Source of the DNA: an uncultured Piscirickettsiaceae bacterium
GTDB lineage: Bacteria > Pseudomonadota > Gammaproteobacteria > Methylococcales > Cycloclasticaceae
Assembly (NCBI GenBank): GCA_913061075.1
Contig: CAJXSK010000007.1
Coordinates: forward strand, 1 to 64,000
Reading direction: 5' to 3'
Length of the DNA stretch: 64,000 bases
Each line of letters opens with the position of its first letter. Within the stretch, counting starts at the first letter, position 1. Of the stretch, positions 1 to 64,000 are shown piece after piece. A program made the position numbers and the translations under genes. Under the pieces are notes generated by a model. That model searched no databases and was not told the origin of the DNA. It was given only the letters and a program-made list of their open reading frames with translations.

Positions 1-10
1 CTTCTGGCAT
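1..10 (-). CDS. flgD: flgD, first codons only (cut by window edge)
   Basis: Reading leftward, an ATG at positions 10-8 follows flgC and is preceded by GGAG seven bases upstream. Only Met-Pro-Glu and one further base lie in the window. In flgBCD operons the next gene after flgC is flgD, the hook-cap scaffold protein, so the assignment rests on gene order and the ribosome site, not on protein sequence. Confidence 0.55.
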
Positions 11-22
11 CGTTAGTCTCCG

Positions 23-442
23 TTATTGTCCGATTTTTAAGGTTTGTTGTAAGAGCTGTTTAGCGGTGTTTAATATCTCAACGTTATTTTGGTACGTTCT
101 GCTGGCAGACATCATATTTGCCATTTCCTCAACAACATTGACATTGGGTTTGAAGATATAACCTTCTTCATTTGCCATGGGGTGTTGCGGTGCATACTCT
201 TCACGCAATGGCGCTTGGCTTTCTACAACGCCTAATACCTTTACGCCTTTTGAAGCTGTTTGGCTTCTCCCCATAGTATCTTGAAGAACCGTGGCAAAAA
301 CAGGCTGTCTAGAACGGTACGTTTGATTAGTACTACTACTCACTGTATCGGCGTTAGCTAAATTACTAGCCACCAAATTTAAGCGAGTCGTTTGCGAACT
401 CATGGCGCTACCCGCAATATCAAAAATGTTATATAAAGACAT
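23..442 (-). CDS. flgC: Flagellar proximal rod protein FlgC
   Basis: FlgC is one of the rod proteins that join the MS ring to the hook in the periplasm. The 139-residue protein has the usual family length. The N-terminal flagellar rod motif is visible as NLVASNLANADT, and the C-terminal helix has the family form (NVVEEMANMMSASRTYQNN, then NTAKQLLQQTL). It has no signal peptide because it is exported by the flagellar type III apparatus. It starts one or two bases after flgB ends, so it is co-transcribed and probably translationally linked with flgB, and flgD follows on the same strand. Confidence 0.96.
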   Translation of the reverse strand: MSLYNIFDIAGSAMSSQTTRLNLVASNLANADTVSSSTNQTYRSRQPVFATVLQDTMGRSQTASKGVKVLGVVESQAPLREEYAPQHPMANEEGYIFKPNVNVVEEMANMMSASRTYQNNVEILNTAKQLLQQTLKIGQ

Positions 443-444
443 GT

Positions 445-843
445 TTATTCACCCCTTAGCGCAGAAAGATAACCCGATATTTTGCCATCTAAGAATCGAA
501 TAGACGTTTGATAATCTAAAGCATTTTGTGCATAGCGAGCCTGTTCAGATTGTGCATCAACGGTGTTTCCATCTAAGGATGCACTTGTTGGTACTCTATA
601 AGCTAACGATATGGATGATGCTGAAGAGTTCGTTGAAAAATGCTTAGCGTGTGACACTTTCAACTGCCGAGCCGGCTCGCCTAACTGTTTTAATGCCGAC
701 TTAAAGTCAAAGTCTCTTGCTTTATAACCTGGTGTATCCGCATTCGCCATATTAGACGCTAAGACTTCAGCGCGTTGTGAACGGAATTTAAGTGCGTGTT
801 CATGCACACCGAATAATGTATTAATGGTTGTTGTCATACTCAA
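445..843 (-). CDS. flgB: Flagellar basal-body rod protein FlgB
   Basis: FlgB is a proximal rod subunit of the flagellar basal body. The 132-residue protein has the conserved rod motif near its N terminus (RAEVLASNMANADTPGYKA), the signature shared by FlgB, FlgC, FlgF and FlgG. The C-terminal helix (YQTSIRFLDGKISGYLSALRGE) is also typical. It is the first gene of the leftward flgBCD operon. The 555-base region upstream holds a sigma-54-like promoter and four CGGCAA hexamers that could control the operon. Confidence 0.96.
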   Translation of the reverse strand: MSMTTTINTLFGVHEHALKFRSQRAEVLASNMANADTPGYKARDFDFKSALKQLGEPARQLKVSHAKHFSTNSSASSISLAYRVPTSASLDGNTVDAQSEQARYAQNALDYQTSIRFLDGKISGYLSALRGE

Positions 844-1398
844 TTCTCCACTTTGTTGCTGTTAACAAAGCAGAAAGCATGCCAATATAATTAACTCAGT
901 TAATTCAAAAGGTTACGTTTTTTATAATCGAATAACCTGCGGCAAAAGCGGCAAGTTTAAACAGAAGCGGCAAACACATCGTTGTGAATTATATTCACTA
1001 TAAAGACATCACCAATAATATTACTGGCCTTCGAGTTAATAATTTTTTCCAAAAATCTCCTAACCAGAATATTGCTAATAACTAATTAACGATTTTTCTA
1101 CGGCAATAGTTGCTCACTTATGGCCATTTACATATACAAACCGGAAAACCTTTGCCACATAATCTAATTAGAGTCATACCTGAAGACATTTGGTAAATGA
1201 TAGTTTATGAATAGCACCATAGTTTTTATAGCATTAAACCCCCGAGCTTCTAACTGCCAACAAACTTAAAAACCAGGGTTAAGTGGATCAATCCCTATCA
1301 GCTGGCCAACCATTAATCAACTAACGTTATTAACTCAGGTATTAACAAATCCTCTTTGTATCGTCTTTATTAAGCAATGTTCAATTTAGGCATACTTA
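844..1398. other. Divergent flgB/flgA intergenic region, 555 bases without a gene
   Basis: No convincing ORF occurs here. The stretch lies between leftward flgB and rightward flgA and is AT-rich. It holds four CGGCAA hexamers in the same orientation (940-945, 949-954, 968-973, 1101-1106) and a leftward sigma-54-like element at 1111-1126. I saw no further clear signal between 1130 and 1398 apart from a weak TTAGG eight bases before the ATG at 1399. Confidence 0.8.
1111..1126 (-). promoter_or_regulatory. Candidate sigma-54 promoter for flgBCD
   Basis: On the minus strand this reads TGGCCATAAGTGAGCA. It has GG and GC dinucleotides separated by exactly ten bases, the -24/-12 spacing of sigma-54 promoters, but the -12 box (GAGCA) is imperfect. 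It would give a leader of about 255 nt before flgB that contains the four CGGCAA hexamers. In Vibrio the FlrC activator of sigma-54 flagellar genes is reported to bind downstream of such promoters. The call is by eye. Confidence 0.4.
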
Positions 1399-1446
1399 AT
1401 GCATATTGAAATATTAACTTTTATCAAATTATTCGTGACTATTTTT

Positions 1447-2148
1447 ATGAAAAAACTATTAATTTTTCTTTATTTATTCTTAGTTCATTCAATAACTGGA
1501 TTAGCGTCGACGCAAAAATATGAAGATCATCAAGCAATAAAGAAACAAGTTACAAGCCATATTATTCAACAAGCTTCTTTTCTCGGTAACGATGTAACAG
1601 CTCGAGTAAATAATATTGACCAACGTTTAAGGCTAAAAAAATGCACAGCCCCACTGCAAATCAGAACAACAGGAAATGAGTTAAAACCCGGCAGAAATAC
1701 TTTAAATGTGAGCTGCCTGTCTGATACACCTTGGCGTATATTTCTTACCAGCCATATAGAGGTATTTAAGGACATATACGTCGCCAAGAAACTACTACGC
1801 AAAGGCGCCGTGGTAACGAGTAGCGACTTGACATTAAAAAAGACCAACATCACGTCTCTACATAAACGTTATCTATCAAACAAAACAGGCATAATTAATC
1901 AATCAGTTAAACGCACAATAGCCAAGGGCGACCTCTTCACAACTAATAATTTAACTGATCAATTACTGATAAAGAAAGGCGATCTGATCAACATAATCGC
2001 ATCAAATAGAGGATTTGTAATTAACATGAAAGGCACGGCGTTAGCCAGTGGCTCTGAGGGGCAACGTATTACCGTAAAAAATAGCCGCACAAAGCGTATT
2101 GTGCAAGGAACTGTTACTGACAAAGCAACCGTACGAGTACAAATTTGA
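1447..2148 (+). CDS. flgA: Flagellar P-ring assembly chaperone FlgA
   Basis: FlgA is a periplasmic chaperone for P-ring assembly around the rod. From the ATG at 1447 the protein is 233 residues and begins with a good signal peptide (MKKLLIFLYLFLVHSITGLAS). The C-terminal half is the SAF-type domain of the family, with KGDLITTNN-like and KKGDLINIIA segments and the conserved ending in which ASGSEGQRITVKNSRTKRIVQGTV specifies the core (first part: ASGSEGQRI). An in-frame ATG at 1399 has a weak TTAGG eight bases upstream and would add 16 residues, so the start is unsettled. It is divergent from flgBCD and followed by flgM. Confidence 0.9.
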   Translation: MKKLLIFLYLFLVHSITGLASTQKYEDHQAIKKQVTSHIIQQASFLGNDVTARVNNIDQRLRLKKCTAPLQIRTTGNELKPGRNTLNVSCLSDTPWRIFLTSHIEVFKDIYVAKKLLRKGAVVTSSDLTLKKTNITSLHKRYLSNKTGIINQSVKRTIAKGDLFTTNNLTDQLLIKKGDLINIIASNRGFVINMKGTALASGSEGQRITVKNSRTKRIVQGTVTDKATVRVQI

Positions 2149-2167
2149 TAATACATGTATCATATTA

Positions 2168-2194
2168 TAAAGAAATCACAACATTGGCCGTTAA
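2168..2194 (+). promoter_or_regulatory. Sigma-28 (FliA) promoter of flgMN
   Basis: TAAAGAAA, eleven bases, then GCCGTTAA closely matches the flagellar sigma-28 consensus (TAAA-rich -35, 15-16 base gap between cores, GCCGATAA -10). It lies 30 bases before the flgM ATG, with AGGAA as ribosome site. Late expression of FlgM from FliA is the classical negative feedback loop, so the site fits its gene. Confidence 0.85.
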
Positions 2195-2223
2195 ATAATA
2201 CATGACCTTAATTAGGAATTACT

Positions 2224-2556
2224 ATGTCAATTAACATAAAAGGTGTTTCCAGCAAATCTGGCCAAACAAGTACCAGCAAGGTTTCTGGTGGTCATAGATC
2301 ATCAAATAGCAATGCGACCAATACGGCATCTAAAAAGCCTGTTGATGACAGTGTTGACCTGACAGAAGCCGCGTCAAAAATTCAATTTATTGAGCAGTCT
2401 TTATCGAATGTTCCCATTATTGATGATACTCGCGTCCAGTCTGTTGGCAACTCAATCAAAGACGGTTCATATCAGGTCGATAATGAAAAGGTAGCAGATC
2501 GAATACTTACTGCAGAAAAACAACTTTCAAATACTTCGGTAAAAGAAAAACCATGA
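2224..2556 (+). CDS. flgM: Anti-sigma-28 factor FlgM
   Basis: FlgM binds and inhibits FliA until the hook-basal body is complete, then is exported through the flagellum. The 110-residue protein has a Ser/Thr/Asn-rich disordered N-terminal half and a C-terminal sigma-binding region with the family pattern: DSVDLTEAASKIQ, VDDTRV-like IIDDTRVQSVGNSIKDGSY, and EKVADRIL near the end. A sigma-28 promoter and an AGGAA ribosome site precede it. Its stop overlaps the flgN start in an ATGA, so the two are translationally coupled. Confidence 0.93.
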   Translation: MSINIKGVSSKSGQTSTSKVSGGHRSSNSNATNTASKKPVDDSVDLTEAASKIQFIEQSLSNVPIIDDTRVQSVGNSIKDGSYQVDNEKVADRILTAEKQLSNTSVKEKP

Positions 2557-3041
2557 TTAACTCAAACGTTGAAGAACTTAAAACATTATTATTAAAACTG
2601 GAGCAACAATCATCAGAAATGGCTGGTATTTTATCGGAAGAACATTCTTTACTAAATGCCACAGATGCGAATGCATTATTCAGCATAGCTCAACAAAAAA
2701 AACATATTATATATAGCCTAGAGCAAACAACTAAGGTCACTCATAAATTCTTACTTAACCTCAATGTAAAGCATGGCTTATATGGATTGTCTGCGTATAT
2801 CAACCTTCAACCAGTCGACACTAAAAAAAGCTTAGAGGAAATCTGGCTATCCACCCAACAACTGATAGAGAATAACAAACAGATGAATGAGACGAATGGG
2901 TCGATTATTGAATTAAACCGACGATTCACCCAACGTTCGTTAGATGTTTTGCGCGGCCAAATGGGATCTATCACAGAAACATATAGTTCGTCTGGGATTT
3001 CTCAAAAGAATACTTATACCAGAAATATATCCATCGTCTAA
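2553..3041 (+). CDS. flgN: Flagellar export chaperone FlgN
   Basis: FlgN is the cytoplasmic chaperone for the hook-associated proteins FlgK and FlgL. The 162-residue protein is mostly helical and charged, with an N-terminal ELKTLLLKLEQQSSEMAGIL helix and ALFSIAQQKKHIIYSLEQ typical of FlgN, and NGSIIELNRRFTQRSLDVL near the C terminus, matching the HAP-binding end of the family. It overlaps flgM by four bases. Sequence conservation in this family is low, so gene order contributes to the call. Confidence 0.88.
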   Translation: MINSNVEELKTLLLKLEQQSSEMAGILSEEHSLLNATDANALFSIAQQKKHIIYSLEQTTKVTHKFLLNLNVKHGLYGLSAYINLQPVDTKKSLEEIWLSTQQLIENNKQMNETNGSIIELNRRFTQRSLDVLRGQMGSITETYSSSGISQKNTYTRNISIV

Positions 3042-3053
3042 ATTGTAGTTAGC

Positions 3054-3812
3054 ATGTCCATATTTAGCGGTATAAAAGAATTATTTGAACCGCAAAGCGA
3101 AGACGATCTCGCTGCAGAGAATCCAAATTTTATTGTTCGCCCAAATAGAATTAAAAACATTTTAGAACGGTTTGTTGAATCTCAAGTTCAAGTAACAATA
3201 AAAACAGATGACGAAGAAGAACACTCCAGCAGGATTCTAGCTGTTAAACGTAACGGTATTGTACTTGATCAACTGTTATCTCGCACGGCCCATAGCAATA
3301 TAATCAATGACTTAACACTGCAAATTGAAGCAAAATATCACTCTATTCCGTTTAATTTCAAATCAAAAATTGTAGACAATAAAGTCAATAACAACAGTGG
3401 TTACCTAATATCTTTTCCAGAAAAAATATACCACCCTCAAAAAAGGGACTTTTTTAGGCTGCCCCTAAAGGAAACCGAACAATATAAATTCATTGGCTCT
3501 GCTCAGTACTCTGAAAACACGGTTACGGGCTATATTTATGATATTAGCTTCGGCGGCCTTAGCATTGCTGTCAATTCCAACGTTTATGTTAAGAAGGGCG
3601 ACATTATTGCCCCTGCCAGTCTTTATCTAGGTAAAGCAAGTGAGCGAGTTGATTGTGATTTAACCGTATGCGCTGTAAAAAAATCAACCATAGAAGGTTT
3701 TAGTCGTATAGGTTGTCAATACTTGAACTTATCATCAGACAACAAAAAACGCATTCATCAATTCATCAATGAAGAAGACAGAAAACGTGCAAAAACATCA
3801 AATGAAAACTAA
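3054..3812 (+). CDS. ycgR: YcgR-like PilZ-domain c-di-GMP effector (flagellar brake)
   Basis: Proteins of this type bind c-di-GMP and slow or bias the flagellar motor. The 252-residue protein has an N-terminal YcgR domain (about residues 25-115) and a C-terminal PilZ domain (about 120-240). The c-di-GMP-binding signatures are present: the RxxxR motif in KRDFFRLPL and the D-x-S-x-x-G motif in DISFGGLSI. It begins 12 bases after flgN, so it probably belongs to the flgMN transcript. No clear Shine-Dalgarno site is seen. It links flagellar control here with the two GGDEF-EAL proteins further along. Confidence 0.88.
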   Translation: MSIFSGIKELFEPQSEDDLAAENPNFIVRPNRIKNILERFVESQVQVTIKTDDEEEHSSRILAVKRNGIVLDQLLSRTAHSNIINDLTLQIEAKYHSIPFNFKSKIVDNKVNNNSGYLISFPEKIYHPQKRDFFRLPLKETEQYKFIGSAQYSENTVTGYIYDISFGGLSIAVNSNVYVKKGDIIAPASLYLGKASERVDCDLTVCAVKKSTIEGFSRIGCQYLNLSSDNKKRIHQFINEEDRKRAKTSNEN

Positions 3813-3831
3813 AGAAAAAAAGCATAGATTT

Positions 3832-3872
3832 ATAGCACTTAAGTCTAGTCTTTAAGATTGTGAAAGTGCTAT
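3832..3872 (+). terminator. Inverted repeat after the flgMN-ycgR operon, possible terminator
   Basis: A nine-base inverted repeat (ATAGCACTT at 3832-3840, AAGTGCTAT at 3864-3872) encloses a 23-base loop that can itself fold. It is followed by only a weak T-rich stretch, so termination is plausible but not certain. Confidence 0.4.
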
Positions 3873-3933
3873 TATTCTCAGCACAACTACAACCCAAAAA
3901 ACACGATAAATTGAAATGCTTTTTCTATAAATC

Positions 3934-4010
3934 GCCTCGGTAGCTCAGCTGGATAGAGCGCACCCCTCCTAAGGGTGAAGTCGCAGGTTCAAATCCTGCT
4001 CGGGGCACCA
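3934..4010 (+). tRNA. tRNA-Arg (anticodon CCT)
   Basis: A 77-nt cloverleaf with encoded CCA folds cleanly. The acceptor stem is GCCTCGG with TCGGGGC, the D stem GCTC/GAGC, the anticodon stem CACCC/GGGTG, and the T stem GCAGG/CCTGC around TTCAAAT. The anticodon CCT is at 3968-3970 and reads AGG codons. The gene stands alone between the flagellar genes and sucA; no mobile element is seen at its 3' end. Confidence 0.97.
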
Positions 4011-4095
4011 AATAAAGTTTATTATTTAAGAAAATATATTTTAGACACTTTCAACTACACTAACTAATATACAACCGACTGGTCGAGACAAATTA

Positions 4096-6915
4096 ATGAG
4101 CAACCTACTGCAGTTATTTAGAAGCACATCCGCACTAAACGGTGCCAATGCAAACTTTGTTGAAGACATGTATGAACAGTTTCTCAATGATCCAGAATCT
4201 GTCAGCGAACAATGGCGCGACCAGTTCAACTCAATTCGAGATGGCTCAGAAACCATCGATATACCCCACTCCTCCATTAAAAAACACTTTGCCGACTTAG
4301 CCAAAGCACCAACGGGCGTTCGCGTTATACAGGGTGGAAGCTCTGCTGACCAACTGGCTAAACAAGCTGCTGTATCTCGACTAATGAATGCTTATCGAAT
4401 AAATGGTCATAAGCAAGCGAATGTCAACCCGCTAAAGAATAAAAAAAAACCACTGATTGCTGAATTGGACATCGCTTTTCACGGTCTAAGTGAGTTGGAT
4501 TTAAACACTAATTTCGATACAGGCACATTACACAACACCCCTGAACAACTGGCTCTAAAGGATATTCTACCCATACTTCAAGAAACCTATTGCGATAGCA
4601 TTGGTATTGAGTACATGCACATCAGTGATACTGAAATGCGTTCGTGGGTAAGACGTCGCATGGAAGGTCCGCGTGGACATTTAAACCTAGATACCGATCA
4701 GAAAAAATGGCTATTAAAACTAGTAACAGCCGCAGAGGGAATAGAGAACTACCTACATAGAACGTACGTAGGACAAAAGCGTTTCTCACTGGAAGGTGGG
4801 GAAAGTTTGATTCCTATGATTGACGAAATGCTTCAACGATCTGGTGAACATGGCGTTAAAGAAGCGGTCATCGGAATGGCGCACCGTGGCAGGTTAAATG
4901 TTTTAGTCAACATATTCGGCAAAAACCCATCCATTCTGTTTGAAGAATTCGAAGGCAAACGTTCAGCCTCACCCACAAAAAATGGGTCTGGTGACGTTAA
5001 GTACCATATGGGCTTTTCTTCAGATATAGCAACGCCAAGCGGTGACATGCATCTCGCATTAGCTTTCAACCCATCACACTTGGAAATTATAAACCCCGTT
5101 GTAGAAGGGTCTGTTCGCGCCAGGCAAGATAGGCGTGGAGAATCAGGCGAAGATGAAGTCATCGCCATTCTAGTACACGGCGATTCTGCATTCTCTGGCC
5201 AAGGCGTTGTAATGGAAACACTACAAATGTCTAGAACTCGCGGTTATGGTACCGGTGGTACTATTCATATCGTCATTAACAACCAAGTCGGCTTTACAAC
5301 AAGCAACCCTGCCGATACCCGCTCAACACTTTATTGCACAGATGTTGCAAAAATGTTGGAAACGCCCATATTGCATGTAAATGGTGATGACCCTGAAGCG
5401 GTACTATTTGCATCTCAATTAGCCGTCGATTTCCGCAAAGAATTCAAGCAAGATATCGTTCTTGATATGGTCTGTTACCGCCGACGAGGCCATAACGAAG
5501 CCGATGAACCAGCTGTAACACAACCCTTGATGTATAGCACCATTAGAGCATTACCTACAACACGTAAAATATATGCTGACCGCCTTGTAAAAGAAGGGAC
5601 TATATCAGCAGATGAACCAGCAAAACTAGAAGCAAACTACCGTTCATCTCTGGAAAAAGGCGAGATCGTATCGCGTCCAATACTAGATCATAAAGTAAAC
5701 CCTTTCGTCGCAAAATGGGATGCGTTTTTATCCAGTAAATGGGACGACCCTTGCGACACAACCGTTACCCCAAAAGAGTTCCATAAGGTTTCCGAACTCA
5801 TGCTGAAATTACCACCAGAATTTGCAATACAAGCACGGGTTGAAAAAGTACTAGAAACCAGAAAAAAAATGTCTGTGGGCGCCCAACCTATTGATTGGGG
5901 TTATGCAGAAAACATGGCCTACGGAACCCTTCTTGCCAAGAAGCGCAATATAAGAATTACCGGCCAAGATGTTGGTCGTGGTACTTTCTTCCATCGTCAT
6001 GCTGTTTTACATAATACGAAAAATGGCGAAAGCTACATTCCTTTACGCCATTTAATGCTTGAGCAAGGAAGCTTCTCACTTTACGACTCATTTTTATCTG
6101 AAGAAGCTGTATTGGGTTTTGAATACGGCTATTCAACTACAGAGCCTGACGATCTTGTTATCTGGGAAGCTCAATTTGGTGACTTTGCCAATGGCGCTCA
6201 AGTATTAATGGATCAATTCATTAGTTCAGGCGAAACCAAATGGGGCCGCTTATGCGGGCTCGTTATGCTGTTACCTCATGGATACGAAGGACAAGGCCCT
6301 GAGCACTCTTCAGCCAGATTGGAACGCTATTTACAACTCTGCGCAGAACACAATATGCAGGTATGTGTTCCATCAACACCTGCTCAGATATTCCATTTAT
6401 TACGTCGCCAATCAATCAGTAATTTTAAAAAACCGTTAGTGATTATGAGTCCCAAAAGCTTATTACGGCACAAACTGGCGACATCAACACTTGAAGAGCT
6501 AACACAAGGCGCCTTCCAACCACTTATTCATGAAATTGACGACATTGACCCTAAAAAGGTAACGCGAATGGTGATTTGTTCGGGCAAAGTCTATTACGAA
6601 TTATTGGAACAACGTCGAACTGATGAGCTTAAAAATATTGTTATATATAGAGCTGAACAGCTGTACCCATTCCCGATTGATGAAATACAAGAGTCATTGA
6701 AGAAATACCCTAAATTAAAACAGCTTGTATGGTGTCAAGAAGAACCTATGAATCAAGGCGCTTGGTATCAGATAAGACACCGGTTCTTTGATGTATTAAG
6801 TAAAAAATTAGATCTTAAGTATGCAGGCCGCGATATGTCCGCCTCCCCTGCAGTTGGTCAATTTAGTTTACACGTTGAACAGCAGCAAAAATTAATCCAC
6901 GAAGCACTTTACTAA
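4096..6915 (+). CDS. sucA: 2-oxoglutarate dehydrogenase E1 component
   Basis: This is the ThDP-dependent E1 subunit that decarboxylates 2-oxoglutarate and transfers succinyl groups to the lipoyl arm of SucB in the TCA cycle. At 939 residues it matches the usual length (E. coli about 933). The N-terminal motif FVEDMYEQFLNDPESVSEQW, the AHRGRLNVLVNIFGKNP segment and the ThDP-binding region starting with HGDSAFSGQGVV near residue 361 are typical, as is GHNEADEP. sucB follows after 30 bases and lpd after that. No sdh or gltA genes precede it; a tRNA-Arg does. Confidence 0.98.
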   Translation: MSNLLQLFRSTSALNGANANFVEDMYEQFLNDPESVSEQWRDQFNSIRDGSETIDIPHSSIKKHFADLAKAPTGVRVIQGGSSADQLAKQAAVSRLMNAYRINGHKQANVNPLKNKKKPLIAELDIAFHGLSELDLNTNFDTGTLHNTPEQLALKDILPILQETYCDSIGIEYMHISDTEMRSWVRRRMEGPRGHLNLDTDQKKWLLKLVTAAEGIENYLHRTYVGQKRFSLEGGESLIPMIDEMLQRSGEHGVKEAVIGMAHRGRLNVLVNIFGKNPSILFEEFEGKRSASPTKNGSGDVKYHMGFSSDIATPSGDMHLALAFNPSHLEIINPVVEGSVRARQDRRGESGEDEVIAILVHGDSAFSGQGVVMETLQMSRTRGYGTGGTIHIVINNQVGFTTSNPADTRSTLYCTDVAKMLETPILHVNGDDPEAVLFASQLAVDFRKEFKQDIVLDMVCYRRRGHNEADEPAVTQPLMYSTIRALPTTRKIYADRLVKEGTISADEPAKLEANYRSSLEKGEIVSRPILDHKVNPFVAKWDAFLSSKWDDPCDTTVTPKEFHKVSELMLKLPPEFAIQARVEKVLETRKKMSVGAQPIDWGYAENMAYGTLLAKKRNIRITGQDVGRGTFFHRHAVLHNTKNGESYIPLRHLMLEQGSFSLYDSFLSEEAVLGFEYGYSTTEPDDLVIWEAQFGDFANGAQVLMDQFISSGETKWGRLCGLVMLLPHGYEGQGPEHSSARLERYLQLCAEHNMQVCVPSTPAQIFHLLRRQSISNFKKPLVIMSPKSLLRHKLATSTLEELTQGAFQPLIHEIDDIDPKKVTRMVICSGKVYYELLEQRRTDELKNIVIYRAEQLYPFPIDEIQESLKKYPKLKQLVWCQEEPMNQGAWYQIRHRFFDVLSKKLDLKYAGRDMSASPAVGQFSLHVEQQQKLIHEALY

Positions 6916-6945
6916 CCGAATTGACTTTATAATAAGGAATAAACC

Positions 6946-9631
<2,686 letters not shown>

Positions 9632-9642
9632 CGAATACAACC

Positions 9643-9675
9643 AGCTCTCTTTAATTTACCTTATTAAAGAGAGCT
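9643..9675 (+). terminator. Hairpin after lpdA, terminator of sucAB-lpdA
   Basis: Two perfect 12-base arms (AGCTCTCTTTAA and TTAAAGAGAGCT) enclose a nine-base loop. The downstream tract is T-rich (TCCTTC, then TTCTTTCTTG) rather than a pure T run, so it is probably a Rho-independent terminator of moderate strength. Confidence 0.75.
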
Positions 9676-9995
9676 TCCTTCAAATTCTTTCTTGAATTTA
9701 AGTTAGTCAACTTTTTCCTTTCCATAATATTTTCACTATTTACACCCCCCTCAAGAAGCTAAAACATTGATTTAAATCGCCTATTTAAATCTAACTATTA
9801 CCTATCTACGCTAAGCCCTTAATACTCATACATATTATTTTGTAAATTTAACTTTACAAATATTTAAATATAGATTACTTTTAACAAAATTTTGACAATT
9901 TACTGGATATAAGAGCTTTAAGTAATTGATTTTAATATCTATCTAAATTAGTCAATATTTTGACCATTTTCTGTTAACTAAATAAGGCTTGGATA
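9676..9995. other. AT-rich intergenic region upstream of the ThDP/CS-like operon
   Basis: There are 320 bases between the lpdA hairpin and the next gene, very AT-rich and without an ORF. A perfect TTGACA lies near 9892-9897, but no well-spaced -10 follows it. A GTCAA-tatt-TTGAC inverted repeat at 9951-9964 ends 31 bases before the ATG. The length and composition fit a regulated promoter region for the operon beginning at 9996. Confidence 0.6.
9951..9964. promoter_or_regulatory. Inverted repeat GTCAATATTTTGAC, possible operator
   Basis: The palindrome GTCAA-tatt-TTGAC resembles the FleQ-type consensus GTCAATnnATTGAC with one mismatch. The surroundings are AT-rich, so chance is a real alternative. 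It could be a site for any dimeric regulator of the downstream operon. Confidence 0.3.
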
Positions 9996-11840
9996 ATGTC
10001 AACAGTCATTTCTGAAGTAATAAATAAAAATAATAAACAAACAGACACGTGTGACTTACTCTTAAACTACCTAGAACAACTTGGTGTTGAATATGTATTT
10101 GGGATACCTGGTGGCGCAATAGAACCACTTTACAACGCACTGGCAAGAAGTGAAAAACGTGGTGGCATAAGAGCCATTACAGCCAGGCACGAAACCGGAG
10201 CTGTTTTTATGGCCGATGCTTATGCCCGTAATACAGGAAAACTAGGCGTTTGCTGTGCGACTACTGGTCCTGGAGCAACCAACATGATTACGGGGATTGC
10301 ATCGTCGTATGAGAGCAATACCCCCCTACTTATCATCACACCTCAAACTAACCAAGTAAAAGAAGGGAAAAAAGCATTACAAGATTCAAGCGATACAGGT
10401 GTAAATATCCCTGGAATGCTTAAATTTTGCACACGCTATAATAGTGTCGTTTCTCATATTGAGCAATTCGAGCCAAAACTCATATCAGCTATATTAACTG
10501 CATTTAACACCCCACAAGGTCCTGCCCATTTAAGCATCCCGACTAACATTTTAAAAAGCACACTACCAATACCCTTTAAAAAAACAAACTTTGACAATAT
10601 AAATAAACGTCGTCACTTAATCGATAAATATGCAATTAAAAATTTAATTGAAGAAGTTTCTGAATCCAAAAAAATAGTTTTTGTTATTGGTCCAGGAGCA
10701 AAGAATTCAACGTCTTCTATATTAAGGGCAATCAACCAACTTAACGCGTTTTTCGTCACTACCCCAGATGCCAAAGGTTTTATAAACCCCTACCACCCTC
10801 AATATCGGGGAGTTATTGGTTTTGCTGGACACTCTAGTGCTGCAAAAATTCTTTGTGATGAGTCCGTAGACTCTGTAATCGCAATAGGTACAACAATGGG
10901 TGAATTCTCTAGTAACGCTTGGGATGAGAAAGCTTTACTTAATTCTAGACTAATTCATATTGATGATAATTACGAGAACCTTGCTAGAACCATGGTTGCT
11001 AAACTCCATGTTCAAGGGGATATAGAAACCATTATGGAAGAGTTTATAAAAGGCCTTACCACATCTTCCACAGACCGCATTGAAGCTCAATACAGCCAAT
11101 TTAAATCCATTATCGATAAAAGAGATTTGTTTTCTCAAAAACAACATCATAGTAAACAACTTTTGCATTATAAGCTTGATGACTGCGATAAAGTTAATGA
11201 CACTAGCCTTCCTATCAAACCTCAGTGGTTAATGAATCAGTTAACCAAATCATTCCCATCCAATTCACGTTATTTAGCCGACAATGGCAACAACGCAGCT
11301 TGGGCAATCCATTACTTAAACCCATTTGACCGGCGGCTTGGAAGCAGAAGAACTTCAAATCGTGATAATACTTGTCGCCGTAATATCGGCGCAGGAGCTT
11401 TCCAAGTTTGTGCCGAGTTTTGCTCTATGGGCTGGTCATTAGGCACGGCCATAGGAACAGCGCTAGCCCACCCTTCAGACCCAATAATTTGTATTGTTGG
11501 GGACGGCAGCTTTTTAATGTCTGGACTCGAAATTACCGTTGCTAAACAAGAAAACTTAAACGTCATATTCATAATAATGAACGATCAACACCTAGGGATG
11601 GTTAAGCATGGCCAACAGTTAAATCATGCTGCTGATATTGCAAATGAACTCCCCAACATTAGTTATGCACTGATGGCTGCTTCAATGGGTATTATGAGCC
11701 ACACTATTGAACACCCTGATGACTTTAAAAAACTTAATTTCAATACTATCTGCAATCGAAATGGGCCAACTTTACTTGATGTAAGAATAGATCCAAACGA
11801 AGTACCCCCTATTGCTACCCGAATTACGGGCATGAATTAA
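9996..11840 (+). CDS. Acetolactate-synthase-like ThDP-dependent enzyme, substrate unknown
   Basis: The 614-residue protein has the three-domain layout of acetolactate synthase / pyruvate oxidase family enzymes. The N-terminal PYR domain has the catalytic glutamate in TARHETGAVFMADAYAR (about E66) and TTGPGATN. A central domain follows, then a C-terminal PP domain with the ThDP/Mg motif starting VGDGSFLMSGLE (about 502) and ending IIMND. NDQHLGMVKHGQQ resembles acetolactate synthase. An unusual basic, Cys-containing insertion (RRLGSRRTSNRDNTCRRNIG) precedes the PP domain. Known relatives decarboxylate or ligate 2-oxo acids; the substrate cannot be read here. No ilvN-like small subunit is adjacent, which argues against branched-chain synthesis. 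The next gene starts immediately after its stop codon. Confidence 0.85.
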   Translation: MSTVISEVINKNNKQTDTCDLLLNYLEQLGVEYVFGIPGGAIEPLYNALARSEKRGGIRAITARHETGAVFMADAYARNTGKLGVCCATTGPGATNMITGIASSYESNTPLLIITPQTNQVKEGKKALQDSSDTGVNIPGMLKFCTRYNSVVSHIEQFEPKLISAILTAFNTPQGPAHLSIPTNILKSTLPIPFKKTNFDNINKRRHLIDKYAIKNLIEEVSESKKIVFVIGPGAKNSTSSILRAINQLNAFFVTTPDAKGFINPYHPQYRGVIGFAGHSSAAKILCDESVDSVIAIGTTMGEFSSNAWDEKALLNSRLIHIDDNYENLARTMVAKLHVQGDIETIMEEFIKGLTTSSTDRIEAQYSQFKSIIDKRDLFSQKQHHSKQLLHYKLDDCDKVNDTSLPIKPQWLMNQLTKSFPSNSRYLADNGNNAAWAIHYLNPFDRRLGSRRTSNRDNTCRRNIGAGAFQVCAEFCSMGWSLGTAIGTALAHPSDPIICIVGDGSFLMSGLEITVAKQENLNVIFIIMNDQHLGMVKHGQQLNHAADIANELPNISYALMAASMGIMSHTIEHPDDFKKLNFNTICNRNGPTLLDVRIDPNEVPPIATRITGMN

Positions 11841-12674
11841 ATGTCTGAAGAAAAAGAAAACATTACAACCAGCATCTGGCGTGAAGTGGCTGAGGAAGAC
11901 AACCCCTTTGTTGCCGAAAAAAGTTACTGCTCGGGTTATGACGTTTACGGGGACTTATTAGGCAACGTTACGTGGGCAGAATACATTTACCTACTGTTTA
12001 AACTGGAAAAACCTAAGCCATGGCAGTCCAAATTACTTGAAAACATCGCTGTCGCTATTGCAAACCCAGGACCACGCGACCTAAGTGTTCGAGGTGCAAT
12101 GAATGGTGGCGTTGGTGGTTCAACGGCTGCCTCGTGCTTAATGGCAGCATTAGCACCTGGCGCAGGTAAAAATGGTGGTGCCCGTGAGGTTTATCAAGTC
12201 ATGCGTTTATGGCAACAATGCCAATACGATTTATCACTTTGGCAACAAAAATTAACTGACTACGAAGACGAACAAACTGTAGAGGTGTGGCCTGCAAGCG
12301 AGCACTCACCCGGTTTTGATCCCTATGGTGCAAGTTGCTCTACGCCTGTCATTCAAACATTAAACCATTTAACGAGCATTTATTCTGAAGGCGCATTGGC
12401 ATACCTAGCTGCTAACCGCAACCAATTTGAACAATTTGCGGATTGCCCATTAGGGATGACTGGTGTTATTGCTGCTGCATTTACTGACTTAGACTTAAGC
12501 GACGAACAAGCCGAAATGTTGTTTTTATTGTTACGCTTACCGGGTGCCGCAGTGCATTCACTAGAACAGAAAAAACTAGGGTGGCGTAAATACCCTTTCT
12601 TTGGCGATGGATTAACGCTTACCAACGACCCAGGCCCAACACCTCTCAAATCCACTTTTCAGAAAACACTATGA
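11841..12674 (+). CDS. Citrate synthase / citryl-CoA lyase superfamily protein, first copy, atypical active site
   Basis: The 277-residue protein has the size of a stand-alone citryl-CoA lyase (about 260), not full citrate synthase (about 430). Family-like segments are LSVRGAMNGGVGGSTAASCL, APGAGKNGGAREV and a C-terminal LPGAAVHSLEQ that resembles the Gly-Leu-x-x-His-x-x-Glu-Gln end of citryl-CoA lyases. By eye, the HGGA histidine is replaced (KNGGA, about residue 110). The PGFGH motif reads SPGFDPYG (about 156-163), so two usual catalytic histidines are missing. It begins directly at the stop of the ThDP gene and overlaps the next gene by four bases. It may act as a heteromer with its neighbour or have another reaction. 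Confidence 0.72.
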   Translation: MSEEKENITTSIWREVAEEDNPFVAEKSYCSGYDVYGDLLGNVTWAEYIYLLFKLEKPKPWQSKLLENIAVAIANPGPRDLSVRGAMNGGVGGSTAASCLMAALAPGAGKNGGAREVYQVMRLWQQCQYDLSLWQQKLTDYEDEQTVEVWPASEHSPGFDPYGASCSTPVIQTLNHLTSIYSEGALAYLAANRNQFEQFADCPLGMTGVIAAAFTDLDLSDEQAEMLFLLLRLPGAAVHSLEQKKLGWRKYPFFGDGLTLTNDPGPTPLKSTFQKTL

Positions 12675-13471
12675 TAGGGCCAGATACATTAAAAAAAGCC
12701 GAAGATAATTGGCAAACCGAAATGGGGGCTTGGTTTGCAGGTGAACGGGTTGTTTTGCGTGGCAAAGATTTATTTACTGAGCTAAACGAACTTTCTTGGT
12801 TCAAATATCTTATGTTTGGAATTACTGGGAAAGTTTATTCCGACAAGCAAATGGCATTAATTGAAGCCATTTGGACATTAACTGTCAGTTACCCTGAGCC
12901 TAGACTCTGGAATAATAGAATTGCTGCTCTAACTGGCACTGCAAACTCAACCGGTATACTTGGAACATCTGCCGCCATAGCCGCTACTGAAGCCAGTATA
13001 TTTGGCAATCAAATTAATATCATAGCAATAGATTTTATAAAACGTGCTGCTTTATTGGATGGGTCTGACGGCAGCTTAGAAGACCTAGTTAAAAAGGAAA
13101 TGAAAAAGAACCGTATAATTCCAGGCTATGGGCGACCAATTGTTCAAAATGATGAACGTATTCAACCTTTAATTGATAAAGCACAAACGCTAAACCTTAC
13201 CGATGGTTTGCATTTTAAAGCGGCAAAAAATGTTGAAAAAACATTACTAAATAGCCGCTACCGTATGGTCATGAATGCAAGCGGCTTAGCGGCTGCATTA
13301 ATGGCTGATATTGGCATTAGCAATAGAGAATACTATTACTACACAATATTAGCTTTTTCGGCAGGCATTATTCCTTGTCATATTGATGCCGCCAATAAAA
13401 AGGAGGGTACTTTTTTTCCTTTACGCTGTAACCGATTAAATTATACGGGGCACGAAACAAGACACTGGTAA
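12671..13471 (+). CDS. Citrate synthase / citryl-CoA lyase superfamily protein, second copy, atypical active site
   Basis: The 266-residue protein shows the same fold family: an N-terminal VVLRGKDLFTELNELSWFKY segment, an Ala-rich GTSAAIAATEAS helix and IIPGYGRPIVQNDERIQPL (about 149-167), which aligns with PGFGH-x-x-x-DPR of citrate synthases. The histidine of that motif is arginine here and no HGGA motif is visible. The C terminus has SAGIIPCHIDAANKKEG. It overlaps the preceding paralogue by an ATGA, so equal synthesis and a hetero-oligomer are likely. Its true reaction is unknown. Confidence 0.68.
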   Translation: MIGPDTLKKAEDNWQTEMGAWFAGERVVLRGKDLFTELNELSWFKYLMFGITGKVYSDKQMALIEAIWTLTVSYPEPRLWNNRIAALTGTANSTGILGTSAAIAATEASIFGNQINIIAIDFIKRAALLDGSDGSLEDLVKKEMKKNRIIPGYGRPIVQNDERIQPLIDKAQTLNLTDGLHFKAAKNVEKTLLNSRYRMVMNASGLAAALMADIGISNREYYYYTILAFSAGIIPCHIDAANKKEGTFFPLRCNRLNYTGHETRHW

Positions 13472-13529
13472 TTTTAAAAATCACAACTAAGCTTATAAAA
13501 CGATAATAAAAAAATTTGTAGGGTTTAGT

Positions 13530-15611
13530 ATGAATAATATAGTGACTTGGTTATTTTTCTTTTGTGTACTTTCTTTAAATAGCTCGGCTTTTGCTTTCGA
13601 CGATGAAGACGCCCTAATTGAAGCCTATGGCGACGAGGAGTTTTTATACCTTGCCACCGGGCGCAAACAAACCGTTTCTCAAGCACCTGCAGTGGCCAGC
13701 ATTGTCTCAGCCAAAGCTATTCGGGAAATGGGCGCACGAGATATTGATGAAATCCTAGAAACCATTCCCGGCTTACACGTATCTTATGCCGCAGGTGGTT
13801 ATAGCCCTATATATCAAATCAGAGGAATATCATCTGACTTTAACCCGCAAGTACTCATGTTAATCAACGGATTACCAATTACGAATATCTTTGCTGGTAA
13901 CCGTTCTCAAGCCTGGGCTGGTATGCCAGTAGAAAACATCTCGAGAATTGAAGTTATTCGTGGCCCTGGATCAGCTCTGTATGGTGCAGATGCGTTTGCT
14001 GGGACAATTAACATCATCACTAAAAACCATACTGAAATCAACGGCATAGAGGTAGGCGCTTCGGCTGGCAGCTTTGATGAATATAGAGGTTGGTTACAAT
14101 ACAGTGGTGCATTAGCTGGCTGGAATACTGTGTTTTCAGGTCAAGTACTCGATACACACGGCCAACATGAAAAAGTAGATGCCGACTTTCAATCTTTGTT
14201 AGATGCTAATCCTTTATTAGCAACAAGCGCATCATTAGCGCCCAATGGTGTAAGTTTGGGTCGCCAATCATTAGATACCCGCATTGATATTTCAAAAGAT
14301 GAATGGCAGATTCGCCTAGGTTATCAAGGTAGACGAAATGTTGAAGTTGGTGCTGGTCTTTTTAGCACATTAGACAATGAAGGTGAAGCTGATGCTGATC
14401 GATACAATGCTGATATTACATACTTAACTAAAAACCTGATTGAAGATTGGGAGCTAAAAGCCCAATACAGTTTTTTTAATACTATCACCAAATCTGACCT
14501 AGTATTATTGCCCCCTGGCACTAATACGGGCGCTGGCATTTTCCCTAACGGTGTTATTGCTGAACCTGATGTGTACGAGCGCCATAATCGCATTGACCTC
14601 TCAGCATTTTATACTGGCATAAACAAACATGATATTCGTATTGGCGCAGGCTTCCATCACCAAGATCAATACAAAATTGAAGAAAAGAAAAATTTCATTA
14701 CCGCACTAACACCTTTTGGTGCTGTATTGGTGCCATTAGGAAGTGTTGTAGACGTAACTAACACCACACCGTTTAACCAAGAAGAAACCCGTAAAATTTA
14801 TTATGCTTTTGTGCAAGACGCATGGGACTTTGCACCCGATTGGACATTGACTGCTGGTTTACGATATGACGATTATTCAGATTTTGGCAGTACCGTTAAT
14901 CCCCGGTTAGCATTGGTTTGGCAAACAAGTTATCGCTTAACCAGTAAATTATTGTATGGCCGATCATTCAGAGCGCCCTCCTTCGCTGAACAATTTAATA
15001 TTAATAACCCTGTTGCGGTTGGTAACCCAAATTTAGACCCCGAGATTATCGATACCTACGAAATTGCTTTCGACTACAAAGCATCTGAAGATTTACGTTT
15101 AGGATTTAATGCTTTTTATTATGAAATGCAGGATATTATCCGCTTTAACCCCACCACTGCTAATAATACAGGCGAGCAAACAGGCCACGGTGTTGAGCTT
15201 GAAGTCAAATGGAAAGCAACTAAGCACTTATCAATCAACGGCAATTACGCTTATCAATCGTCTGAAGACGAAGCGACTAACAGTGACGCGGCTGATGCGC
15301 CTCAACAACAGCTCTACATTCGTGCCAATTACGCTCTAACACCTGTTTGGTCCATCAATTCACAATTAAACCATGTGATGGATAGACAGAGAGCCGCAGG
15401 CGACCTCCGCTCTGATATTGACGATTATAGTATTGTGGATATTACGTTACGCGCTAGAGAGATAGCACCAAATATTGAGCTGGCCGTATCGGCTCGTAAT
15501 GTGTTTGACGAAGATGCGTTTGAACCGTCACTAGCACCCGGTTTAATCCCTAATGACTTACCATTGGCTGGTAGAGGGTTTTTTGTTGAATTAAGAACAT
15601 CTTTTAACTAG
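13530..15611 (+). CDS. TonB-dependent outer membrane receptor
   Basis: The 693-residue protein has a signal peptide (MNNIVTWLFFFCVLSLNSS, then AFA) and a TonB-box/plug region. Plug signatures are IREMGARDIDEILETIPG, IRGISSDFNPQVLMLINGLP and RIEVIRGPGSALYGADAFAG, followed by a 22-strand-type barrel with NPNLDPEIIDTYEIAFDYK. The chain ends in VELRTSFN. It imports an unknown ligand; vitamin, siderophore or other organic molecules are possible. It follows the CS-like genes after 58 bases without a terminator, so it may share their transcript, and a periplasmic binding protein follows. Confidence 0.93.
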   Translation: MNNIVTWLFFFCVLSLNSSAFAFDDEDALIEAYGDEEFLYLATGRKQTVSQAPAVASIVSAKAIREMGARDIDEILETIPGLHVSYAAGGYSPIYQIRGISSDFNPQVLMLINGLPITNIFAGNRSQAWAGMPVENISRIEVIRGPGSALYGADAFAGTINIITKNHTEINGIEVGASAGSFDEYRGWLQYSGALAGWNTVFSGQVLDTHGQHEKVDADFQSLLDANPLLATSASLAPNGVSLGRQSLDTRIDISKDEWQIRLGYQGRRNVEVGAGLFSTLDNEGEADADRYNADITYLTKNLIEDWELKAQYSFFNTITKSDLVLLPPGTNTGAGIFPNGVIAEPDVYERHNRIDLSAFYTGINKHDIRIGAGFHHQDQYKIEEKKNFITALTPFGAVLVPLGSVVDVTNTTPFNQEETRKIYYAFVQDAWDFAPDWTLTAGLRYDDYSDFGSTVNPRLALVWQTSYRLTSKLLYGRSFRAPSFAEQFNINNPVAVGNPNLDPEIIDTYEIAFDYKASEDLRLGFNAFYYEMQDIIRFNPTTANNTGEQTGHGVELEVKWKATKHLSINGNYAYQSSEDEATNSDAADAPQQQLYIRANYALTPVWSINSQLNHVMDRQRAAGDLRSDIDDYSIVDITLRAREIAPNIELAVSARNVFDEDAFEPSLAPGLIPNDLPLAGRGFFVELRTSFN

Positions 15612-15666
15612 GCACAAGCCCCTCATGTTAATCCAACATATCTATCACGGAAGATAAGTCAGTTAT

Positions 15667-16620
15667 ATGCAAAAAAGAAAGCCTGTACATAAAACGTTAT
15701 TAATTATTCTCATAGCATTTTCTGCTTTAGCAGGTGATGTTCTGTCTGCGAAAGCTAACTATCATATTGCGGTTATTTACCCTGATGTTAGAAAGCCGTT
15801 TAATACTTTTTTTGAAAACATCACAGAAGGCATGAAGCTTCGTCAAGAAAGCAACATCACTATTTGGCCTGTACCTAAAACCGAAAGCCCCGAAGCGATG
15901 TCTACCTGGTTACAAAACACTAAACCAGATGCTGTGATTTTATTAGGCACTGAATTTAAACAATTTAATAAGCAATTAAAGGGTCCATTTAAACTCATCT
16001 ATGGGGCTTCATTCTTTTCTAGAAATCATTTTGAACAAGGTAAAGCAGGGATTTCGATTACCCCTGAGCCAAGTATTTTATTCAAACGATTAAAGAAAAT
16101 GGCCCCCCAAGTTACTGAAATAAATGTCGTTTATCATGAATTAACAAACGGCTGGTTGATAGACAGTGCGCAAGTAGTGGCTAAAGAATTAAATTTAAAA
16201 CTAAACAAACACCCTGTCGAAAACATTAAACAAGCGGCCTTAACCTACAAACAGATTATAGAAAACTCATCCTCTCCTACAAAAGCACTATGGCTACTAC
16301 AGCATGACCCTACGTTGGATGAAAAGTCACTTTTGCCTAGAATATTAGCGGATGCATGGGAACATGAAACCATTGTTTTTTCTAGTAACCCTAGACATGT
16401 CAAACGAGGCGCATTGTTTTCATCATTACCCGATAACAAACAACTGGGAAAAGATTTAGTACAAAAAGCCATTGATATATTACATGGGAAAAATAACAAC
16501 CTTGAACCGATGCGCTCAACTCTAATGGTTGCGAATAAAAGAACGGCCAAACATTTATCATTATCTGCAGACTATTTCAGTGAAGACGATTTTACTGTCA
16601 TTTACCCAAGGGAGAAATAG
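15667..16620 (+). CDS. ABC_sub_bind family periplasmic binding protein, orphan
   Basis: The 317-residue protein has a signal peptide (about residues 1-28, hydrophobic LLIILIAFSALAGDVLSA). The fold resembles the ABC_sub_bind (PF04392) group: NYHIAVIYPDVRKPFNTFFE, TKPDAVILLGTEFK, and ISITPEPSILFKRLKKMAPQ, which mirrors the P-x-x-x-x-x-x-L-K-x-x-x-P segment of the family. No permease or ATPase gene lies near. Its stop is three bases before the start of the membrane sensor kinase, so it probably presents a ligand to that kinase or to the TonB receptor pathway instead of feeding an ABC importer. Confidence 0.78.
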   Translation: MQKRKPVHKTLLIILIAFSALAGDVLSAKANYHIAVIYPDVRKPFNTFFENITEGMKLRQESNITIWPVPKTESPEAMSTWLQNTKPDAVILLGTEFKQFNKQLKGPFKLIYGASFFSRNHFEQGKAGISITPEPSILFKRLKKMAPQVTEINVVYHELTNGWLIDSAQVVAKELNLKLNKHPVENIKQAALTYKQIIENSSSPTKALWLLQHDPTLDEKSLLPRILADAWEHETIVFSSNPRHVKRGALFSSLPDNKQLGKDLVQKAIDILHGKNNNLEPMRSTLMVANKRTAKHLSLSADYFSEDDFTVIYPREK

Positions 16621-16623
16621 AGT

Positions 16624-19600
16624 ATGAATAACTCTCCTTTACATACATTTACCCATTCTACATTTAGGCGACTATTAGCATCTACCTACGTTGTAGGGAC
16701 CATTTTATTAATTATTATAGCCACGTTAGTAACGTCAAATTTATCCAGCCAATCGGTACAAGAAAGTTTAAATAAAACGGGCATCCAACTGGTTGGATCT
16801 TTTGCAGAAAACAGTCGTTTAGCACTGTTATATCAAAGTGAGGACGAAGCAAAACTCATTGTTGATTCGATGCTGGCCTTCCCGGATATATTACAAGCGG
16901 GTGTTTATGATGATAAAGGTAAACCCATTTATCTCAGTCATGAAGGCATTAAACGTTTGGCAATTTCCACGAAAGGTGAAAAGGAAAAGCTACTAGATAT
17001 CGAAACAGATAGCGAATGGATTTATAGCTCGCCTGTATTCACAACCTATGATAATGAAGACGAACCCTACTTTGACGACAGTTTTGAGCCTCAATTATTA
17101 GGTTATGTCCAATTAAAAGTTGGCAAAGGAACACTTGCTCAGCTTAAACAAGATTTCTACATCTATAATTTTCTCGTGATTGGTATATTAGCAATGATTG
17201 TGTTGTGGGTTCTTTTGATTGTAACAAGTAGGGTTACAAAACCTATTCATCACCTCGCTGAAAGTATGCAAACCGCCGCTAGCGAAGGTAAATTTATAGA
17301 AGCAAATAGAGGAACCACTCAAGATATCGTTAGAATGGAACGGGCATTCAACAACTTGATGAAAATTCTTCAAAAACGCCAATCTGAATTACAAGTAACT
17401 CGAGATCTTGCACTAGAGGCCGCCAAAGTAAAGGGTGAATTTGCAGCTAACGTTAGTCATGAATTGCGAACCCCTCTGAATGGCATTTCGGGCATGTTAG
17501 AGCTTTTATCTGAAATGAGTTTATCAGTTCAACAACAGCAATACATTGAAGTTGCTTCATCTAGCGCTGATTCATTATTAGAATTGATTGATGATGTTTT
17601 AGACTTTTCAGTTTACGATCAAAAAGATATTAACTTTAATAATAAATCATTTAATATTCAGAAAATACTTGAAGAATTTACATCTTTATTGAGCCCACAA
17701 GCACATCAAAAAAATATCTCTATCGCTTATTTTATTGATGACGACGTCCCTATTAATATAATAAGTGACAGCGCAAGATTACAACAAATACTCCATAATT
17801 TACTTGGAAATGCCATTAAATTCACGCAGGAAGGTGATGTCAGTATTTCTGTTTCAAAACATGCATCTGACTCAGATGACTTCTCTCTTTTATTTGAAAT
17901 TACTGATACGGGCATTGGCATTCCAATCGAAGCTCAAGAAAAAGTGTTCGAAGCATTCTCTCAAGCTGATAGCACGACAACACGCGAATATGGTGGCACT
18001 GGGCTTGGATTAGCCATCTGTAAACAACTAGTCACATTGTTCGGTGGCGAGATTGGAGTTAACAGTTCTGTTGAAGCGGGGAGTACCTTCTGGTTTACCA
18101 TTCAAACTGAAATTGATGATGAAGCTAACGCATCTTTAATTGCGCTTCAAAACATAGAGCCTGTTAATCAACGTATTTTATATGTTGGCGATAACGACCT
18201 ATGTAAACGCTTTATGGCTAAACATCTTAACAACTTATCATATACAGCTGATTTTGTTAGTAACGGCAACGCAGCCCTACGTAAAGCACGTGAAGAAGTT
18301 GCCAACAAGACACCTTACGATTTTATTATTATCGATGAGTTGCGTATAGGACTAAAACAACAGGCATTAGCAAAAGCAATTAACGCTGATAAAACACTTA
18401 ATGCTTCAAATGTTGTGCTGACTATAAAAAACAGCACCAATAATGCTGAACAGACCACTTTAGAGAATGAGCTCTACTCTCTGACAAAACCTGTTAGAGA
18501 AGGTGACTTGCTCACTCTTCTTACTCAAGATAATCATAAGCTACAAGCACCACAACAGAATGATTTTAATCAAAAACAACCATCTCAGCCAGAATTTGAT
18601 GACGCTCGAATACTTGTTGTAGAAGACAACCGTGCAAACCAACTGGTTGCCAAAGCAATGCTCGAACGTTTCAAATGTCACATTTCTTTAACAAACAATG
18701 GAAAAGAAGCTATTGAAATCGCCTCTCGTTCAACCTTCGATTTGATATTTATGGATTGCCAAATGCCAGAAATGGATGGTTATGAAGCAACGTATCAATT
18801 ACGAAAACTTGAAGAAAAAGGCAACCATACAACAATCGTTGCTATGACTGCTAATAAACAAGAAGGTGACAGAGAAAAATGCTTAGCGGTTGGAATGGAT
18901 GACTTTTTGTCTAAACCTCTTAAACTTGAGAAATTAGCAACCATACTGACTAAATGGCTCAGCAAAAGCACAAATGACATTTCGATTGTAAGCCAAGAAG
19001 AAAGTAATGTCGTAAACAATTCTGTGATTGATGAGGAAATATACACCTACTTGGAAGAAACCCTTGGTGGGGACATACAAACTGTTTTAGAGCTCTTTAT
19101 TGAAGATACGCCTGGGTATTTAACACAATTAGAATATGGTCTTAAAAATACTGATTTAACAGTTTTAAGCTCAGCAGCACATACGCTAAAAAGCAGTGCT
19201 GCTAACTTTGGCGCTACACAATTAAGCAATGCATGCGAAGCAATGGAACGAGCCTGTTCATACAACGATACTGACTCATTACTTTTAGTTTATAAACGAA
19301 TTGATTTTGAGACAGAACAAGTCATCAAAGCCGTTGAATTTAAACTAAACCCAGACAAAAACCTAAAGCGTGATAGTGATCGTAATAGTTCCGTTATGGA
19401 TCCTGATACGAAAAAAATATTAGTTATAGACGATGATCGAACAGCTCGGTTTACATTAAAGAAAACACTAGAAAAACAAGGTTATTTAGTTGATGAAGCG
19501 ATTAGTGGGGACCAGGCGCTTCAATATTGTGAACGAATCCAACCTGACCTCATTATTGTAGACGCGATGATGCCTGGTATAGACGGGTTTGAAACGTGCG

Positions 19601-21108
19601 AAAAAATAACGCATAGATTTGGAAAAGGCACAGTTCCTATCATTATGATCACTGCGCTTGATAATGAAGCATCAATCAACAAAGCGTTTGAAGTAGGGTC
19701 TTCAGACTATATATCTAAACCCATTAACTTTTCTCTATTCAAACACCGTGTTGAGCGACTGTTGTCTGCCAAACATGCAGAAAGTCAAATATCTGACTTG
19801 GCGTACAAGGACCCGTTAACCGGGCTAATTAACAGAAATTTATTTTCCAAACAAACGGCTGAAGTACTTTCTGCTCATGAGAGAAAAGATAAAGTGTTAG
19901 CACTCATGTTTCTTGATTTAAATCGTTTCAAACTGGTTAACGATTCATATGGCCATGAAGCTGGTGATTTATTACTTAAAGTCGTGTCTGAACGTTTAAC
20001 GAGAAGCGTCCGAACTAATGACATTGTTTCTCGTTTTGGTGGTGATGAGTTTGTTATCGCACTGACCGATATTAAATCAACAACCAACATTGAAAGTTTA
20101 GCAAAAAAGATACAATCGAATTTAACCAGACCTTTTGTTTTTTTAGGTAAAGAAATGCATATTGGAACAAGTATTGGGATTAGCGTTTCATCAACCACAC
20201 AAAAAACTAATATTAGCACGCTCATTAAGAATGCTGATATTGCCATGTATAAGTCAAAAGAAAATAAAAAGCCGTACGTTTTTTACGACCAAGCCATGGA
20301 AGATAGTGTTAACAATCGCTTAACCATTGAAAATGACTTAAGGGGTGCCATTGAACGAGATGAACTTAAAGTTTTTTATCAACCTCAATTTAATATAGCC
20401 ACAGGTGAATTGGTTGGAATGGAAGCATTAATTCGTTGGCTTCATCCTGAAAAAGGGCTTATTCCACCGGACAATTTTATTGGATTATCAGAAGAAACAG
20501 GGCAAATACATTTAATCGGCGAATGGGTATTAGAAACAGCGTGTAATTGCCTAAAAGGATGGCTTGACCAAGGCGCACAACCTATCACCGTTGCTGTTAA
20601 CTTATCGGCCCACCAATTAGGTGACGATAAAATCGTAGACAAAGTTACTTCCATTGTCGAAAGAACTGAATTACCCAAGCACTTACTTGAGTTGGAAATT
20701 ACCGAAGGTTCTGTTATGAACAACGAAGAAGCGGTGATAGAAAAACTAGGTATTTTTAAGAAAATGGGTGTTAAATTAGCTATTGACGATTTTGGCACCG
20801 GTTACTCTTCATTGAGTTACCTTAAACGTTTCCCCATTAATTTACTTAAAATTGATCGGTCTTTTGTGATGAACAGCCTAACGGATAGAGTAGATGCAGA
20901 TATCATTAGAACCATCATCATCTTGGCACACAGTATGGGTGTAGACGTCATCGCCGAAGGCATTGAGACCAAAGAACAATGTGACTTGCTTGAAAGTCTT
21001 AATTGTGACTTAGTACAAGGCTATATGTTCGGAAAACCCATGCCTGCAGAAGATTTTGAAGAAATGTTTTTCCCACAATTGAAAAAAAATATAACACGTA
21101 CAATTTGA
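16624..21108 (+). CDS. Hybrid sensor kinase fused to GGDEF and EAL domains (CHASE8-HAMP-HisKA-HATPase-REC-REC-HPt-REC-GGDEF-EAL)
   Basis: This 1494-residue protein combines a complete phosphorelay with c-di-GMP enzymes. Membrane segments lie near 16-38 and 182-204 around a CHASE8-like periplasmic domain, followed by HAMP. The kinase has [11 protein letters not shown] (phospho-His about 279) and an ATPase domain with DTGIGIP and [13 protein letters not shown]1 (about 518-640) is degenerate. REC2 has phospho-Asp in [10 protein letters not shown] (about 711), HPt has [11 protein letters not shown] (about 853), and REC3 has [10 protein letters not shown] (about 980). The GGDEF domain has RFGGDEF (about 1138), and the EAL domain has MEALIRW (about 1267) and DDFGTGYSS. 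Both enzyme motifs look intact. It starts three bases after the binding-protein gene, suggesting that ligand binding controls c-di-GMP. Confidence 0.93.
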
Positions 21109-21146
21109 TACAATAAGGTCTTACTTTAAGCAACCTCTTAAATAAA

Positions 21147-22670
21147 ATGACCCTAATTAAGCAGAACGATCTTATTGAAAGCGTCGCAGCGGCATTCCAA
21201 TTTATTTCTTACTATCATCCTAAAGATTACATCCAAGCACTTGGCAAAGCCTATGACCTAGAAGAGTCACCTGCGGCCAAAGATGCAATGGCTCAGATTC
21301 TTTTAAATTCTCGCATGTGTGCAATGGACCACCGCCCTATTTGCCAAGATACTGGCATTGCTAATCTATTTTTAGAGGTTGGTATGGATGTGCAATGGGA
21401 CGCTACCATGAGCCTTGAAGACATGTGCAACGAAGGCGTTAGACGTGCATACAAACACCCAGATAATGTATTAAGAGCCTCTATTGTCTCTGACCCATTA
21501 GGCGCACGTAAAAACACCGGAGACAACACACCTGCTGTTGTCCATATGAAGATTGTTCCTGGTAATAGCGTTAGCGTTCATGTTGCAGCTAAAGGTGGCG
21601 GTTCTGAAAACAAATCAAAATTCGTCATGCTAAACCCAAGTGACAGCCTCGTTGACTGGGTGCTTAAAACTGTTCCTACTATGGGTGCTGGCTGGTGCCC
21701 ACCCGGTATTTTAGGTATTGGTGTTGGCGGCACGGCTGAAATGGCCATGAAGCTGGCTAAAGAGTCATTGATGCAACACATCGACATTCAAGAACTAAAA
21801 GATCGTGGCCCAAATGATCGCCCTGAAGAACTTCGCTTAGAACTATACGAAAAGGTCAATGCATTAGGTATTGGTGCTCAAGGCCTTGGTGGGCTCACCA
21901 CTGTATTAGATGTAAAAATCAACCATATGCCAACACATGCTGCATCGCTTCCTGTTGCCATGATCCCAAACTGTGCAGCAACAAGGCACGCACACTTTGT
22001 GTTAGATGGTTCAGGCCCCTCATTTATTGAGCCACCAAAACTTGAAGACTGGCCAGATGTTGCATGGGCACCTGATGCACAAACTAAGCACGTTAATCTA
22101 GACACGGTAACCGAACAAGAAGCTCAAGCTTGGCAACCGGGCGACAGATTACTGCTTAGTGGACACATGCTAACAGGGCGAGATGCCGCACATAAACGCA
22201 TTGCCGATATGTTTGCCAAAGGTGAGCCATTACCCGACGGCGTAGATTTTAAAAATCGCTTTATTTACTATGTTGGCCCTGTTGATCCAGTTGAAGGAGA
22301 AGTGGTCGGCCCAGCTGGCCCTACTACAGCTACTCGCATGGATAAATTCACTGAAATGATGCTTGATAAAACCGGCTTGCTTGGCATGATTGGTAAGGCT
22401 GAACGTGGCCCTACGGGTATCGAAGCGATTAAAAAACACAAAGCCACGTATTTAATGGCTGTTGGTGGTGCTGCTTATTTAGTATCCAAAGCAATTAAAG
22501 GCTCAAAAGTCATTGCCTTTGAAGACCTTGGAATGGAAGCCATTCGCGAGTTTTATGTTGAAGACATGCCCGTTACTGTGGCGGTGGATTCTAAAGGAGA
22601 GTCTGTTCACAAAACCGGCCCCGCCTTATGGCAGTCTAAAATTGCTGGCATTCCAATCGTCGCTGGATAG
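21147..22670 (+). CDS. fumA: Class I (iron-sulfur) fumarate hydratase
   Basis: Class I fumarases interconvert fumarate and malate in the TCA cycle using an oxygen-sensitive [4Fe-4S] cluster. The 507-residue protein carries both halves in one chain, as in FumA/FumB. The N-terminal alpha domain has the cluster-type segment RPICQDTGIANLF, plus GAGWCPPGILGIGVGG and MIPNCAATRHAHF. The C-terminal beta domain has LLLSGHMLTGRDAAHKRI, GPTTATRMDKF and MLDKTGLLGMIGKAERG. It begins 38 bases after the hybrid kinase and ends at a bidirectional terminator. In function it fits sucAB and mdh in this window. Confidence 0.96.
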   Translation: MTLIKQNDLIESVAAAFQFISYYHPKDYIQALGKAYDLEESPAAKDAMAQILLNSRMCAMDHRPICQDTGIANLFLEVGMDVQWDATMSLEDMCNEGVRRAYKHPDNVLRASIVSDPLGARKNTGDNTPAVVHMKIVPGNSVSVHVAAKGGGSENKSKFVMLNPSDSLVDWVLKTVPTMGAGWCPPGILGIGVGGTAEMAMKLAKESLMQHIDIQELKDRGPNDRPEELRLELYEKVNALGIGAQGLGGLTTVLDVKINHMPTHAASLPVAMIPNCAATRHAHFVLDGSGPSFIEPPKLEDWPDVAWAPDAQTKHVNLDTVTEQEAQAWQPGDRLLLSGHMLTGRDAAHKRIADMFAKGEPLPDGVDFKNRFIYYVGPVDPVEGEVVGPAGPTTATRMDKFTEMMLDKTGLLGMIGKAERGPTGIEAIKKHKATYLMAVGGAAYLVSKAIKGSKVIAFEDLGMEAIREFYVEDMPVTVAVDSKGESVHKTGPALWQSKIAGIPIVAG

Positions 22671-22687
22671 ATATCGTTGTCATAAAA

Positions 22688-22716
22688 AAGCCAAGCATAG
22701 AAGCTTGGCTTTTTTT
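22688..22716. terminator. Bidirectional Rho-independent terminator between fumA and parC
   Basis: Nine-base arms AAGCCAAGC (22688-22696) and GCTTGGCTT (22703-22711) with a six-base loop are followed by seven T on the plus strand and preceded by six A. The hairpin therefore terminates fumA rightward and parC leftward. Confidence 0.92.
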
Positions 22717-22735
22717 ATGTCACGCATTCAAATCA

Positions 22736-24979
22736 TTAATCTTTAGTCACCAACTCAATACCATCCGGATTTTGATAGCCTCTTGGCAACTTTGTACCAC
22801 GTTGCGCCCTTTTACCTCTGTATGCGTCCAAATCAGAGAGTTTTAAATTAATATGGCGTTTACCCGCATTAATACGAATAGCTTGCCCTTCACTCACTAC
22901 ACAGAATCCCATCATGCAATCATCACCCGATTTTAAATCTTTACCCGGCACCTGAATCAACTTATTCCCCTTACCTCGGCTAAGTTCGGGCACTGCAGAA
23001 GCAGGAAAAATCAACAAGCGGCCCTGTTTGCTGATAATGGCGACTAATCCATCATTCGATTCAAATAATGCAGGAGAAAGCAGCTTAGCCCCTTGAGGTA
23101 ATGATATCAAAGCCTTGCCTGCTTTATTTTTTGTTTGCAAGCCACTGATGTTTGTTACGAAACCATATCCAGCATCAGATGCCAACATAATCAACTCATC
23201 TTTACCTGCTATAACGTTTGTAAACATTGCACCGGCTGGTGGCTTCAAACTACCCGTTATTGGCTCGCCTTGCCCACGTGCCGACGGTAAACCATGAACG
23301 GGTAAATTATAAACTCTACCCGTTGAATCTAGAAAATAGACCAAACTATTACTGCGGCCTTTTGCAGAGGCTAAATATTCATCGCCCGACCTAAACGTTA
23401 AGCTTTTCGGGTCAATATCATGGCCTTTAGCCGCACGCACCCAACCTTTTTGAGAAATAACAATCGTCATTGGTTCATTCGGAATCAAGGCACGCTCGTC
23501 CAAAGCCTGCGCTGATTGGCGGCTAACAATTGGTGAGCGCCTAGCGTCACCATACAGTTCAGCATCCGCCTGAATTTCATTTTTTACGAGTGTTCTTAAC
23601 CGTTGTTTAGAATTAAGTATTTTCTCTAAATAATCACGTTCTTTTGCTAATTCATCTTGTTCCGCACGAATTTTAAATTCTTCTAATTTCGCTAATTGAC
23701 GTAATTTTATTTCAAGAATCGCATGCGCCTGAACATCGGTGATGCCGAAACGTACCATCATCGCTTCTTTTGGCTTTTCTTCTTCGCGGATAATCTTGAT
23801 TACTTCATCAATATTCAAATACGCAATTAACAACCCATCTAAAATATGTAAACGATCATTAACTTTATCTAATCGATAATCTAAGCGTTTCCTAACTGTT
23901 TCTATACGGTAACTTAGCCATTCAGTTAATAATACTTTTAAGTTTTTAACTTGCGGTTTTCCACTCAAGCCAATTACGTTGAAGTTAACACGATAGGTAC
24001 GTTCTAAATCTGTGGTAGCGAAAAGGTGCGACATTAATTGTTCAATATCGACACGATTCGAACGGGGAACAATCACTAAGCGTGTTGGGTTTTCGTGATC
24101 AGATTCATCTCGCAAATCTTCAACAATAGGTAATTTCTTAGCGCGCATTTGTGCCGCTATTTGTTCTAATACTTTTGCGCCAGATACTTGATATGGCAAT
24201 GCGGTAACAATAATTTGCCCTTGTTCCATCTCATATCGAGCACGGGCACGTAGGCTGCCCATACCCTTTTCGTACATTGACCTTATATCTTCACGCGAGG
24301 TTATGACTTCTGCTTCTGTCGGAAAATCTGGGCCTTTAATATGCTCCATTAAGGTATCAATATCCGCTTTTGGCTCATCTAACAAGCGAATACAAGCAGT
24401 GGCCACTTCATTCAAATTATGCGGTGGAATATCCGTCGACATACCCACAGCAATACCTGTTACTCCATTCAATAATAAGTTTGGTAAACGGGCTGGAAGC
24501 AAAACAGGCTCTTGCAAGGTGCCATCAAAGTTATCTGTCCAATCAACCGTACCCAACCCCAGCTCACTCAACAAACTGTTTGAATACGGTGCAAGGCGAG
24601 ATTCGGTATAACGCATCGCCGCGAATGATTTTGGATCATCTGGTGAACCCCAGTTGCCCTGCCCATCAACTAATGGATAACGGTAAGCAAAGGGTTGTGC
24701 CATATGCACCATTGCTTCATAACAGGCTGTATCCCCATGCGGATGAAACTTACCTAATACATCCCCCACCGTTCTTGCGGACTTTTTAAACTTGGCGTTG
24801 TTTGACAAACCTAATTCAGACATCGCGTACACGATACGACGCTGTACAGGTTTTAAGCCATCAGCAATATGTGGTAACGCACGGTCCAAAATCACGTACA
24901 TGGAATAATCCAAATAGGCTTTTTCAGTAAACGTTTTTAGCGGCAGCGTTTCAATATTTTCAAACTGTGTTGTACTCAT
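22736..24979 (-). CDS. parC: DNA topoisomerase IV subunit A
   Basis: ParC is the cutting subunit of topoisomerase IV, which decatenates daughter chromosomes. The 747-residue protein has the start [20 protein letters not shown], the active-site tyrosine in AMRYTESRL, and the quinolone-region motif [17 protein letters not shown]. That motif has Thr where E. coli ParC has Ser80. The C-terminal beta-pinwheel is shorter than that of GyrA, with the segment [10 protein letters not shown]-like [15 protein letters not shown] at the end. parE lies nine bases upstream in the same operon. Confidence 0.97.
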
Positions 24980-24988
24980 AATAATCTC

Positions 24989-26875
24989 TTAAAGTTCTGC
25001 CAAGTTGCCGCTTTCTTCAAGCCACGCTTTACGGTCTGATGCGCGTTTTTTGGCTAACAACATATCCATTTTTGCATGTGTTGCGTCACCGGGGTGCATT
25101 TCTAAACGGACAAGGCGACGTGTATCAGGATCAAGCGTTGTTACGCGTAATTGAGCTGGGTTCATTTCACCCAGCCCTTTAAATCGCTGAACGTTAATTT
25201 TGCCTTTTAATTTCTCAGCGGCAATTCGGTCTAACACCCCTTCTTTTTCGGCATCGTCTAGTGCGTAAAACACCTGTTTACCCACGTCTACTCGATACAG
25301 CGGTGGCATTGCCACATAAATATGCCCTGCTTCAACTAACGGTGCAAAGTGGCGTACAAATAATGCACATAACAAGGTCGCAATGTGTAGACCATCAGAA
25401 TCCGCATCGGCCAGAATACACACCTTGTTATAGCGTAATGATTTTAAATTAGGTGAGCCCGGCTCCACACCAATCGCTATTGAAATATTGTGTACTTCTT
25501 CAGATGCTAAAACATCAACGGGGTCAACTTCCCAAGTATTTAAAATTTTACCCCTAAGCGGCATAATGGCTTGGAATTCACGGTCACGCGCTTGTTTTGC
25601 AGAACCACCCGCCGAATCCCCTTCCACTAAAAACAATTCTGAACGGTAAGAATCCTGTGATGAACAATCAGCCAGTTTGCCGGGTAATGCAGGGCCACTC
25701 GTAACCTTTTTGCGAATAACCTTTTTTCCAGCACGCTGTCTATTTTGTGCTCGTTGAATAGCAATTTGGGCAATTTCTTCACCAATCGCTGGGTGTTGGT
25801 TTAGCCACAAACTAAAACTGTCTTTCGCCACGCCCGACACAAAGGCTGCACATTCACGCGATGTTAAGCGTTCTTTTGTTTGGCCTGAAAACTGTGGGTC
25901 TTCTAGTTTTATAGAAAGCACGTAATGACAACGCTCCCAGACATCATCTGGCGTAATTTTTACACCACGGGGTAATAATGATTGGAATTCGCAAAATTCC
26001 CGAACCGCCTCCGTTAACCCTGTGCGCAAACCATTAACATGCGTACCACCTTGTGATGTTGGCACCAAGTTTACATAACTTTCAGTGATTCCTTCACCTG
26101 CGTCAGATGACCATGCTACTGCCCATTCAACAGACTCTCGCTCACTACTCGCACCCCATACAAACCCTTCTGGCGGTAATAGTGTTAAATGCTCTAATTC
26201 ACCTAATAAGTAATCAGTGAGTCCATTCTCATAAAACCACTCGAATTTTTCGGCATTAATTTCATCATTTAAATTAATACGTAACCCAGGACATAACACC
26301 GCTTTTGCCCGTAGCACATGCTTTAATTTAGGCATCGAGATATTAACAGAATCAAAATATTGAGCATCGGGTTTAAAACGGACAGATGTGCCTGTGTTTC
26401 GTTGCCCAACCGTTCCTAGTTCTACTAAATCCGACACCTTGTCGCCGTTCTCAAATGCCATATGAAAACGCTTCCCCTCGCGTTTAACTTCAACATCAAC
26501 ACGCGTTGACAAGGCATTCACAACAGAAATTCCTACACCGTGTAAACCACCTGAAAACTGATAATTTTTATTTGAAAACTTACCGCCCGCATGCAGCCTC
26601 GTTAAAATCAACTCTATGCCTGGCACACCATGTTCTGGGTGAATATCCACAGGCATGCCACGGCCGTCATCTACAATTGCAATTGAACCGTCTTTAAAAA
26701 CAGTTACGTCGATTTGTGATGCAAAACCGGCTATTGCCTCATCAACACTGTTATCCAACACCTCTTGGACAAGGTGATTTGGCCTCACTGTATCGGTATA
26801 CATACCGGGACGTTTTTTAACCGGGTCAAGCCCGCTTAACACCTCAATATCAGAGGCACTGTATTGCTCACTCAT
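24989..26875 (-). CDS. parE: DNA topoisomerase IV subunit B
   Basis: ParE is the ATPase subunit. The 628-residue protein has the GHKL ATPase motifs EVLDNSVDEAIAG, DDGRGMPVDIHPEHG and SGGLHGVGISVVNALS. The TOPRIM metal-binding region is shown by LVEGDSAGGSAKQARDR and LADADSDGLHIATLL, and GLGEMNPAQL marks the C-terminal end. The length fits ParE, not GyrB (about 800). It is co-directional with parC. A 168-base AT-rich region separates it from the divergent GGDEF-EAL gene. Confidence 0.97.
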   Translation of the reverse strand: MSEQYSASDIEVLSGLDPVKKRPGMYTDTVRPNHLVQEVLDNSVDEAIAGFASQIDVTVFKDGSIAIVDDGRGMPVDIHPEHGVPGIELILTRLHAGGKFSNKNYQFSGGLHGVGISVVNALSTRVDVEVKREGKRFHMAFENGDKVSDLVELGTVGQRNTGTSVRFKPDAQYFDSVNISMPKLKHVLRAKAVLCPGLRINLNDEINAEKFEWFYENGLTDYLLGELEHLTLLPPEGFVWGASSERESVEWAVAWSSDAGEGITESYVNLVPTSQGGTHVNGLRTGLTEAVREFCEFQSLLPRGVKITPDDVWERCHYVLSIKLEDPQFSGQTKERLTSRECAAFVSGVAKDSFSLWLNQHPAIGEEIAQIAIQRAQNRQRAGKKVIRKKVTSGPALPGKLADCSSQDSYRSELFLVEGDSAGGSAKQARDREFQAIMPLRGKILNTWEVDPVDVLASEEVHNISIAIGVEPGSPNLKSLRYNKVCILADADSDGLHIATLLCALFVRHFAPLVEAGHIYVAMPPLYRVDVGKQVFYALDDAEKEGVLDRIAAEKLKGKINVQRFKGLGEMNPAQLRVTTLDPDTRRLVRLEMHPGDATHAKMDMLLAKKRASDRKAWLEESGNLAEL

Positions 26876-27043
26876 AAACTATTTATTTATTAAATTAAAG
26901 GTGAAATTATTCGCACAAAGCATACGCAGTTCAACATTTTCACACAATCATTAAGTTAAGAATATTTCAGGCTTAATAACAAAATAACTTTATAGATAGT
27001 CTATTATTAACTAAGGACTTTAGCGTTTTTTTACACGGAAATT

Positions 27044-30013
27044 ATGAGATTTAAAGAGCTACTTGATAAAGTTGATGAGACACTGGCCTTACCGCTAGCC
27101 GAACATCACAGGTTAAAAATTATACTACGCGATACGTTGACGGCCTTAGATGCTGGTCGCTGTTGGTTAATGTACCCCTGTGAAGTTAATGCTGAAAAAT
27201 ACCTAATACCTATTGAAGAAACAACACCTGAGTATCCTGGTGCTAATCAGCTCAAAACATACAGACCCGTCAACCCAATTTGTAACCACATAGCAGAACA
27301 AACATTATCGTCGACATCGGCCATCGATTATAAAATAGCATCGCTTGAAGATGAAGGTTTAGCTGGTATATACGAACAGTTTAAAATACAAAACCAAATG
27401 TCGTGCATTGTAGAGGCTGACAATAATGATAAATGGGCCTTTGGAGTACACCATTGTGAAACCAATCACCAGTATTCAGACGAAGACAAACAAATATTAA
27501 CAGCCGTTTCAGAAAAAATTAAAGGCTCCGTTACTCACCTCTTCAACATACCCTCCTTAATCAATGCTGCCGAATTATCCAGTGAATTACTTGATAATAG
27601 CCCATTAGCTCAGGTTATTTACGATGCCGACAAAAACCTAGTTTATGCAAATAAAGTCTATTGCACATTAAATGGCCGCCCACTTAGTGAATTAATTAAT
27701 CAACATGGTCAACAATTTTTATCTAAAGAAAGTAAATCATTGTTTGAGCAGTTTTTTAGTAACCTAAATATTAACGGGCATGCCTTCGTTCAAGGCAAAA
27801 AAATCACCGGTGCAGGTAATGAAATTCATGTCGAAAATACGGGGTCTATCATTAACTATAACGGTAAAACGCATTATCTTATTACCTCTGTAGATACCAC
27901 TGCTCAAATTGAAGCTAAAAATGCTTTAAGTGAAACACTAGATATTCAACATGCTATTTTTGAAGCATCTGATGATGGTTTACTTGTTGAAGATATCAAC
28001 AGGAAAGTAATAACCATCAACCAAAATTTTTACACATTTTTTGAAATACCCCCACCTAACACTAATAATATAGAGACCTTAGACCTTTTGGGAAAAGGTT
28101 TACCTGTTATTAAAAACGCTGATGAAATTGGCCCCGTCGTCTCTCATTTATCAGCAACAAATAAAGAACGAATTGTGCATAACATTTACTTGCTAAATGG
28201 CACCGTCTTAGAAATGGATTCCTTTCCACTCATTCACAATAAAAAGATTAAAGGACGTGTTTGGTATTTTAAAAACATTACTGGCATAACACAGTCCACA
28301 AACAAGCTTGAAGATACGTTGGATATACAGCGCGCCATTATGGAAGCATCTGACGATGGTTTGTTGGTAGAAGATAACAACAGAAATGTGATTACAATAA
28401 ACCCCGTTTTTCTTGATACATTTAATATTGTAAAGCGCGGAAATACATTAATAGGAAAGCCAACTCTTAATGTGCTCCAGCTAGGCGCTGAGGTTATATC
28501 CAATATTGAAGACATTGCCAGCATAGTAACCGACGTTAAGCCGCTATCGATAGAAAAAATCGCTTCCCTTATCCATTTGAACGATGGTCGTGTGTTAGAT
28601 ATGACATCCTTCCCCTTGCATCGAAGCAAAACCATTCATGGACGCGTTTGGTATTTTAAAGACATCACGGAAAAACATCGTTTAACGTCTAAACTCGGTT
28701 TTGAGGCAACTCACGATCCATTAACAAAATTAATAAACCGACGTGGATTTGACGAAATATTAAAACAAAACATCAATCAAACTAAAATTGATAACGGTTT
28801 GCACGCCTTACTGTACTTGGATTTAGACCGCTTTAAAATCATTAACGATAGCTCAGGCCATGGCGCTGGTGATGTCGCATTGATTGAAGTTAGCCAAATC
28901 ATAAAACACTTGTTACGTAAGGCAGACACTCTATCTCGTGTGGGCGGTGACGAATTTTGTATTCTTTTGCATGATTGCTCTTTATCTGTTGCCCAAACTA
29001 TTGGAGAAAAAATACGTAAGGCTATTGACGATTTCACATTTGTTTGGGAAAAAAATGAATTTAGCTTGGGTGTCAGTATCGGCATCATCAGCCTAGACAT
29101 CACCATTGAGTCTTATGAGCAGGCATTAAACCTTGCCGACACATCGTGTTATCTAGCCAAAGAAGAAGGCAGGAACTGTATTCATATCCACACCTCGTCA
29201 GATCAAGTAGTTTTACAACGGTTACAACAAGGGAATATTGTTAGCCAAATTCAAGACGCATTAAAAACCGATAAATTTACGTGTTATGTGCAAAAAATTT
29301 GTTCTTCAAAACTTGTGGGAAATAGCCAACACACCCAGCTATGCAATTACGAAATATTGGTACGCATGCTTGATAATAAAGGCGATATTATTGCACCTTA
29401 CGTTTTTCTACCCCCTGCTGAACGTTACAAATTAATGCATAAAATTGATCATTGGGTAATACGAAATAGCATCCAACAAATGGCTACTATTCAAGATCAA
29501 TTTGGCTGGGTCAGCATTAACTTATCTGGCCAAACAATTGCAGAAGAAAGCACATACAATGTCATTGTAGATGCGATAAAGTGTTCTGGAATGCCTGCTC
29601 AAAAATTATGTTTTGAAATAACAGAAACTGCAGCAATATCTAACCCGCAAGCAGGCATTATTTTTCTTGAAAAGCTTCGAAAACTGGGTTGCAAGGTCGC
29701 TTTAGATGACTTTGGAACGGGGTTATCTTCCTACGAATATTTAAAGAAATTGCCCGTCGATATTCTAAAAATTGATGGCCAATTTATTAAAAATATACTG
29801 GATGATGAACTAGACCTTGCGATGGTAAAATCCATTAATGAAATTGGCCATTTAATGGGCAAAGAAACCATCGGCGAATTCGTGGAAAACGCCGAGATTT
29901 TTGACAAACTAGCTGACATAGGTGTTGATTACGGCCAGGGTTATCATTTACATGTTCCTTGTAGCGTGCAAAGTTTAATAGAAAAACTCCAAGCAACGCG
30001 TGCTACTGGCTAG
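27044..30013 (+). CDS. PAS-PAS-PAS-GGDEF-EAL signalling protein
   Basis: The 989-residue cytoplasmic protein begins with a GAF-like region (about 1-175). Three PAS-type domains follow (about 185-295, 296-422, 423-549), and the last two are near copies with EASDDGLLVED at about 307 and 434. The GGDEF domain (about 550-720) has VGGDEF near 633 and looks active. The C-terminal EAL domain has EIL in place of EAL (about 769) but keeps INLSGQ, EITETA, DDFGTGLSS and DILKIDGQF, so phosphodiesterase activity remains possible. No membrane segment is visible. It is divergent from parE and its stop codon shares the palindrome CTAG with the convergent DUF3501 gene. Confidence 0.93.
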   Translation: MRFKELLDKVDETLALPLAEHHRLKIILRDTLTALDAGRCWLMYPCEVNAEKYLIPIEETTPEYPGANQLKTYRPVNPICNHIAEQTLSSTSAIDYKIASLEDEGLAGIYEQFKIQNQMSCIVEADNNDKWAFGVHHCETNHQYSDEDKQILTAVSEKIKGSVTHLFNIPSLINAAELSSELLDNSPLAQVIYDADKNLVYANKVYCTLNGRPLSELINQHGQQFLSKESKSLFEQFFSNLNINGHAFVQGKKITGAGNEIHVENTGSIINYNGKTHYLITSVDTTAQIEAKNALSETLDIQHAIFEASDDGLLVEDINRKVITINQNFYTFFEIPPPNTNNIETLDLLGKGLPVIKNADEIGPVVSHLSATNKERIVHNIYLLNGTVLEMDSFPLIHNKKIKGRVWYFKNITGITQSTNKLEDTLDIQRAIMEASDDGLLVEDNNRNVITINPVFLDTFNIVKRGNTLIGKPTLNVLQLGAEVISNIEDIASIVTDVKPLSIEKIASLIHLNDGRVLDMTSFPLHRSKTIHGRVWYFKDITEKHRLTSKLGFEATHDPLTKLINRRGFDEILKQNINQTKIDNGLHALLYLDLDRFKIINDSSGHGAGDVALIEVSQIIKHLLRKADTLSRVGGDEFCILLHDCSLSVAQTIGEKIRKAIDDFTFVWEKNEFSLGVSIGIISLDITIESYEQALNLADTSCYLAKEEGRNCIHIHTSSDQVVLQRLQQGNIVSQIQDALKTDKFTCYVQKICSSKLVGNSQHTQLCNYEILVRMLDNKGDIIAPYVFLPPAERYKLMHKIDHWVIRNSIQQMATIQDQFGWVSINLSGQTIAEESTYNVIVDAIKCSGMPAQKLCFEITETAAISNPQAGIIFLEKLRKLGCKVALDDFGTGLSSYEYLKKLPVDILKIDGQFIKNILDDELDLAMVKSINEIGHLMGKETIGEFVENAEIFDKLADIGVDYGQGYHLHVPCSVQSLIEKLQATRATG

Positions 30014-30597
30014 TTTAGGTCGTTAACGAGAGACTCTCTAAAGTTTTCAGCAATCGGTAGGCAAGTTTGCGTATAAGCTGCATGCTCTACACCCATATTA
30101 ATTGCTGCGCCTTGTTTAGCCGCCGTTGCCATTTCTGGCGTTAATTCAAACCGTAAAAAATGCACAGATGATGTTTTCTCTTCTGTTTCGCGCTCAAGGT
30201 CATCATTTGCAATCGGGCTCACTTTATCAAACCCTTCTACTTGCACCCAAGTTGCCCTTTCAATACCAATCATTTCAGCCAACGCTTTTACCCTGTCTTC
30301 AACCTTATTGAATTGAATCATCATGGTCGCTTTCCAATTTTGGCCATCAGGGATGAGTGGATTATAGGTTTCAATTTCTTCGTTTATGCCCGCTGCATCA
30401 AATATCTTTTCTGCACGTAGCATTTCTTGAACCTGATATCGCATGGTGAGGTAATCTTCAAAATGCAAACTAACATTTTCACCAATCCGTACAATTCTGT
30501 TTTCTTTGTGTGCACGCACTTTAGTCTTGTATTCCGTACGCATGTTTGAATATTCTTCTAATGAATATAATTCATCTTTAATTAACTTTTTCATCAT
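30010..30597 (-). CDS. DUF3501 family protein
   Basis: The 195-residue soluble protein matches my memory of DUF3501 (PF12007): KKLIKDELYSLEEYSNMRTE at the start, HKENRIVRIGENVSLHFEDY, then RYQVQEMLRAEKIFD and a C-terminal VHFLRFEL region. No function is established. It follows the Fe-S protein gene by 22 bases on the same strand and is usually found beside such a protein and a rubrerythrin, as here. A part in oxidative-stress or metal chemistry is inference from that company. Confidence 0.85.
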   Translation of the reverse strand: MMKKLIKDELYSLEEYSNMRTEYKTKVRAHKENRIVRIGENVSLHFEDYLTMRYQVQEMLRAEKIFDAAGINEEIETYNPLIPDGQNWKATMMIQFNKVEDRVKALAEMIGIERATWVQVEGFDKVSPIANDDLERETEEKTSSVHFLRFELTPEMATAAKQGAAINMGVEHAAYTQTCLPIAENFRESLVNDLN

Positions 30598-30619
30598 GTT
30601 CCTTTAATTTTCTTTAACC

Positions 30620-31945
30620 CTATAAACCATAAGCTTGCTTGAGTAAACTCATTGGATTTTTAACTGTTTTTTCATTTTTTAAACCAGCTGCAATGTGGTC
30701 GGCAGCCATCGGGCAATCGCTTGAAAAGGTCGCTCCTTGGTCTTTATCTACCCGATTTACAACAGGGCGAGCAATCTTTTTAGATATCTCATGGAACTCG
30801 CTTTTTAGTGCATACGTTCCATCGTGCCCCGAACAACGTTCATGTGCTTTTACAGATGTATTCGGAATTAATTCTAATAACTCCTTAGTTTTTAAGCCAA
30901 TGTTTTGAACGCGCAAATGACATGCCACTTGATAAGACACATCACCAATCTCTTCTTTAAAGTCGGTTTTTAAAAAGCCACCTTTATTGCGCAACATCAA
31001 GTATTCAAACGGGTCAAACATCGCATCACGTACTTTTAACACATCCGCATCATTTGGGAACATCAATGGAAGTTCTTGTTTAAACATCAGTACGCACGAA
31101 GGCACAGGCGCAATAATGTCAAAACCTGCGTCTATTAAACGTACTAATTCAGGAATATTATTATTTTTAAGGCGCTCTACCTCTTCCAAATCACCTAATT
31201 CTAATTTCGGCATACCGCAGCATTTTTCTTGTTTGCAAATATCAACGGTAATGTCATTGTGTTCATATACAGCAACCAAGTCATTCACTAAATCGGGGCG
31301 ATTATAGTTGCCGTAACAAGTAGTGAAAATAGCCACTTTGCCGGTTGTTTCTTCACACGCTCTTGGCTCACTGCTAACGCTTGTATGGTTAGCCAATTGT
31401 TTACGTGCTGTATCGCTATGGTATTTAGGGAGAACCGCGTCGGGGTGGATATCCAATGCTTTATCAATCCAGCCGCGCACCATTTTACTGCTATTCGCTG
31501 CATTAACAGCGTTTACTATAATCGGTATAGAGGCTAATTTTCCAATAGAATCTGTCGAGGTTATTAACTTATCTCTTTGTTTTATATTTTCTTTTTTAAA
31601 TTTAACCGCTTTTGCGCGTAACATTAAATGAGGAAAATCTAAGTCCCATTCATGAGGAGGTACGTACGGGCATTTACTCATAAAGCACATGTCGCACAGG
31701 TAGCAATTATCGACAACATCCCAGTAAACTTTTTTATCGACGCTGTCGAGCTCCATCGTTTCGGACTCGTCAATAACATCGAACAGTAATGGAAACGAAT
31801 TGCATAAATTGAAACACCGGCGGCAACCATGACAAATATCGAACACGCGGTCTAATTCATTAAACAAATTAGCTTCATCGTAAAAACTCGCGTTTTTCCA
31901 ATCTAACGGGTGTCTGGTTGGGGCTTCTAAGCTACCTTCTCTCAT
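30620..31945 (-). CDS. GlpC/HdrD-like Fe-S protein with CCG domains
   Basis: From the ATG at 31945, which has GGAG six bases upstream, the protein has 441 residues. An in-frame TTG at 31957 would add four. Two ferredoxin-type clusters are indicated by CHGCRRCFNLCNSFP and CYLCDMCFMSKCPYVPP. Two CCG-type domains follow. The first has the full motif (CYGNYNRPD, then KCCGMPKLE), while in the second the CCG motif is CSG (HERCSGHDG). Such proteins carry electrons in heterodisulfide reductases, GlpC and glycolate oxidase. The partner is unknown. It lies downstream of rubrerythrin and upstream of DUF3501. Confidence 0.85.
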   Translation of the reverse strand: MREGSLEAPTRHPLDWKNASFYDEANLFNELDRVFDICHGCRRCFNLCNSFPLLFDVIDESETMELDSVDKKVYWDVVDNCYLCDMCFMSKCPYVPPHEWDLDFPHLMLRAKAVKFKKENIKQRDKLITSTDSIGKLASIPIIVNAVNAANSSKMVRGWIDKALDIHPDAVLPKYHSDTARKQLANHTSVSSEPRACEETTGKVAIFTTCYGNYNRPDLVNDLVAVYEHNDITVDICKQEKCCGMPKLELGDLEEVERLKNNNIPELVRLIDAGFDIIAPVPSCVLMFKQELPLMFPNDADVLKVRDAMFDPFEYLMLRNKGGFLKTDFKEEIGDVSYQVACHLRVQNIGLKTKELLELIPNTSVKAHERCSGHDGTYALKSEFHEISKKIARPVVNRVDKDQGATFSSDCPMAADHIAAGLKNEKTVKNPMSLLKQAYGL

Positions 31946-31955
31946 GTCTTTCTCC

Positions 31956-31989
31956 AATAAAAAAGGAGGGTACGCGCGTACCCTCCTTT
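31956..31989 (-). terminator. Rho-independent terminator after rubrerythrin, perfect 28-base palindrome
   Basis: Positions 31962-31989 form a perfect inverted repeat with 14-base arms (AAAGGAGGGTACGC and its complement). On the minus strand it is followed by TTTTTTATT, giving a strong terminator for rubrerythrin. The T tract runs directly into the GGAG ribosome site of the next gene, so some read-through into the Fe-S protein gene is conceivable. Confidence 0.9.
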
Positions 31990-32008
31990 CTAATCTACTA
32001 CACCAAAA

Positions 32009-32428
32009 TTATGCGTTTAAAGTATCTAACGCTTTTTGGAAACGGTTAGCGTGTGAACGCTCCGCTTTTGCAAGTGTTTCAAACCAATCAGCAATTTCAT
32101 CATGACCTTCGTCACGTGCTGTTTTAGCCATACCTGGGTACATATCAGTGTACTCATGTGTTTCGCCAGCAATAGATGCTTTAAGGTTATCTTCTGTTCC
32201 ACCAATCGGCAAACCAGTCGCTGGATCACCTGTTTCTTCCAAATACTCTAAGTGACCGTGCGCATGGCCGGTTTCACCTTCAGCAGTTGAACGGAAAACA
32301 GTTGATACATCGTTGTAGCCTTCGATGTCTGCTTTGTTTGCGAAGTATAAGTAGCGACGGTTTGCTTGTGATTCACCAGCAAATGCATCCTTTAAATTTT
32401 GCTCTGTTTCAGAACCTTTAAGTGACAT
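32009..32428 (-). CDS. Rubrerythrin family protein without rubredoxin domain
   Basis: Rubrerythrins are di-iron peroxidases that remove hydrogen peroxide. The 139-residue protein has the ferritin-like four-helix bundle with iron-ligand patterns FAGESQANRRYLYFA, STAEGETGHAHGHLEYL, IAGETHEYTDMYPG and AKAERSHANRF. The C-terminal rubredoxin domain of classical rubrerythrin (about 190 residues) is missing, so electrons must come from another protein, perhaps the Fe-S protein downstream. GAGGAA lies just before the start. Two inverted repeats lie upstream in the space shared with xseB. Confidence 0.93.
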   Translation of the reverse strand: MSLKGSETEQNLKDAFAGESQANRRYLYFANKADIEGYNDVSTVFRSTAEGETGHAHGHLEYLEETGDPATGLPIGGTEDNLKASIAGETHEYTDMYPGMAKTARDEGHDEIADWFETLAKAERSHANRFQKALDTLNA

Positions 32429-32445
32429 AATAATTCCTCGTGTTG

Positions 32446-32489
32446 ATTGATATCAATTACCTCTTAGGCCAAGCTTAGACTTAGTCTAA
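32446..32489. promoter_or_regulatory. Two palindromes in the rubrerythrin/xseB intergenic region, possible operators
   Basis: ATTGATATCAAT (32446-32457) and TTAGAC-TTA-GTCTAA (32475-32489) are perfect inverted repeats 18 to 60 bases upstream of the rubrerythrin start. Either could be an operator for a stress regulator. I cannot match them to a known box with confidence. Confidence 0.35.
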
Positions 32490-32550
32490 AGGAAGGTTCA
32501 AGATACGTTAGCTTCTAATTGATGTCAACAGTATTTCCTGATGAAACGCG

Positions 32551-32556
32551 TATAAT
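32551..32556 (+). promoter_or_regulatory. Consensus -10 box (TATAAT) before xseB
   Basis: A perfect TATAAT lies 31 bases before the xseB start. No good -35 hexamer is found at the right spacing, so this is a partial promoter call. Confidence 0.4.
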
Positions 32557-32587
32557 ACAATTTTACTTAATACATTCAATAACCGAT

Positions 32588-32815
32588 ATGGCCAAAGCAA
32601 AAAAACTCGATTTAGAATCATCTCTCCATACATTAGAAGAACTGGTTGAACGTATGGAAAACGGCGGTTTGAATCTTGAAGACTCATTAAAGGAGTTTGA
32701 ACAAGGAATTAAACTGGTTCAATCATGCCAAAAGTCGTTAACTGAGGCAGAACAAAAGGTTGAGATACTCCTCAGCAAATCCAATACGGCTAAACCCGTT
32801 GATTTCGAACAATAA
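32588..32815 (+). CDS. xseB: Exodeoxyribonuclease VII small subunit
   Basis: XseB is the small subunit of exonuclease VII, which degrades single-stranded DNA with XseA. The ATG at 32588 gives MAKAKKLDLESSLHTLEELV and 75 residues, the usual size. The family pattern SLHTLEELVERMENGGLNLE and LKEFEQGIKLVQSCQKSLTEAEQKVEIL is clear. An upstream TTG would add 23 residues unlike the family, so I reject it. ispA follows after 12 bases, the usual xseB-ispA-dxs order of gammaproteobacteria. Confidence 0.95.
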   Translation: MAKAKKLDLESSLHTLEELVERMENGGLNLEDSLKEFEQGIKLVQSCQKSLTEAEQKVEILLSKSNTAKPVDFEQ

Positions 32816-32827
32816 TCACTTTTTCCA

Positions 32828-33712
32828 ATGTCATCTTTTGAAACGTTCCAACAGGTAAAACTAGAGCAAATAGAATTAGCGTTAGATTCCGTATTACCTT
32901 CTGACACTATTGAGCCTAAAAGACTGCACGCAGCTATGCGTTATTCAACCTTAAAGGGTGGTAAACGCATTCGAGCAATGATTGTGTACGCTACAGGCCA
33001 TGTATTTAATATCGCTGATGATGCCCTAGATAGCATCGCTTGCGCCATCGAACTTATTCACGCTTACTCTCTAATACATGATGATCTGCCTTCTATGGAC
33101 GACGACGACTTACGACGCGGCAAACCCAGTTGTCATATAGCCTACGATGAAGCGACAGCTATTTTAGCTGGAGATGCGTTATTAACATTGGCTTTTAAGG
33201 TTCTATCCAATGCAAGTATTTCAGATCCACAAAAAGTACGCTGTATTCAATTACTATCCCAAGCAGCAGGGTCGCGTGGCATGGTTGGTGGCCAAGCAAT
33301 AGATTTATCAAATGAAGGTAGAAGCGTCACCATCGCAGAAGTTGAAAGCATGCACTTACATAAAACTGGGGCACTCATTTGTGCGTGCGTCACCCTTGTT
33401 GCTAATCTAAAACGGTTGCCGTCAGGTAACGATTATTTGCACCTAAAACACTATGCTGAATGCATCGGCCTAGCGTTTCAAGTGCAAGACGATATTCTTG
33501 ATGAAACCTCATCTACCGATGTATTAGGTAAAACTCAAGGTAAAGACAAACAAACCCAAAAAGCCACCTACCCTGCCTTAATCGGTTTAAAAGCGTCTCA
33601 ACAACTGGCGCGTGATTTATATGTCGATGCTATGTCGAATCTTTCTGATTTTGATGAACGCGCTAATCATTTACGCCATATAGCTGAATTTACTGTATCT
33701 CGTCATGCATAA
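32828..33712 (+). CDS. ispA: Farnesyl diphosphate synthase (geranyltranstransferase)
   Basis: IspA condenses isopentenyl diphosphate with allylic diphosphates to make farnesyl diphosphate for quinones and undecaprenyl lipids. The 294-residue protein has the first aspartate motif in HDDLPSMDDDDLRRG, the second in FQVQDDILD, and the substrate-binding LKGGKRIRAMIVY. KTQGKDKQTQKATYP near the C terminus is typical of bacterial short-chain synthases. It lies between xseB and dxs. Confidence 0.97.
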   Translation: MSSFETFQQVKLEQIELALDSVLPSDTIEPKRLHAAMRYSTLKGGKRIRAMIVYATGHVFNIADDALDSIACAIELIHAYSLIHDDLPSMDDDDLRRGKPSCHIAYDEATAILAGDALLTLAFKVLSNASISDPQKVRCIQLLSQAAGSRGMVGGQAIDLSNEGRSVTIAEVESMHLHKTGALICACVTLVANLKRLPSGNDYLHLKHYAECIGLAFQVQDDILDETSSTDVLGKTQGKDKQTQKATYPALIGLKASQQLARDLYVDAMSNLSDFDERANHLRHIAEFTVSRHA

Positions 33713-33781
33713 TCCTTGCATACAACTGTCTAGCACAGGATAATACGTTCCCTTAACTTAACCGTATTTTACTGCTATTAC

Positions 33782-35674
33782 GTGACTCTTTCTGACCACT
33801 ATCCAATGCTCGATAAAATCAACCTGCCCAGTGACTTACGTTTACTGACAGACAAAGATCTGGTCGTTCTTTCAGATGAATTACGTCGCTTTCTTATTTC
33901 TTCTGTTAGCAAATCTGGCGGACATTTGGCTGCAGGGCTTGGAACAGTTGAACTAACTGTTGCCCTTCATTATGTTTTTGATACCCCAAATGACAAATTG
34001 GTTTGGGACGTTGGCCATCAAGCTTACCCCCATAAAATCATCACTGGCCGTAAAGATAAAATATCCTCCATTCGCAAGAAGAATGGCATCACCCCTTTTG
34101 TAACACGCGCAGAAAGCGAGTATGACGCGTTTGGTGTTGGTCATTCAAGCACCTCCATCAGCGCAGCATTAGGCATGGCTATAGCTGCCGAAAGAACAGG
34201 TAATAAGAAACGAACCGTTGCTATTATCGGCGATGGTGGCATCACCGGCGGCATGGCATTTGAAGCACTAAACCACGCTGGCGCTTTAGATGCTAATTTA
34301 TTGGTTATCTTAAATGACAACGATATGTCCATTTCGCCCAATGTTGGCGCAATGAAAAACTACTTAGCAAAATTACTATCAGGCAAGTTCTACACCACTG
34401 TAAAACAAGGCAGCAAGAAAGTTATGTCTAATATGCCCAGTGTCTGGGAGCTCGCTAGAAGAACAGAAGAGCATGTAAAAGGCATGATAGTGCCCGGCAC
34501 CTTGTTTGAAGAGCTTGGTTTTAATTATATCGGCCCAATTGATGGGCACGATTTGCCAACGTTGGTAACAACACTGTCCAACTTAAAAGACTTGCAAGGC
34601 CCACAGTTCCTTCATGTTGTTACACAAAAAGGCAAAGGCTTTTCTCCCGCTGAAGCTGACCCAATTGGGTATCATGGCGTGTCTACTTTCGACCCTACCC
34701 ATAATAATTTGCCGGCCAAGAAACCTGCCAAGCCAACATACACGGAGGTTTTTGGCCAATGGTTATGCGATATCGCTAAAGCTAATGAACACGTTGTTGG
34801 TATAACGCCAGCCATGCGTGAAGGTTCTGGCATGGTAGCGTTTGAACAAGAATTCCCAGATCGATACTTCGATGTTGGCATTGCCGAACAACATGCAGTT
34901 ACGCTTGCCGCCGGCATGGCATGCGAAGGTTTAAAACCTGTGGTGGCCATTTATTCAACCTTCTTACAACGCGGTTATGATCAATTAATACATGATGTAG
35001 CCCTGCAAAAATTACCTGTATTGTTTGCTATTGATCGTGCTGGTCTTGTTGGTCCAGATGGCCCAACTCACTCTGGCTCGTATGATTTTAGCTATCTACG
35101 CTGTTTACCCAATATGGTTATTATGGCGCCAGCAGATGAAAACGAATGTCGCCTGATGCTATCAACCGGGATTGATTACGATGGCCCTGTGGCTGTTCGG
35201 TATCCAAGAGGCGTTGGCCCAGGTGTTGATATCACTGAAACGCTAGACACCATCAATATTGGCAAATCCATCAAAGTACGTGATGGTAAGAAGGTTGCTT
35301 TGTTAGCGTTTGGTACATTAGTCAGTCCTGCGCTTGACGTTGCAAAAGAATTAAATGCGACCGTTATCAATATGCGCTTTGTAAAACCGCTTGATGAAAG
35401 CATGATTATTGACATCGCTGTATCGCATGCCGTTATTGTTACCCTTGAAGAAAATGTTGTTAAAGGGGGTGCAGGTAGCGCTATAAACGAGTTCATTAAT
35501 GAACAAAAACTCGACGTTAATGTCTTAAATATCGGCTTGCCCGACACAAACATTGAGCATGGAACAAGAGAAGAACTGCTTCAAGAGACAGGGCTAGATT
35601 CAAAAAACATTTCTCAGACGATAGCCAACCACCTCAAATCACTTAGCGATAAAGACGACACACTTGCATCGTAA
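33782..35674 (+). CDS. dxs: 1-deoxy-D-xylulose-5-phosphate synthase
   Basis: DXS joins pyruvate and glyceraldehyde 3-phosphate in a ThDP-dependent step, the first of the MEP isoprenoid pathway. The 630-residue protein has [21 protein letters not shown], the ThDP motif [27 protein letters not shown], and the transketolase segment [17 protein letters not shown]. The start is a GTG; an ATG eight codons later is also possible. The longer form aligns with the N terminus of E. coli DXS (HYPMLDKIN against KYPTLALVD), so I prefer it. No clear ribosome site is present for either. Confidence 0.97.
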
Positions 35675-35689
35675 AATAGAAAATAAAAC

Positions 35690-36472
35690 ATGACAATCGA
35701 AGACGTACAAAACCGACCAGATTCAAGAAATATGCCCATCAACAAAGTGGGCATAAAAGATATTCGCCACCCGTTTGTATTTGTCGATAAAAATGCAAAC
35801 CAGCAAGCAACTGTCGGCACATTCAATATGTCTGTCAATTTGGCTCACAACCAAAAAGGCACACATATGTCACGTTTTGTGGCTTTATTAAATGAAGATT
35901 GTCAGGAATTATCTATTCAGGGTTTTGCTGCGCTTTTACAAAAAATGACCAAGCTTCTTGAAGCGGACACTGGCTATATAGAAGCAAATTTTTTATATTT
36001 TATAAACAAATCTGCACCAGTTACTGGCGTTAATAGTCTACTTGATTATCAAATTAAACTTGAAGGCGAATGGTCACCTGCTGGTACAGCAATACATATT
36101 GAAGTTGTTGTCCCTGTAACAAGCCTATGCCCTTGTTCTAAAAAAATATCCGACTATGGCGCTCATAACCAACGGTCACACATTACGGTAAACGCTAAAA
36201 CAAACGGCGACCTATATGCTGAAGATATTATTAAATTAGTTGAATCTCAGGCATCTAGTGAACTCTACAGCTTGCTTAAACGGCCTGATGAGAAATACGT
36301 TACTGAACGTGCCTACGACAACCCAAAATTTGTAGAAGATGTCGTGCGAGATGTTGCTAATGCCCTAAATGAAAATTCGCAAATATTAGCCTATACTTTG
36401 GAAGCTGAAAACTTCGAGTCGATTCACAATCACTCTGCCTACGCAGTCATTAAAAATAACAAATTAACTTAA
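35690..36472 (+). CDS. folE2: GTP cyclohydrolase IB (FolE2)
   Basis: FolE2 converts GTP to dihydroneopterin triphosphate, the first step of folate synthesis, and is unrelated to FolE in sequence. The 260-residue protein has the family motifs [39 protein letters not shown] (metal-binding Cys), and [11 protein letters not shown] at the C terminus. It begins 15 bases after dxs and is followed 19 bases later by pckA. FolE2 often substitutes for the zinc enzyme FolE under metal limitation; whether folE is also present cannot be seen here. Confidence 0.96.
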
Positions 36473-36491
36473 TACCACTGGAGCCTGAACA

Positions 36492-38096
36492 ATGTCTAAA
36501 ACATTAGACCTAACTCAATACGGAATAATCAATCCAACTGAAGTCATTCATAACCCTTCTTTTGATTTATTATTCGCAGAAGAAACACGTGATGATTTAT
36601 CCGGCTACGAAAAAGGCACCGTTACTAAATCTGGGGCTGTTGCAGTAGATACTGGTGTTTTTACAGGCCGCTCTCCAAAAGATAAATACATCGTGATGGA
36701 TGATGTATCTCGTGATACTGTTTGGTGGTCTACACAAGGTAAGAATGATAACAAGCCTCTTGAGAAAGAAACATGGGACGAATTAAAAGGGTTAGTGACT
36801 GACAGATTATCAGGACAACGACTTTTTGTTGTTGATACCTATTGCGGCGCTAACAAAGACACGCGATTATCTGTACGTTTTATTGTTGAAGTAGCATGGC
36901 AAGCTCACTTTGTTAAAAACATGTTCATACGCCCATCAGAGGAAGAATTAGCTGATTTTGAGCCTGACTTTATTGTGATGAATGGTGCTAAGACAACGAA
37001 CCCAAATTGGAAAGAACAAGGCTTAAACTCTGAGAATTTTGTTGCCTTCAACTTAACAGAAAGAATACAGCTGATTGGCGGCACATGGTACGGCGGAGAA
37101 ATGAAAAAAGGCATGTTCAGCATGATGAACTACCTACTTCCACTTCGCGGCATGGCTTCAATGCATTGTTCAGCAAACATTGGTAAAGAAGGCGATGTTG
37201 CTATTTTCTTTGGTTTATCTGGCACCGGTAAAACAACATTATCGACTGATGCTAATCGCCAATTAATCGGAGATGATGAGCATGGCTGGGATGATGATGG
37301 TGTGTTTAACTTTGAAGGTGGTTGTTATGCAAAAGTAATCAACCTAAGTCAAGAAGACGAACCTGAAATATATGGTGCTATCCGCCGCGACGCATTATTA
37401 GAAAACGTAACCGTTGGTGCTGATGGGGCTACCGATTACGCAGACAACTCTAAAACAGAAAACACACGTGTTTCTTACCCAATTGACCATATTGAAAACA
37501 TAGTCAAACCTGTTTCTAAAGGCGGCCACGCTAAAAAAGTTATTTTTTTAACGGCAGATGCGTTTGGCGTAACCCCGCCCGTATCTAAATTAACCGCCGA
37601 ACAAACTAAATACTATTTCTTGTCTGGTTTTACGGCTAAATTAGCTGGAACAGAAAGAGGTATTACAGAACCTACTCCGACCTTCTCGGCTGCATTTGGT
37701 GCTGCATTCTTATCACTCCACCCTACTAAGTATGCTCAAGAGCTTGTAAAGCGTATGGACGCTGTTGGTGCCCAGGCCTACCTTGTTAATACAGGCTGGA
37801 ATGGTACTGGTAAACGTATTTCAATTAAAGATACCCGCGGCATTATTAACGCGATTCTTGATGGTTCTATAGAAAATACTGAAACCAAGCACATCCCTTA
37901 TTTCAACCTAGAAGTTCCTACTTCATTACAAGGTGTTCACAGCGATATTCTCGACCCACGCGACACCTACGAAGATGCGGCTGAATGGGATAAGCGCGCT
38001 AAGGACTTGGCTCAATTGTTTGTTAATAATTTTGAAAAATATACAGATAATGATGAGGGAAAATCTCTAATTGCTGCCGGCCCAAGCTTAAACTAA
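36492..38096 (+). CDS. pckA: Phosphoenolpyruvate carboxykinase (ATP)
   Basis: PckA converts oxaloacetate and ATP to PEP and CO2 for gluconeogenesis. The 534-residue protein has the kinase P-loop [14 protein letters not shown], preceded by the substrate-binding [16 protein letters not shown], and the metal/ATP motifs [20 protein letters not shown] and [10 protein letters not shown]. Length matches the ATP-type enzyme of bacteria (about 540). GGAG precedes the start. A strong terminator follows, so it ends the transcript before the formate dehydrogenase genes. It supports growth on organic acids or one-carbon compounds. Confidence 0.98.
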
Positions 38097-38117
38097 TAGT
38101 ATAAATAATTCGTATTA

Positions 38118-38146
38118 AAGGCCATGTAAATACATGGCCTTTTTTA
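38118..38146 (+). terminator. Rho-independent terminator after pckA
   Basis: Eleven-base arms AAGGCCATGTA (38118-38128) and TACATGGCCTT (38131-38141) with a two-base spacer are followed by a run of T. This is a strong terminator. Confidence 0.93.
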
Positions 38147-38186
38147 TGTTACCTTATAACTTCTTTTGTTTTAAGAACCATCCGTG

Positions 38187-39878
38187 ATGGCGCAAAATAA
38201 TAAAATCAATGTAAGACCTGGAAGTAAAAAGAAACGTAAAGGCCGCTCTTTTAATAAAGGCCGCCAACTAGATCCCGTTGCACAAGCAGACATACAAACG
38301 TTATTAGAAGGTAAGCCACGACAAAAAAACTTACTCATTGAATACTTACACCTTATTCAAGACAAATGGTCTTATATTAGCGCCTCTCACTTAATGGCGT
38401 TGGCCAATGAGTTAAAACTATCTCAATCAGAAGTCTACGAAGTCGCCACTTTTTATCATCATTTTGATGTTATTAAAGAAAACCAAAAACCTCCTCCGCC
38501 TCTAACCGTACGAATTTGTGATTCCTTAAGTTGTAACATGGCAGGGTCTGACGAGCTTTTAAAAGAACTATCACTGCATATAAAAAATGATGTGCGAGTG
38601 CTTCCTGCACCCTGCATGGGGCTTTGTAATAAAGCGCCTGCTGCAGCCGTAGGTAAAAATTATTCAGGCAATGTCACTGTCAGTTCTTTACTTACAAGCA
38701 TAAAAGATAAAGCAATAAAGCCATTGCCAACCAACCATCAAACCTATGAACAATACGTTGACGATGGCGGCTACCAAACGCTTCAAGCGTTGTATAACAA
38801 TAAATTAAAAGCGAATGACGTACTTGATAGAATTGAAGAATCTGGTTTAAAAGGCTTGGGTGGTGCAGGCTTTCCTACGGCCAGTAAGTTACGAATCGTA
38901 AGGGACCAAACGTCACCAAAATATTTATGCGTTAATGCAGATGAGGGCGAACCAGGCACCTTTAAAGATCGTTATTACTTATCCAACAAACCACACCAGA
39001 TTTTAGAAGGCATATTAATAGCGGCACACGTAGTCAGTGCCTCCAAAATTTATATTTACCTGCGCGATGAATACACTGCAATTTATGAATTGCTAACCCT
39101 AGAAATACAGGGTTTAGTTGAACGGCAGCTTATTAATAAAGGATACTTAACGTTACGGCGCGGCGCGGGTGCCTATATTTGTGGTGAAGAGTCCGCCATG
39201 ATTGAATCGATTGAAGGTAAACGCGGCATCCCTAGACACCGTCCTCCGTATGTATCTGAACGCGGCTTATTTGACCGTCCAACATTAATTCAGAATGTAG
39301 AAACCCTCTATTGGTTACCGAGCATATTAAAAAAAGGCGCCCAATGGTTTAAACAGCAAGGAAAAAATGGCGCTGATGGGCCTAGGTCTTTTTCATTATC
39401 TGGCAGGGTTAATAACCCCGGCGTTATTGTTGCACCTGCAGGCAGTTCTGCTGAAGAACTGATACAACTTGCAGGAGGAATGATTGAAGGCCACACCTTC
39501 AAAGCATATTTGCCAGGAGGTGCGTCTGGCGGTATTCTCCCCACCTCTTTAAGTCACTTGCCCTTAGACTTTGGCAGCCTTACCGACTATGGCTGCTTCG
39601 TCGGCTCTCATGCCGTCATCATACTATCTGAACAAGATAATATTAAAGATACGGCTTTCAACTTACTCAACTTTTTTAATAACGAAAGCTGTGGCCAATG
39701 CACACCTTGCAGAATTGGTTGCGAAAAAGCGAGTCAATTAATAGCTAAAGAACATTGGAATAAACCCCTGTTAAATGAATTAGCATCTGTCATGACAGAT
39801 GCATCCATATGCGGCCTTGGTCAAGCCGCTCCCAACCCCATCTTGTCAGCAATCAAATACTTTGAGGATGAGGTATAA
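38187..39878 (+). CDS. NAD-dependent formate dehydrogenase, fused gamma/beta (NuoE-NuoF-like) subunit
   Basis: This subunit passes electrons from formate to NAD+. The N-terminal part (about 25-165) is a NuoE-like [2Fe-2S] domain with CDSLSCNMAG and CMGLCNKAPA. The rest is NuoF-like, with the NADH/FMN site GLKGLGGAGFPTASKLR, ADEGEPGTFKDRY, GAGAYICGEESAMIESIEG and the [4Fe-4S] motif ESCGQCTPCRIGC. It is therefore the FdsG and FdsB equivalents in one chain of 563 residues. ATG at 38187 is preferred to the GTG one codon earlier. The alpha subunit gene begins two bases after its stop codon begins to be read through. Confidence 0.92.
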   Translation: MAQNNKINVRPGSKKKRKGRSFNKGRQLDPVAQADIQTLLEGKPRQKNLLIEYLHLIQDKWSYISASHLMALANELKLSQSEVYEVATFYHHFDVIKENQKPPPPLTVRICDSLSCNMAGSDELLKELSLHIKNDVRVLPAPCMGLCNKAPAAAVGKNYSGNVTVSSLLTSIKDKAIKPLPTNHQTYEQYVDDGGYQTLQALYNNKLKANDVLDRIEESGLKGLGGAGFPTASKLRIVRDQTSPKYLCVNADEGEPGTFKDRYYLSNKPHQILEGILIAAHVVSASKIYIYLRDEYTAIYELLTLEIQGLVERQLINKGYLTLRRGAGAYICGEESAMIESIEGKRGIPRHRPPYVSERGLFDRPTLIQNVETLYWLPSILKKGAQWFKQQGKNGADGPRSFSLSGRVNNPGVIVAPAGSSAEELIQLAGGMIEGHTFKAYLPGGASGGILPTSLSHLPLDFGSLTDYGCFVGSHAVIILSEQDNIKDTAFNLLNFFNNESCGQCTPCRIGCEKASQLIAKEHWNKPLLNELASVMTDASICGLGQAAPNPILSAIKYFEDEV

Positions 39879-39879
39879 G

Positions 39880-42594
39880 ATGGCAACAAACGTTTCATTT
39901 AACCTCAACGGTAAACAAGTCGACGCGAATCATGACGAAACAATTTGGCAGGTTGCTAAGCGTGAAAATATAGATATCCCCCATCTATGTTTCAACGATG
40001 CAAACGGCTACCGAGCAGATGGGAATTGCAGAGTGTGTATGGTCGATATTGAAGGCGAAAGAACGCTCGCTCCATCGTGCTGCCGTTACCCAAGTAACAA
40101 AATGGTCATCAATACTGACAGCAAACGAGCTGTCAGTGCTAGAAACATGGTGATGGAACTATTAGGAACTGATTTAAATGGAAAAAGGCTAAACAACTCT
40201 AACTTCGCCAACATTGCATCGTCAATGCACAGCAAGCCTTCTCGGTTTCCCAAATCCCCTCGAACAAATTCTGACATGACACACCCTGCCATTCGCATGG
40301 AACACAATGCATGTATTCATTGTAATCTTTGCATTAGGGCCTGTAGAGAAGTTCAAGTGAATGATGTGATTGGTCTATCGAGTCGAGGACATAATGAGTA
40401 CATCACGTTTGACTTTGATGACCCTCTGGCAGAATCTACCTGTGTTGCTTGTGGCGAATGTATACAGGCTTGCCCTACTAATGCACTTTCAAATGCAACT
40501 AACAATAACACTGATGCCGATAAAACAACGCGATCGGTTTGCCCGTATTGTGGCGTAGGTTGCCAAGTAAACATTCATACTAAAGATAACAAAATACTCT
40601 CAGTTGATGGTGCAAAAGGGCCCGCTAATGACAGTCGACTTTGCGTTAAAGGCCGCTTTGGATTTGATTACATTACGTCTACACAAAGGTTAACAGAGCC
40701 TCTAATCAGACTACCCAATATTATGAAAGGCATCAATATTGACCCGGCCAACCCATTAACACATTTTAGAAAAGCCTCATGGGAAGAAGCTTTAAACGTT
40801 GCAACAAAAGGCTTCTTAGCGTGTAAAGAATCAAATGGTACGAGTAGTTTAGCTGGATTCGGCTCTGCCAAGTGTTCAAACGAAGAAGCTTATCTATTCC
40901 AAAAATTAATTCGTACGGGTTTTGGTAATAACAACGTTGATCACTGTACCCGTCTCTGTCATGCATCGTCAGTTGCTGCACTAATGCAAACTATTGGGTC
41001 TGGTGCTGTTACCGCCCCATTCACTACCGTTAAAGATAGCGATGTCATTATCGTTATTGGTGCCAACCCGAGTGAGAACCACCCTGTTGCTGCTAGTTTC
41101 TTCAAACAAGCGGCAAAGAATGGCTGCGAATTAATTATCATGGACCCCAGGGCGCAAGCTCTAAAAAACCATGCTTCACACATGTTGCAGTTCACCCCGG
41201 GTACAGATGTTGCCTTACTGAATGCCATCATGCACGTGATTGTTGATGAAAAACTCTACGATGAATCTTACATACAATCCCATACAACTGGTTTTGAACA
41301 ACAAGCTGAACATCTTAAACAATTCTCACCCGAGCAAATGCAAAGCATCTGTGGTATCGCTGCCGATGTAATAAAAACTATCGCTAGAAAATACGCGCAA
41401 GCAAAGTCTGCCATTATTTTCTGGGGCATGGGCATTTCTCAACACACACATGGGACAGACAACGCTCGCTGCCTTATTTCTCTTGCGCTAATGTGTGGAC
41501 ATATTGGTAAACCTGGAAGCGGCCTACACCCCTTGCGCGGTCAAAATAACGTACAGGGAGCCTCTGATGCCGGTTTAATCCCTATGTTTTTCCCCGACTA
41601 TAAGAAAACCGATGACCTTAAGGCACGCACATTTTTCGAACAGCTTTGGTCTTGTGAATTACAGTCTGAACCCGGCTTAACAGTTGTTGAAATTATAGAT
41701 GCGATTCATAATCAGACCATTAAATCGATGTACATAATGGGTGAGAACCCCGCCATGTCAGACCCAAATTTAAATCATGCCCGCGATGCGCTAGCCAAAT
41801 TGGAACACCTGGTCGTTCAAGATATTTTTCTCACAGAAACGGCTATGTTTGCTGACGTCGTCCTACCCGCTGCCGCCTGGCCCGAAAAAAATGGCACGGT
41901 CACAAACACTAATAGACAAGTTCAAAGAGGCCGTGCAGCCGTTAAAGCACCCGGTAATGCAAAAGCTGATTGGGAGATCATTCAACGCATTGCTAATCGA
42001 TTAGAATTAAACTGGTCATATACCGATCTCAAAGACGTATACGCTGAAATGCAACTCGCGATGCCCTCCCTATCCAATATTAATTGGAACAGACTTAATA
42101 ATGAACACGCTGTCACCTACCCCTGCTCATCCCCCGACAAACCTGGGCAAGAGATCGTTTTTGCGGATGGATTCCCAACAGCTAATTCACGGGGTCAATT
42201 TGTTCCCGCTAACTTTACGCCACCCAATGATATGTTGGATGAACAATACCCATTCATATTAACCACAGGCCGTCAGCTTGAACATTGGCATACAGGCTCC
42301 ATAACCCGCCGAAGCCATGTTTTAGACACCTTAGAACCAGAAGCTTTTGTGCAACTAAACAGTAACGATGCTAAAAGGTTGGACATTAAAGCCGGTGAAT
42401 TAGCTAAAATCACCAGTAGGCGTGGCACTATAAAACTTAAAGTGCGTCTTGATGATAACATTCAGCAAAATTTGGTTTTTATCCCTTTTGCTTTTGTAGA
42501 ATCTGCTGCAAACATCTTAACCAGCGCTGCGCTTGACCCCGATGGAAAAATCCCTGAATTTAAATATTCAACGGTTAGTATTGAAAAAGCATAA
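39880..42594 (+). CDS. NAD-dependent formate dehydrogenase alpha subunit (molybdopterin)
   Basis: This is the catalytic subunit that oxidises formate to CO2 at a molybdenum or tungsten bis-pterin centre. From the ATG at 39880 (GAGG upstream, one base after the previous stop) it has 904 residues. The N terminus has a [2Fe-2S] ferredoxin domain (HLCFNDANGYRADGNCRVCM) and two [4Fe-4S] motifs (CIHCNLCIRAC and CVACGECIQACP). The molybdopterin domain begins with CPYCGVGCQ, and the metal ligand appears to be Cys in DHCTRLCHAS, not selenocysteine. A formate-dehydrogenase-type C-terminal domain has LTTGRQLEHWHTGSITRRS. fdsC and fdsD accessory genes are not adjacent. Confidence 0.94.
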   Translation: MATNVSFNLNGKQVDANHDETIWQVAKRENIDIPHLCFNDANGYRADGNCRVCMVDIEGERTLAPSCCRYPSNKMVINTDSKRAVSARNMVMELLGTDLNGKRLNNSNFANIASSMHSKPSRFPKSPRTNSDMTHPAIRMEHNACIHCNLCIRACREVQVNDVIGLSSRGHNEYITFDFDDPLAESTCVACGECIQACPTNALSNATNNNTDADKTTRSVCPYCGVGCQVNIHTKDNKILSVDGAKGPANDSRLCVKGRFGFDYITSTQRLTEPLIRLPNIMKGINIDPANPLTHFRKASWEEALNVATKGFLACKESNGTSSLAGFGSAKCSNEEAYLFQKLIRTGFGNNNVDHCTRLCHASSVAALMQTIGSGAVTAPFTTVKDSDVIIVIGANPSENHPVAASFFKQAAKNGCELIIMDPRAQALKNHASHMLQFTPGTDVALLNAIMHVIVDEKLYDESYIQSHTTGFEQQAEHLKQFSPEQMQSICGIAADVIKTIARKYAQAKSAIIFWGMGISQHTHGTDNARCLISLALMCGHIGKPGSGLHPLRGQNNVQGASDAGLIPMFFPDYKKTDDLKARTFFEQLWSCELQSEPGLTVVEIIDAIHNQTIKSMYIMGENPAMSDPNLNHARDALAKLEHLVVQDIFLTETAMFADVVLPAAAWPEKNGTVTNTNRQVQRGRAAVKAPGNAKADWEIIQRIANRLELNWSYTDLKDVYAEMQLAMPSLSNINWNRLNNEHAVTYPCSSPDKPGQEIVFADGFPTANSRGQFVPANFTPPNDMLDEQYPFILTTGRQLEHWHTGSITRRSHVLDTLEPEAFVQLNSNDAKRLDIKAGELAKITSRRGTIKLKVRLDDNIQQNLVFIPFAFVESAANILTSAALDPDGKIPEFKYSTVSIEKA

Positions 42595-42595
42595 A

Positions 42596-42624
42596 AAAAG
42601 CCATGTGAAAATACATGGCTTTTT
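42596..42624. terminator. Bidirectional terminator between formate dehydrogenase and mdh
   Basis: Arms AAAAGCCATGT (42596-42606) and ACATGGCTTTT (42613-42623) enclose GAAAAT, with A-rich and T-rich flanks. It can stop the rightward formate dehydrogenase transcript and the leftward mdh transcript. Confidence 0.92.
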
Positions 42625-42682
42625 ATTATCTTAAAGGTTAAGTTTTAGATTAACTTACCCTCTTAAATATTTGATTTAGCTA

Positions 42683-43660
42683 TTAAAACAAATGCTTTAC
42701 GCCATCACGTTCTTCTTTAAGTTCTGTTTCAGTCGCCGTCATTCTTTCACGGCTGAAATCATTAATTTCAAGACCTTGAACAATCGAATAATCACCATTT
42801 GTTACGGTAACAGGAAATGAGTAGATAAGGCCTTCTGATATACCATAGCTACCATCGCTAGGAATACCCATGCTAACCCAATCGCCGTCTGCAGTTCCTT
42901 GTACCCAAGTGCGCATATGATCTAAAGCAGAACTCGCTGCTGAAGCCGCGCTTGATAGGCCACGTGCTTTAATAATAGCAGCACCACGTTGTTGTACAGC
43001 TGGAATATATTCATCCGCATACCAACTAGCATCAATCTTGGATAAAGCGGCTTCGCCTTTTACCAAAGTATTGTGAAGATCAGGGTATTGCGTCGCTGAG
43101 TGATTACCCCAAATTGTCATGTTAGTTACATCCGTGTTGTGAGCACCTGTTTTTTCAGCTAAAAGACTCATCGCACGATTATGATCTAAACGCGTCATGG
43201 CAGTAAAATTACGAGGATTTAAGTCCGGTGCATTATTCATAGCAATTAATGCGTTAGTGTTTGCAGGGTTACCCACTACTAATACGCGCACATCACGTTT
43301 AGCCACTTTATTTAACGCTTTTCCTTGTACAGAGAAGATCGCTGCATTCGCTTCCAACAAGTCTTTACGCTCCATACCTGGGCCACGAGGGCGGGCACCA
43401 ACTAAAAACGCAAAATCAATATCTTTAAATGCAACTTCTGCATCATCAGTTATTTCAATGTTTTGAACTAAAGGAAACGCACAATCATTTAGCTCCATGA
43501 CAACACCTTCAAGCGCGCCTAATGCAGGCGTAATCTCAAGCAAGTGCATGCAAACTGGTTGATCAGGGCCTAAAAAGTCGCCTGAAGCAATACGGAATAA
43601 TAATGAATACGAAATTTGACCAGCGGCGCCAGTAACTGCAACATGAACAGGTGCTTTCAT
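42683..43660 (-). CDS. mdh: Malate dehydrogenase (NAD+)
   Basis: MDH oxidises malate to oxaloacetate in the TCA cycle. The 325-residue protein is of the cytosolic/type 2 MDH group: it starts with the NAD motif [19 protein letters not shown]. The substrate-binding arginines are in [24 protein letters not shown] holds another, and the catalytic His is in [11 protein letters not shown]. It is transcribed leftward as a single gene between a bidirectional terminator and a small hairpin. AGGAG precedes the start. Confidence 0.97.
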
Positions 43661-43693
43661 TTTGAATGAGTCTCCTAAATTTAAAAATAAATT

Positions 43694-43710
43694 ATAGCCT
43701 AAAAGGCTAT
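43694..43710 (-). terminator. Small hairpin between DUF2818 gene and mdh
   Basis: Seven-base arms ATAGCCT and AGGCTAT enclose three A. On the minus strand it is followed by AATTTATTTTT, so it could terminate the DUF2818 transcript or lie in the mdh leader. Confidence 0.5.
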
Positions 43711-43743
43711 CTTTTGGTGATTACAAAATACTACTTTGTTGAT

Positions 43744-44058
43744 TTAGCGGCGATTCTTTAAAACCTTTTTCAAATCATAACAATAGATAAAACCAGGTAA
43801 AGCGAAAACTATAAATAAACAAATAGTGACCACATAAAACTCCCAGTCTTGTTCAGATACAATCCCCATTAGTTTACGTTCTAATGCAAACCCACCAGCT
43901 AAAACCACTAAGTAAAATGATGCCCACTCCAGCCAACGTATCCAGCCAGATTTTTTGTGTAACTTTATAATGAAAAAAAGCTTGTCATTGAGCCATGGTA
44001 AGTTTGCTAGAAACAATGCCATTAACAAAGCGATAAACATCACGAATTGATTAATCAT
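43744..44058 (-). CDS. DUF2818 family small membrane protein
   Basis: The 104-residue protein has three predicted membrane segments (about 4-20, 44-60, 76-95). It matches my memory of DUF2818 (PF10993): LFLANLPWLNDKLFF at the N terminus and SEQDWEFYVVTICLFIVFALPGFIY (first part SEQDWEFYVVTICL) near the C terminus. In Betaproteobacteria and some gammaproteobacteria this gene commonly follows nuoN at the end of the complex I operon, which itself begins after secG and tRNA-Leu. Here it lies next to tRNA-Leu with no nuo gene. Its function is unknown. Confidence 0.8.
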   Translation of the reverse strand: MINQFVMFIALLMALFLANLPWLNDKLFFIIKLHKKSGWIRWLEWASFYLVVLAGGFALERKLMGIVSEQDWEFYVVTICLFIVFALPGFIYCYDLKKVLKNRR

Positions 44059-44086
44059 TTACGAAAATTTACTCATTTAGATAACG

Positions 44087-44173
44087 TGGTGCCGAGAGCG
44101 GGACTTGAACCCGCACGTCCATAAGGACACTACCCCCTCAAGATAGCGTGTCTACCAATTCCACCACCTCGGC
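44087..44173 (-). tRNA. leuU: tRNA-Leu (anticodon GAG)
   Basis: An 87-nt class II tRNA with a long variable arm and encoded CCA. The acceptor stem GCCGAGG pairs with the 3' end before ACCA. The anticodon stem is CTATC/GGTAG around TTGAGGG, giving anticodon GAG (44137-44139), and the T arm is GCGGGTTCAAGTCCCGC. It closely resembles E. coli leuU, which also lies beside secG. Confidence 0.97.
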
Positions 44174-44179
44174 AAAAAG

Positions 44180-44563
44180 TTATTCGGGGATAGAAACGCC
44201 TGTTTGTTCTTTTACAGCGTCAGTCCCCGGGGCTGTAATCCCTTTAATCAAATCTTCTGGAGATTCAGTCACAGTTTGTTGTACAGGGTTATTCGAAATA
44301 CTATCAATAAGATCGTCAGGTTCGCTTCTATTGGCACCTAAGTAGGCTAGCGATAAACTTGTTATGAAAAATAATGTGGCAAGAATACCGGTTGACCTAG
44401 TTAAAAAAGAACCTGATCCTTTTGATCCAAATACAGTACCAGAAGCGCCACTACCAAAAGCTGCACCCGCGTCTGCACCTTTACCGTGCTGAATCAATAT
44501 CAACCCTACCATTAAAGCAGCTATTAAAACGTGAACCGCTAATACAATTGCAAAAATACTCAT
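44180..44563 (-). CDS. secG: Preprotein translocase subunit SecG
   Basis: SecG is the small subunit of the SecYEG channel in the inner membrane. The 127-residue protein has two membrane helices (about 3-22 and 55-73). Between them lies the conserved QHGKGADAGAAFGSGASGT loop, and FGSKGSGSFLTRSTGILATL follows. The polar C-terminal tail is Asp/Glu/Thr-rich. It lies nine bases after tpiA and six bases before tRNA-Leu, the standard gammaproteobacterial order. Confidence 0.97.
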   Translation of the reverse strand: MSIFAIVLAVHVLIAALMVGLILIQHGKGADAGAAFGSGASGTVFGSKGSGSFLTRSTGILATLFFITSLSLAYLGANRSEPDDLIDSISNNPVQQTVTESPEDLIKGITAPGTDAVKEQTGVSIPE

Positions 44564-44572
44564 TTTTCTGTC

Positions 44573-45325
44573 CTATTTAGCATGACGACAAATTGTCAAA
44601 AAAGCCTCAGCATTAAGAGAAGCTCCACCAATTAATCCGCCGTCTATGTCTTGTTGATTTAAAAGTGTCTGTGCATTACCAGCGTTCACACTTCCACCGT
44701 ATAAAATTCTTGTTGTTTGCGCCTTTTCAGGCACCTTCGTCGCCAGCAAATTACGAATATAAGCATGAACAACTTGTGCTTCTTCTGGTGTGGCAGATAA
44801 ACCGGTACCAATAGCCCATACAGGCTCATATGCCAACACTATGTTATTAAAATCTATACTTTTATCAGATAATAGTTCTTTGAGTTGGCGCTCAATAACC
44901 TCAAACGTTTTATTATCTTGTCGCTCTTTTTCAGTTTCTCCAATACAAAAAACTGGGGTTAACCCTTCTTTTTGAGAAACTTTCACCTTTAACACCAATT
45001 GCTCATCAGTCTCATTAAAGTACTGACGCCTTTCTGAATGCCCAATTAACACCCATTTGCATTTAAGATCAGACAGCATCTCTGCCGATATTTCACCGGT
45101 ATAAGCCCCTGGTGGATATTCTGAGACGGTTTGAGCCCCTATGCTGATCTTCGAGCCTTGAACATTCAAATTCGCAACATTTAGGTACACAAAAGGAACA
45201 CATATACCGATTTCGCACGACATTTTATCATCAATGCCCGCTCCAATCGACTGAATTAACTCACTTGCCAAAGCAATTGAGCCATTCATTTTCCAATTTC
45301 CTAATACAAGAGGCTGACGCATCAT
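44573..45325 (-). CDS. tpiA: Triose-phosphate isomerase
   Basis: TpiA interconverts dihydroxyacetone phosphate and glyceraldehyde 3-phosphate. The start MRQPLVLGNWKMNGS is typical; ATG at 45325 or the adjacent one at 45322 fits, with GGGAAAC upstream. The 17 extra residues of the longest frame do not resemble the family. Catalytic residues are visible: Lys in GNWKMNGS, His in IGHSERRQYF, Glu in AYEPVWAIGTG, and the phosphate loop GGSVNAGNA. At 250 residues it has normal length. It lies between glmM and secG. Confidence 0.97.
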   Translation of the reverse strand: MMRQPLVLGNWKMNGSIALASELIQSIGAGIDDKMSCEIGICVPFVYLNVANLNVQGSKISIGAQTVSEYPPGAYTGEISAEMLSDLKCKWVLIGHSERRQYFNETDEQLVLKVKVSQKEGLTPVFCIGETEKERQDNKTFEVIERQLKELLSDKSIDFNNIVLAYEPVWAIGTGLSATPEEAQVVHAYIRNLLATKVPEKAQTTRILYGGSVNAGNAQTLLNQQDIDGGLIGGASLNAEAFLTICRHAK

Positions 45326-45414
45326 TGTTTCCCGAATAAAACGGAGAAGGTTAGCGACTATTGCCCGATAATGCAATATTCATTTGACATTGATTATTAC
45401 ATTTAACGTTGATG

Positions 45415-46755
45415 TTACGACGCTAAGATACGCTCCACAGAAGCGCTAAGTGTTTTCGCGACTGAATTAACGAGTAACGCATCCTTACCTTCAACCATAA
45501 CACGCACAAGAGGCTCTGTACCTGATGGCCTTAATAGCACTCTACCTGAACCGTTTAATTCGTTTTCAGCTTTTGTTACTTCCGCTTTAATTTCATCATT
45601 TATAACGAATTTTTCTGAACCTTGTAAACGTACATTAATCATCGTTTGAGGGTATTTTTGTATATCCTGTTTCAATTCATGCAGTGATTTGTTTTCTCTA
45701 CTCATGGTTTCCATGACTTGCAGTGCAGAAATAATACCGTCACCCGTGGTTGTTCTATCTGCACAAATAATATGCCCAGACCCTTCCCCACCTAGAACAG
45801 CCTTAGTCTCATTCATCATGGCGATGACATGACGGTCCCCTACATCTGCTCGTTTTAGCTCAACACCTAACTTATTAAGTGCATGTTCTACACCCAGGTT
45901 TGTCATTGTCGTACCGACAACAATTTTCCCTAAATAACCTTTGTCTTTACGTGTTTTAGCTAGAATATAAATAAGCTCATCACCATCTAAAACATCCCCC
46001 GTATGATCAACCATAATCAAACGGTCACCATCTCCATCCAGCGCAACACCCATATCAGCTTTATTGCTTAACACGGCTTTTTGTAAGGCTTCTGGCTGTG
46101 TAGCACCCACACCATCATTGATATTTAAACCATCTGGACTAACGCCCATCTTAATTACTGTTGCACCAAGCTCTTCGAATACATGAGGTGCAATGTGATA
46201 CGTTGAACCGTGCGCACAATCTACTACCACCCGGATACCTTCCAGACCTAATAACGGTGGGATTGTACTTTTACAAAACTCTATATAGCGTCCGGCTGCA
46301 TCTTCAACCCGCGTTGCTTTACCTAATTTTTCTGATGGAACGACAACCAGAGCTTCATCAATTTTACGTTCAATAGCCAATTCTATTTCATCCGGTAATT
46401 TCTTACCTTCGCCCGAAAAGAACTTTATTCCGTTATCGTAATGAGGGTTATGTGACGCGCTAATGACGATACCCGCATGGGCACGTAATGTACGCGTTAA
46501 ATAAGCAATACCCGGTGTTGGCATAGGTCCTAATAAGTGAACATCAGCGCCTGCAGCCACAAGCCCTGCTTCTAGTGCCGATTCGAACATATAACCTGAA
46601 ATTCGAGTGTCCTTTCCAATCACTATTTTACAATCACCGTGAGCTTGGAACACCTTCCCTGTTGCCCAACCTAGCTTTAGCATGAACTCTGGCGTGATCG
46701 CGCCTTTACCTACTTCACCCCGTATTCCATCTGTACCGAAATATTTCTTTTGCAT
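45415..46755 (-). CDS. glmM: Phosphoglucosamine mutase
   Basis: GlmM converts glucosamine 6-phosphate to the 1-phosphate for peptidoglycan and lipopolysaccharide precursors. The 446-residue protein begins [14 protein letters not shown]. It has the phosphoserine loop [15 protein letters not shown], the metal-binding [11 protein letters not shown], the sugar-binding [10 protein letters not shown] and the phosphate-binding [16 protein letters not shown]. Length is as expected. It is separated from folP by only 15 bases. Confidence 0.98.
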
Positions 46756-46770
46756 AGACCTTTTGATTTT

Positions 46771-47601
46771 TTAAGTTTGAATATGATGCTGAACCGCACT
46801 GACAACGCTAAGTGCATCCTTCGTTTCTACAACATCATGAACTCTAAGTATAGTTGCTCCATTCATAGCTGCAACTACAGCAGCAGATATACTTGCAATT
46901 AAACGCTCATCAACCTTTTTATTTAAGAGAAGCCCAAACATCGACTTTCTAGATAAACCAGCCAAAATCGGGCACCCAAAGTGTTTGAATATTGACAAAT
47001 TCGCAAGCAAGGTTAGGTTATGTTGTAACGATTTACCAAAACCAAAACCCGGGTCCAATATCAGTGTTGATTTTGAGATACCTGCTCGCTCACACACCTT
47101 AATTCTTTCGCTAAAGAACGTGTCTATCTCGTTAAGTATATCGCTATATTTAGGGTTTTCCTGCATCGCCTGAGGTGTTTTCTGCATATGCATTAAGCAA
47201 ACAGGGACATTTAAAGTAGCAGCCATTTCAACAGCGCCTTCTTGCCTTAAGGCGAACACATCATTAATAAGCGCTGCGCCTGCACTCACGGCTTCTTGCA
47301 TAACACGTGGCTTGCTGGTGTCTATCGAGATAATAACATCCGATACAGAGCGCAAACGTTCAATTACTGGAACAACACGCTGTAACTCTTCTTCTAACGA
47401 AACCTTAACTGCACCTGGGCGAGTAGACTCACCGCCAACATCGATGATTGAAGCGCCTGCCTCAACCATTTTTAATGCGTTGCTTATTGATTTATCAACA
47501 GAATTGTTTTGCCCACCATCAGAAAAAGAGTCTGGTGTAATGTTAAGAACCCCCATAATATGGGGGTTCTTTAGGTTTAGTTCTATACCAGAAAAATTCA
47601 T
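46771..47601 (-). CDS. folP: Dihydropteroate synthase
   Basis: FolP joins p-aminobenzoate to dihydropterin pyrophosphate in folate synthesis and is the sulfonamide target. The 276-residue protein has IMGVLNITPDSFSDGG, GGESTRPGA, ISIDTSKPRVMQEA, LILDPGFGFGKSLQHNL and the C-terminal ILRVHDVVET. Its start lies five bases after the ftsH stop. Codons 11 to 19, which encode the conserved NPHIMGVL region, contain a strong perfect hairpin. Confidence 0.97.
   Translation of the reverse strand: MNFSGIELNLKNPHIMGVLNITPDSFSDGGQNNSVDKSISNALKMVEAGASIIDVGGESTRPGAVKVSLEEELQRVVPVIERLRSVSDVIISIDTSKPRVMQEAVSAGAALINDVFALRQEGAVEMAATLNVPVCLMHMQKTPQAMQENPKYSDILNEIDTFFSERIKVCERAGISKSTLILDPGFGFGKSLQHNLTLLANLSIFKHFGCPILAGLSRKSMFGLLLNKKVDERLIASISAAVVAAMNGATILRVHDVVETKDALSVVSAVQHHIQT
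47545..47571 (-). promoter_or_regulatory. Perfect 12-base-pair hairpin within the folP start region
   Basis: Arms AAGAACCCCCAT and ATGGGGGTTCTT flank a three-base loop. The structure lies inside the coding sequence about 30 nt after the folP start on the mRNA. It could slow early elongation or affect ftsH-folP coupling. It is not followed by a T run, so termination is unlikely. Confidence 0.5.
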
Positions 47602-47606
47602 CGAAT

Positions 47607-49550
47607 TTATGGTTGTTCTGCTGGATCCCCTACTGCAGGTGAGTCAGGTTTAGCTGGTTTATCAGACTCTGGTTTGGCCGCTACAGTACCAGAACCAGAT
47701 TCGTCGCTATCATCTTCCCAGTCTTTAGGTGGGCTAACAGCTGTTCTTGCCATCAATTGATCCAGTTGATCACTATCAAGCGTCTCATATTTCATCAACG
47801 CTTCACTCATTGAATGCAAAATATCAATATTTTCTTTTAACAGTTTTTCTGCACGGTCATAATTACGGTCAATAAAGACACGTACTTCGCTGTTTATCAG
47901 CTGTACAGTTTCATCAGAAAACATTTTGCTTTGACCACCTGAATGACCCATTGCATTTTCATCTTCACCGTAATTTAAGGCACCCAACTTTTCTGAAAAG
48001 CCCCATTGCGTGACCATGTTTCTAGCCATCGCGGATGCTCGTTCAATGTCATTAGAAGCACCAGTTGTTACTGCTTCTTCACCAAAAATTATCTCTTCCG
48101 CTAATCGGCCACCATATAAACTAGACAACTGACTTTCCAATTTTTGTTTACTAATACTAATGGCGTCGCGTTCTGGCAAGAACATCGTTACGCCTAATGC
48201 ACGGCCACGAGGAATAATAGTTACTTTATACACAGGATCATGCTCAGGCACTAAACGGCCCACAATTGCGTGTCCAGATTCGTGATAAGCGGTACATTTC
48301 TTCTCTTCTTCGCTCATCACCATCGAACGACGTTCAGCACCCATCAAGACTTTGTCTTTAGCGTTTTCCATGTCGTTCATATCAACCGTTTTCTTATTCG
48401 CTCTCGCTGCAAACAAGGCTGCCTCGTTCACAAGGTTAGCCAAATCAGCACCTGAGAACCCAGGTGTACCACGCGCGATTGTATTCGGCTTAACACTATC
48501 GTGTGCAGGCACTTTCTTAAGGTGGACTTTTAAAATTTGCTCACGACCCCTGATGTCAGGCAATGGCACAACCACTTGGCGATCAAAACGACCTGGGCGA
48601 AGCAACGCAGGGTCCAATACATCCGGTCTATTTGTTGCCGCAATAACGATAACGCCTTCGTTACCTGAGAACCCATCCATTTCAACCAATAATTGGTTTA
48701 ATGTTTGCTCACGTTCATCGTTACCGCCACCCATACCAATACCACGAGCACGACCAACGGCATCAATTTCATCAATGAAGATAATGCATGGTGCACTTTT
48801 TTTCGCTTGTTCGAACATGTCTCTTACACGAGATGCGCCCACACCGACAAACATTTCAACAAAGTCAGAACCAGAAATACTAAAGAAAGGAACTTTAGCT
48901 TCGCCAGCAATAGCTTTAGCCAGTAATGTTTTACCGGTACCAGGAGAACCTGACATCAACACGCCGCGAGGTATCATGCCGCCTAGTTTTTGGAATTTAC
49001 TTGGATCTCTTAAAAACTCAACAATTTCAACAACCTCTTCTTTAGCCTCTTGAACACCAGCCACATCGTCGAATGTTACTTTAATTTCATCTTCGTTCAA
49101 TAATTTAGCTTTGCTTTTACCGAACGACATAGCACCTCGCCCGCCAGCACCGCCAGCGCCACCTTGCATTTGGCGCATAAAGAAAATCCAAACACCTATC
49201 AATAACAGCATTGGGAACCATGAGATGAAGATGGACATTAATGTTGATTGTTCTTCAGGTGGTTTCGCAATAATTTCAACGCCATTTTTCAATAAGTCGT
49301 CGACCAAATGCATATCACCCGGGCTACGTGATGTAAAACGTTCACCAGAAGTTGTTTCACCAATAATATTATGTTCTCTATCAATAGCCACTTTGCTAAC
49401 TTGGCCTGCGTTAACAGAGTTAATGAATTGAGAGTAACTGAGTACATTTTTAGATTGTTGTTTTGCACCGCCGCCAAAGTTATTAAACACAGACATTAGT
49501 ACGCCGGCGATAACCACCCACATTATTATATTTTTAACCATCTCGTTCAA
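47607..49550 (-). CDS. ftsH: ATP-dependent zinc metalloprotease FtsH
   Basis: FtsH is a membrane-anchored AAA+ protease that degrades membrane proteins and regulators such as sigma-32. The 647-residue protein has two membrane helices (about 5-25 and 100-122). The Walker A motif is [13 protein letters not shown] (about 198), Walker B is [12 protein letters not shown], the second region of homology is [17 protein letters not shown], and the zinc site is HESGH (about 425). The start is probably a TTG with GGAG seven bases upstream; an ATG three codons later is too far from that site. The acidic, Ser/Pro-rich C-terminal tail is normal. Confidence 0.98.
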
Positions 49551-49638
49551 AACAATACTCCTCAGTTATATTTGAATGTTATTCAACACTATGACTCTAT
49601 TTGACACAATTCGTTCATTACTACTTGGGGACAGGTTA

Positions 49639-50259
49639 CTATAATTTCAAGCCCTTTGCCAAAAGGTAAACTTCTCTACTTCTTGCACGTGACGCTTTTG
49701 GTTTCCTTACGATAACACTGGAAAAAGATTTTCTTGCCTCAAGAACGTATTGATCAAACCCCTCGCCTTGGAACAATTTTATTAAAAAAACACCTTTTTT
49801 ATGCAAACTATTGATCGCAAAATCTAGCGCCAGTTCTGCCAAATACATAGATTTAGGTTGATCAATTGCTTTACTACCACTCATATTAGGCGCTATATCT
49901 GACAATACAACATCTACCGGTAGATTATTGATCATGGTTTGCAGTTCAGCAAAGACAGTATCGTCACTAAAGTCACCTTTTAAAAAGCTCACGCCTTTAA
50001 TAGGTTCTATATCTAGCAAATCCATCGCAATTACCTGGCCTTTAGAACCCACTTTTTTATAGGTATATTCTGACCAACCACCGGGTGCTGCACCTAAATC
50101 AACGACAATTTGATTAGGGTGAATAAGTTTATCTTTCTTATCTATTTCTTCTAATTTAAATACTGCGCGTGAACGCAAACCCATTTGCTGAGCCTTTTTA
50201 ACGTATTCATCATTAAAGTGCTCATCTAACCATTGTTGTTTGTTCTTGTGTTTTGTCAT
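49639..50259 (-). CDS. rlmE: 23S rRNA 2'-O-methyltransferase RlmE (FtsJ/RrmJ)
   Basis: RlmE methylates U2552 in 23S rRNA late in ribosome assembly. The 206-residue protein has the basic N terminus and [20 protein letters not shown], the SAM motif [14 protein letters not shown], the catalytic-tetrad Asp in [15 protein letters not shown] and Lys in [32 protein letters not shown] ends it in the usual way. It lies upstream of ftsH and is divergent from yhbY, as in E. coli. Confidence 0.97.
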
Positions 50260-50326
50260 TTAAGTCATACTTTTAGGGTGCAATTCGCGTAAAATAACGT
50301 GTTTAATACTACTTTAATTTAAATAA

Positions 50327-50614
50327 ATGCCACTTTCAAACGCACAAGTTAAAAAACTAAAAGCCCATGCTCACTCTCTCAAGCCTGTTGTTCGTCTTGG
50401 GCAATCTGGCTTAACAACGAGTGTACTAGATGAAGTGGAATTAGCCCTGAATCATCATGAGCTTATTAAAGTTAAAGTGTCTGCTAGTGATCGCGCTGAA
50501 AAGAAAGAAATGATTAATACTATTGCCGAGAAAACTCAATCAGATGTTATTCAAAGCATAGGGTCTGTTGCTGTGTTTTTCCGTGAAAACCCAAATAAGA
50601 AAAGCTACTCGTAG
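50327..50614 (+). CDS. yhbY: CRM-domain RNA-binding protein YhbY
   Basis: YhbY binds pre-50S ribosomes. The 95-residue protein is a single CRM domain with the GxxG-type RNA-binding loop in [20 protein letters not shown] and [14 protein letters not shown]. The C-terminal [20 protein letters not shown] is typical. It is the only rightward gene in this stretch and its 3' end overlaps the convergent greA by ten bases. Confidence 0.96.
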
Positions 50615-51087
50615 CGTACGTCAATAATTTCGTATTCAGTCACACCGGCTGGTGCTCTGACCTCTGCCACATCACCCTCTTCTTTACCAATTAATGCTTT
50701 TGCGAAAGGGGACGCGTAAGAAATTAAGTTATTTTTAATGTCTGCCTCATCTTCACCAACGATGGTGTAAATGATCACCGCTTCTGTTTCAACATTCTCT
50801 AACTCAACCGTGCAACCAAACACAACTTTACCGTTTGCATTCAGCGTAGACACATCAATAACTTGCGCATTGCCTAATTTGCTTTCTATATCTCTAATAC
50901 GCGCTTCTGCCATCCCTTGTTCTTCACGTGCCGCATGATATTCTGCATTTTCTTTTAAATCACCGTGAGCGCGCGCATCGGCAATCGCTTCAGTAATTTG
51001 AGGGCGCTTAACGTTTTTAAGCTCATCAAGCTCATCTGTTAGCGTTTTAGCACCTTTTACAGTTAATGGTGTTTTGTTCATAGACAA
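50605..51087 (-). CDS. greA: Transcription elongation factor GreA
   Basis: GreA rescues backtracked RNA polymerase by stimulating transcript cleavage. The 160-residue protein has the N-terminal coiled coil with the acidic tip ([23 protein letters not shown] in part: [13 protein letters not shown]), [14 protein letters not shown] and the C-terminal FKBP-like domain with [17 protein letters not shown]. It starts 18 bases after carB and overlaps the convergent yhbY at its 3' end. Confidence 0.97.
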
Positions 51088-51105
51088 TTCCTAGCCGTTT
51101 ATCTT

Positions 51106-54100
51106 TTAGTTTCTAGCTTGTAAGTCGTGAAGCTCTCTAACTTCTTTAACACTAATATCAGCAAGTGCATCAATAGTTGCTTTAGCACCCGCAATAGTTG
51201 TGCAGTAAGTAGCCTTGTTTTGTAGCGACTCACGGCGAATTGATGATGAATCCGTAATCGCTTGCTTACCTTCTGTCGTGTTAACCACCAGCTGAATGCT
51301 TTCATTTTTAATCACATCAACAATATGCGGGCGACCTTCACCTACTTTATTAACCACTTCAGATTCAATGCCTTCTGCGGTTAGTGCATCCGCTGTTCCG
51401 CGAGTAGCATAAATATGCTTACCCCTGGAAATCAACGTTCTCGCGAGCTCTAGCATTTTCACTTTGTCCGCTTCTCGAACACTAAAAATGACATTATTTT
51501 CATCAGATAAATCAATGCCAGCAGCACGTTGAGATTTACCAAACGCCTCACCAAATGTGTCGCCAACGCCCATCACTTCGCCTGTTGACTTCATTTCTGG
51601 GCCTAGCATCGGGTCGACATTAGGGAATTTAACAAAAGGAAACACTGACTCTTTAACGGAGAAATAATCTGGAATAACTTCTTCCGTTGTGCCCTGCTCA
51701 GCTAGTGTTTGGCCTGCCATACAACGTGCGGCAATTTTAGCCAATGGATAGCCAGTAACTTTAGACACAAACGGTACAGAACGAGAGGCACGAGGATTTA
51801 CCTCTAAGATATAAATATCATCGCCTTTAATAGCAAATTGAATATTCATTAAACCAACAACACCTAATTCTCTAGCTAGTTGCTTAGTTTGTACACGCAT
51901 TCTATCTTGCACATCTTTACTTAAATCAAAAGGCGGTAACGAACACGCAGAATCCCCAGAATGGACGCCGGCTTGTTCAATATGCTCCATAATGCCGCCA
52001 ATTAATAATTCTTCACCGTCAAAAATAGCATCCACATCAACTTCTATCGCGTCGTCTAGAAAGCGATCTAGCAATACTGGTGAGTCATTAGACACACTAA
52101 CCGCTTCACGCATGTATGTACGTAGCTCAGACTCGTTATAAACAATTTCCATCGCACGGCCACCTAATACATAAGACGGCCTAACCACCAGCGGATAGCC
52201 AATTTCTTCAGCCAATAACACTGCTTGTTCTGGTTCACGCGCTGTTCTGTTAGGTGGCTGAAGTAATCCAAGTTTTTCTACCAACTGTTGAAAACGTTCA
52301 CGGTCCTCTGCCAAGTCAATTGCTTCAGGTGACGTGCCAATAATAGGCACACCGGCTGCTTCCAAATCTTCAGCTAATTTAAGCGGTGTTTGCCCACCGT
52401 ATTGAACAATAACCCCTATAGGTTTTTCTAGTGCAACAACCTCAAGTACGTCTTCGAGAGTTAATGGCTCAAAGTACAAGCGGTCAGATGTGTCAAAGTC
52501 CGTTGAAACCGTCTCTGGGTTACAGTTTACCATGATCGTTTCGTAACCGTCTTCACGCATCGCTAAGGCCGCGTGAACGCAACAATAGTCAAACTCTATA
52601 CCTTGGCCAATTCTATTTGGACCACCGCCTAGTACCATGATTTTTTCACGGTTGCTTGGTTGTGATTCGCATTCTTCTTCATACGTTGAATACATATAAG
52701 CCGTAGGCGATGAGAATTCACCCGCACAAGAGTCGATTCGTTTATAAACCGGTTTAATACCCAGCGCATGACGAGCAGCCCTAACCTTACCTTCATCAAC
52801 ATTAAGCAACATGGCAAGGCGTGCATCTGCAAAGCCTTTTCGCTTAAGACGAAACATCACTTTTTCATCTAATGAAGCTAATGAAACACCAGACAACGCC
52901 GCTTCTTCATTCAATAAATCTTCAATTTGAACTAAGAACCAGCGATCAATTTTAGTTTGATCAAAAATACTTTCTAGACCAAAGCCTTTTCTAAACGCAT
53001 CAGCTAAATACCAAATACGATCTGCGCCTGGCTGTTGAATTTCACGGCGCAAAACCGTCTCAACACCGTCTTCGTCCAAATCTACAATAGGGTTTAATCC
53101 ACATTTACCTGTTTCAAGACCACGTAACGCTTTTTGTAATGATTCTTGGAACGTTCTACCCACTGCCATCACTTCACCCACAGACTTCATCTGTGTGGTT
53201 AAACGATCATCTGCCATTGGGAACTTTTCAAATGTAAAACGAGGGATTTTAGTCACTACATAATCAATGGACGGCTCAAATGACGCTGGTGTTGCACCAC
53301 CCGTGATTTCATTGCTCAGCTCATCCAAGGTGTAACCAATAGCCAACTTCGCTGCCACTTTAGCAATAGGGAAACCAGTCGCTTTAGATGCCAACGCAGA
53401 TGACCGTGATACACGCGGGTTCATCTCAATCACAATCATCGCACCATTTTCTGGATTGATGGCGAACTGAACATTAGAGCCACCGGTATCAACACCAATT
53501 TCACGTAACACATCAATCGATGCATTTCGCATTATTTGGTATTCTTTATCTGTCAATGTTTGCGCTGGCGCCACCGTAATCGAGTCACCCGTATGAACGC
53601 CCATTGGGTCAAAGTTTTCAATCGAACAAATAATGATGCAATTATCCTTACGGTCACGCACCACCTCCATCTCATACTCTTTCCAACCCAATACTGACTC
53701 TTCAATCAGTAATTCATTGGTTGGTGAAAGGTCTAACCCGCGTTCACAGATTTCGATAAACTCTTCACGGTTATAGGAAATACCACCACCGCTTCCACCC
53801 ATGGTGAATGAGGGGCGAATAATCGTTGGGAAACCAATATCATCTAGTGCAACAAAGGCTTCTTCCATATTGTGCGCAACAAATGAACGTGGCGTAGACA
53901 AGCCGATTTTAGTCATCGCTTTCTTAAATAAATCGCGATCTTCCGCTTTATCAATCGCCTCTTTAGACGCACCAATCATTTCAACATTGTGTTTAGCTAA
54001 AACACCATGGCGGTCTAAATCTAGAGCACAGTTAAGCGCCGTTTGACCACCCATCGTGGGTAATAAAACGTCTGGCTTTTCCTTTTCAATGATTTTTTCA

Positions 54101-54321
54101 ACTGTTTCCCAGTCAACAGGCTCAATATAAATGGCATCAGCTGTTTCAGGGTCAGTCATAATCGTTGCAGGATTTGAGTTAACCAAAATAACGCGGTAAC
54201 CCTCCTCTCTTAAGGCTTTACATGCTTGCGTGCCAGAATAGTCAAACTCACAAGCCTGACCAATAACAATGGGCCCAGCACCTAATAGTAAAACGGATTT
54301 TATGTCGGTTCTTTTTGGCAT
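51106..54321 (-). CDS. carB: Carbamoyl-phosphate synthase large subunit
   Basis: CarB makes carbamoyl phosphate from bicarbonate, ATP and ammonia supplied by CarA, for arginine and pyrimidine synthesis. The 1071-residue protein has two homologous ATP-grasp halves. Each has ATP-binding and metal motifs, such as [20 protein letters not shown] in the first and [20 protein letters not shown] in the second, plus [19 protein letters not shown] and [21 protein letters not shown]-terminal allosteric domain begins near residue 935 ([16 protein letters not shown]). It begins nine bases after carA. Confidence 0.98.
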
Positions 54322-54330
54322 AATTCTCTT

Positions 54331-55467
54331 TTATGAGTTTTTGTGCAACTGCATCATTGCAGTAAACTTTTCAAATAAATACACGATATCTTGTGGGCCC
54401 GGGCTTGCTTCAGGGTGTCCCTGAAAACCAAAAGCAGGACAATCTATACGCTCGATACCTTGTAAGCTTTTATCAAACAACGATACGTGTGTCGGTTTTA
54501 AATTAGCCGGTAGCGTATCGCCATCAACTGCAAAACCATGGTTTTGGCTGGTAATCATCACGCGCTGTGTTTCTAAATCTTGTACTGGGTGATTAGCCCC
54601 ATGATGCCCAAACTTCATTTTGACAGTTGATGCGCCGCTGGCTAATGCTAATAACTGATGACCTAAACAGATGCCAAATGTTGGTATTTTTTTATCCAGA
54701 ATAGTTTTAATTGCCTCAATAGCGTAATCGCACGGCTCAGGGTCGCCTGGACCGTTTGATAAAAACACACCATCAGGTGCCATGGCCAATACATCCTCAA
54801 CCGGTGTTTTAGCGGGTACAACATGAACATCACAACCAGCATTAACGAGTAAACGTAAAATATTACGCTTCACACCGAAGTCGTAAGCAACCACTTTAAA
54901 ACTAGCTGGCTTAGTTTCAGGCTTATCATTAGGGTCTAATTGCCATACTGAATCAGTCCACTTGTATGCACTTTCTGTCGTTACCTCTTGTGCAAGGTCG
55001 AGGCCTTTCAAGGATGCTGCTTCTTTTGAGGATTCTAGGGCTAACGCTTCATCAACATCAGGCCCAGCGATTATACAACCACGTTGCGCTCCTTTTTCAC
55101 GTAGCACTCTGGTTAATCTGCGAGTATCAATATCTGCAATGGCAACAATATTATGTCGACGCAAATAATCGGATAAAGATTCTTCAGATCGCCAATTACT
55201 GTTAGTTAAGGGTAAATCTCTGATGACCAATCCGCGCGCATGAATAGCGGATGACTCCTCATCTTCTGAGTTAACACCTGTATTTCCAATATGCGGATAC
55301 GTTAAGGTAACAATTTGATGAGAATAAGAAGGGTCTGTTAAGATTTCCTGGTAACCCGTCATAGACGTATTAAAGACAACTTCACCAACAGTAAGGCCTT
55401 GAACCCCTATTGATTGCCCGTGAAAAAAACTACCGTCTTCAAGAACCAGTATCGCTATGTCAGACAA
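54331..55467 (-). CDS. carA: Carbamoyl-phosphate synthase small subunit
   Basis: CarA is the glutamine amidotransferase subunit that feeds ammonia to CarB. The 378-residue protein has the N-terminal domain starting [13 protein letters not shown] and [19 protein letters not shown]. The class I amidotransferase domain has nucleophile Cys in [13 protein letters not shown] and the His-Glu pair in [11 protein letters not shown]. It heads carAB. A hairpin-rich 132-base leader separates it from the upstream oxidoreductase gene. Confidence 0.98.
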
Positions 55468-55493
55468 ATTACACCACCTTTAGATATGCAAAA

Positions 55494-55520
55494 CGGGAAG
55501 TACCTGAATGGAACTACCCG
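55494..55520 (-). terminator. Imperfect hairpin upstream of carA
   Basis: On the minus strand CGGG-T-AGT-T-CC-attca-GG-T-ACT-T-CCCG pairs nine bases on each side with two T-T mismatches. TTTTG follows. It may terminate the upstream oxidoreductase gene or act as a leader structure before carA. Confidence 0.5.
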
Positions 55521-55599
55521 CTTTGATTATTAATATGTATGACTGTGAATTTTACTGGATTTTATACACCTTTGTCCATATCATCACGTGCTTTTTTGC

Positions 55600-57006
55600 C
55601 TATGATGCTCTAGCAACATCCAAAGATTGAGCTAAATAAGCATTCATTAACAATGTTGGATCTTCTATTAACTTTTCTTTCCATTCGCCCAGTGGCACTT
55701 CAGATTGAATCAAACCTCTCATAACCCCAATATAATCAGTTCGCCCAACAGTGATGGCACCCACTAATTTGTCACCTTTAAAGTTAAGTCTTACATACTT
55801 AAAATTGTCCATATCAACCAAGGTGGCTGTTTCACCGCCATCAACACCGCCCCAACTACCAAACGATGTAGATATTAAGCCAGCCGTATCTAGTACGTTC
55901 ATACTCAAGCTGCCTTTGTAAGTTGAGTTGCCACCCATCATGTTTACCGCTGCAATTCGGCCATGATCGACCGCTGTTGGTTGAATGGCGTGCACTGCTT
56001 TAGAACCCGTTGAAAAATCAACACCTTGCGCAACATCACCTGCAGCATATATATGTCTAACATTGGTGCGTAACGCGGCATTAACTAAAACACCCGCATC
56101 TGTTTTTATGCCAGTGCCTTCCAAAAACTCTATATTTGAATAAACACCGGTAGCGACAATAATAAGGTCAAACTCGGTCAAGCTATCGTCATCACGCTTC
56201 AGCGCTGGGCCTGCTTCAATAGACTTAATGCTTGATGGCAAAATGGTGGTAACGCCTTTAGACTCACACCATGTTTTAATCATGCCACCCGCTGTTTCAT
56301 CCATCATACGGCTAACCATCTGACCTGTGCGCCCCATCATCACTGTTAAATCCGCACCTCTTTTAATCAGAGGCTCAATAATAATAGATGCAACAAACCC
56401 AGCACCCAATAACGCCACTTTAGACCCTGGCTTGATGCTATTAATAATTTTTCGGCCATCTTCTAACGTCCAACAATTCACAACACCATCATTATCAGCT
56501 CCCGGGAACGGGCTATTTGCCGGACGCGAACCCGTAGCAATCATTAACTTGTCATATTCAAATACATCACCATTTTCTAGAGTAACTTGCTGCTGTTTAG
56601 GCTCAACTTTCTCAACTTTTGCATGAATATGGACAATGTTTAAGCTCTCGAAATGGTTATCAGTCTTTCTAAGATGCGTACCTGTGTCTTCAATCATCCC
56701 ACTTAAATAATACGGCAAGGCCATCCGTGAATACGGCACCTCTTTTTCTAAACCTATCATTGTAATGATGCACTTGCCATCTGCTTTACGTAGCGTCTCA
56801 GCTGCTCTAACAGAGGCTGGACCTGCGCCAATTAACACATACTTCTTAATACTCGACACCATAGGTTTTACCGTCTCAGTTTTTTGTTGTGATTGTTGTT
56901 CTGATTCCGCAGCCTTTCCTTCAGGCTCAGCGGGTGATGATTCTTGTTCATTTTTATCCGTTGAACCGAACCCTAACATTGCTGCAATTTTACAAAAAAT
57001 ACCCAT
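55600..57006 (-). CDS. FAD/NAD(P)-dependent pyridine nucleotide-disulfide-type oxidoreductase, unknown substrate
   Basis: The 468-residue protein has a 50-residue N-terminal extension (MGIFCKIAAMLGFGS, then a Glu/Gln/Ser-rich low-complexity linker), followed by a Pyr_redox_2 fold. The FAD motif is IGAGPASVRAAETL and ATGSRPANSPFPG marks the next site. The NAD motif is LLGAGFVASIIIEPL, and the second FAD contact is IYAAGDVAQG. It resembles the N-terminal module of NirB and rubredoxin/ferredoxin reductases. No active-site CxxC pair is evident. The N-terminal helix may be a membrane tether. It stands alone between dapB and carA. Confidence 0.82.
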   Translation of the reverse strand: MGIFCKIAAMLGFGSTDKNEQESSPAEPEGKAAESEQQSQQKTETVKPMVSSIKKYVLIGAGPASVRAAETLRKADGKCIITMIGLEKEVPYSRMALPYYLSGMIEDTGTHLRKTDNHFESLNIVHIHAKVEKVEPKQQQVTLENGDVFEYDKLMIATGSRPANSPFPGADNDGVVNCWTLEDGRKIINSIKPGSKVALLGAGFVASIIIEPLIKRGADLTVMMGRTGQMVSRMMDETAGGMIKTWCESKGVTTILPSSIKSIEAGPALKRDDDSLTEFDLIIVATGVYSNIEFLEGTGIKTDAGVLVNAALRTNVRHIYAAGDVAQGVDFSTGSKAVHAIQPTAVDHGRIAAVNMMGGNSTYKGSLSMNVLDTAGLISTSFGSWGGVDGGETATLVDMDNFKYVRLNFKGDKLVGAITVGRTDYIGVMRGLIQSEVPLGEWKEKLIEDPTLLMNAYLAQSLDVARAS

Positions 57007-57106
57007 TGGAATCTCCCTCTAATAATTTTATTTTTATTTAACAGGCATTTTAAAAAACCTGATATGAAGTCGATGTTAACAGAAAATATTTTTTTGAAAT
57101 AGCCAT

Positions 57107-57913
57107 TTACTCATTCAAGCCCAATACATCCTGCATATCATATAAACCTGCAGGTTGCTCGCTAACCCAGCAAGCAGCTCTGATAGCCCCTGTTGCAAAT
57201 GTCATTCTGCTGGTTGCTTTATGGCTGATTTCTATACGTTCGCCTTCATCTGCAAACATAACAGTGTGTTCGCCAACGATGTCGCCAGCTCTAATAGTAG
57301 AGAAGCCTATCGTGCCACTTTCACGTTCGCCGGTAATACCTTCTCGGGCATAAACAGCGCAACTGTCTAACTCTTTACCCATCGCTTGTGCCACTATTTC
57401 ACCCATCTTTAAGGCTGTCCCAGAAGGCGCGTCTACCTTGTGTTTGTGATGCGCCTCAATAACTTCTATATCAACAGCACTTCCAATCGCTTTGGCAGCA
57501 AGCTCTAACAGCTTCAATGTTACATTCACACCAATACCCATATTAGGTGCAAACACAATGGGGATTGTTTTAGCGGCAGATGTTATCTGTTGCTTTTGTT
57601 CATCTGTAAAGCCCGTCGTTCCAATCACTATGGCTTTTTGATGCTGCTCACAGAAAACAAGCTTTTCTAAACAAGCATCTGGTCGAGTAAAGTCTACTAA
57701 CACATCGAAGCTTGATACTTCACTAGCAACACTATTAACAATATTAACTCGCTCTGATGTAACACCCGCTATTTCGCCCGCATCTTTACCTATTGCAGGC
57801 GAATTTTCTCGCTCAATGGCTGCACCAAGCACAGACGATTCATTTTGAGCACATGCCTTAATCAAATTAAGACCCATACGGCCACTGGCCCCAGAGATTG
57901 CGATTCTAGCCAT
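57107..57913 (-). CDS. dapB: 4-hydroxy-tetrahydrodipicolinate reductase
   Basis: DapB reduces the dipicolinate precursor for lysine and diaminopimelate. The 268-residue protein has the NAD(P) motif [50 protein letters not shown] and the catalytic region [31 protein letters not shown]-like [16 protein letters not shown] and [13 protein letters not shown] follow. It begins 12 bases after the dnaJ stop, the usual dnaJ-dapB-carAB order. Confidence 0.98.
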
Positions 57914-57925
57914 TGCTTTTCCTAT

Positions 57926-59053
57926 TTAGGATTTCATTTTATCAAAAAAACTTTTAACGCCATCAAGCCACGAATTTTCTTGTGGATTATGGCGTGTTCC
58001 GCCCGTTTTAAATGATTTTTCTAATTGCTCTATTAACTTTTTTTGTTCTGCTGTTAAGTTGATGGGCGTTTCAACAGTAATTCTACACATCAAATCACCA
58101 ACTGGCCCACCCCTAACTGGCTTAACACCCTTACCACGTAATCTAAATAGTTTACCTGTTTGAGTTTCTGTAGGAATTTTAAGTTTTACTTTACCATTCA
58201 ATGTAGGTACTTCAAGCTCGCCACCCAACGTTGCAGTTGCAAAACTTATCGGCATATCACAGTATAAGTTGGCACCCTCTCGTGAAAAAATAGGGTGTTC
58301 ACGTACGTTAACTTGCACATACAAATCACCTGATGGGCCGCCATGGTCACCTGCCTCGCCCTCACCACCTAGCCTAATTCTATCGCCAGTATCAACACCG
58401 GCAGGTATTTTAACGGATAATGTTTTTTGGTCTTTTGTTTTACCCGTTCCACGACACTTACCGCACGGGTCTTTAATAACAGACCCGGACCCTCGGCAAG
58501 TTGGGCACGTTTGCTGCACTGAAAACATGCCTTGCTGCATACGTACTTGACCATGCCCGCCACACGAAGTACAGATCGTTGAACCGGCACTTTTAGAACC
58601 CGTTCCTTTACACCCATCACAACTGATTGACGTGGGTACTTTGATTTTTGTTTCTAAACCAGAAACAGCATCTTCCAACGACAAGTCCAAGTTATATCGT
58701 AGATCAGCGCCACGCGTAACTTGACTTCTGCGACCACCTCCGCCACCTCCACCAAAGATATCGCCGAATACATCGCCGAATACATCGCTGAAAGAATCAC
58801 CTTGCTGGTGACCCCCTCCCATCGATTGATCGACCCCTGCGTGACCAAATTGGTCATAAGCAGCTCGCTTCTGTTCATCGCTTAGAATCGCATACGCTTC
58901 CTGGATAGCCTTGAACTTTTCTTCAGCATCCGGGTTATCCGAATTTCTATCGGGATGATATTTCATCGCCAATCGTCTGTACGCTTTTTTAATTTCTTTG
59001 TCGCTGGCATTACGAGCAACTTCTAGTACTTTATAAAAATCTTCTTTAGACAT
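57926..59053 (-). CDS. dnaJ: Chaperone DnaJ
   Basis: DnaJ is the Hsp40 co-chaperone that delivers substrates to DnaK and stimulates its ATPase. The 375-residue protein has the J domain with AMKYHPDRN (HPD), a Gly/Phe-rich region with a short tandem repeat ([17 protein letters not shown]), and a zinc domain with four CxxCxGxG repeats ([32 protein letters not shown]). The C-terminal substrate domains follow. It is separated from dnaK by 154 bases that contain a large hairpin. Confidence 0.98.
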
Positions 59054-59071
59054 ATTCTTAATAGTTTAATA

Positions 59072-59106
59072 CACCAAAGCCACCGAATAAATCGGCGGCT
59101 TTGGTG
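59072..59106 (-). promoter_or_regulatory. Large hairpin between dnaK and dnaJ
   Basis: Ten-base arms CACCAAAGCC and GGCTTTGGTG are extended by an inner CCG/CGG pair. No T run follows on the minus strand, so it is more likely an mRNA processing or partial-termination element that lowers dnaJ relative to dnaK. A second small repeat, GTAAAAG/CTTTTAC, lies at 59155-59177. Confidence 0.55.
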
Positions 59107-59207
59107 CGACCCATACACGGTCAGTTTGTTTATAATTCAAAAAGACTTAATGCTGTAAAAGCATACTTAACTTTTACAACACTCAACCTCGGTTTAGTTA
59201 ATTGACG

Positions 59208-61133
59208 TTATTTTTTCTCATCATCTTTAACTTCTTCAAACTCAGCATCAACCACATCATCGGCTGCACTTGCATCAGCTTCAGCAGAGCCTGCATCTGC
59301 CGTACCTTCTGCACCTGCATCAGCATACATTTTTTCAGCTAACTTGCCTGATAACGCTGTCAATGCTTCAGTTTTCTCATCGATAACCGCTTTGTCATCA
59401 CCTTTAAGTGCTTCTTTAAGGGCTTCAATCGCTGTATCAATATCTGCTTTTTCAGCTTCGTCAACTTTATCGCCCATTTCTTCTATGGATTTTTCAGTTG
59501 CATGAATCATGCTGTCAGCTTGGTTTCTTGATGTGACTAATTCATGCGCCTTTTTATCTTCTTCAGCATGAACTTCTGCATCGTTAATCATTTTTTCAAC
59601 TTCTTCATCAGACAAACCACTAGACGCTTTAATCACGATAGATTGTTCTTTACCCGTGGCTTTGTCTTTTGCCGATACATTCAAGATTCCATTCGCATCT
59701 ATGTCGAAAGACACCTCAATTTGCGGCGTACCGCGTTGAGCGGGTGGAATATCTTGCAAGTCAAAACGGCCTAATGATTTATTACCTGACGCCATTTCAC
59801 GTTCACCTTGTAATACATGAACTGTCACCGCAGTTTGGTTATCTTCAGCTGTAGAGAATGTTTGACCCGCTTTTGAAGGAATCGTTGTATTTTTCTCAAT
59901 AAGCTTTGTCATCACACCGCCCATTGTTTCAATACCTAATGACAATGGCGTTACATCAAGTAGCAACACATCTGTCACATCACCAGCCAACACACCCGCT
60001 TGAATTGCAGCACCTACCGCCACAGCTTCATCTGGGTTCACATCTTTACGTGGTTCTTTGCCAAATATTTCAGTCACTACTTCTTGAACCTGAGGCATAC
60101 GTGTTTGACCACCAACCAAAATAACATCATCAATTTCAGACGCTGATAAACCTGCGTCCTTAAGTGCTGTTTCACATGGGCCAACTGTACGTTGCACTAG
60201 GTCACCAACTAACGATTCTAATTTTGCGCGTGTAAGCTTTACATTTAGATGTTTTGGGCCCGTTGCATCCGCAGTGATATATGGCAAGTTAACATCTGTT
60301 TGTTGATTAGATGACAACTCGATTTTAGCTTTTTCAGCTGCCTCTTTAAGACGTTGTAACGCTAATGGATCATTATGAAGGTCAACAGAGTTTTCCTTCT
60401 TAAACTCATCTGATAAGAAATCAATAATACGCATATCAAAATCTTCACCACCTAAGAACGTGTCACCATTTGTTGATAACACTTCAAATTGGTGTTCGCC
60501 ATCGATTTCAGCAATCTCAATAATAGACACATCGAATGTACCACCACCTAAGTCATACACAGCAATCGTACGATCACCGGTTTTCTTATCCATGCCGTAC
60601 GCTAATGCAGCAGCCGTTGGCTCGTTGATAATACGCTTAACATCAAGACCGGCAATTTTGCCCGCATCTTTCGTTGCTTGACGTTGTGAATCATTAAAGT
60701 AAGCAGGCACTGTAATAACCGCTTCGTTTACTTCTTCACCTAAATACGCTTCTGCATCTTTTTTAAGCTTCATTAAGATTCGAGCTGAAATTTCAGGCGG
60801 CGCCATTTTCTTGCCTTGCGCTTCAATCCACGCATCACCGTTATCGGCTGCCAGAATCTTATAAGGCACCATGCTGACGTCTTTTTGAACCACGTCATCT
60901 TTAAACATGCGGCCAATAAGACGCTTAGAAGCAAAAATTGTGTTCTCTGGGTTTGTTACCGCTTGACGCTTTGCAGATTGACCAACAAGCACGTCACCTT
61001 CTGCAGTAAACGCTACAATAGAAGGCGTTGTTCTTGCACCTTCACTGTTTTCAAGAACTTTTGCGCTGTCACCATCTAAGACGGCCACACATGAGTTCGT
61101 TGTTCCTAAATCAATGCCAATAATTTTAGCCAT
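59208..61133 (-). CDS. dnaK: Chaperone DnaK (Hsp70)
   Basis: DnaK is the ATP-dependent Hsp70 that works with DnaJ and GrpE. The 641-residue protein has the Hsp70 signatures [33 protein letters not shown] and [15 protein letters not shown]. The substrate domain and linker ([20 protein letters not shown]) and the C-terminal tail [11 protein letters not shown] are present. A sigma-32-type promoter lies directly upstream and overlaps the grpE stop, so dnaK can be induced apart from hrcA and grpE. Confidence 0.99.
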
Positions 61134-61176
61134 TTGAGTATCTCCGAAAAGTAATATTTAATTTGTGTTAGTTAAG

Positions 61177-61204
61177 ATATGGGGAGCAGGATTTAATTTT
61201 CAAG
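61177..61204 (-). promoter_or_regulatory. Sigma-32 (RpoH) promoter of dnaK
   Basis: On the minus strand CTTGAAA, thirteen bases, then CCCCATAT closely matches the heat-shock consensus CTTGAAA / CCCCATnT. The TGA within CTTGAAA is the grpE stop codon. The transcript would begin about 35 bases before the dnaK start. Confidence 0.85.
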
Positions 61205-61823
61205 CCTGCTCATCAACTTTCTTTGTGTCAGCCGGTGGTTGCGCTTGTGAAACAATAACCATTGCAGGGCGCAATAACCGCCCATTCAAGCTATAACCTT
61301 TTTGAAAAACCTGTATAACCGTGTTCGGCTCATGCTTTGGACTAGGCACCACAGATATCGCCTGATGAAGGTCAGCATTAAACACCGCGCCTTCTGGGTT
61401 AATCTGCTCAACGCCTGATTTTTCAAGCGAAGAAATCAACTGTTTATGCGTTAAATCCATACCTTCAACAATAGCACTCACATCATTAGTAGATTCTGAT
61501 GCGGCCGTTTGTCCCATTTCGATACTATCGACAACCGGCAACATGTCTTTGGCAAACTTTTCAACCGAAAAACGGTGTGCTTTTTCAACATCTTTTTGGG
61601 TGCGACGGCGGATATTTTCAACCTCGGCTTTAGCTAACAACACCTTCTCCCAATTCTCATCAGCGCGTGCATTCGCCGCATCTAGTTCAGCTTGAAGGTC
61701 AACCGCTTCAACTTCATCGTCAACCAATTCACCATTCACAGGCTCTTGAACAGAGGCTTCTTCAGTATTGTCTACTAATTCTTCCTCATGAACTTCCTGA
61801 TCTGTCTGGCCATCAGATCCCAT
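61200..61823 (-). CDS. grpE: Nucleotide exchange factor GrpE
   Basis: GrpE releases ADP from DnaK. The 207-residue protein has an acidic N-terminal tail, the long dimer helix (LQAELDAANARADENWEKVL), the family motif AEVENIRRRTQKDVEKAHRF and the beta domain with FNADLHQAISVVP and VFQKGYSLNGRLLRPAMV. It follows hrcA by 91 bases, with its own sigma-32-like site, and precedes dnaK. Confidence 0.97.
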   Translation of the reverse strand: MGSDGQTDQEVHEEELVDNTEEASVQEPVNGELVDDEVEAVDLQAELDAANARADENWEKVLLAKAEVENIRRRTQKDVEKAHRFSVEKFAKDMLPVVDSIEMGQTAASESTNDVSAIVEGMDLTHKQLISSLEKSGVEQINPEGAVFNADLHQAISVVPSPKHEPNTVIQVFQKGYSLNGRLLRPAMVIVSQAQPPADTKKVDEQA

Positions 61824-61899
61824 AGCATTTCCTCTTAGTTAGTTTTTAATAGTAGCCAAGCATGCTGTTTAAGTGCCAGCATATGGCGTTGCACGTAAT

Positions 61900-61927
61900 T
61901 AATGGTGGCAAAAATTATGATTTCAAG
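61900..61927 (-). promoter_or_regulatory. Candidate sigma-32 promoter of grpE
   Basis: On the minus strand CTTGAAA, thirteen bases, then CACCATTA agrees with the heat-shock consensus at the -35 and at most -10 positions. The -35 lies in the last codons of hrcA. Spacing equals that of the dnaK promoter. Confidence 0.6.
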
Positions 61928-62955
61928 GCTTTACCAAGAAATTTTGCAGTAATATCTACTAATGGTATGACTTTATCGTATGCCATACGTGTCGGGCCAA
62001 TCACCCCTAACACACCAATTGTTTCATTATCAACCGTGTAAGGTGCTGTTACAAAGCTACAACCATCAAATGCTTGATAACCTGATTCATCACCAATATA
62101 TATTTGAACACCATCCGCATCCATACAACGATCCAACAAATGCATGATGCCTTGTTTCTGGCTAAAGGCTTCAAATAAGTGACGCAAGCTGTCCTTATTC
62201 GTTAATTCATGACAATCCATTAAATTGGTTTCACCCGACAAAACAATATCATCGGTTGTTTGCCCAGTCTGTAAACTTTGATGGGCTAAACCGATAGCAT
62301 CCACCATGAGTTGGTTCATTTTTTCACGTGTCTCATTCATTTCTTGAGCAATGATATGGCTAATTTGTTTCAGTGACTGGCCGGCAAATAAACTATTTAA
62401 ATAATTGGCTGCCTGCTGAAGCTCAGACGCACTGAAGGGTTTACGCATTTCAATGACCCGGTTATGCACTTCTTGATCATTTGTTACCAAAATAACCAAC
62501 ACCCTGTCATTTGATAGCGGCATGAATTCAATTTGCCTGAAACTTGCCGACTCCCGCTTTGGCAAACCAACCACACCTGCCAAATGCGTAATGCCTGACA
62601 ACATCTGAGAAGCATTAGCGAGTATTTGGCCGTTTTCTGGTTGCTGCTTTATCGTTGTCTTAAATTGCTCTAATTCAGCTGTTCCCACTTTTTGTACTGT
62701 TAACAAACTGTCAACAAAAAAGCGGTAACCTGTATTTGTAGGTACACGCCCAGCAGAAGTATGTGGCGAATGAATAAGCCCTTGCTCTTCAAGATCAGCC
62801 ATAACATTTCTAATAGTAGCAGAACTAAGTCCCAATCCAGGCCTTTGCGACAATGATTTGGAACCAACCGGTTGGCCATCATGTATATATTGCTCAACCA
62901 ATAATTTTAGTAATTGTTGGGCACGCTCATTAAGCTCTGGCTGATTAGGTTTCAT
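61915..62955 (-). CDS. hrcA: Heat-inducible transcription repressor HrcA
   Basis: HrcA represses groESL and dnaK operons by binding CIRCE elements. The 346-residue protein has an N-terminal winged helix (ERAQQLLKLLVEQYIHDGQP, LSSATIRNVMADLEEQGLI, SPHTSAGRVPTNTGYRFFVD), a central GAF-like domain, and the C-terminal segment IGVLGVIGPTRMAYDKVIP. Its ATG has no ribosome site at normal distance. A GAGG motif further upstream serves an overlapping short ORF. No CIRCE sequence is visible upstream of hrcA, grpE or dnaK, so its targets are probably elsewhere. Confidence 0.96.
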   Translation of the reverse strand: MKPNQPELNERAQQLLKLLVEQYIHDGQPVGSKSLSQRPGLGLSSATIRNVMADLEEQGLIHSPHTSAGRVPTNTGYRFFVDSLLTVQKVGTAELEQFKTTIKQQPENGQILANASQMLSGITHLAGVVGLPKRESASFRQIEFMPLSNDRVLVILVTNDQEVHNRVIEMRKPFSASELQQAANYLNSLFAGQSLKQISHIIAQEMNETREKMNQLMVDAIGLAHQSLQTGQTTDDIVLSGETNLMDCHELTNKDSLRHLFEAFSQKQGIMHLLDRCMDADGVQIYIGDESGYQAFDGCSFVTAPYTVDNETIGVLGVIGPTRMAYDKVIPLVDITAKFLGKALKS

Positions 62956-62971
62956 AACAAAATATTATCAT
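62945..62971 (-). CDS. Short upstream ORF (8 codons) overlapping the hrcA start
   Basis: An ATG seven bases after GAGG opens an eight-codon frame (MIIFCYET) that ends eleven bases inside hrcA in another frame. It is the best-placed start for that ribosome site. A second possible upstream frame of 13 codons starts at 62993 and ends in an ATGA overlap with the hrcA start. Expression is untested. Confidence 0.4.
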   Translation of the reverse strand: MIIFCYET

Positions 62972-63132
62972 TTATATTCCTCAAAAAAACCATTACTCGT
63001 TGTATCATTAAGTTAAATTCGTAAATTAAAAAGCCACTTACTCTGCAACACTAATAATAATTTAATAAATGTTAAATTTTAAACACCACCAAGGCCACTT
63101 CATGGTAAATTTCTGCCACGAAAAGGAGTTGT

Positions 63133-64000
63133 ATGAGCATAACATTTAAAAATATTGGCCTAATTTCAAAACCCGATGTATCTGATATTTCGGATACAGT
63201 GAATACCCTGTGCGATTTATTAACTGACATGAGGCTAAACCTCTATGCAGATCCTCAAACAGCGTCCCACAGAGCATTTGATGAAGAACGTATCAAAGAC
63301 ATCTCCTCCATCGCTAAACATTGCGATTTAATTATGTCCATTGGAGGTGACGGCACCTTACTATCTGCTGCTAGAGCCCTGGTTAATGAGAACATTCCAT
63401 TACTGGGCATTAATCTAGGAAGACTAGGCTTTTTAGTTGATATTTCTCCAGCTGAAATGACCGTTAAACTGAAAGAAATTTTAGCAGGCAAATACCATGA
63501 AGAAGACCGCATAATTCTTAACGCACAAATCGTTCGTGATGAAAGCATCATCCACGAACAAACCGCATTTAATGAAGTGGCCATTCACCGATCAAACTCA
63601 CCCAACCTTATTGAAATTGAAACATTAATCAATGGTAAGTTTTTAAACACACATCGGTCTGACGGTTTGATTATCGCAACACCAACAGGCTCAACCGCTT
63701 ATGCGCTATCGTGCAGTGGCCCGATTATGGAACCATCACTCGATGCGCTTGTTTTAGTGCCGATTAACCCACATACACTGAGCAATAGGCCCATTGTTAT
63801 CGATGGTAAAAGCGCGATAACGGTTTGCGTTAGTCAGCGAGAAAAACAACAATCTCAAATAACCTGTGACAATGTCATCTTGCCTCTGATTTCAGAAGGT
63901 GACGTTATTCGCATTCAACAACACCCTAAAAAGATACGTTTATTGCACCCTATTGATCATGATTTTTTTGATATTCTTAGAAAAAAACTAGACTGGAGCC
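63133..64000 (+). CDS. nadK: NAD kinase, 3' end cut by the window edge
   Basis: NadK phosphorylates NAD to NADP. The visible 289 codons start at an ATG with AAAAGGAG upstream. The diagnostic motif GGDGT is in IMSIGGDGTLLSAARA, with GINLGRLGFLVDI, TAFNEVAIHR and the nucleotide-binding SDGLIIATPTGSTAYALS following. No stop codon is reached before 64000; full-length enzymes have about 292 residues, so nearly the whole gene is present. It is divergent from hrcA. Confidence 0.96.
   Translation, partial: MSITFKNIGLISKPDVSDISDTVNTLCDLLTDMRLNLYADPQTASHRAFDEERIKDISSIAKHCDLIMSIGGDGTLLSAARALVNENIPLLGINLGRLGFLVDISPAEMTVKLKEILAGKYHEEDRIILNAQIVRDESIIHEQTAFNEVAIHRSNSPNLIEIETLINGKFLNTHRSDGLIIATPTGSTAYALSCSGPIMEPSLDALVLVPINPHTLSNRPIVIDGKSAITVCVSQREKQQSQITCDNVILPLISEGDVIRIQQHPKKIRLLHPIDHDFFDILRKKLDWS

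Follow-up and report, generated by a model that had tools for sequence, protein, structure and literature searches.

A block of six genes, consisting of three enzyme-like genes (for a ThDP enzyme and two proteins of predicted citryl-CoA-lyase fold, CS-A and CS-B; hereafter the trio) and three sensing genes (for a TonB-dependent outer-membrane receptor, TBDT, a periplasmic binding protein, PBP, and a sensor kinase), is well supported as one unit across genomes. As the trio, the TBDT, the binding protein and the sensor kinase come and go as one block, the locus suggests an undescribed bacterial way to make and to sense a small molecule. The block was examined in a 64,000-nucleotide stretch (the window) of a Cycloclasticus-like genome, where its order is ThDP–CS-A–CS-B–TBDT–PBP–hybrid histidine kinase/GGDEF/EAL (9996-21108; Table 1). 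The junction of the ThDP and CS-A genes is 0 bases and the CS-A and CS-B genes overlap by 4 bases, as the first-pass annotation had described. That annotation had treated the trio as the operon; the trio is real but forms only one half of the unit, and the TBDT, PBP and sensor kinase genes had been missed. With these genes downstream of the trio, the locus looks like one for making and sensing a compound, not like a simple metabolic operon. Terminator-like sites around the block were no more frequent than in shuffled sequences, and an Rfam riboswitch search of positions 8000-22800 returned 0 matches.

Table 1. Features of the six-gene block and its upstream boundary in the window.
Feature	Position	Strand	Remarks
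ThDP enzyme, acetolactate-synthase-like	9996..11840	+	614 aa; ORF and Pfam
CS-A, predicted citryl-CoA-lyase fold, catalytic triad lost	11841..12674	+	277 aa; ORF, structure match, residues
CS-B, predicted citryl-CoA-lyase fold, catalytic His replaced by Arg (GYGRP...DERI)	12671..13471	+	266 aa; fast-diverging, history discordant
TonB-dependent outer-membrane receptor (TBDT), plug and barrel	13530..15611	+	domain search
PBP, periplasmic ABC_sub_bind (PF04392) protein	15667..16620	+	lies between the TBDT and kinase genes; no transporter gene adjoins it
Hybrid sensor kinase with HisKA, HATPase, receiver domains, Hpt, GGDEF and EAL	16624..21108	+	domain search
Perfect 13-bp inverted repeat, possible boundary hairpin	9643..9675	.	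between lpd and the ThDP gene

Co-occurrence was strict, CS-A and CS-B being present together in an identical 20 of 101 genomes, so the scattered distribution that would have spoken against the first-pass annotation was not observed. Within Cycloclasticus, CS-A, CS-B and the PBP were carried by the same 9 of 18 genomes. For the other nine, the best whole-genome matches were only 26-31% identical for the ThDP enzyme and 21-36% for the TBDT, indicating other members of these families. In all seven of the trio-less Cycloclasticus genomes fetched (G002 and G006 were left out), the lpd–fumarase site lacked the whole block, with a gap of 20-150 bp between the two genes. The gene content of related loci was counted on a set of 80, of which 49 had full flanks; these loci are related by descent and the counts are not independent. 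The ThDP enzyme and CS-B were found in all 49, the TBDT in 48 and the PBP in 38, with a YfiR-like protein in 8 (PBP or YfiR in 46). The signalling protein was found in 47 by a loose score and in 46 by a strict score, by which L050 drops out. The exceptions were L077 (TBDT present, signalling match absent), L050 (TBDT present, PBP and strict signalling match absent) and L061 (TBDT, PBP and signalling protein all absent). For 14 control stretches without the trio, no TBDT or PBP match and a single strict signalling match (in the stretch at 22-43 kb of the window) were obtained. The tight co-linearity of the trio noted earlier also extended beyond the window: CS-A and CS-B were adjacent and on the same strand in 70 of 72 anchored loci (71 fetched loci and the window), and the 4-base overlap was present in 35 of those 70, as called by a crude ORF caller with some wrong gene starts. 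Nine of the 80 loci were not anchored by this caller and are absent from the adjacency, family-recurrence and YfiR-position counts.

The arrangement of the block was variable in more distant genomes. Four genomes from a single family, in which the block is deeply diverged (CS-A 32-34% identical), kept all six genes in the order TBDT-CS-A-CS-B-ThDP-PBP-HK. In four others a Ser/Thr-kinase-type protein lies beside the trio, with no TBDT or PBP in the stretch. This protein has AAA, GAF and histidine-kinase domains (Pfam) in L174 and full-length relatives in L173 and L176; its 653-aa counterpart in L175 is related to the N-terminal part only, the ORF closing at a stop codon, with no histidine-kinase part. 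The sensing half is separable, as TBDT-PBP-kinase was found without the trio in six of six fetched genomes with a strong PBP match and no CS-A. In the Marinobacter loci, the YfiR-like protein occupies the place of the missing PBP.

At least 234 related loci were confirmed in species-level genomes, and the best 80 of these include records of Marinobacter, Hahella, Collimonas, Gallionella, Dechloromonas, Geobacter, Porticoccaceae and SAR92. When 398 genomes were drawn evenly from across the phylum, a close CS-A was present in 2 and a deep CS-A in 8; the matches in the remaining 30 of 40 matching genomes were weak (E above 1e-12), were taken for ordinary lyases and were not counted. No description of the trio was found among the titles and abstracts listed in searches of an open-access library, which is concordant with the initial statement that no described pathway was known for it.

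The ThDP enzyme exceeded the cut-off for three TPP-enzyme Pfam domains, and scored below the cut-off of the NCBIfam acetolactate synthase model (280 versus 538 bits). A profile of 63 ThDP proteins scored BbmA at 491 bits, CsmA at 423 and the best acetolactate synthase (AHAS I) at 342. The ThDP/Mg site is intact, with the Glu47 site (catalytic Glu), Gln110 and Asp428 (Mg-binding) each conserved in 63 of 63 proteins; the catalytic Glu was also retained in all eight further proteins. At the positions of AHAS Trp464 and Arg276, which we take to be functional residues of that enzyme, the family has Gly (63/63) and a variable residue (Trp in 26, Phe in 13, Val in 12, Leu in 3, Ala in 3, six not given), respectively; the enzyme of the window (P0001) has Phe at the latter. 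A plain ilv-type acetolactate synthase was rejected on the NCBIfam score and on the replacement of these two residues. No ilvN-like gene was present among the six block genes, in agreement with the first reading. The other TPP_enzyme_N gene of the genome, a 587-aa frame on contig C17, adjoins an ORF that is presumably ilvC-like.

CS-A had no Pfam match and reached 45 bits with NCBIfam citryl-CoA lyase models (cut-off 212), while CS-B reached 23.2 bits for Citrate_synt (cut-off 27) and 55 for citryl-CoA lyase (cut-off 212). The AlphaFold models of CS-A and CS-B (pLDDT 90.6 and 89.3) matched ATP-citrate lyase/citryl-CoA lyase with Z 20.1 (rmsd 6.1 over 250 residues) and Z 22.9 (rmsd 2.9 over 232 residues), respectively, and in these models the fold of both is that of citryl-CoA lyase. 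The His, His, Asp positions, presumably the catalytic set of citrate synthase and citryl-CoA lyase, were lost from both. For CS-A, the first His was present in 1 of 56 proteins, the loop of the second His was deleted in all 56 and the Asp was replaced by Ser or Thr in all 56; for CS-B, the first His and the Asp were each present in 0 of 57 proteins and the second His was Arg in all 57. The Asp was also lost in all further CS proteins checked. By comparison, three annotated lyases retain the complete set, and three lyase-like Cycloclasticus paralogues retain the second His only. An ordinary citryl-CoA lyase or citrate synthase was rejected on these residues. The coupling of 2-oxo acid carboligation or decarboxylation to a (retro-)Claisen step, which had been put forward initially, is thus retained in part: carboligation fits the ThDP enzyme, but a Claisen step by ordinary citryl-CoA-lyase chemistry is unsupported, as His, His and Asp are gone from both CS proteins.

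The proposal that an acyloin-type small molecule is produced by the trio and sensed by the TBDT/PBP/kinase half, with c-di-GMP as one output, is in our judgement about evenly balanced, and the same holds for the identity of the trio's product with what the kinase senses. The ThDP enzyme would couple two 2-oxo acids, releasing CO2, to give an alpha-hydroxy-beta-keto acid, as homology and the conserved active-site residues suggest. A CS-A/CS-B heteromer may then process or release this product, using a rebuilt site or merely binding CoA esters; one option would be fusion of the ThDP product with an acyl-CoA, like CybF in furanolide synthesis. This second step is the weakest, since the loss of the catalytic triad leaves it without a mechanism, which counts against the proposal. 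SDR and O-methyltransferase genes were observed in a few loci, and tailoring by these enzymes may take place there. From domains and synteny, the TBDT would carry the molecule into the periplasm, where the PBP (the YfiR-like protein in Marinobacter) would bind it and present it to the sensor kinase. The phosphorelay domains observed in the Cycloclasticus-like genome might set the c-di-GMP level, and where the variant block lacks the TBDT and PBP, gene expression might be set via a response regulator. Small signals usually require no TBDT, which also counts against signalling, as do the incomplete loci L077, L050 and L061 and the L175 protein, in which no histidine-kinase part is seen. Moreover, a matched synthase-receptor pair might predict covariation, and the divergence of CS-B and the PBP within Cycloclasticus did not covary (rho -0.03, 7 genomes), so that co-diversification inside this genus is unsupported. 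In only six genomes, distances compared with those of sucA gave rho 0.82 for the ThDP enzyme, 0.83 for the PBP and -0.51 for CS-B.

A catabolic module, in which a compound from outside is detected through the TBDT and PBP and degraded by the trio, with the ThDP enzyme as a lyase or decarboxylase, was considered unlikely. Nutrient uptake is the usual task of both the TBDT and PBP families, Cycloclasticus degrades aromatics, and the nearest NCBIfam model of the PBP is TrpX (24.5 bits versus a cut-off of 390). Within the locus set examined, sucAB-lpd genes recur at Cycloclasticus-type loci only; six loci of other types adjoin an amino-acid-dehydrogenase-like gene, a gene of the E2 family and, close by, E1 genes; the link to OGDH drawn from such E1/E2 neighbours is suggestive only. 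Against degradation, no transporter gene is present among the six block genes, the sensing half is found in genomes that lack the trio, and the trio is found at loci that lack the TBDT and PBP. No family other than these six was seen at more than 11 of the 72 anchored loci, so neither transporter nor catabolic genes are a constant component.

Less probable still is that CS-A and CS-B are non-catalytic and, by binding CoA or 2-oxo acids, serve as regulators or as a scaffold of the ThDP enzyme, taking the part of an IlvN-like subunit. The loss of all three catalytic positions and the missing small subunit favour this role, but many polar residues remain invariant (H155, H239 and E242 in 56 CS-A proteins; R155, D161, E162 and R163 in 57 CS-B proteins), which suggests a working site. 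Such a role would be compatible with the make-and-sense proposal if the ThDP product itself were the signal.

It is improbable that the product of the trio is a chelating hydroxy acid whose metal complex is reimported by the TBDT and sensed by the kinase. Alpha-hydroxy acids chelate metals, and the TBDT resembles heme (160 bits) and siderophore (150 bits) receptor models. However, it stayed below cut-off for all 25 models listed of 32 matched (149.9 versus 223.5 bits for the siderophore-receptor model), the block holds no export or ABC import gene, and no Fur-box-like site with up to 3 mismatches was found in the window, a weak test with an E. coli-type consensus. Anti-phage defence (no PADLOC match for the ThDP enzyme, CS-A, CS-B or PBP), phage cargo (no CS-A match in 50,697 phage records) and plasmid cargo (five CS-A plasmid matches, 24-31% identical, four annotated as citryl-CoA lyases) were rejected.

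If the make-and-sense proposal is true, the block represents an unrecognised and widespread signalling system, which would contribute a further signal chemistry and give the citrate-synthase fold a second life. A new class of bacterial signal, made by a ThDP carboligase and a CS-fold heteromer with a rebuilt site (the Arg of CS-B) and read by the TBDT, PBP and kinase, is a tentative reading that we consider somewhat doubtful; were it true, cells with the sensing half and no synthase would act as listeners, and an exchange of CS-B alleles would create different dialects. Even without signalling, two families nearest to 'citryl-CoA lyase' and one nearest to 'acetolactate synthase' would be misnamed by those models.

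The best-scoring solved relatives of the ThDP enzyme are the alpha-hydroxy-beta-keto acid synthases CybE, BbmA and CsmA of furanolide pathways, with which it shares the Gly at the AHAS Trp464 position, and a GFAGH motif is common to it and BbmA. The partners of CybE are CybF (described as a 3-oxoacyl-ACP synthase) and a CoA ligase, neither of which has a counterpart among the six block genes; families recurring in up to 11 of the 72 loci are mostly unnamed in this comparison. Unlike CybE, the ThDP enzyme is partnered by two proteins of predicted citryl-CoA-lyase fold and a sensing module. These two share their fold with citryl-CoA lyase and the C-terminal module of ATP-citrate lyase, but not the catalytic set.

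The LuxP-LuxQ (AI-2), CqsA-CqsS and LqsA-LqsS systems combine a synthase with a periplasmic binding protein and/or a hybrid sensor kinase, and the block is similar in this respect, its PBP gene adjoining the kinase gene as in sensing of the LuxP-LuxQ type. PF04392 was the sole match of the PBP at E 0.001, and LuxP-family membership was not found. The block differs from these systems in its ThDP-dependent synthase with a CS-fold pair, its PF04392 binding protein, the inclusion of a TBDT and the GGDEF/EAL output. The YfiR-like protein that replaces the PBP in the Marinobacter loci resembles YfiR-type c-di-GMP sensing modules but differs from them in its linkage to a histidine kinase and to the biosynthetic trio.

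The trio (the ThDP enzyme gene and the genes for two citrate-synthase-superfamily proteins, CS-A and CS-B) was recovered on the + strand, at the coordinates and with the abutting junction and four-base overlap that the first-pass annotation had described. ORFs upstream of the ThDP gene were read as sucA-sucB-lpd, and a fumarase gene lies downstream of the block. Among the matches listed, most of the nearest relatives with a name were Cycloclasticus assemblies, and the genus is therefore referred to here as Cycloclasticus.

Features of the six-gene block
Feature	Position	Strand	Remarks
ThDP enzyme gene	9996-11840	+	
CS-A gene	11841-12674	+	abuts ThDP gene
CS-B gene	12671-13471	+	4-base overlap with CS-A
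TonB-dependent receptor (TBDT) gene	13530-15611	+	domain match
ABC_sub_bind periplasmic protein (PBP) gene	15667-16620	+	domain match
Hybrid kinase gene	16624-21108	+	1494 residues; HisKA, HATPase, receiver, Hpt, GGDEF, EAL domains

CS-A was found in 20 of 101 genomes (the source genome and 100 relatives) and CS-B in the identical 20, and the ThDP gene, whole or partial, was also present at all 20 loci. Among the 18 Cycloclasticus genomes, CS-A, CS-B and the PBP were all present in nine and all absent in the other nine (five with completeness ≥98%, four 58-80%). In all seven of these trio-less genomes that were fetched, lpd was followed directly by fumarase with a gap of 20-150 bp, leaving none of the block at this position. 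Whole-genome searches of the nine turned up only distantly related proteins for the ThDP enzyme (26-31% identity) and the TBDT (21-36%). The six genes very probably form one unit.

A scan of species-level genomes confirmed at least 234 relatives, from which 80 loci were taken; 49 had enough sequence on both sides. These full-flank loci carried the ThDP gene (49/49), CS-B (49/49), the TBDT (48/49), the PBP (38/49) or YfiR (8/49; either one, 46/49), and a signalling protein (47/49 by a loose score, 46/49 by a strict score), with an SDR in six and an O-methyltransferase in two. The control, 14 trio-less stretches of 4-21 kb each, gave no TBDT, no PBP and one strict signalling match. Three loci were exceptions: L050 lacked PBP/YfiR and a strict signalling match, L077 had the TBDT alone of the three sensing components, and L061 had none of them; upstream in L061 is a protein weakly similar to the large Ser/Thr-kinase-type proteins of the deep loci. 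Of 72 anchored loci, 70 had CS-A and CS-B side by side on the same strand, 35 of them with the four-base overlap. At a Marinobacter locus (L094) the order was YfiR, CHASE8 kinase, receiver-like protein, receiver-GGDEF-EAL, ThDP, CS-A, CS-B, and the TBDT was oriented towards these genes. Both Geobacter-type loci (L086, L102) have CS-A/CS-B on one strand and the kinases, PBP, TBDT and ThDP gene on the other. Beside the trio of another locus (L040:2147-8060) were dehydrogenase, E1 alpha/beta and E2 genes, four families that recur in six loci, and an omega-aminotransferase; the best model for the dehydrogenase was Trp dehydrogenase ScyB, below cut-off.

Searching 398 genomes from the phylum with a CS-A profile gave two close and eight deep members. 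Four deep genomes, all of one family, showed the order TBDT-CS-A-CS-B-ThDP-PBP-HK, with 32-34% (CS-A) and 48-50% (ThDP) identity to their best matches in the locus set; PF04392, TBDT and hybrid kinase were confirmed by Pfam at L172. The other four (L173-L176, two families) carried the trio beside a large Ser/Thr-kinase-type protein, and no TBDT or PBP was found in these stretches; CS-A of L174 and L176, missed by the ORF caller, was placed by profile search. The large protein of L174 has kinase, AAA, GAF, HisKA_3 and HATPase domains (Pfam), and those of L173 and L176 showed 51-58% full-length identity to it or to each other. At L175, a 653-residue ORF ending in a stop codon matches the N-terminal part alone, so no histidine-kinase part was seen there. 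A response regulator came next in L173, L174 and L176; that of L174, the one tested, was LuxR-type (Pfam).

All 63 ThDP proteins had the catalytic Glu, the equivalent of Gln110 and the Asp that binds Mg, and the Glu was also kept in all eight further ones. The position of Trp464 in acetolactate synthase was Gly in 63/63, and that of Arg276 was mostly Trp, Phe or Val. The family profile scored BbmA at 491 bits and CsmA at 423, and every acetolactate synthase at 342 or less. In a 2025 paper (PMC12395478), CsmA and a second enzyme, spelled BpmA and taken here to be BbmA, are named homologues of CybE, an alpha-hydroxy-beta-keto acid synthase of a furanolide pathway. The ThDP enzyme is likely to be a CybE-type 2-oxo acid carboligase.

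Confident models of both CS-A and CS-B predicted the citryl-CoA lyase fold; Pfam Citrate_synt matched 37/56 and 30/57 members, respectively, at E 0.01. Catalytic positions were aligned with three annotated lyases, which retain His, His and Asp. In CS-A, the first His was kept in 1/56, the second-His loop was missing in 56/56 and Asp was replaced by Ser/Thr in 56/56; in CS-B, the first His and the Asp were kept in 0/57 and the second His was Arg in 57/57. Nine further CS-B proteins all kept this Arg; they and seven further CS-A proteins lacked the Asp. Deep CS-A of L173, L175 and L177 retains a His at one of the two His positions. The first His and the Asp were likewise absent from three lyase-like Cycloclasticus paralogues in the same alignment, which shows that the pair is not alone in such losses. 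The CS proteins might be mere regulators; that they act in the same synthesis as the ThDP enzyme is somewhat favoured. A different lyase-like paralogue at L153-L155 (ORFs of 259-260 aa, three Cycloclasticus genomes) kept the GFGH His and, in this alignment, neither the first His nor the Asp, and its neighbours read like acyl-CoA dehydrogenase and, in 2/3, thiolase; this is possibly another repurposed citryl-CoA-lyase family.

Median pairwise identity in Cycloclasticus was 91.7% for fumarase, 88.3% for sucA, 87.4% for lpd, 80.4% for CS-A, 77.5% for the TBDT, 72.7% for ThDP, 59.1% for CS-B and 47.1% for the PBP. Between L164 and L167, ThDP was 85%, CS-A 87% and CS-B 54% identical. CS-B distances did not track those of sucA (rho -0.51, 6 genomes) and ran opposite to those of ThDP (rho -0.65). 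CS-B has a separate history, in a pattern resembling allele exchange. If CS-B set the molecule that the PBP reads, the two would be expected to covary; no covariation was found across 7 genomes (rho -0.03). The G001 assembly held two CS-B alleles, 58% identical (L169 on G001:C88, L164 on G001:C2); the TBDT on the short L169 contig shared 91% identity with the TBDT of a different genome (L146), a possible sign of strain mixture or a binning error. In G020, CS-B was split into a 5' fragment adjoining CS-A and a part with the other ~217 residues, some 517 kb off (L147, L148), no PBP match was found in the genome, and the locus looks broken by rearrangement.

Six relatives without CS-A carried strong PBP matches (E < 1e-40), and all six, when fetched, showed TBDT-PBP-kinase with the trio absent from the stretch; G067 carried, besides the complete set, another TBDT-PBP-kinase at a different place. 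Such trio-less modules would be expected of receivers; a module for general sensing would also fit. Three families (f224, f225, f226) adjoin both the trio in L065 and trio-less modules in L138 and L140. At L144:7360-12828, a PBP gene precedes a pair of TBDT genes, of which the second shares 78% identity with the L053 TBDT, and the usual kinase is not beside them. Whether the trio product is sensed by the linked kinase is judged evenly balanced. A catabolic module or a metallophore system would be rival readings of the block, but it has no transport or degradation genes, its sensing half is separable, and a variant without TBDT and PBP exists.

No description of the cassette was found in the open-access literature searched, which largely omits subscription journals. 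Loci that both make and sense a molecule are a known kind; to our knowledge, none combines ThDP/CS-A/CS-B with TBDT/PBP/kinase. PMC8777810 describes CybF, the partner of CybE, as a 3-oxoacyl-ACP synthase, and on that description the CS-fold partners of the present cassette are different.
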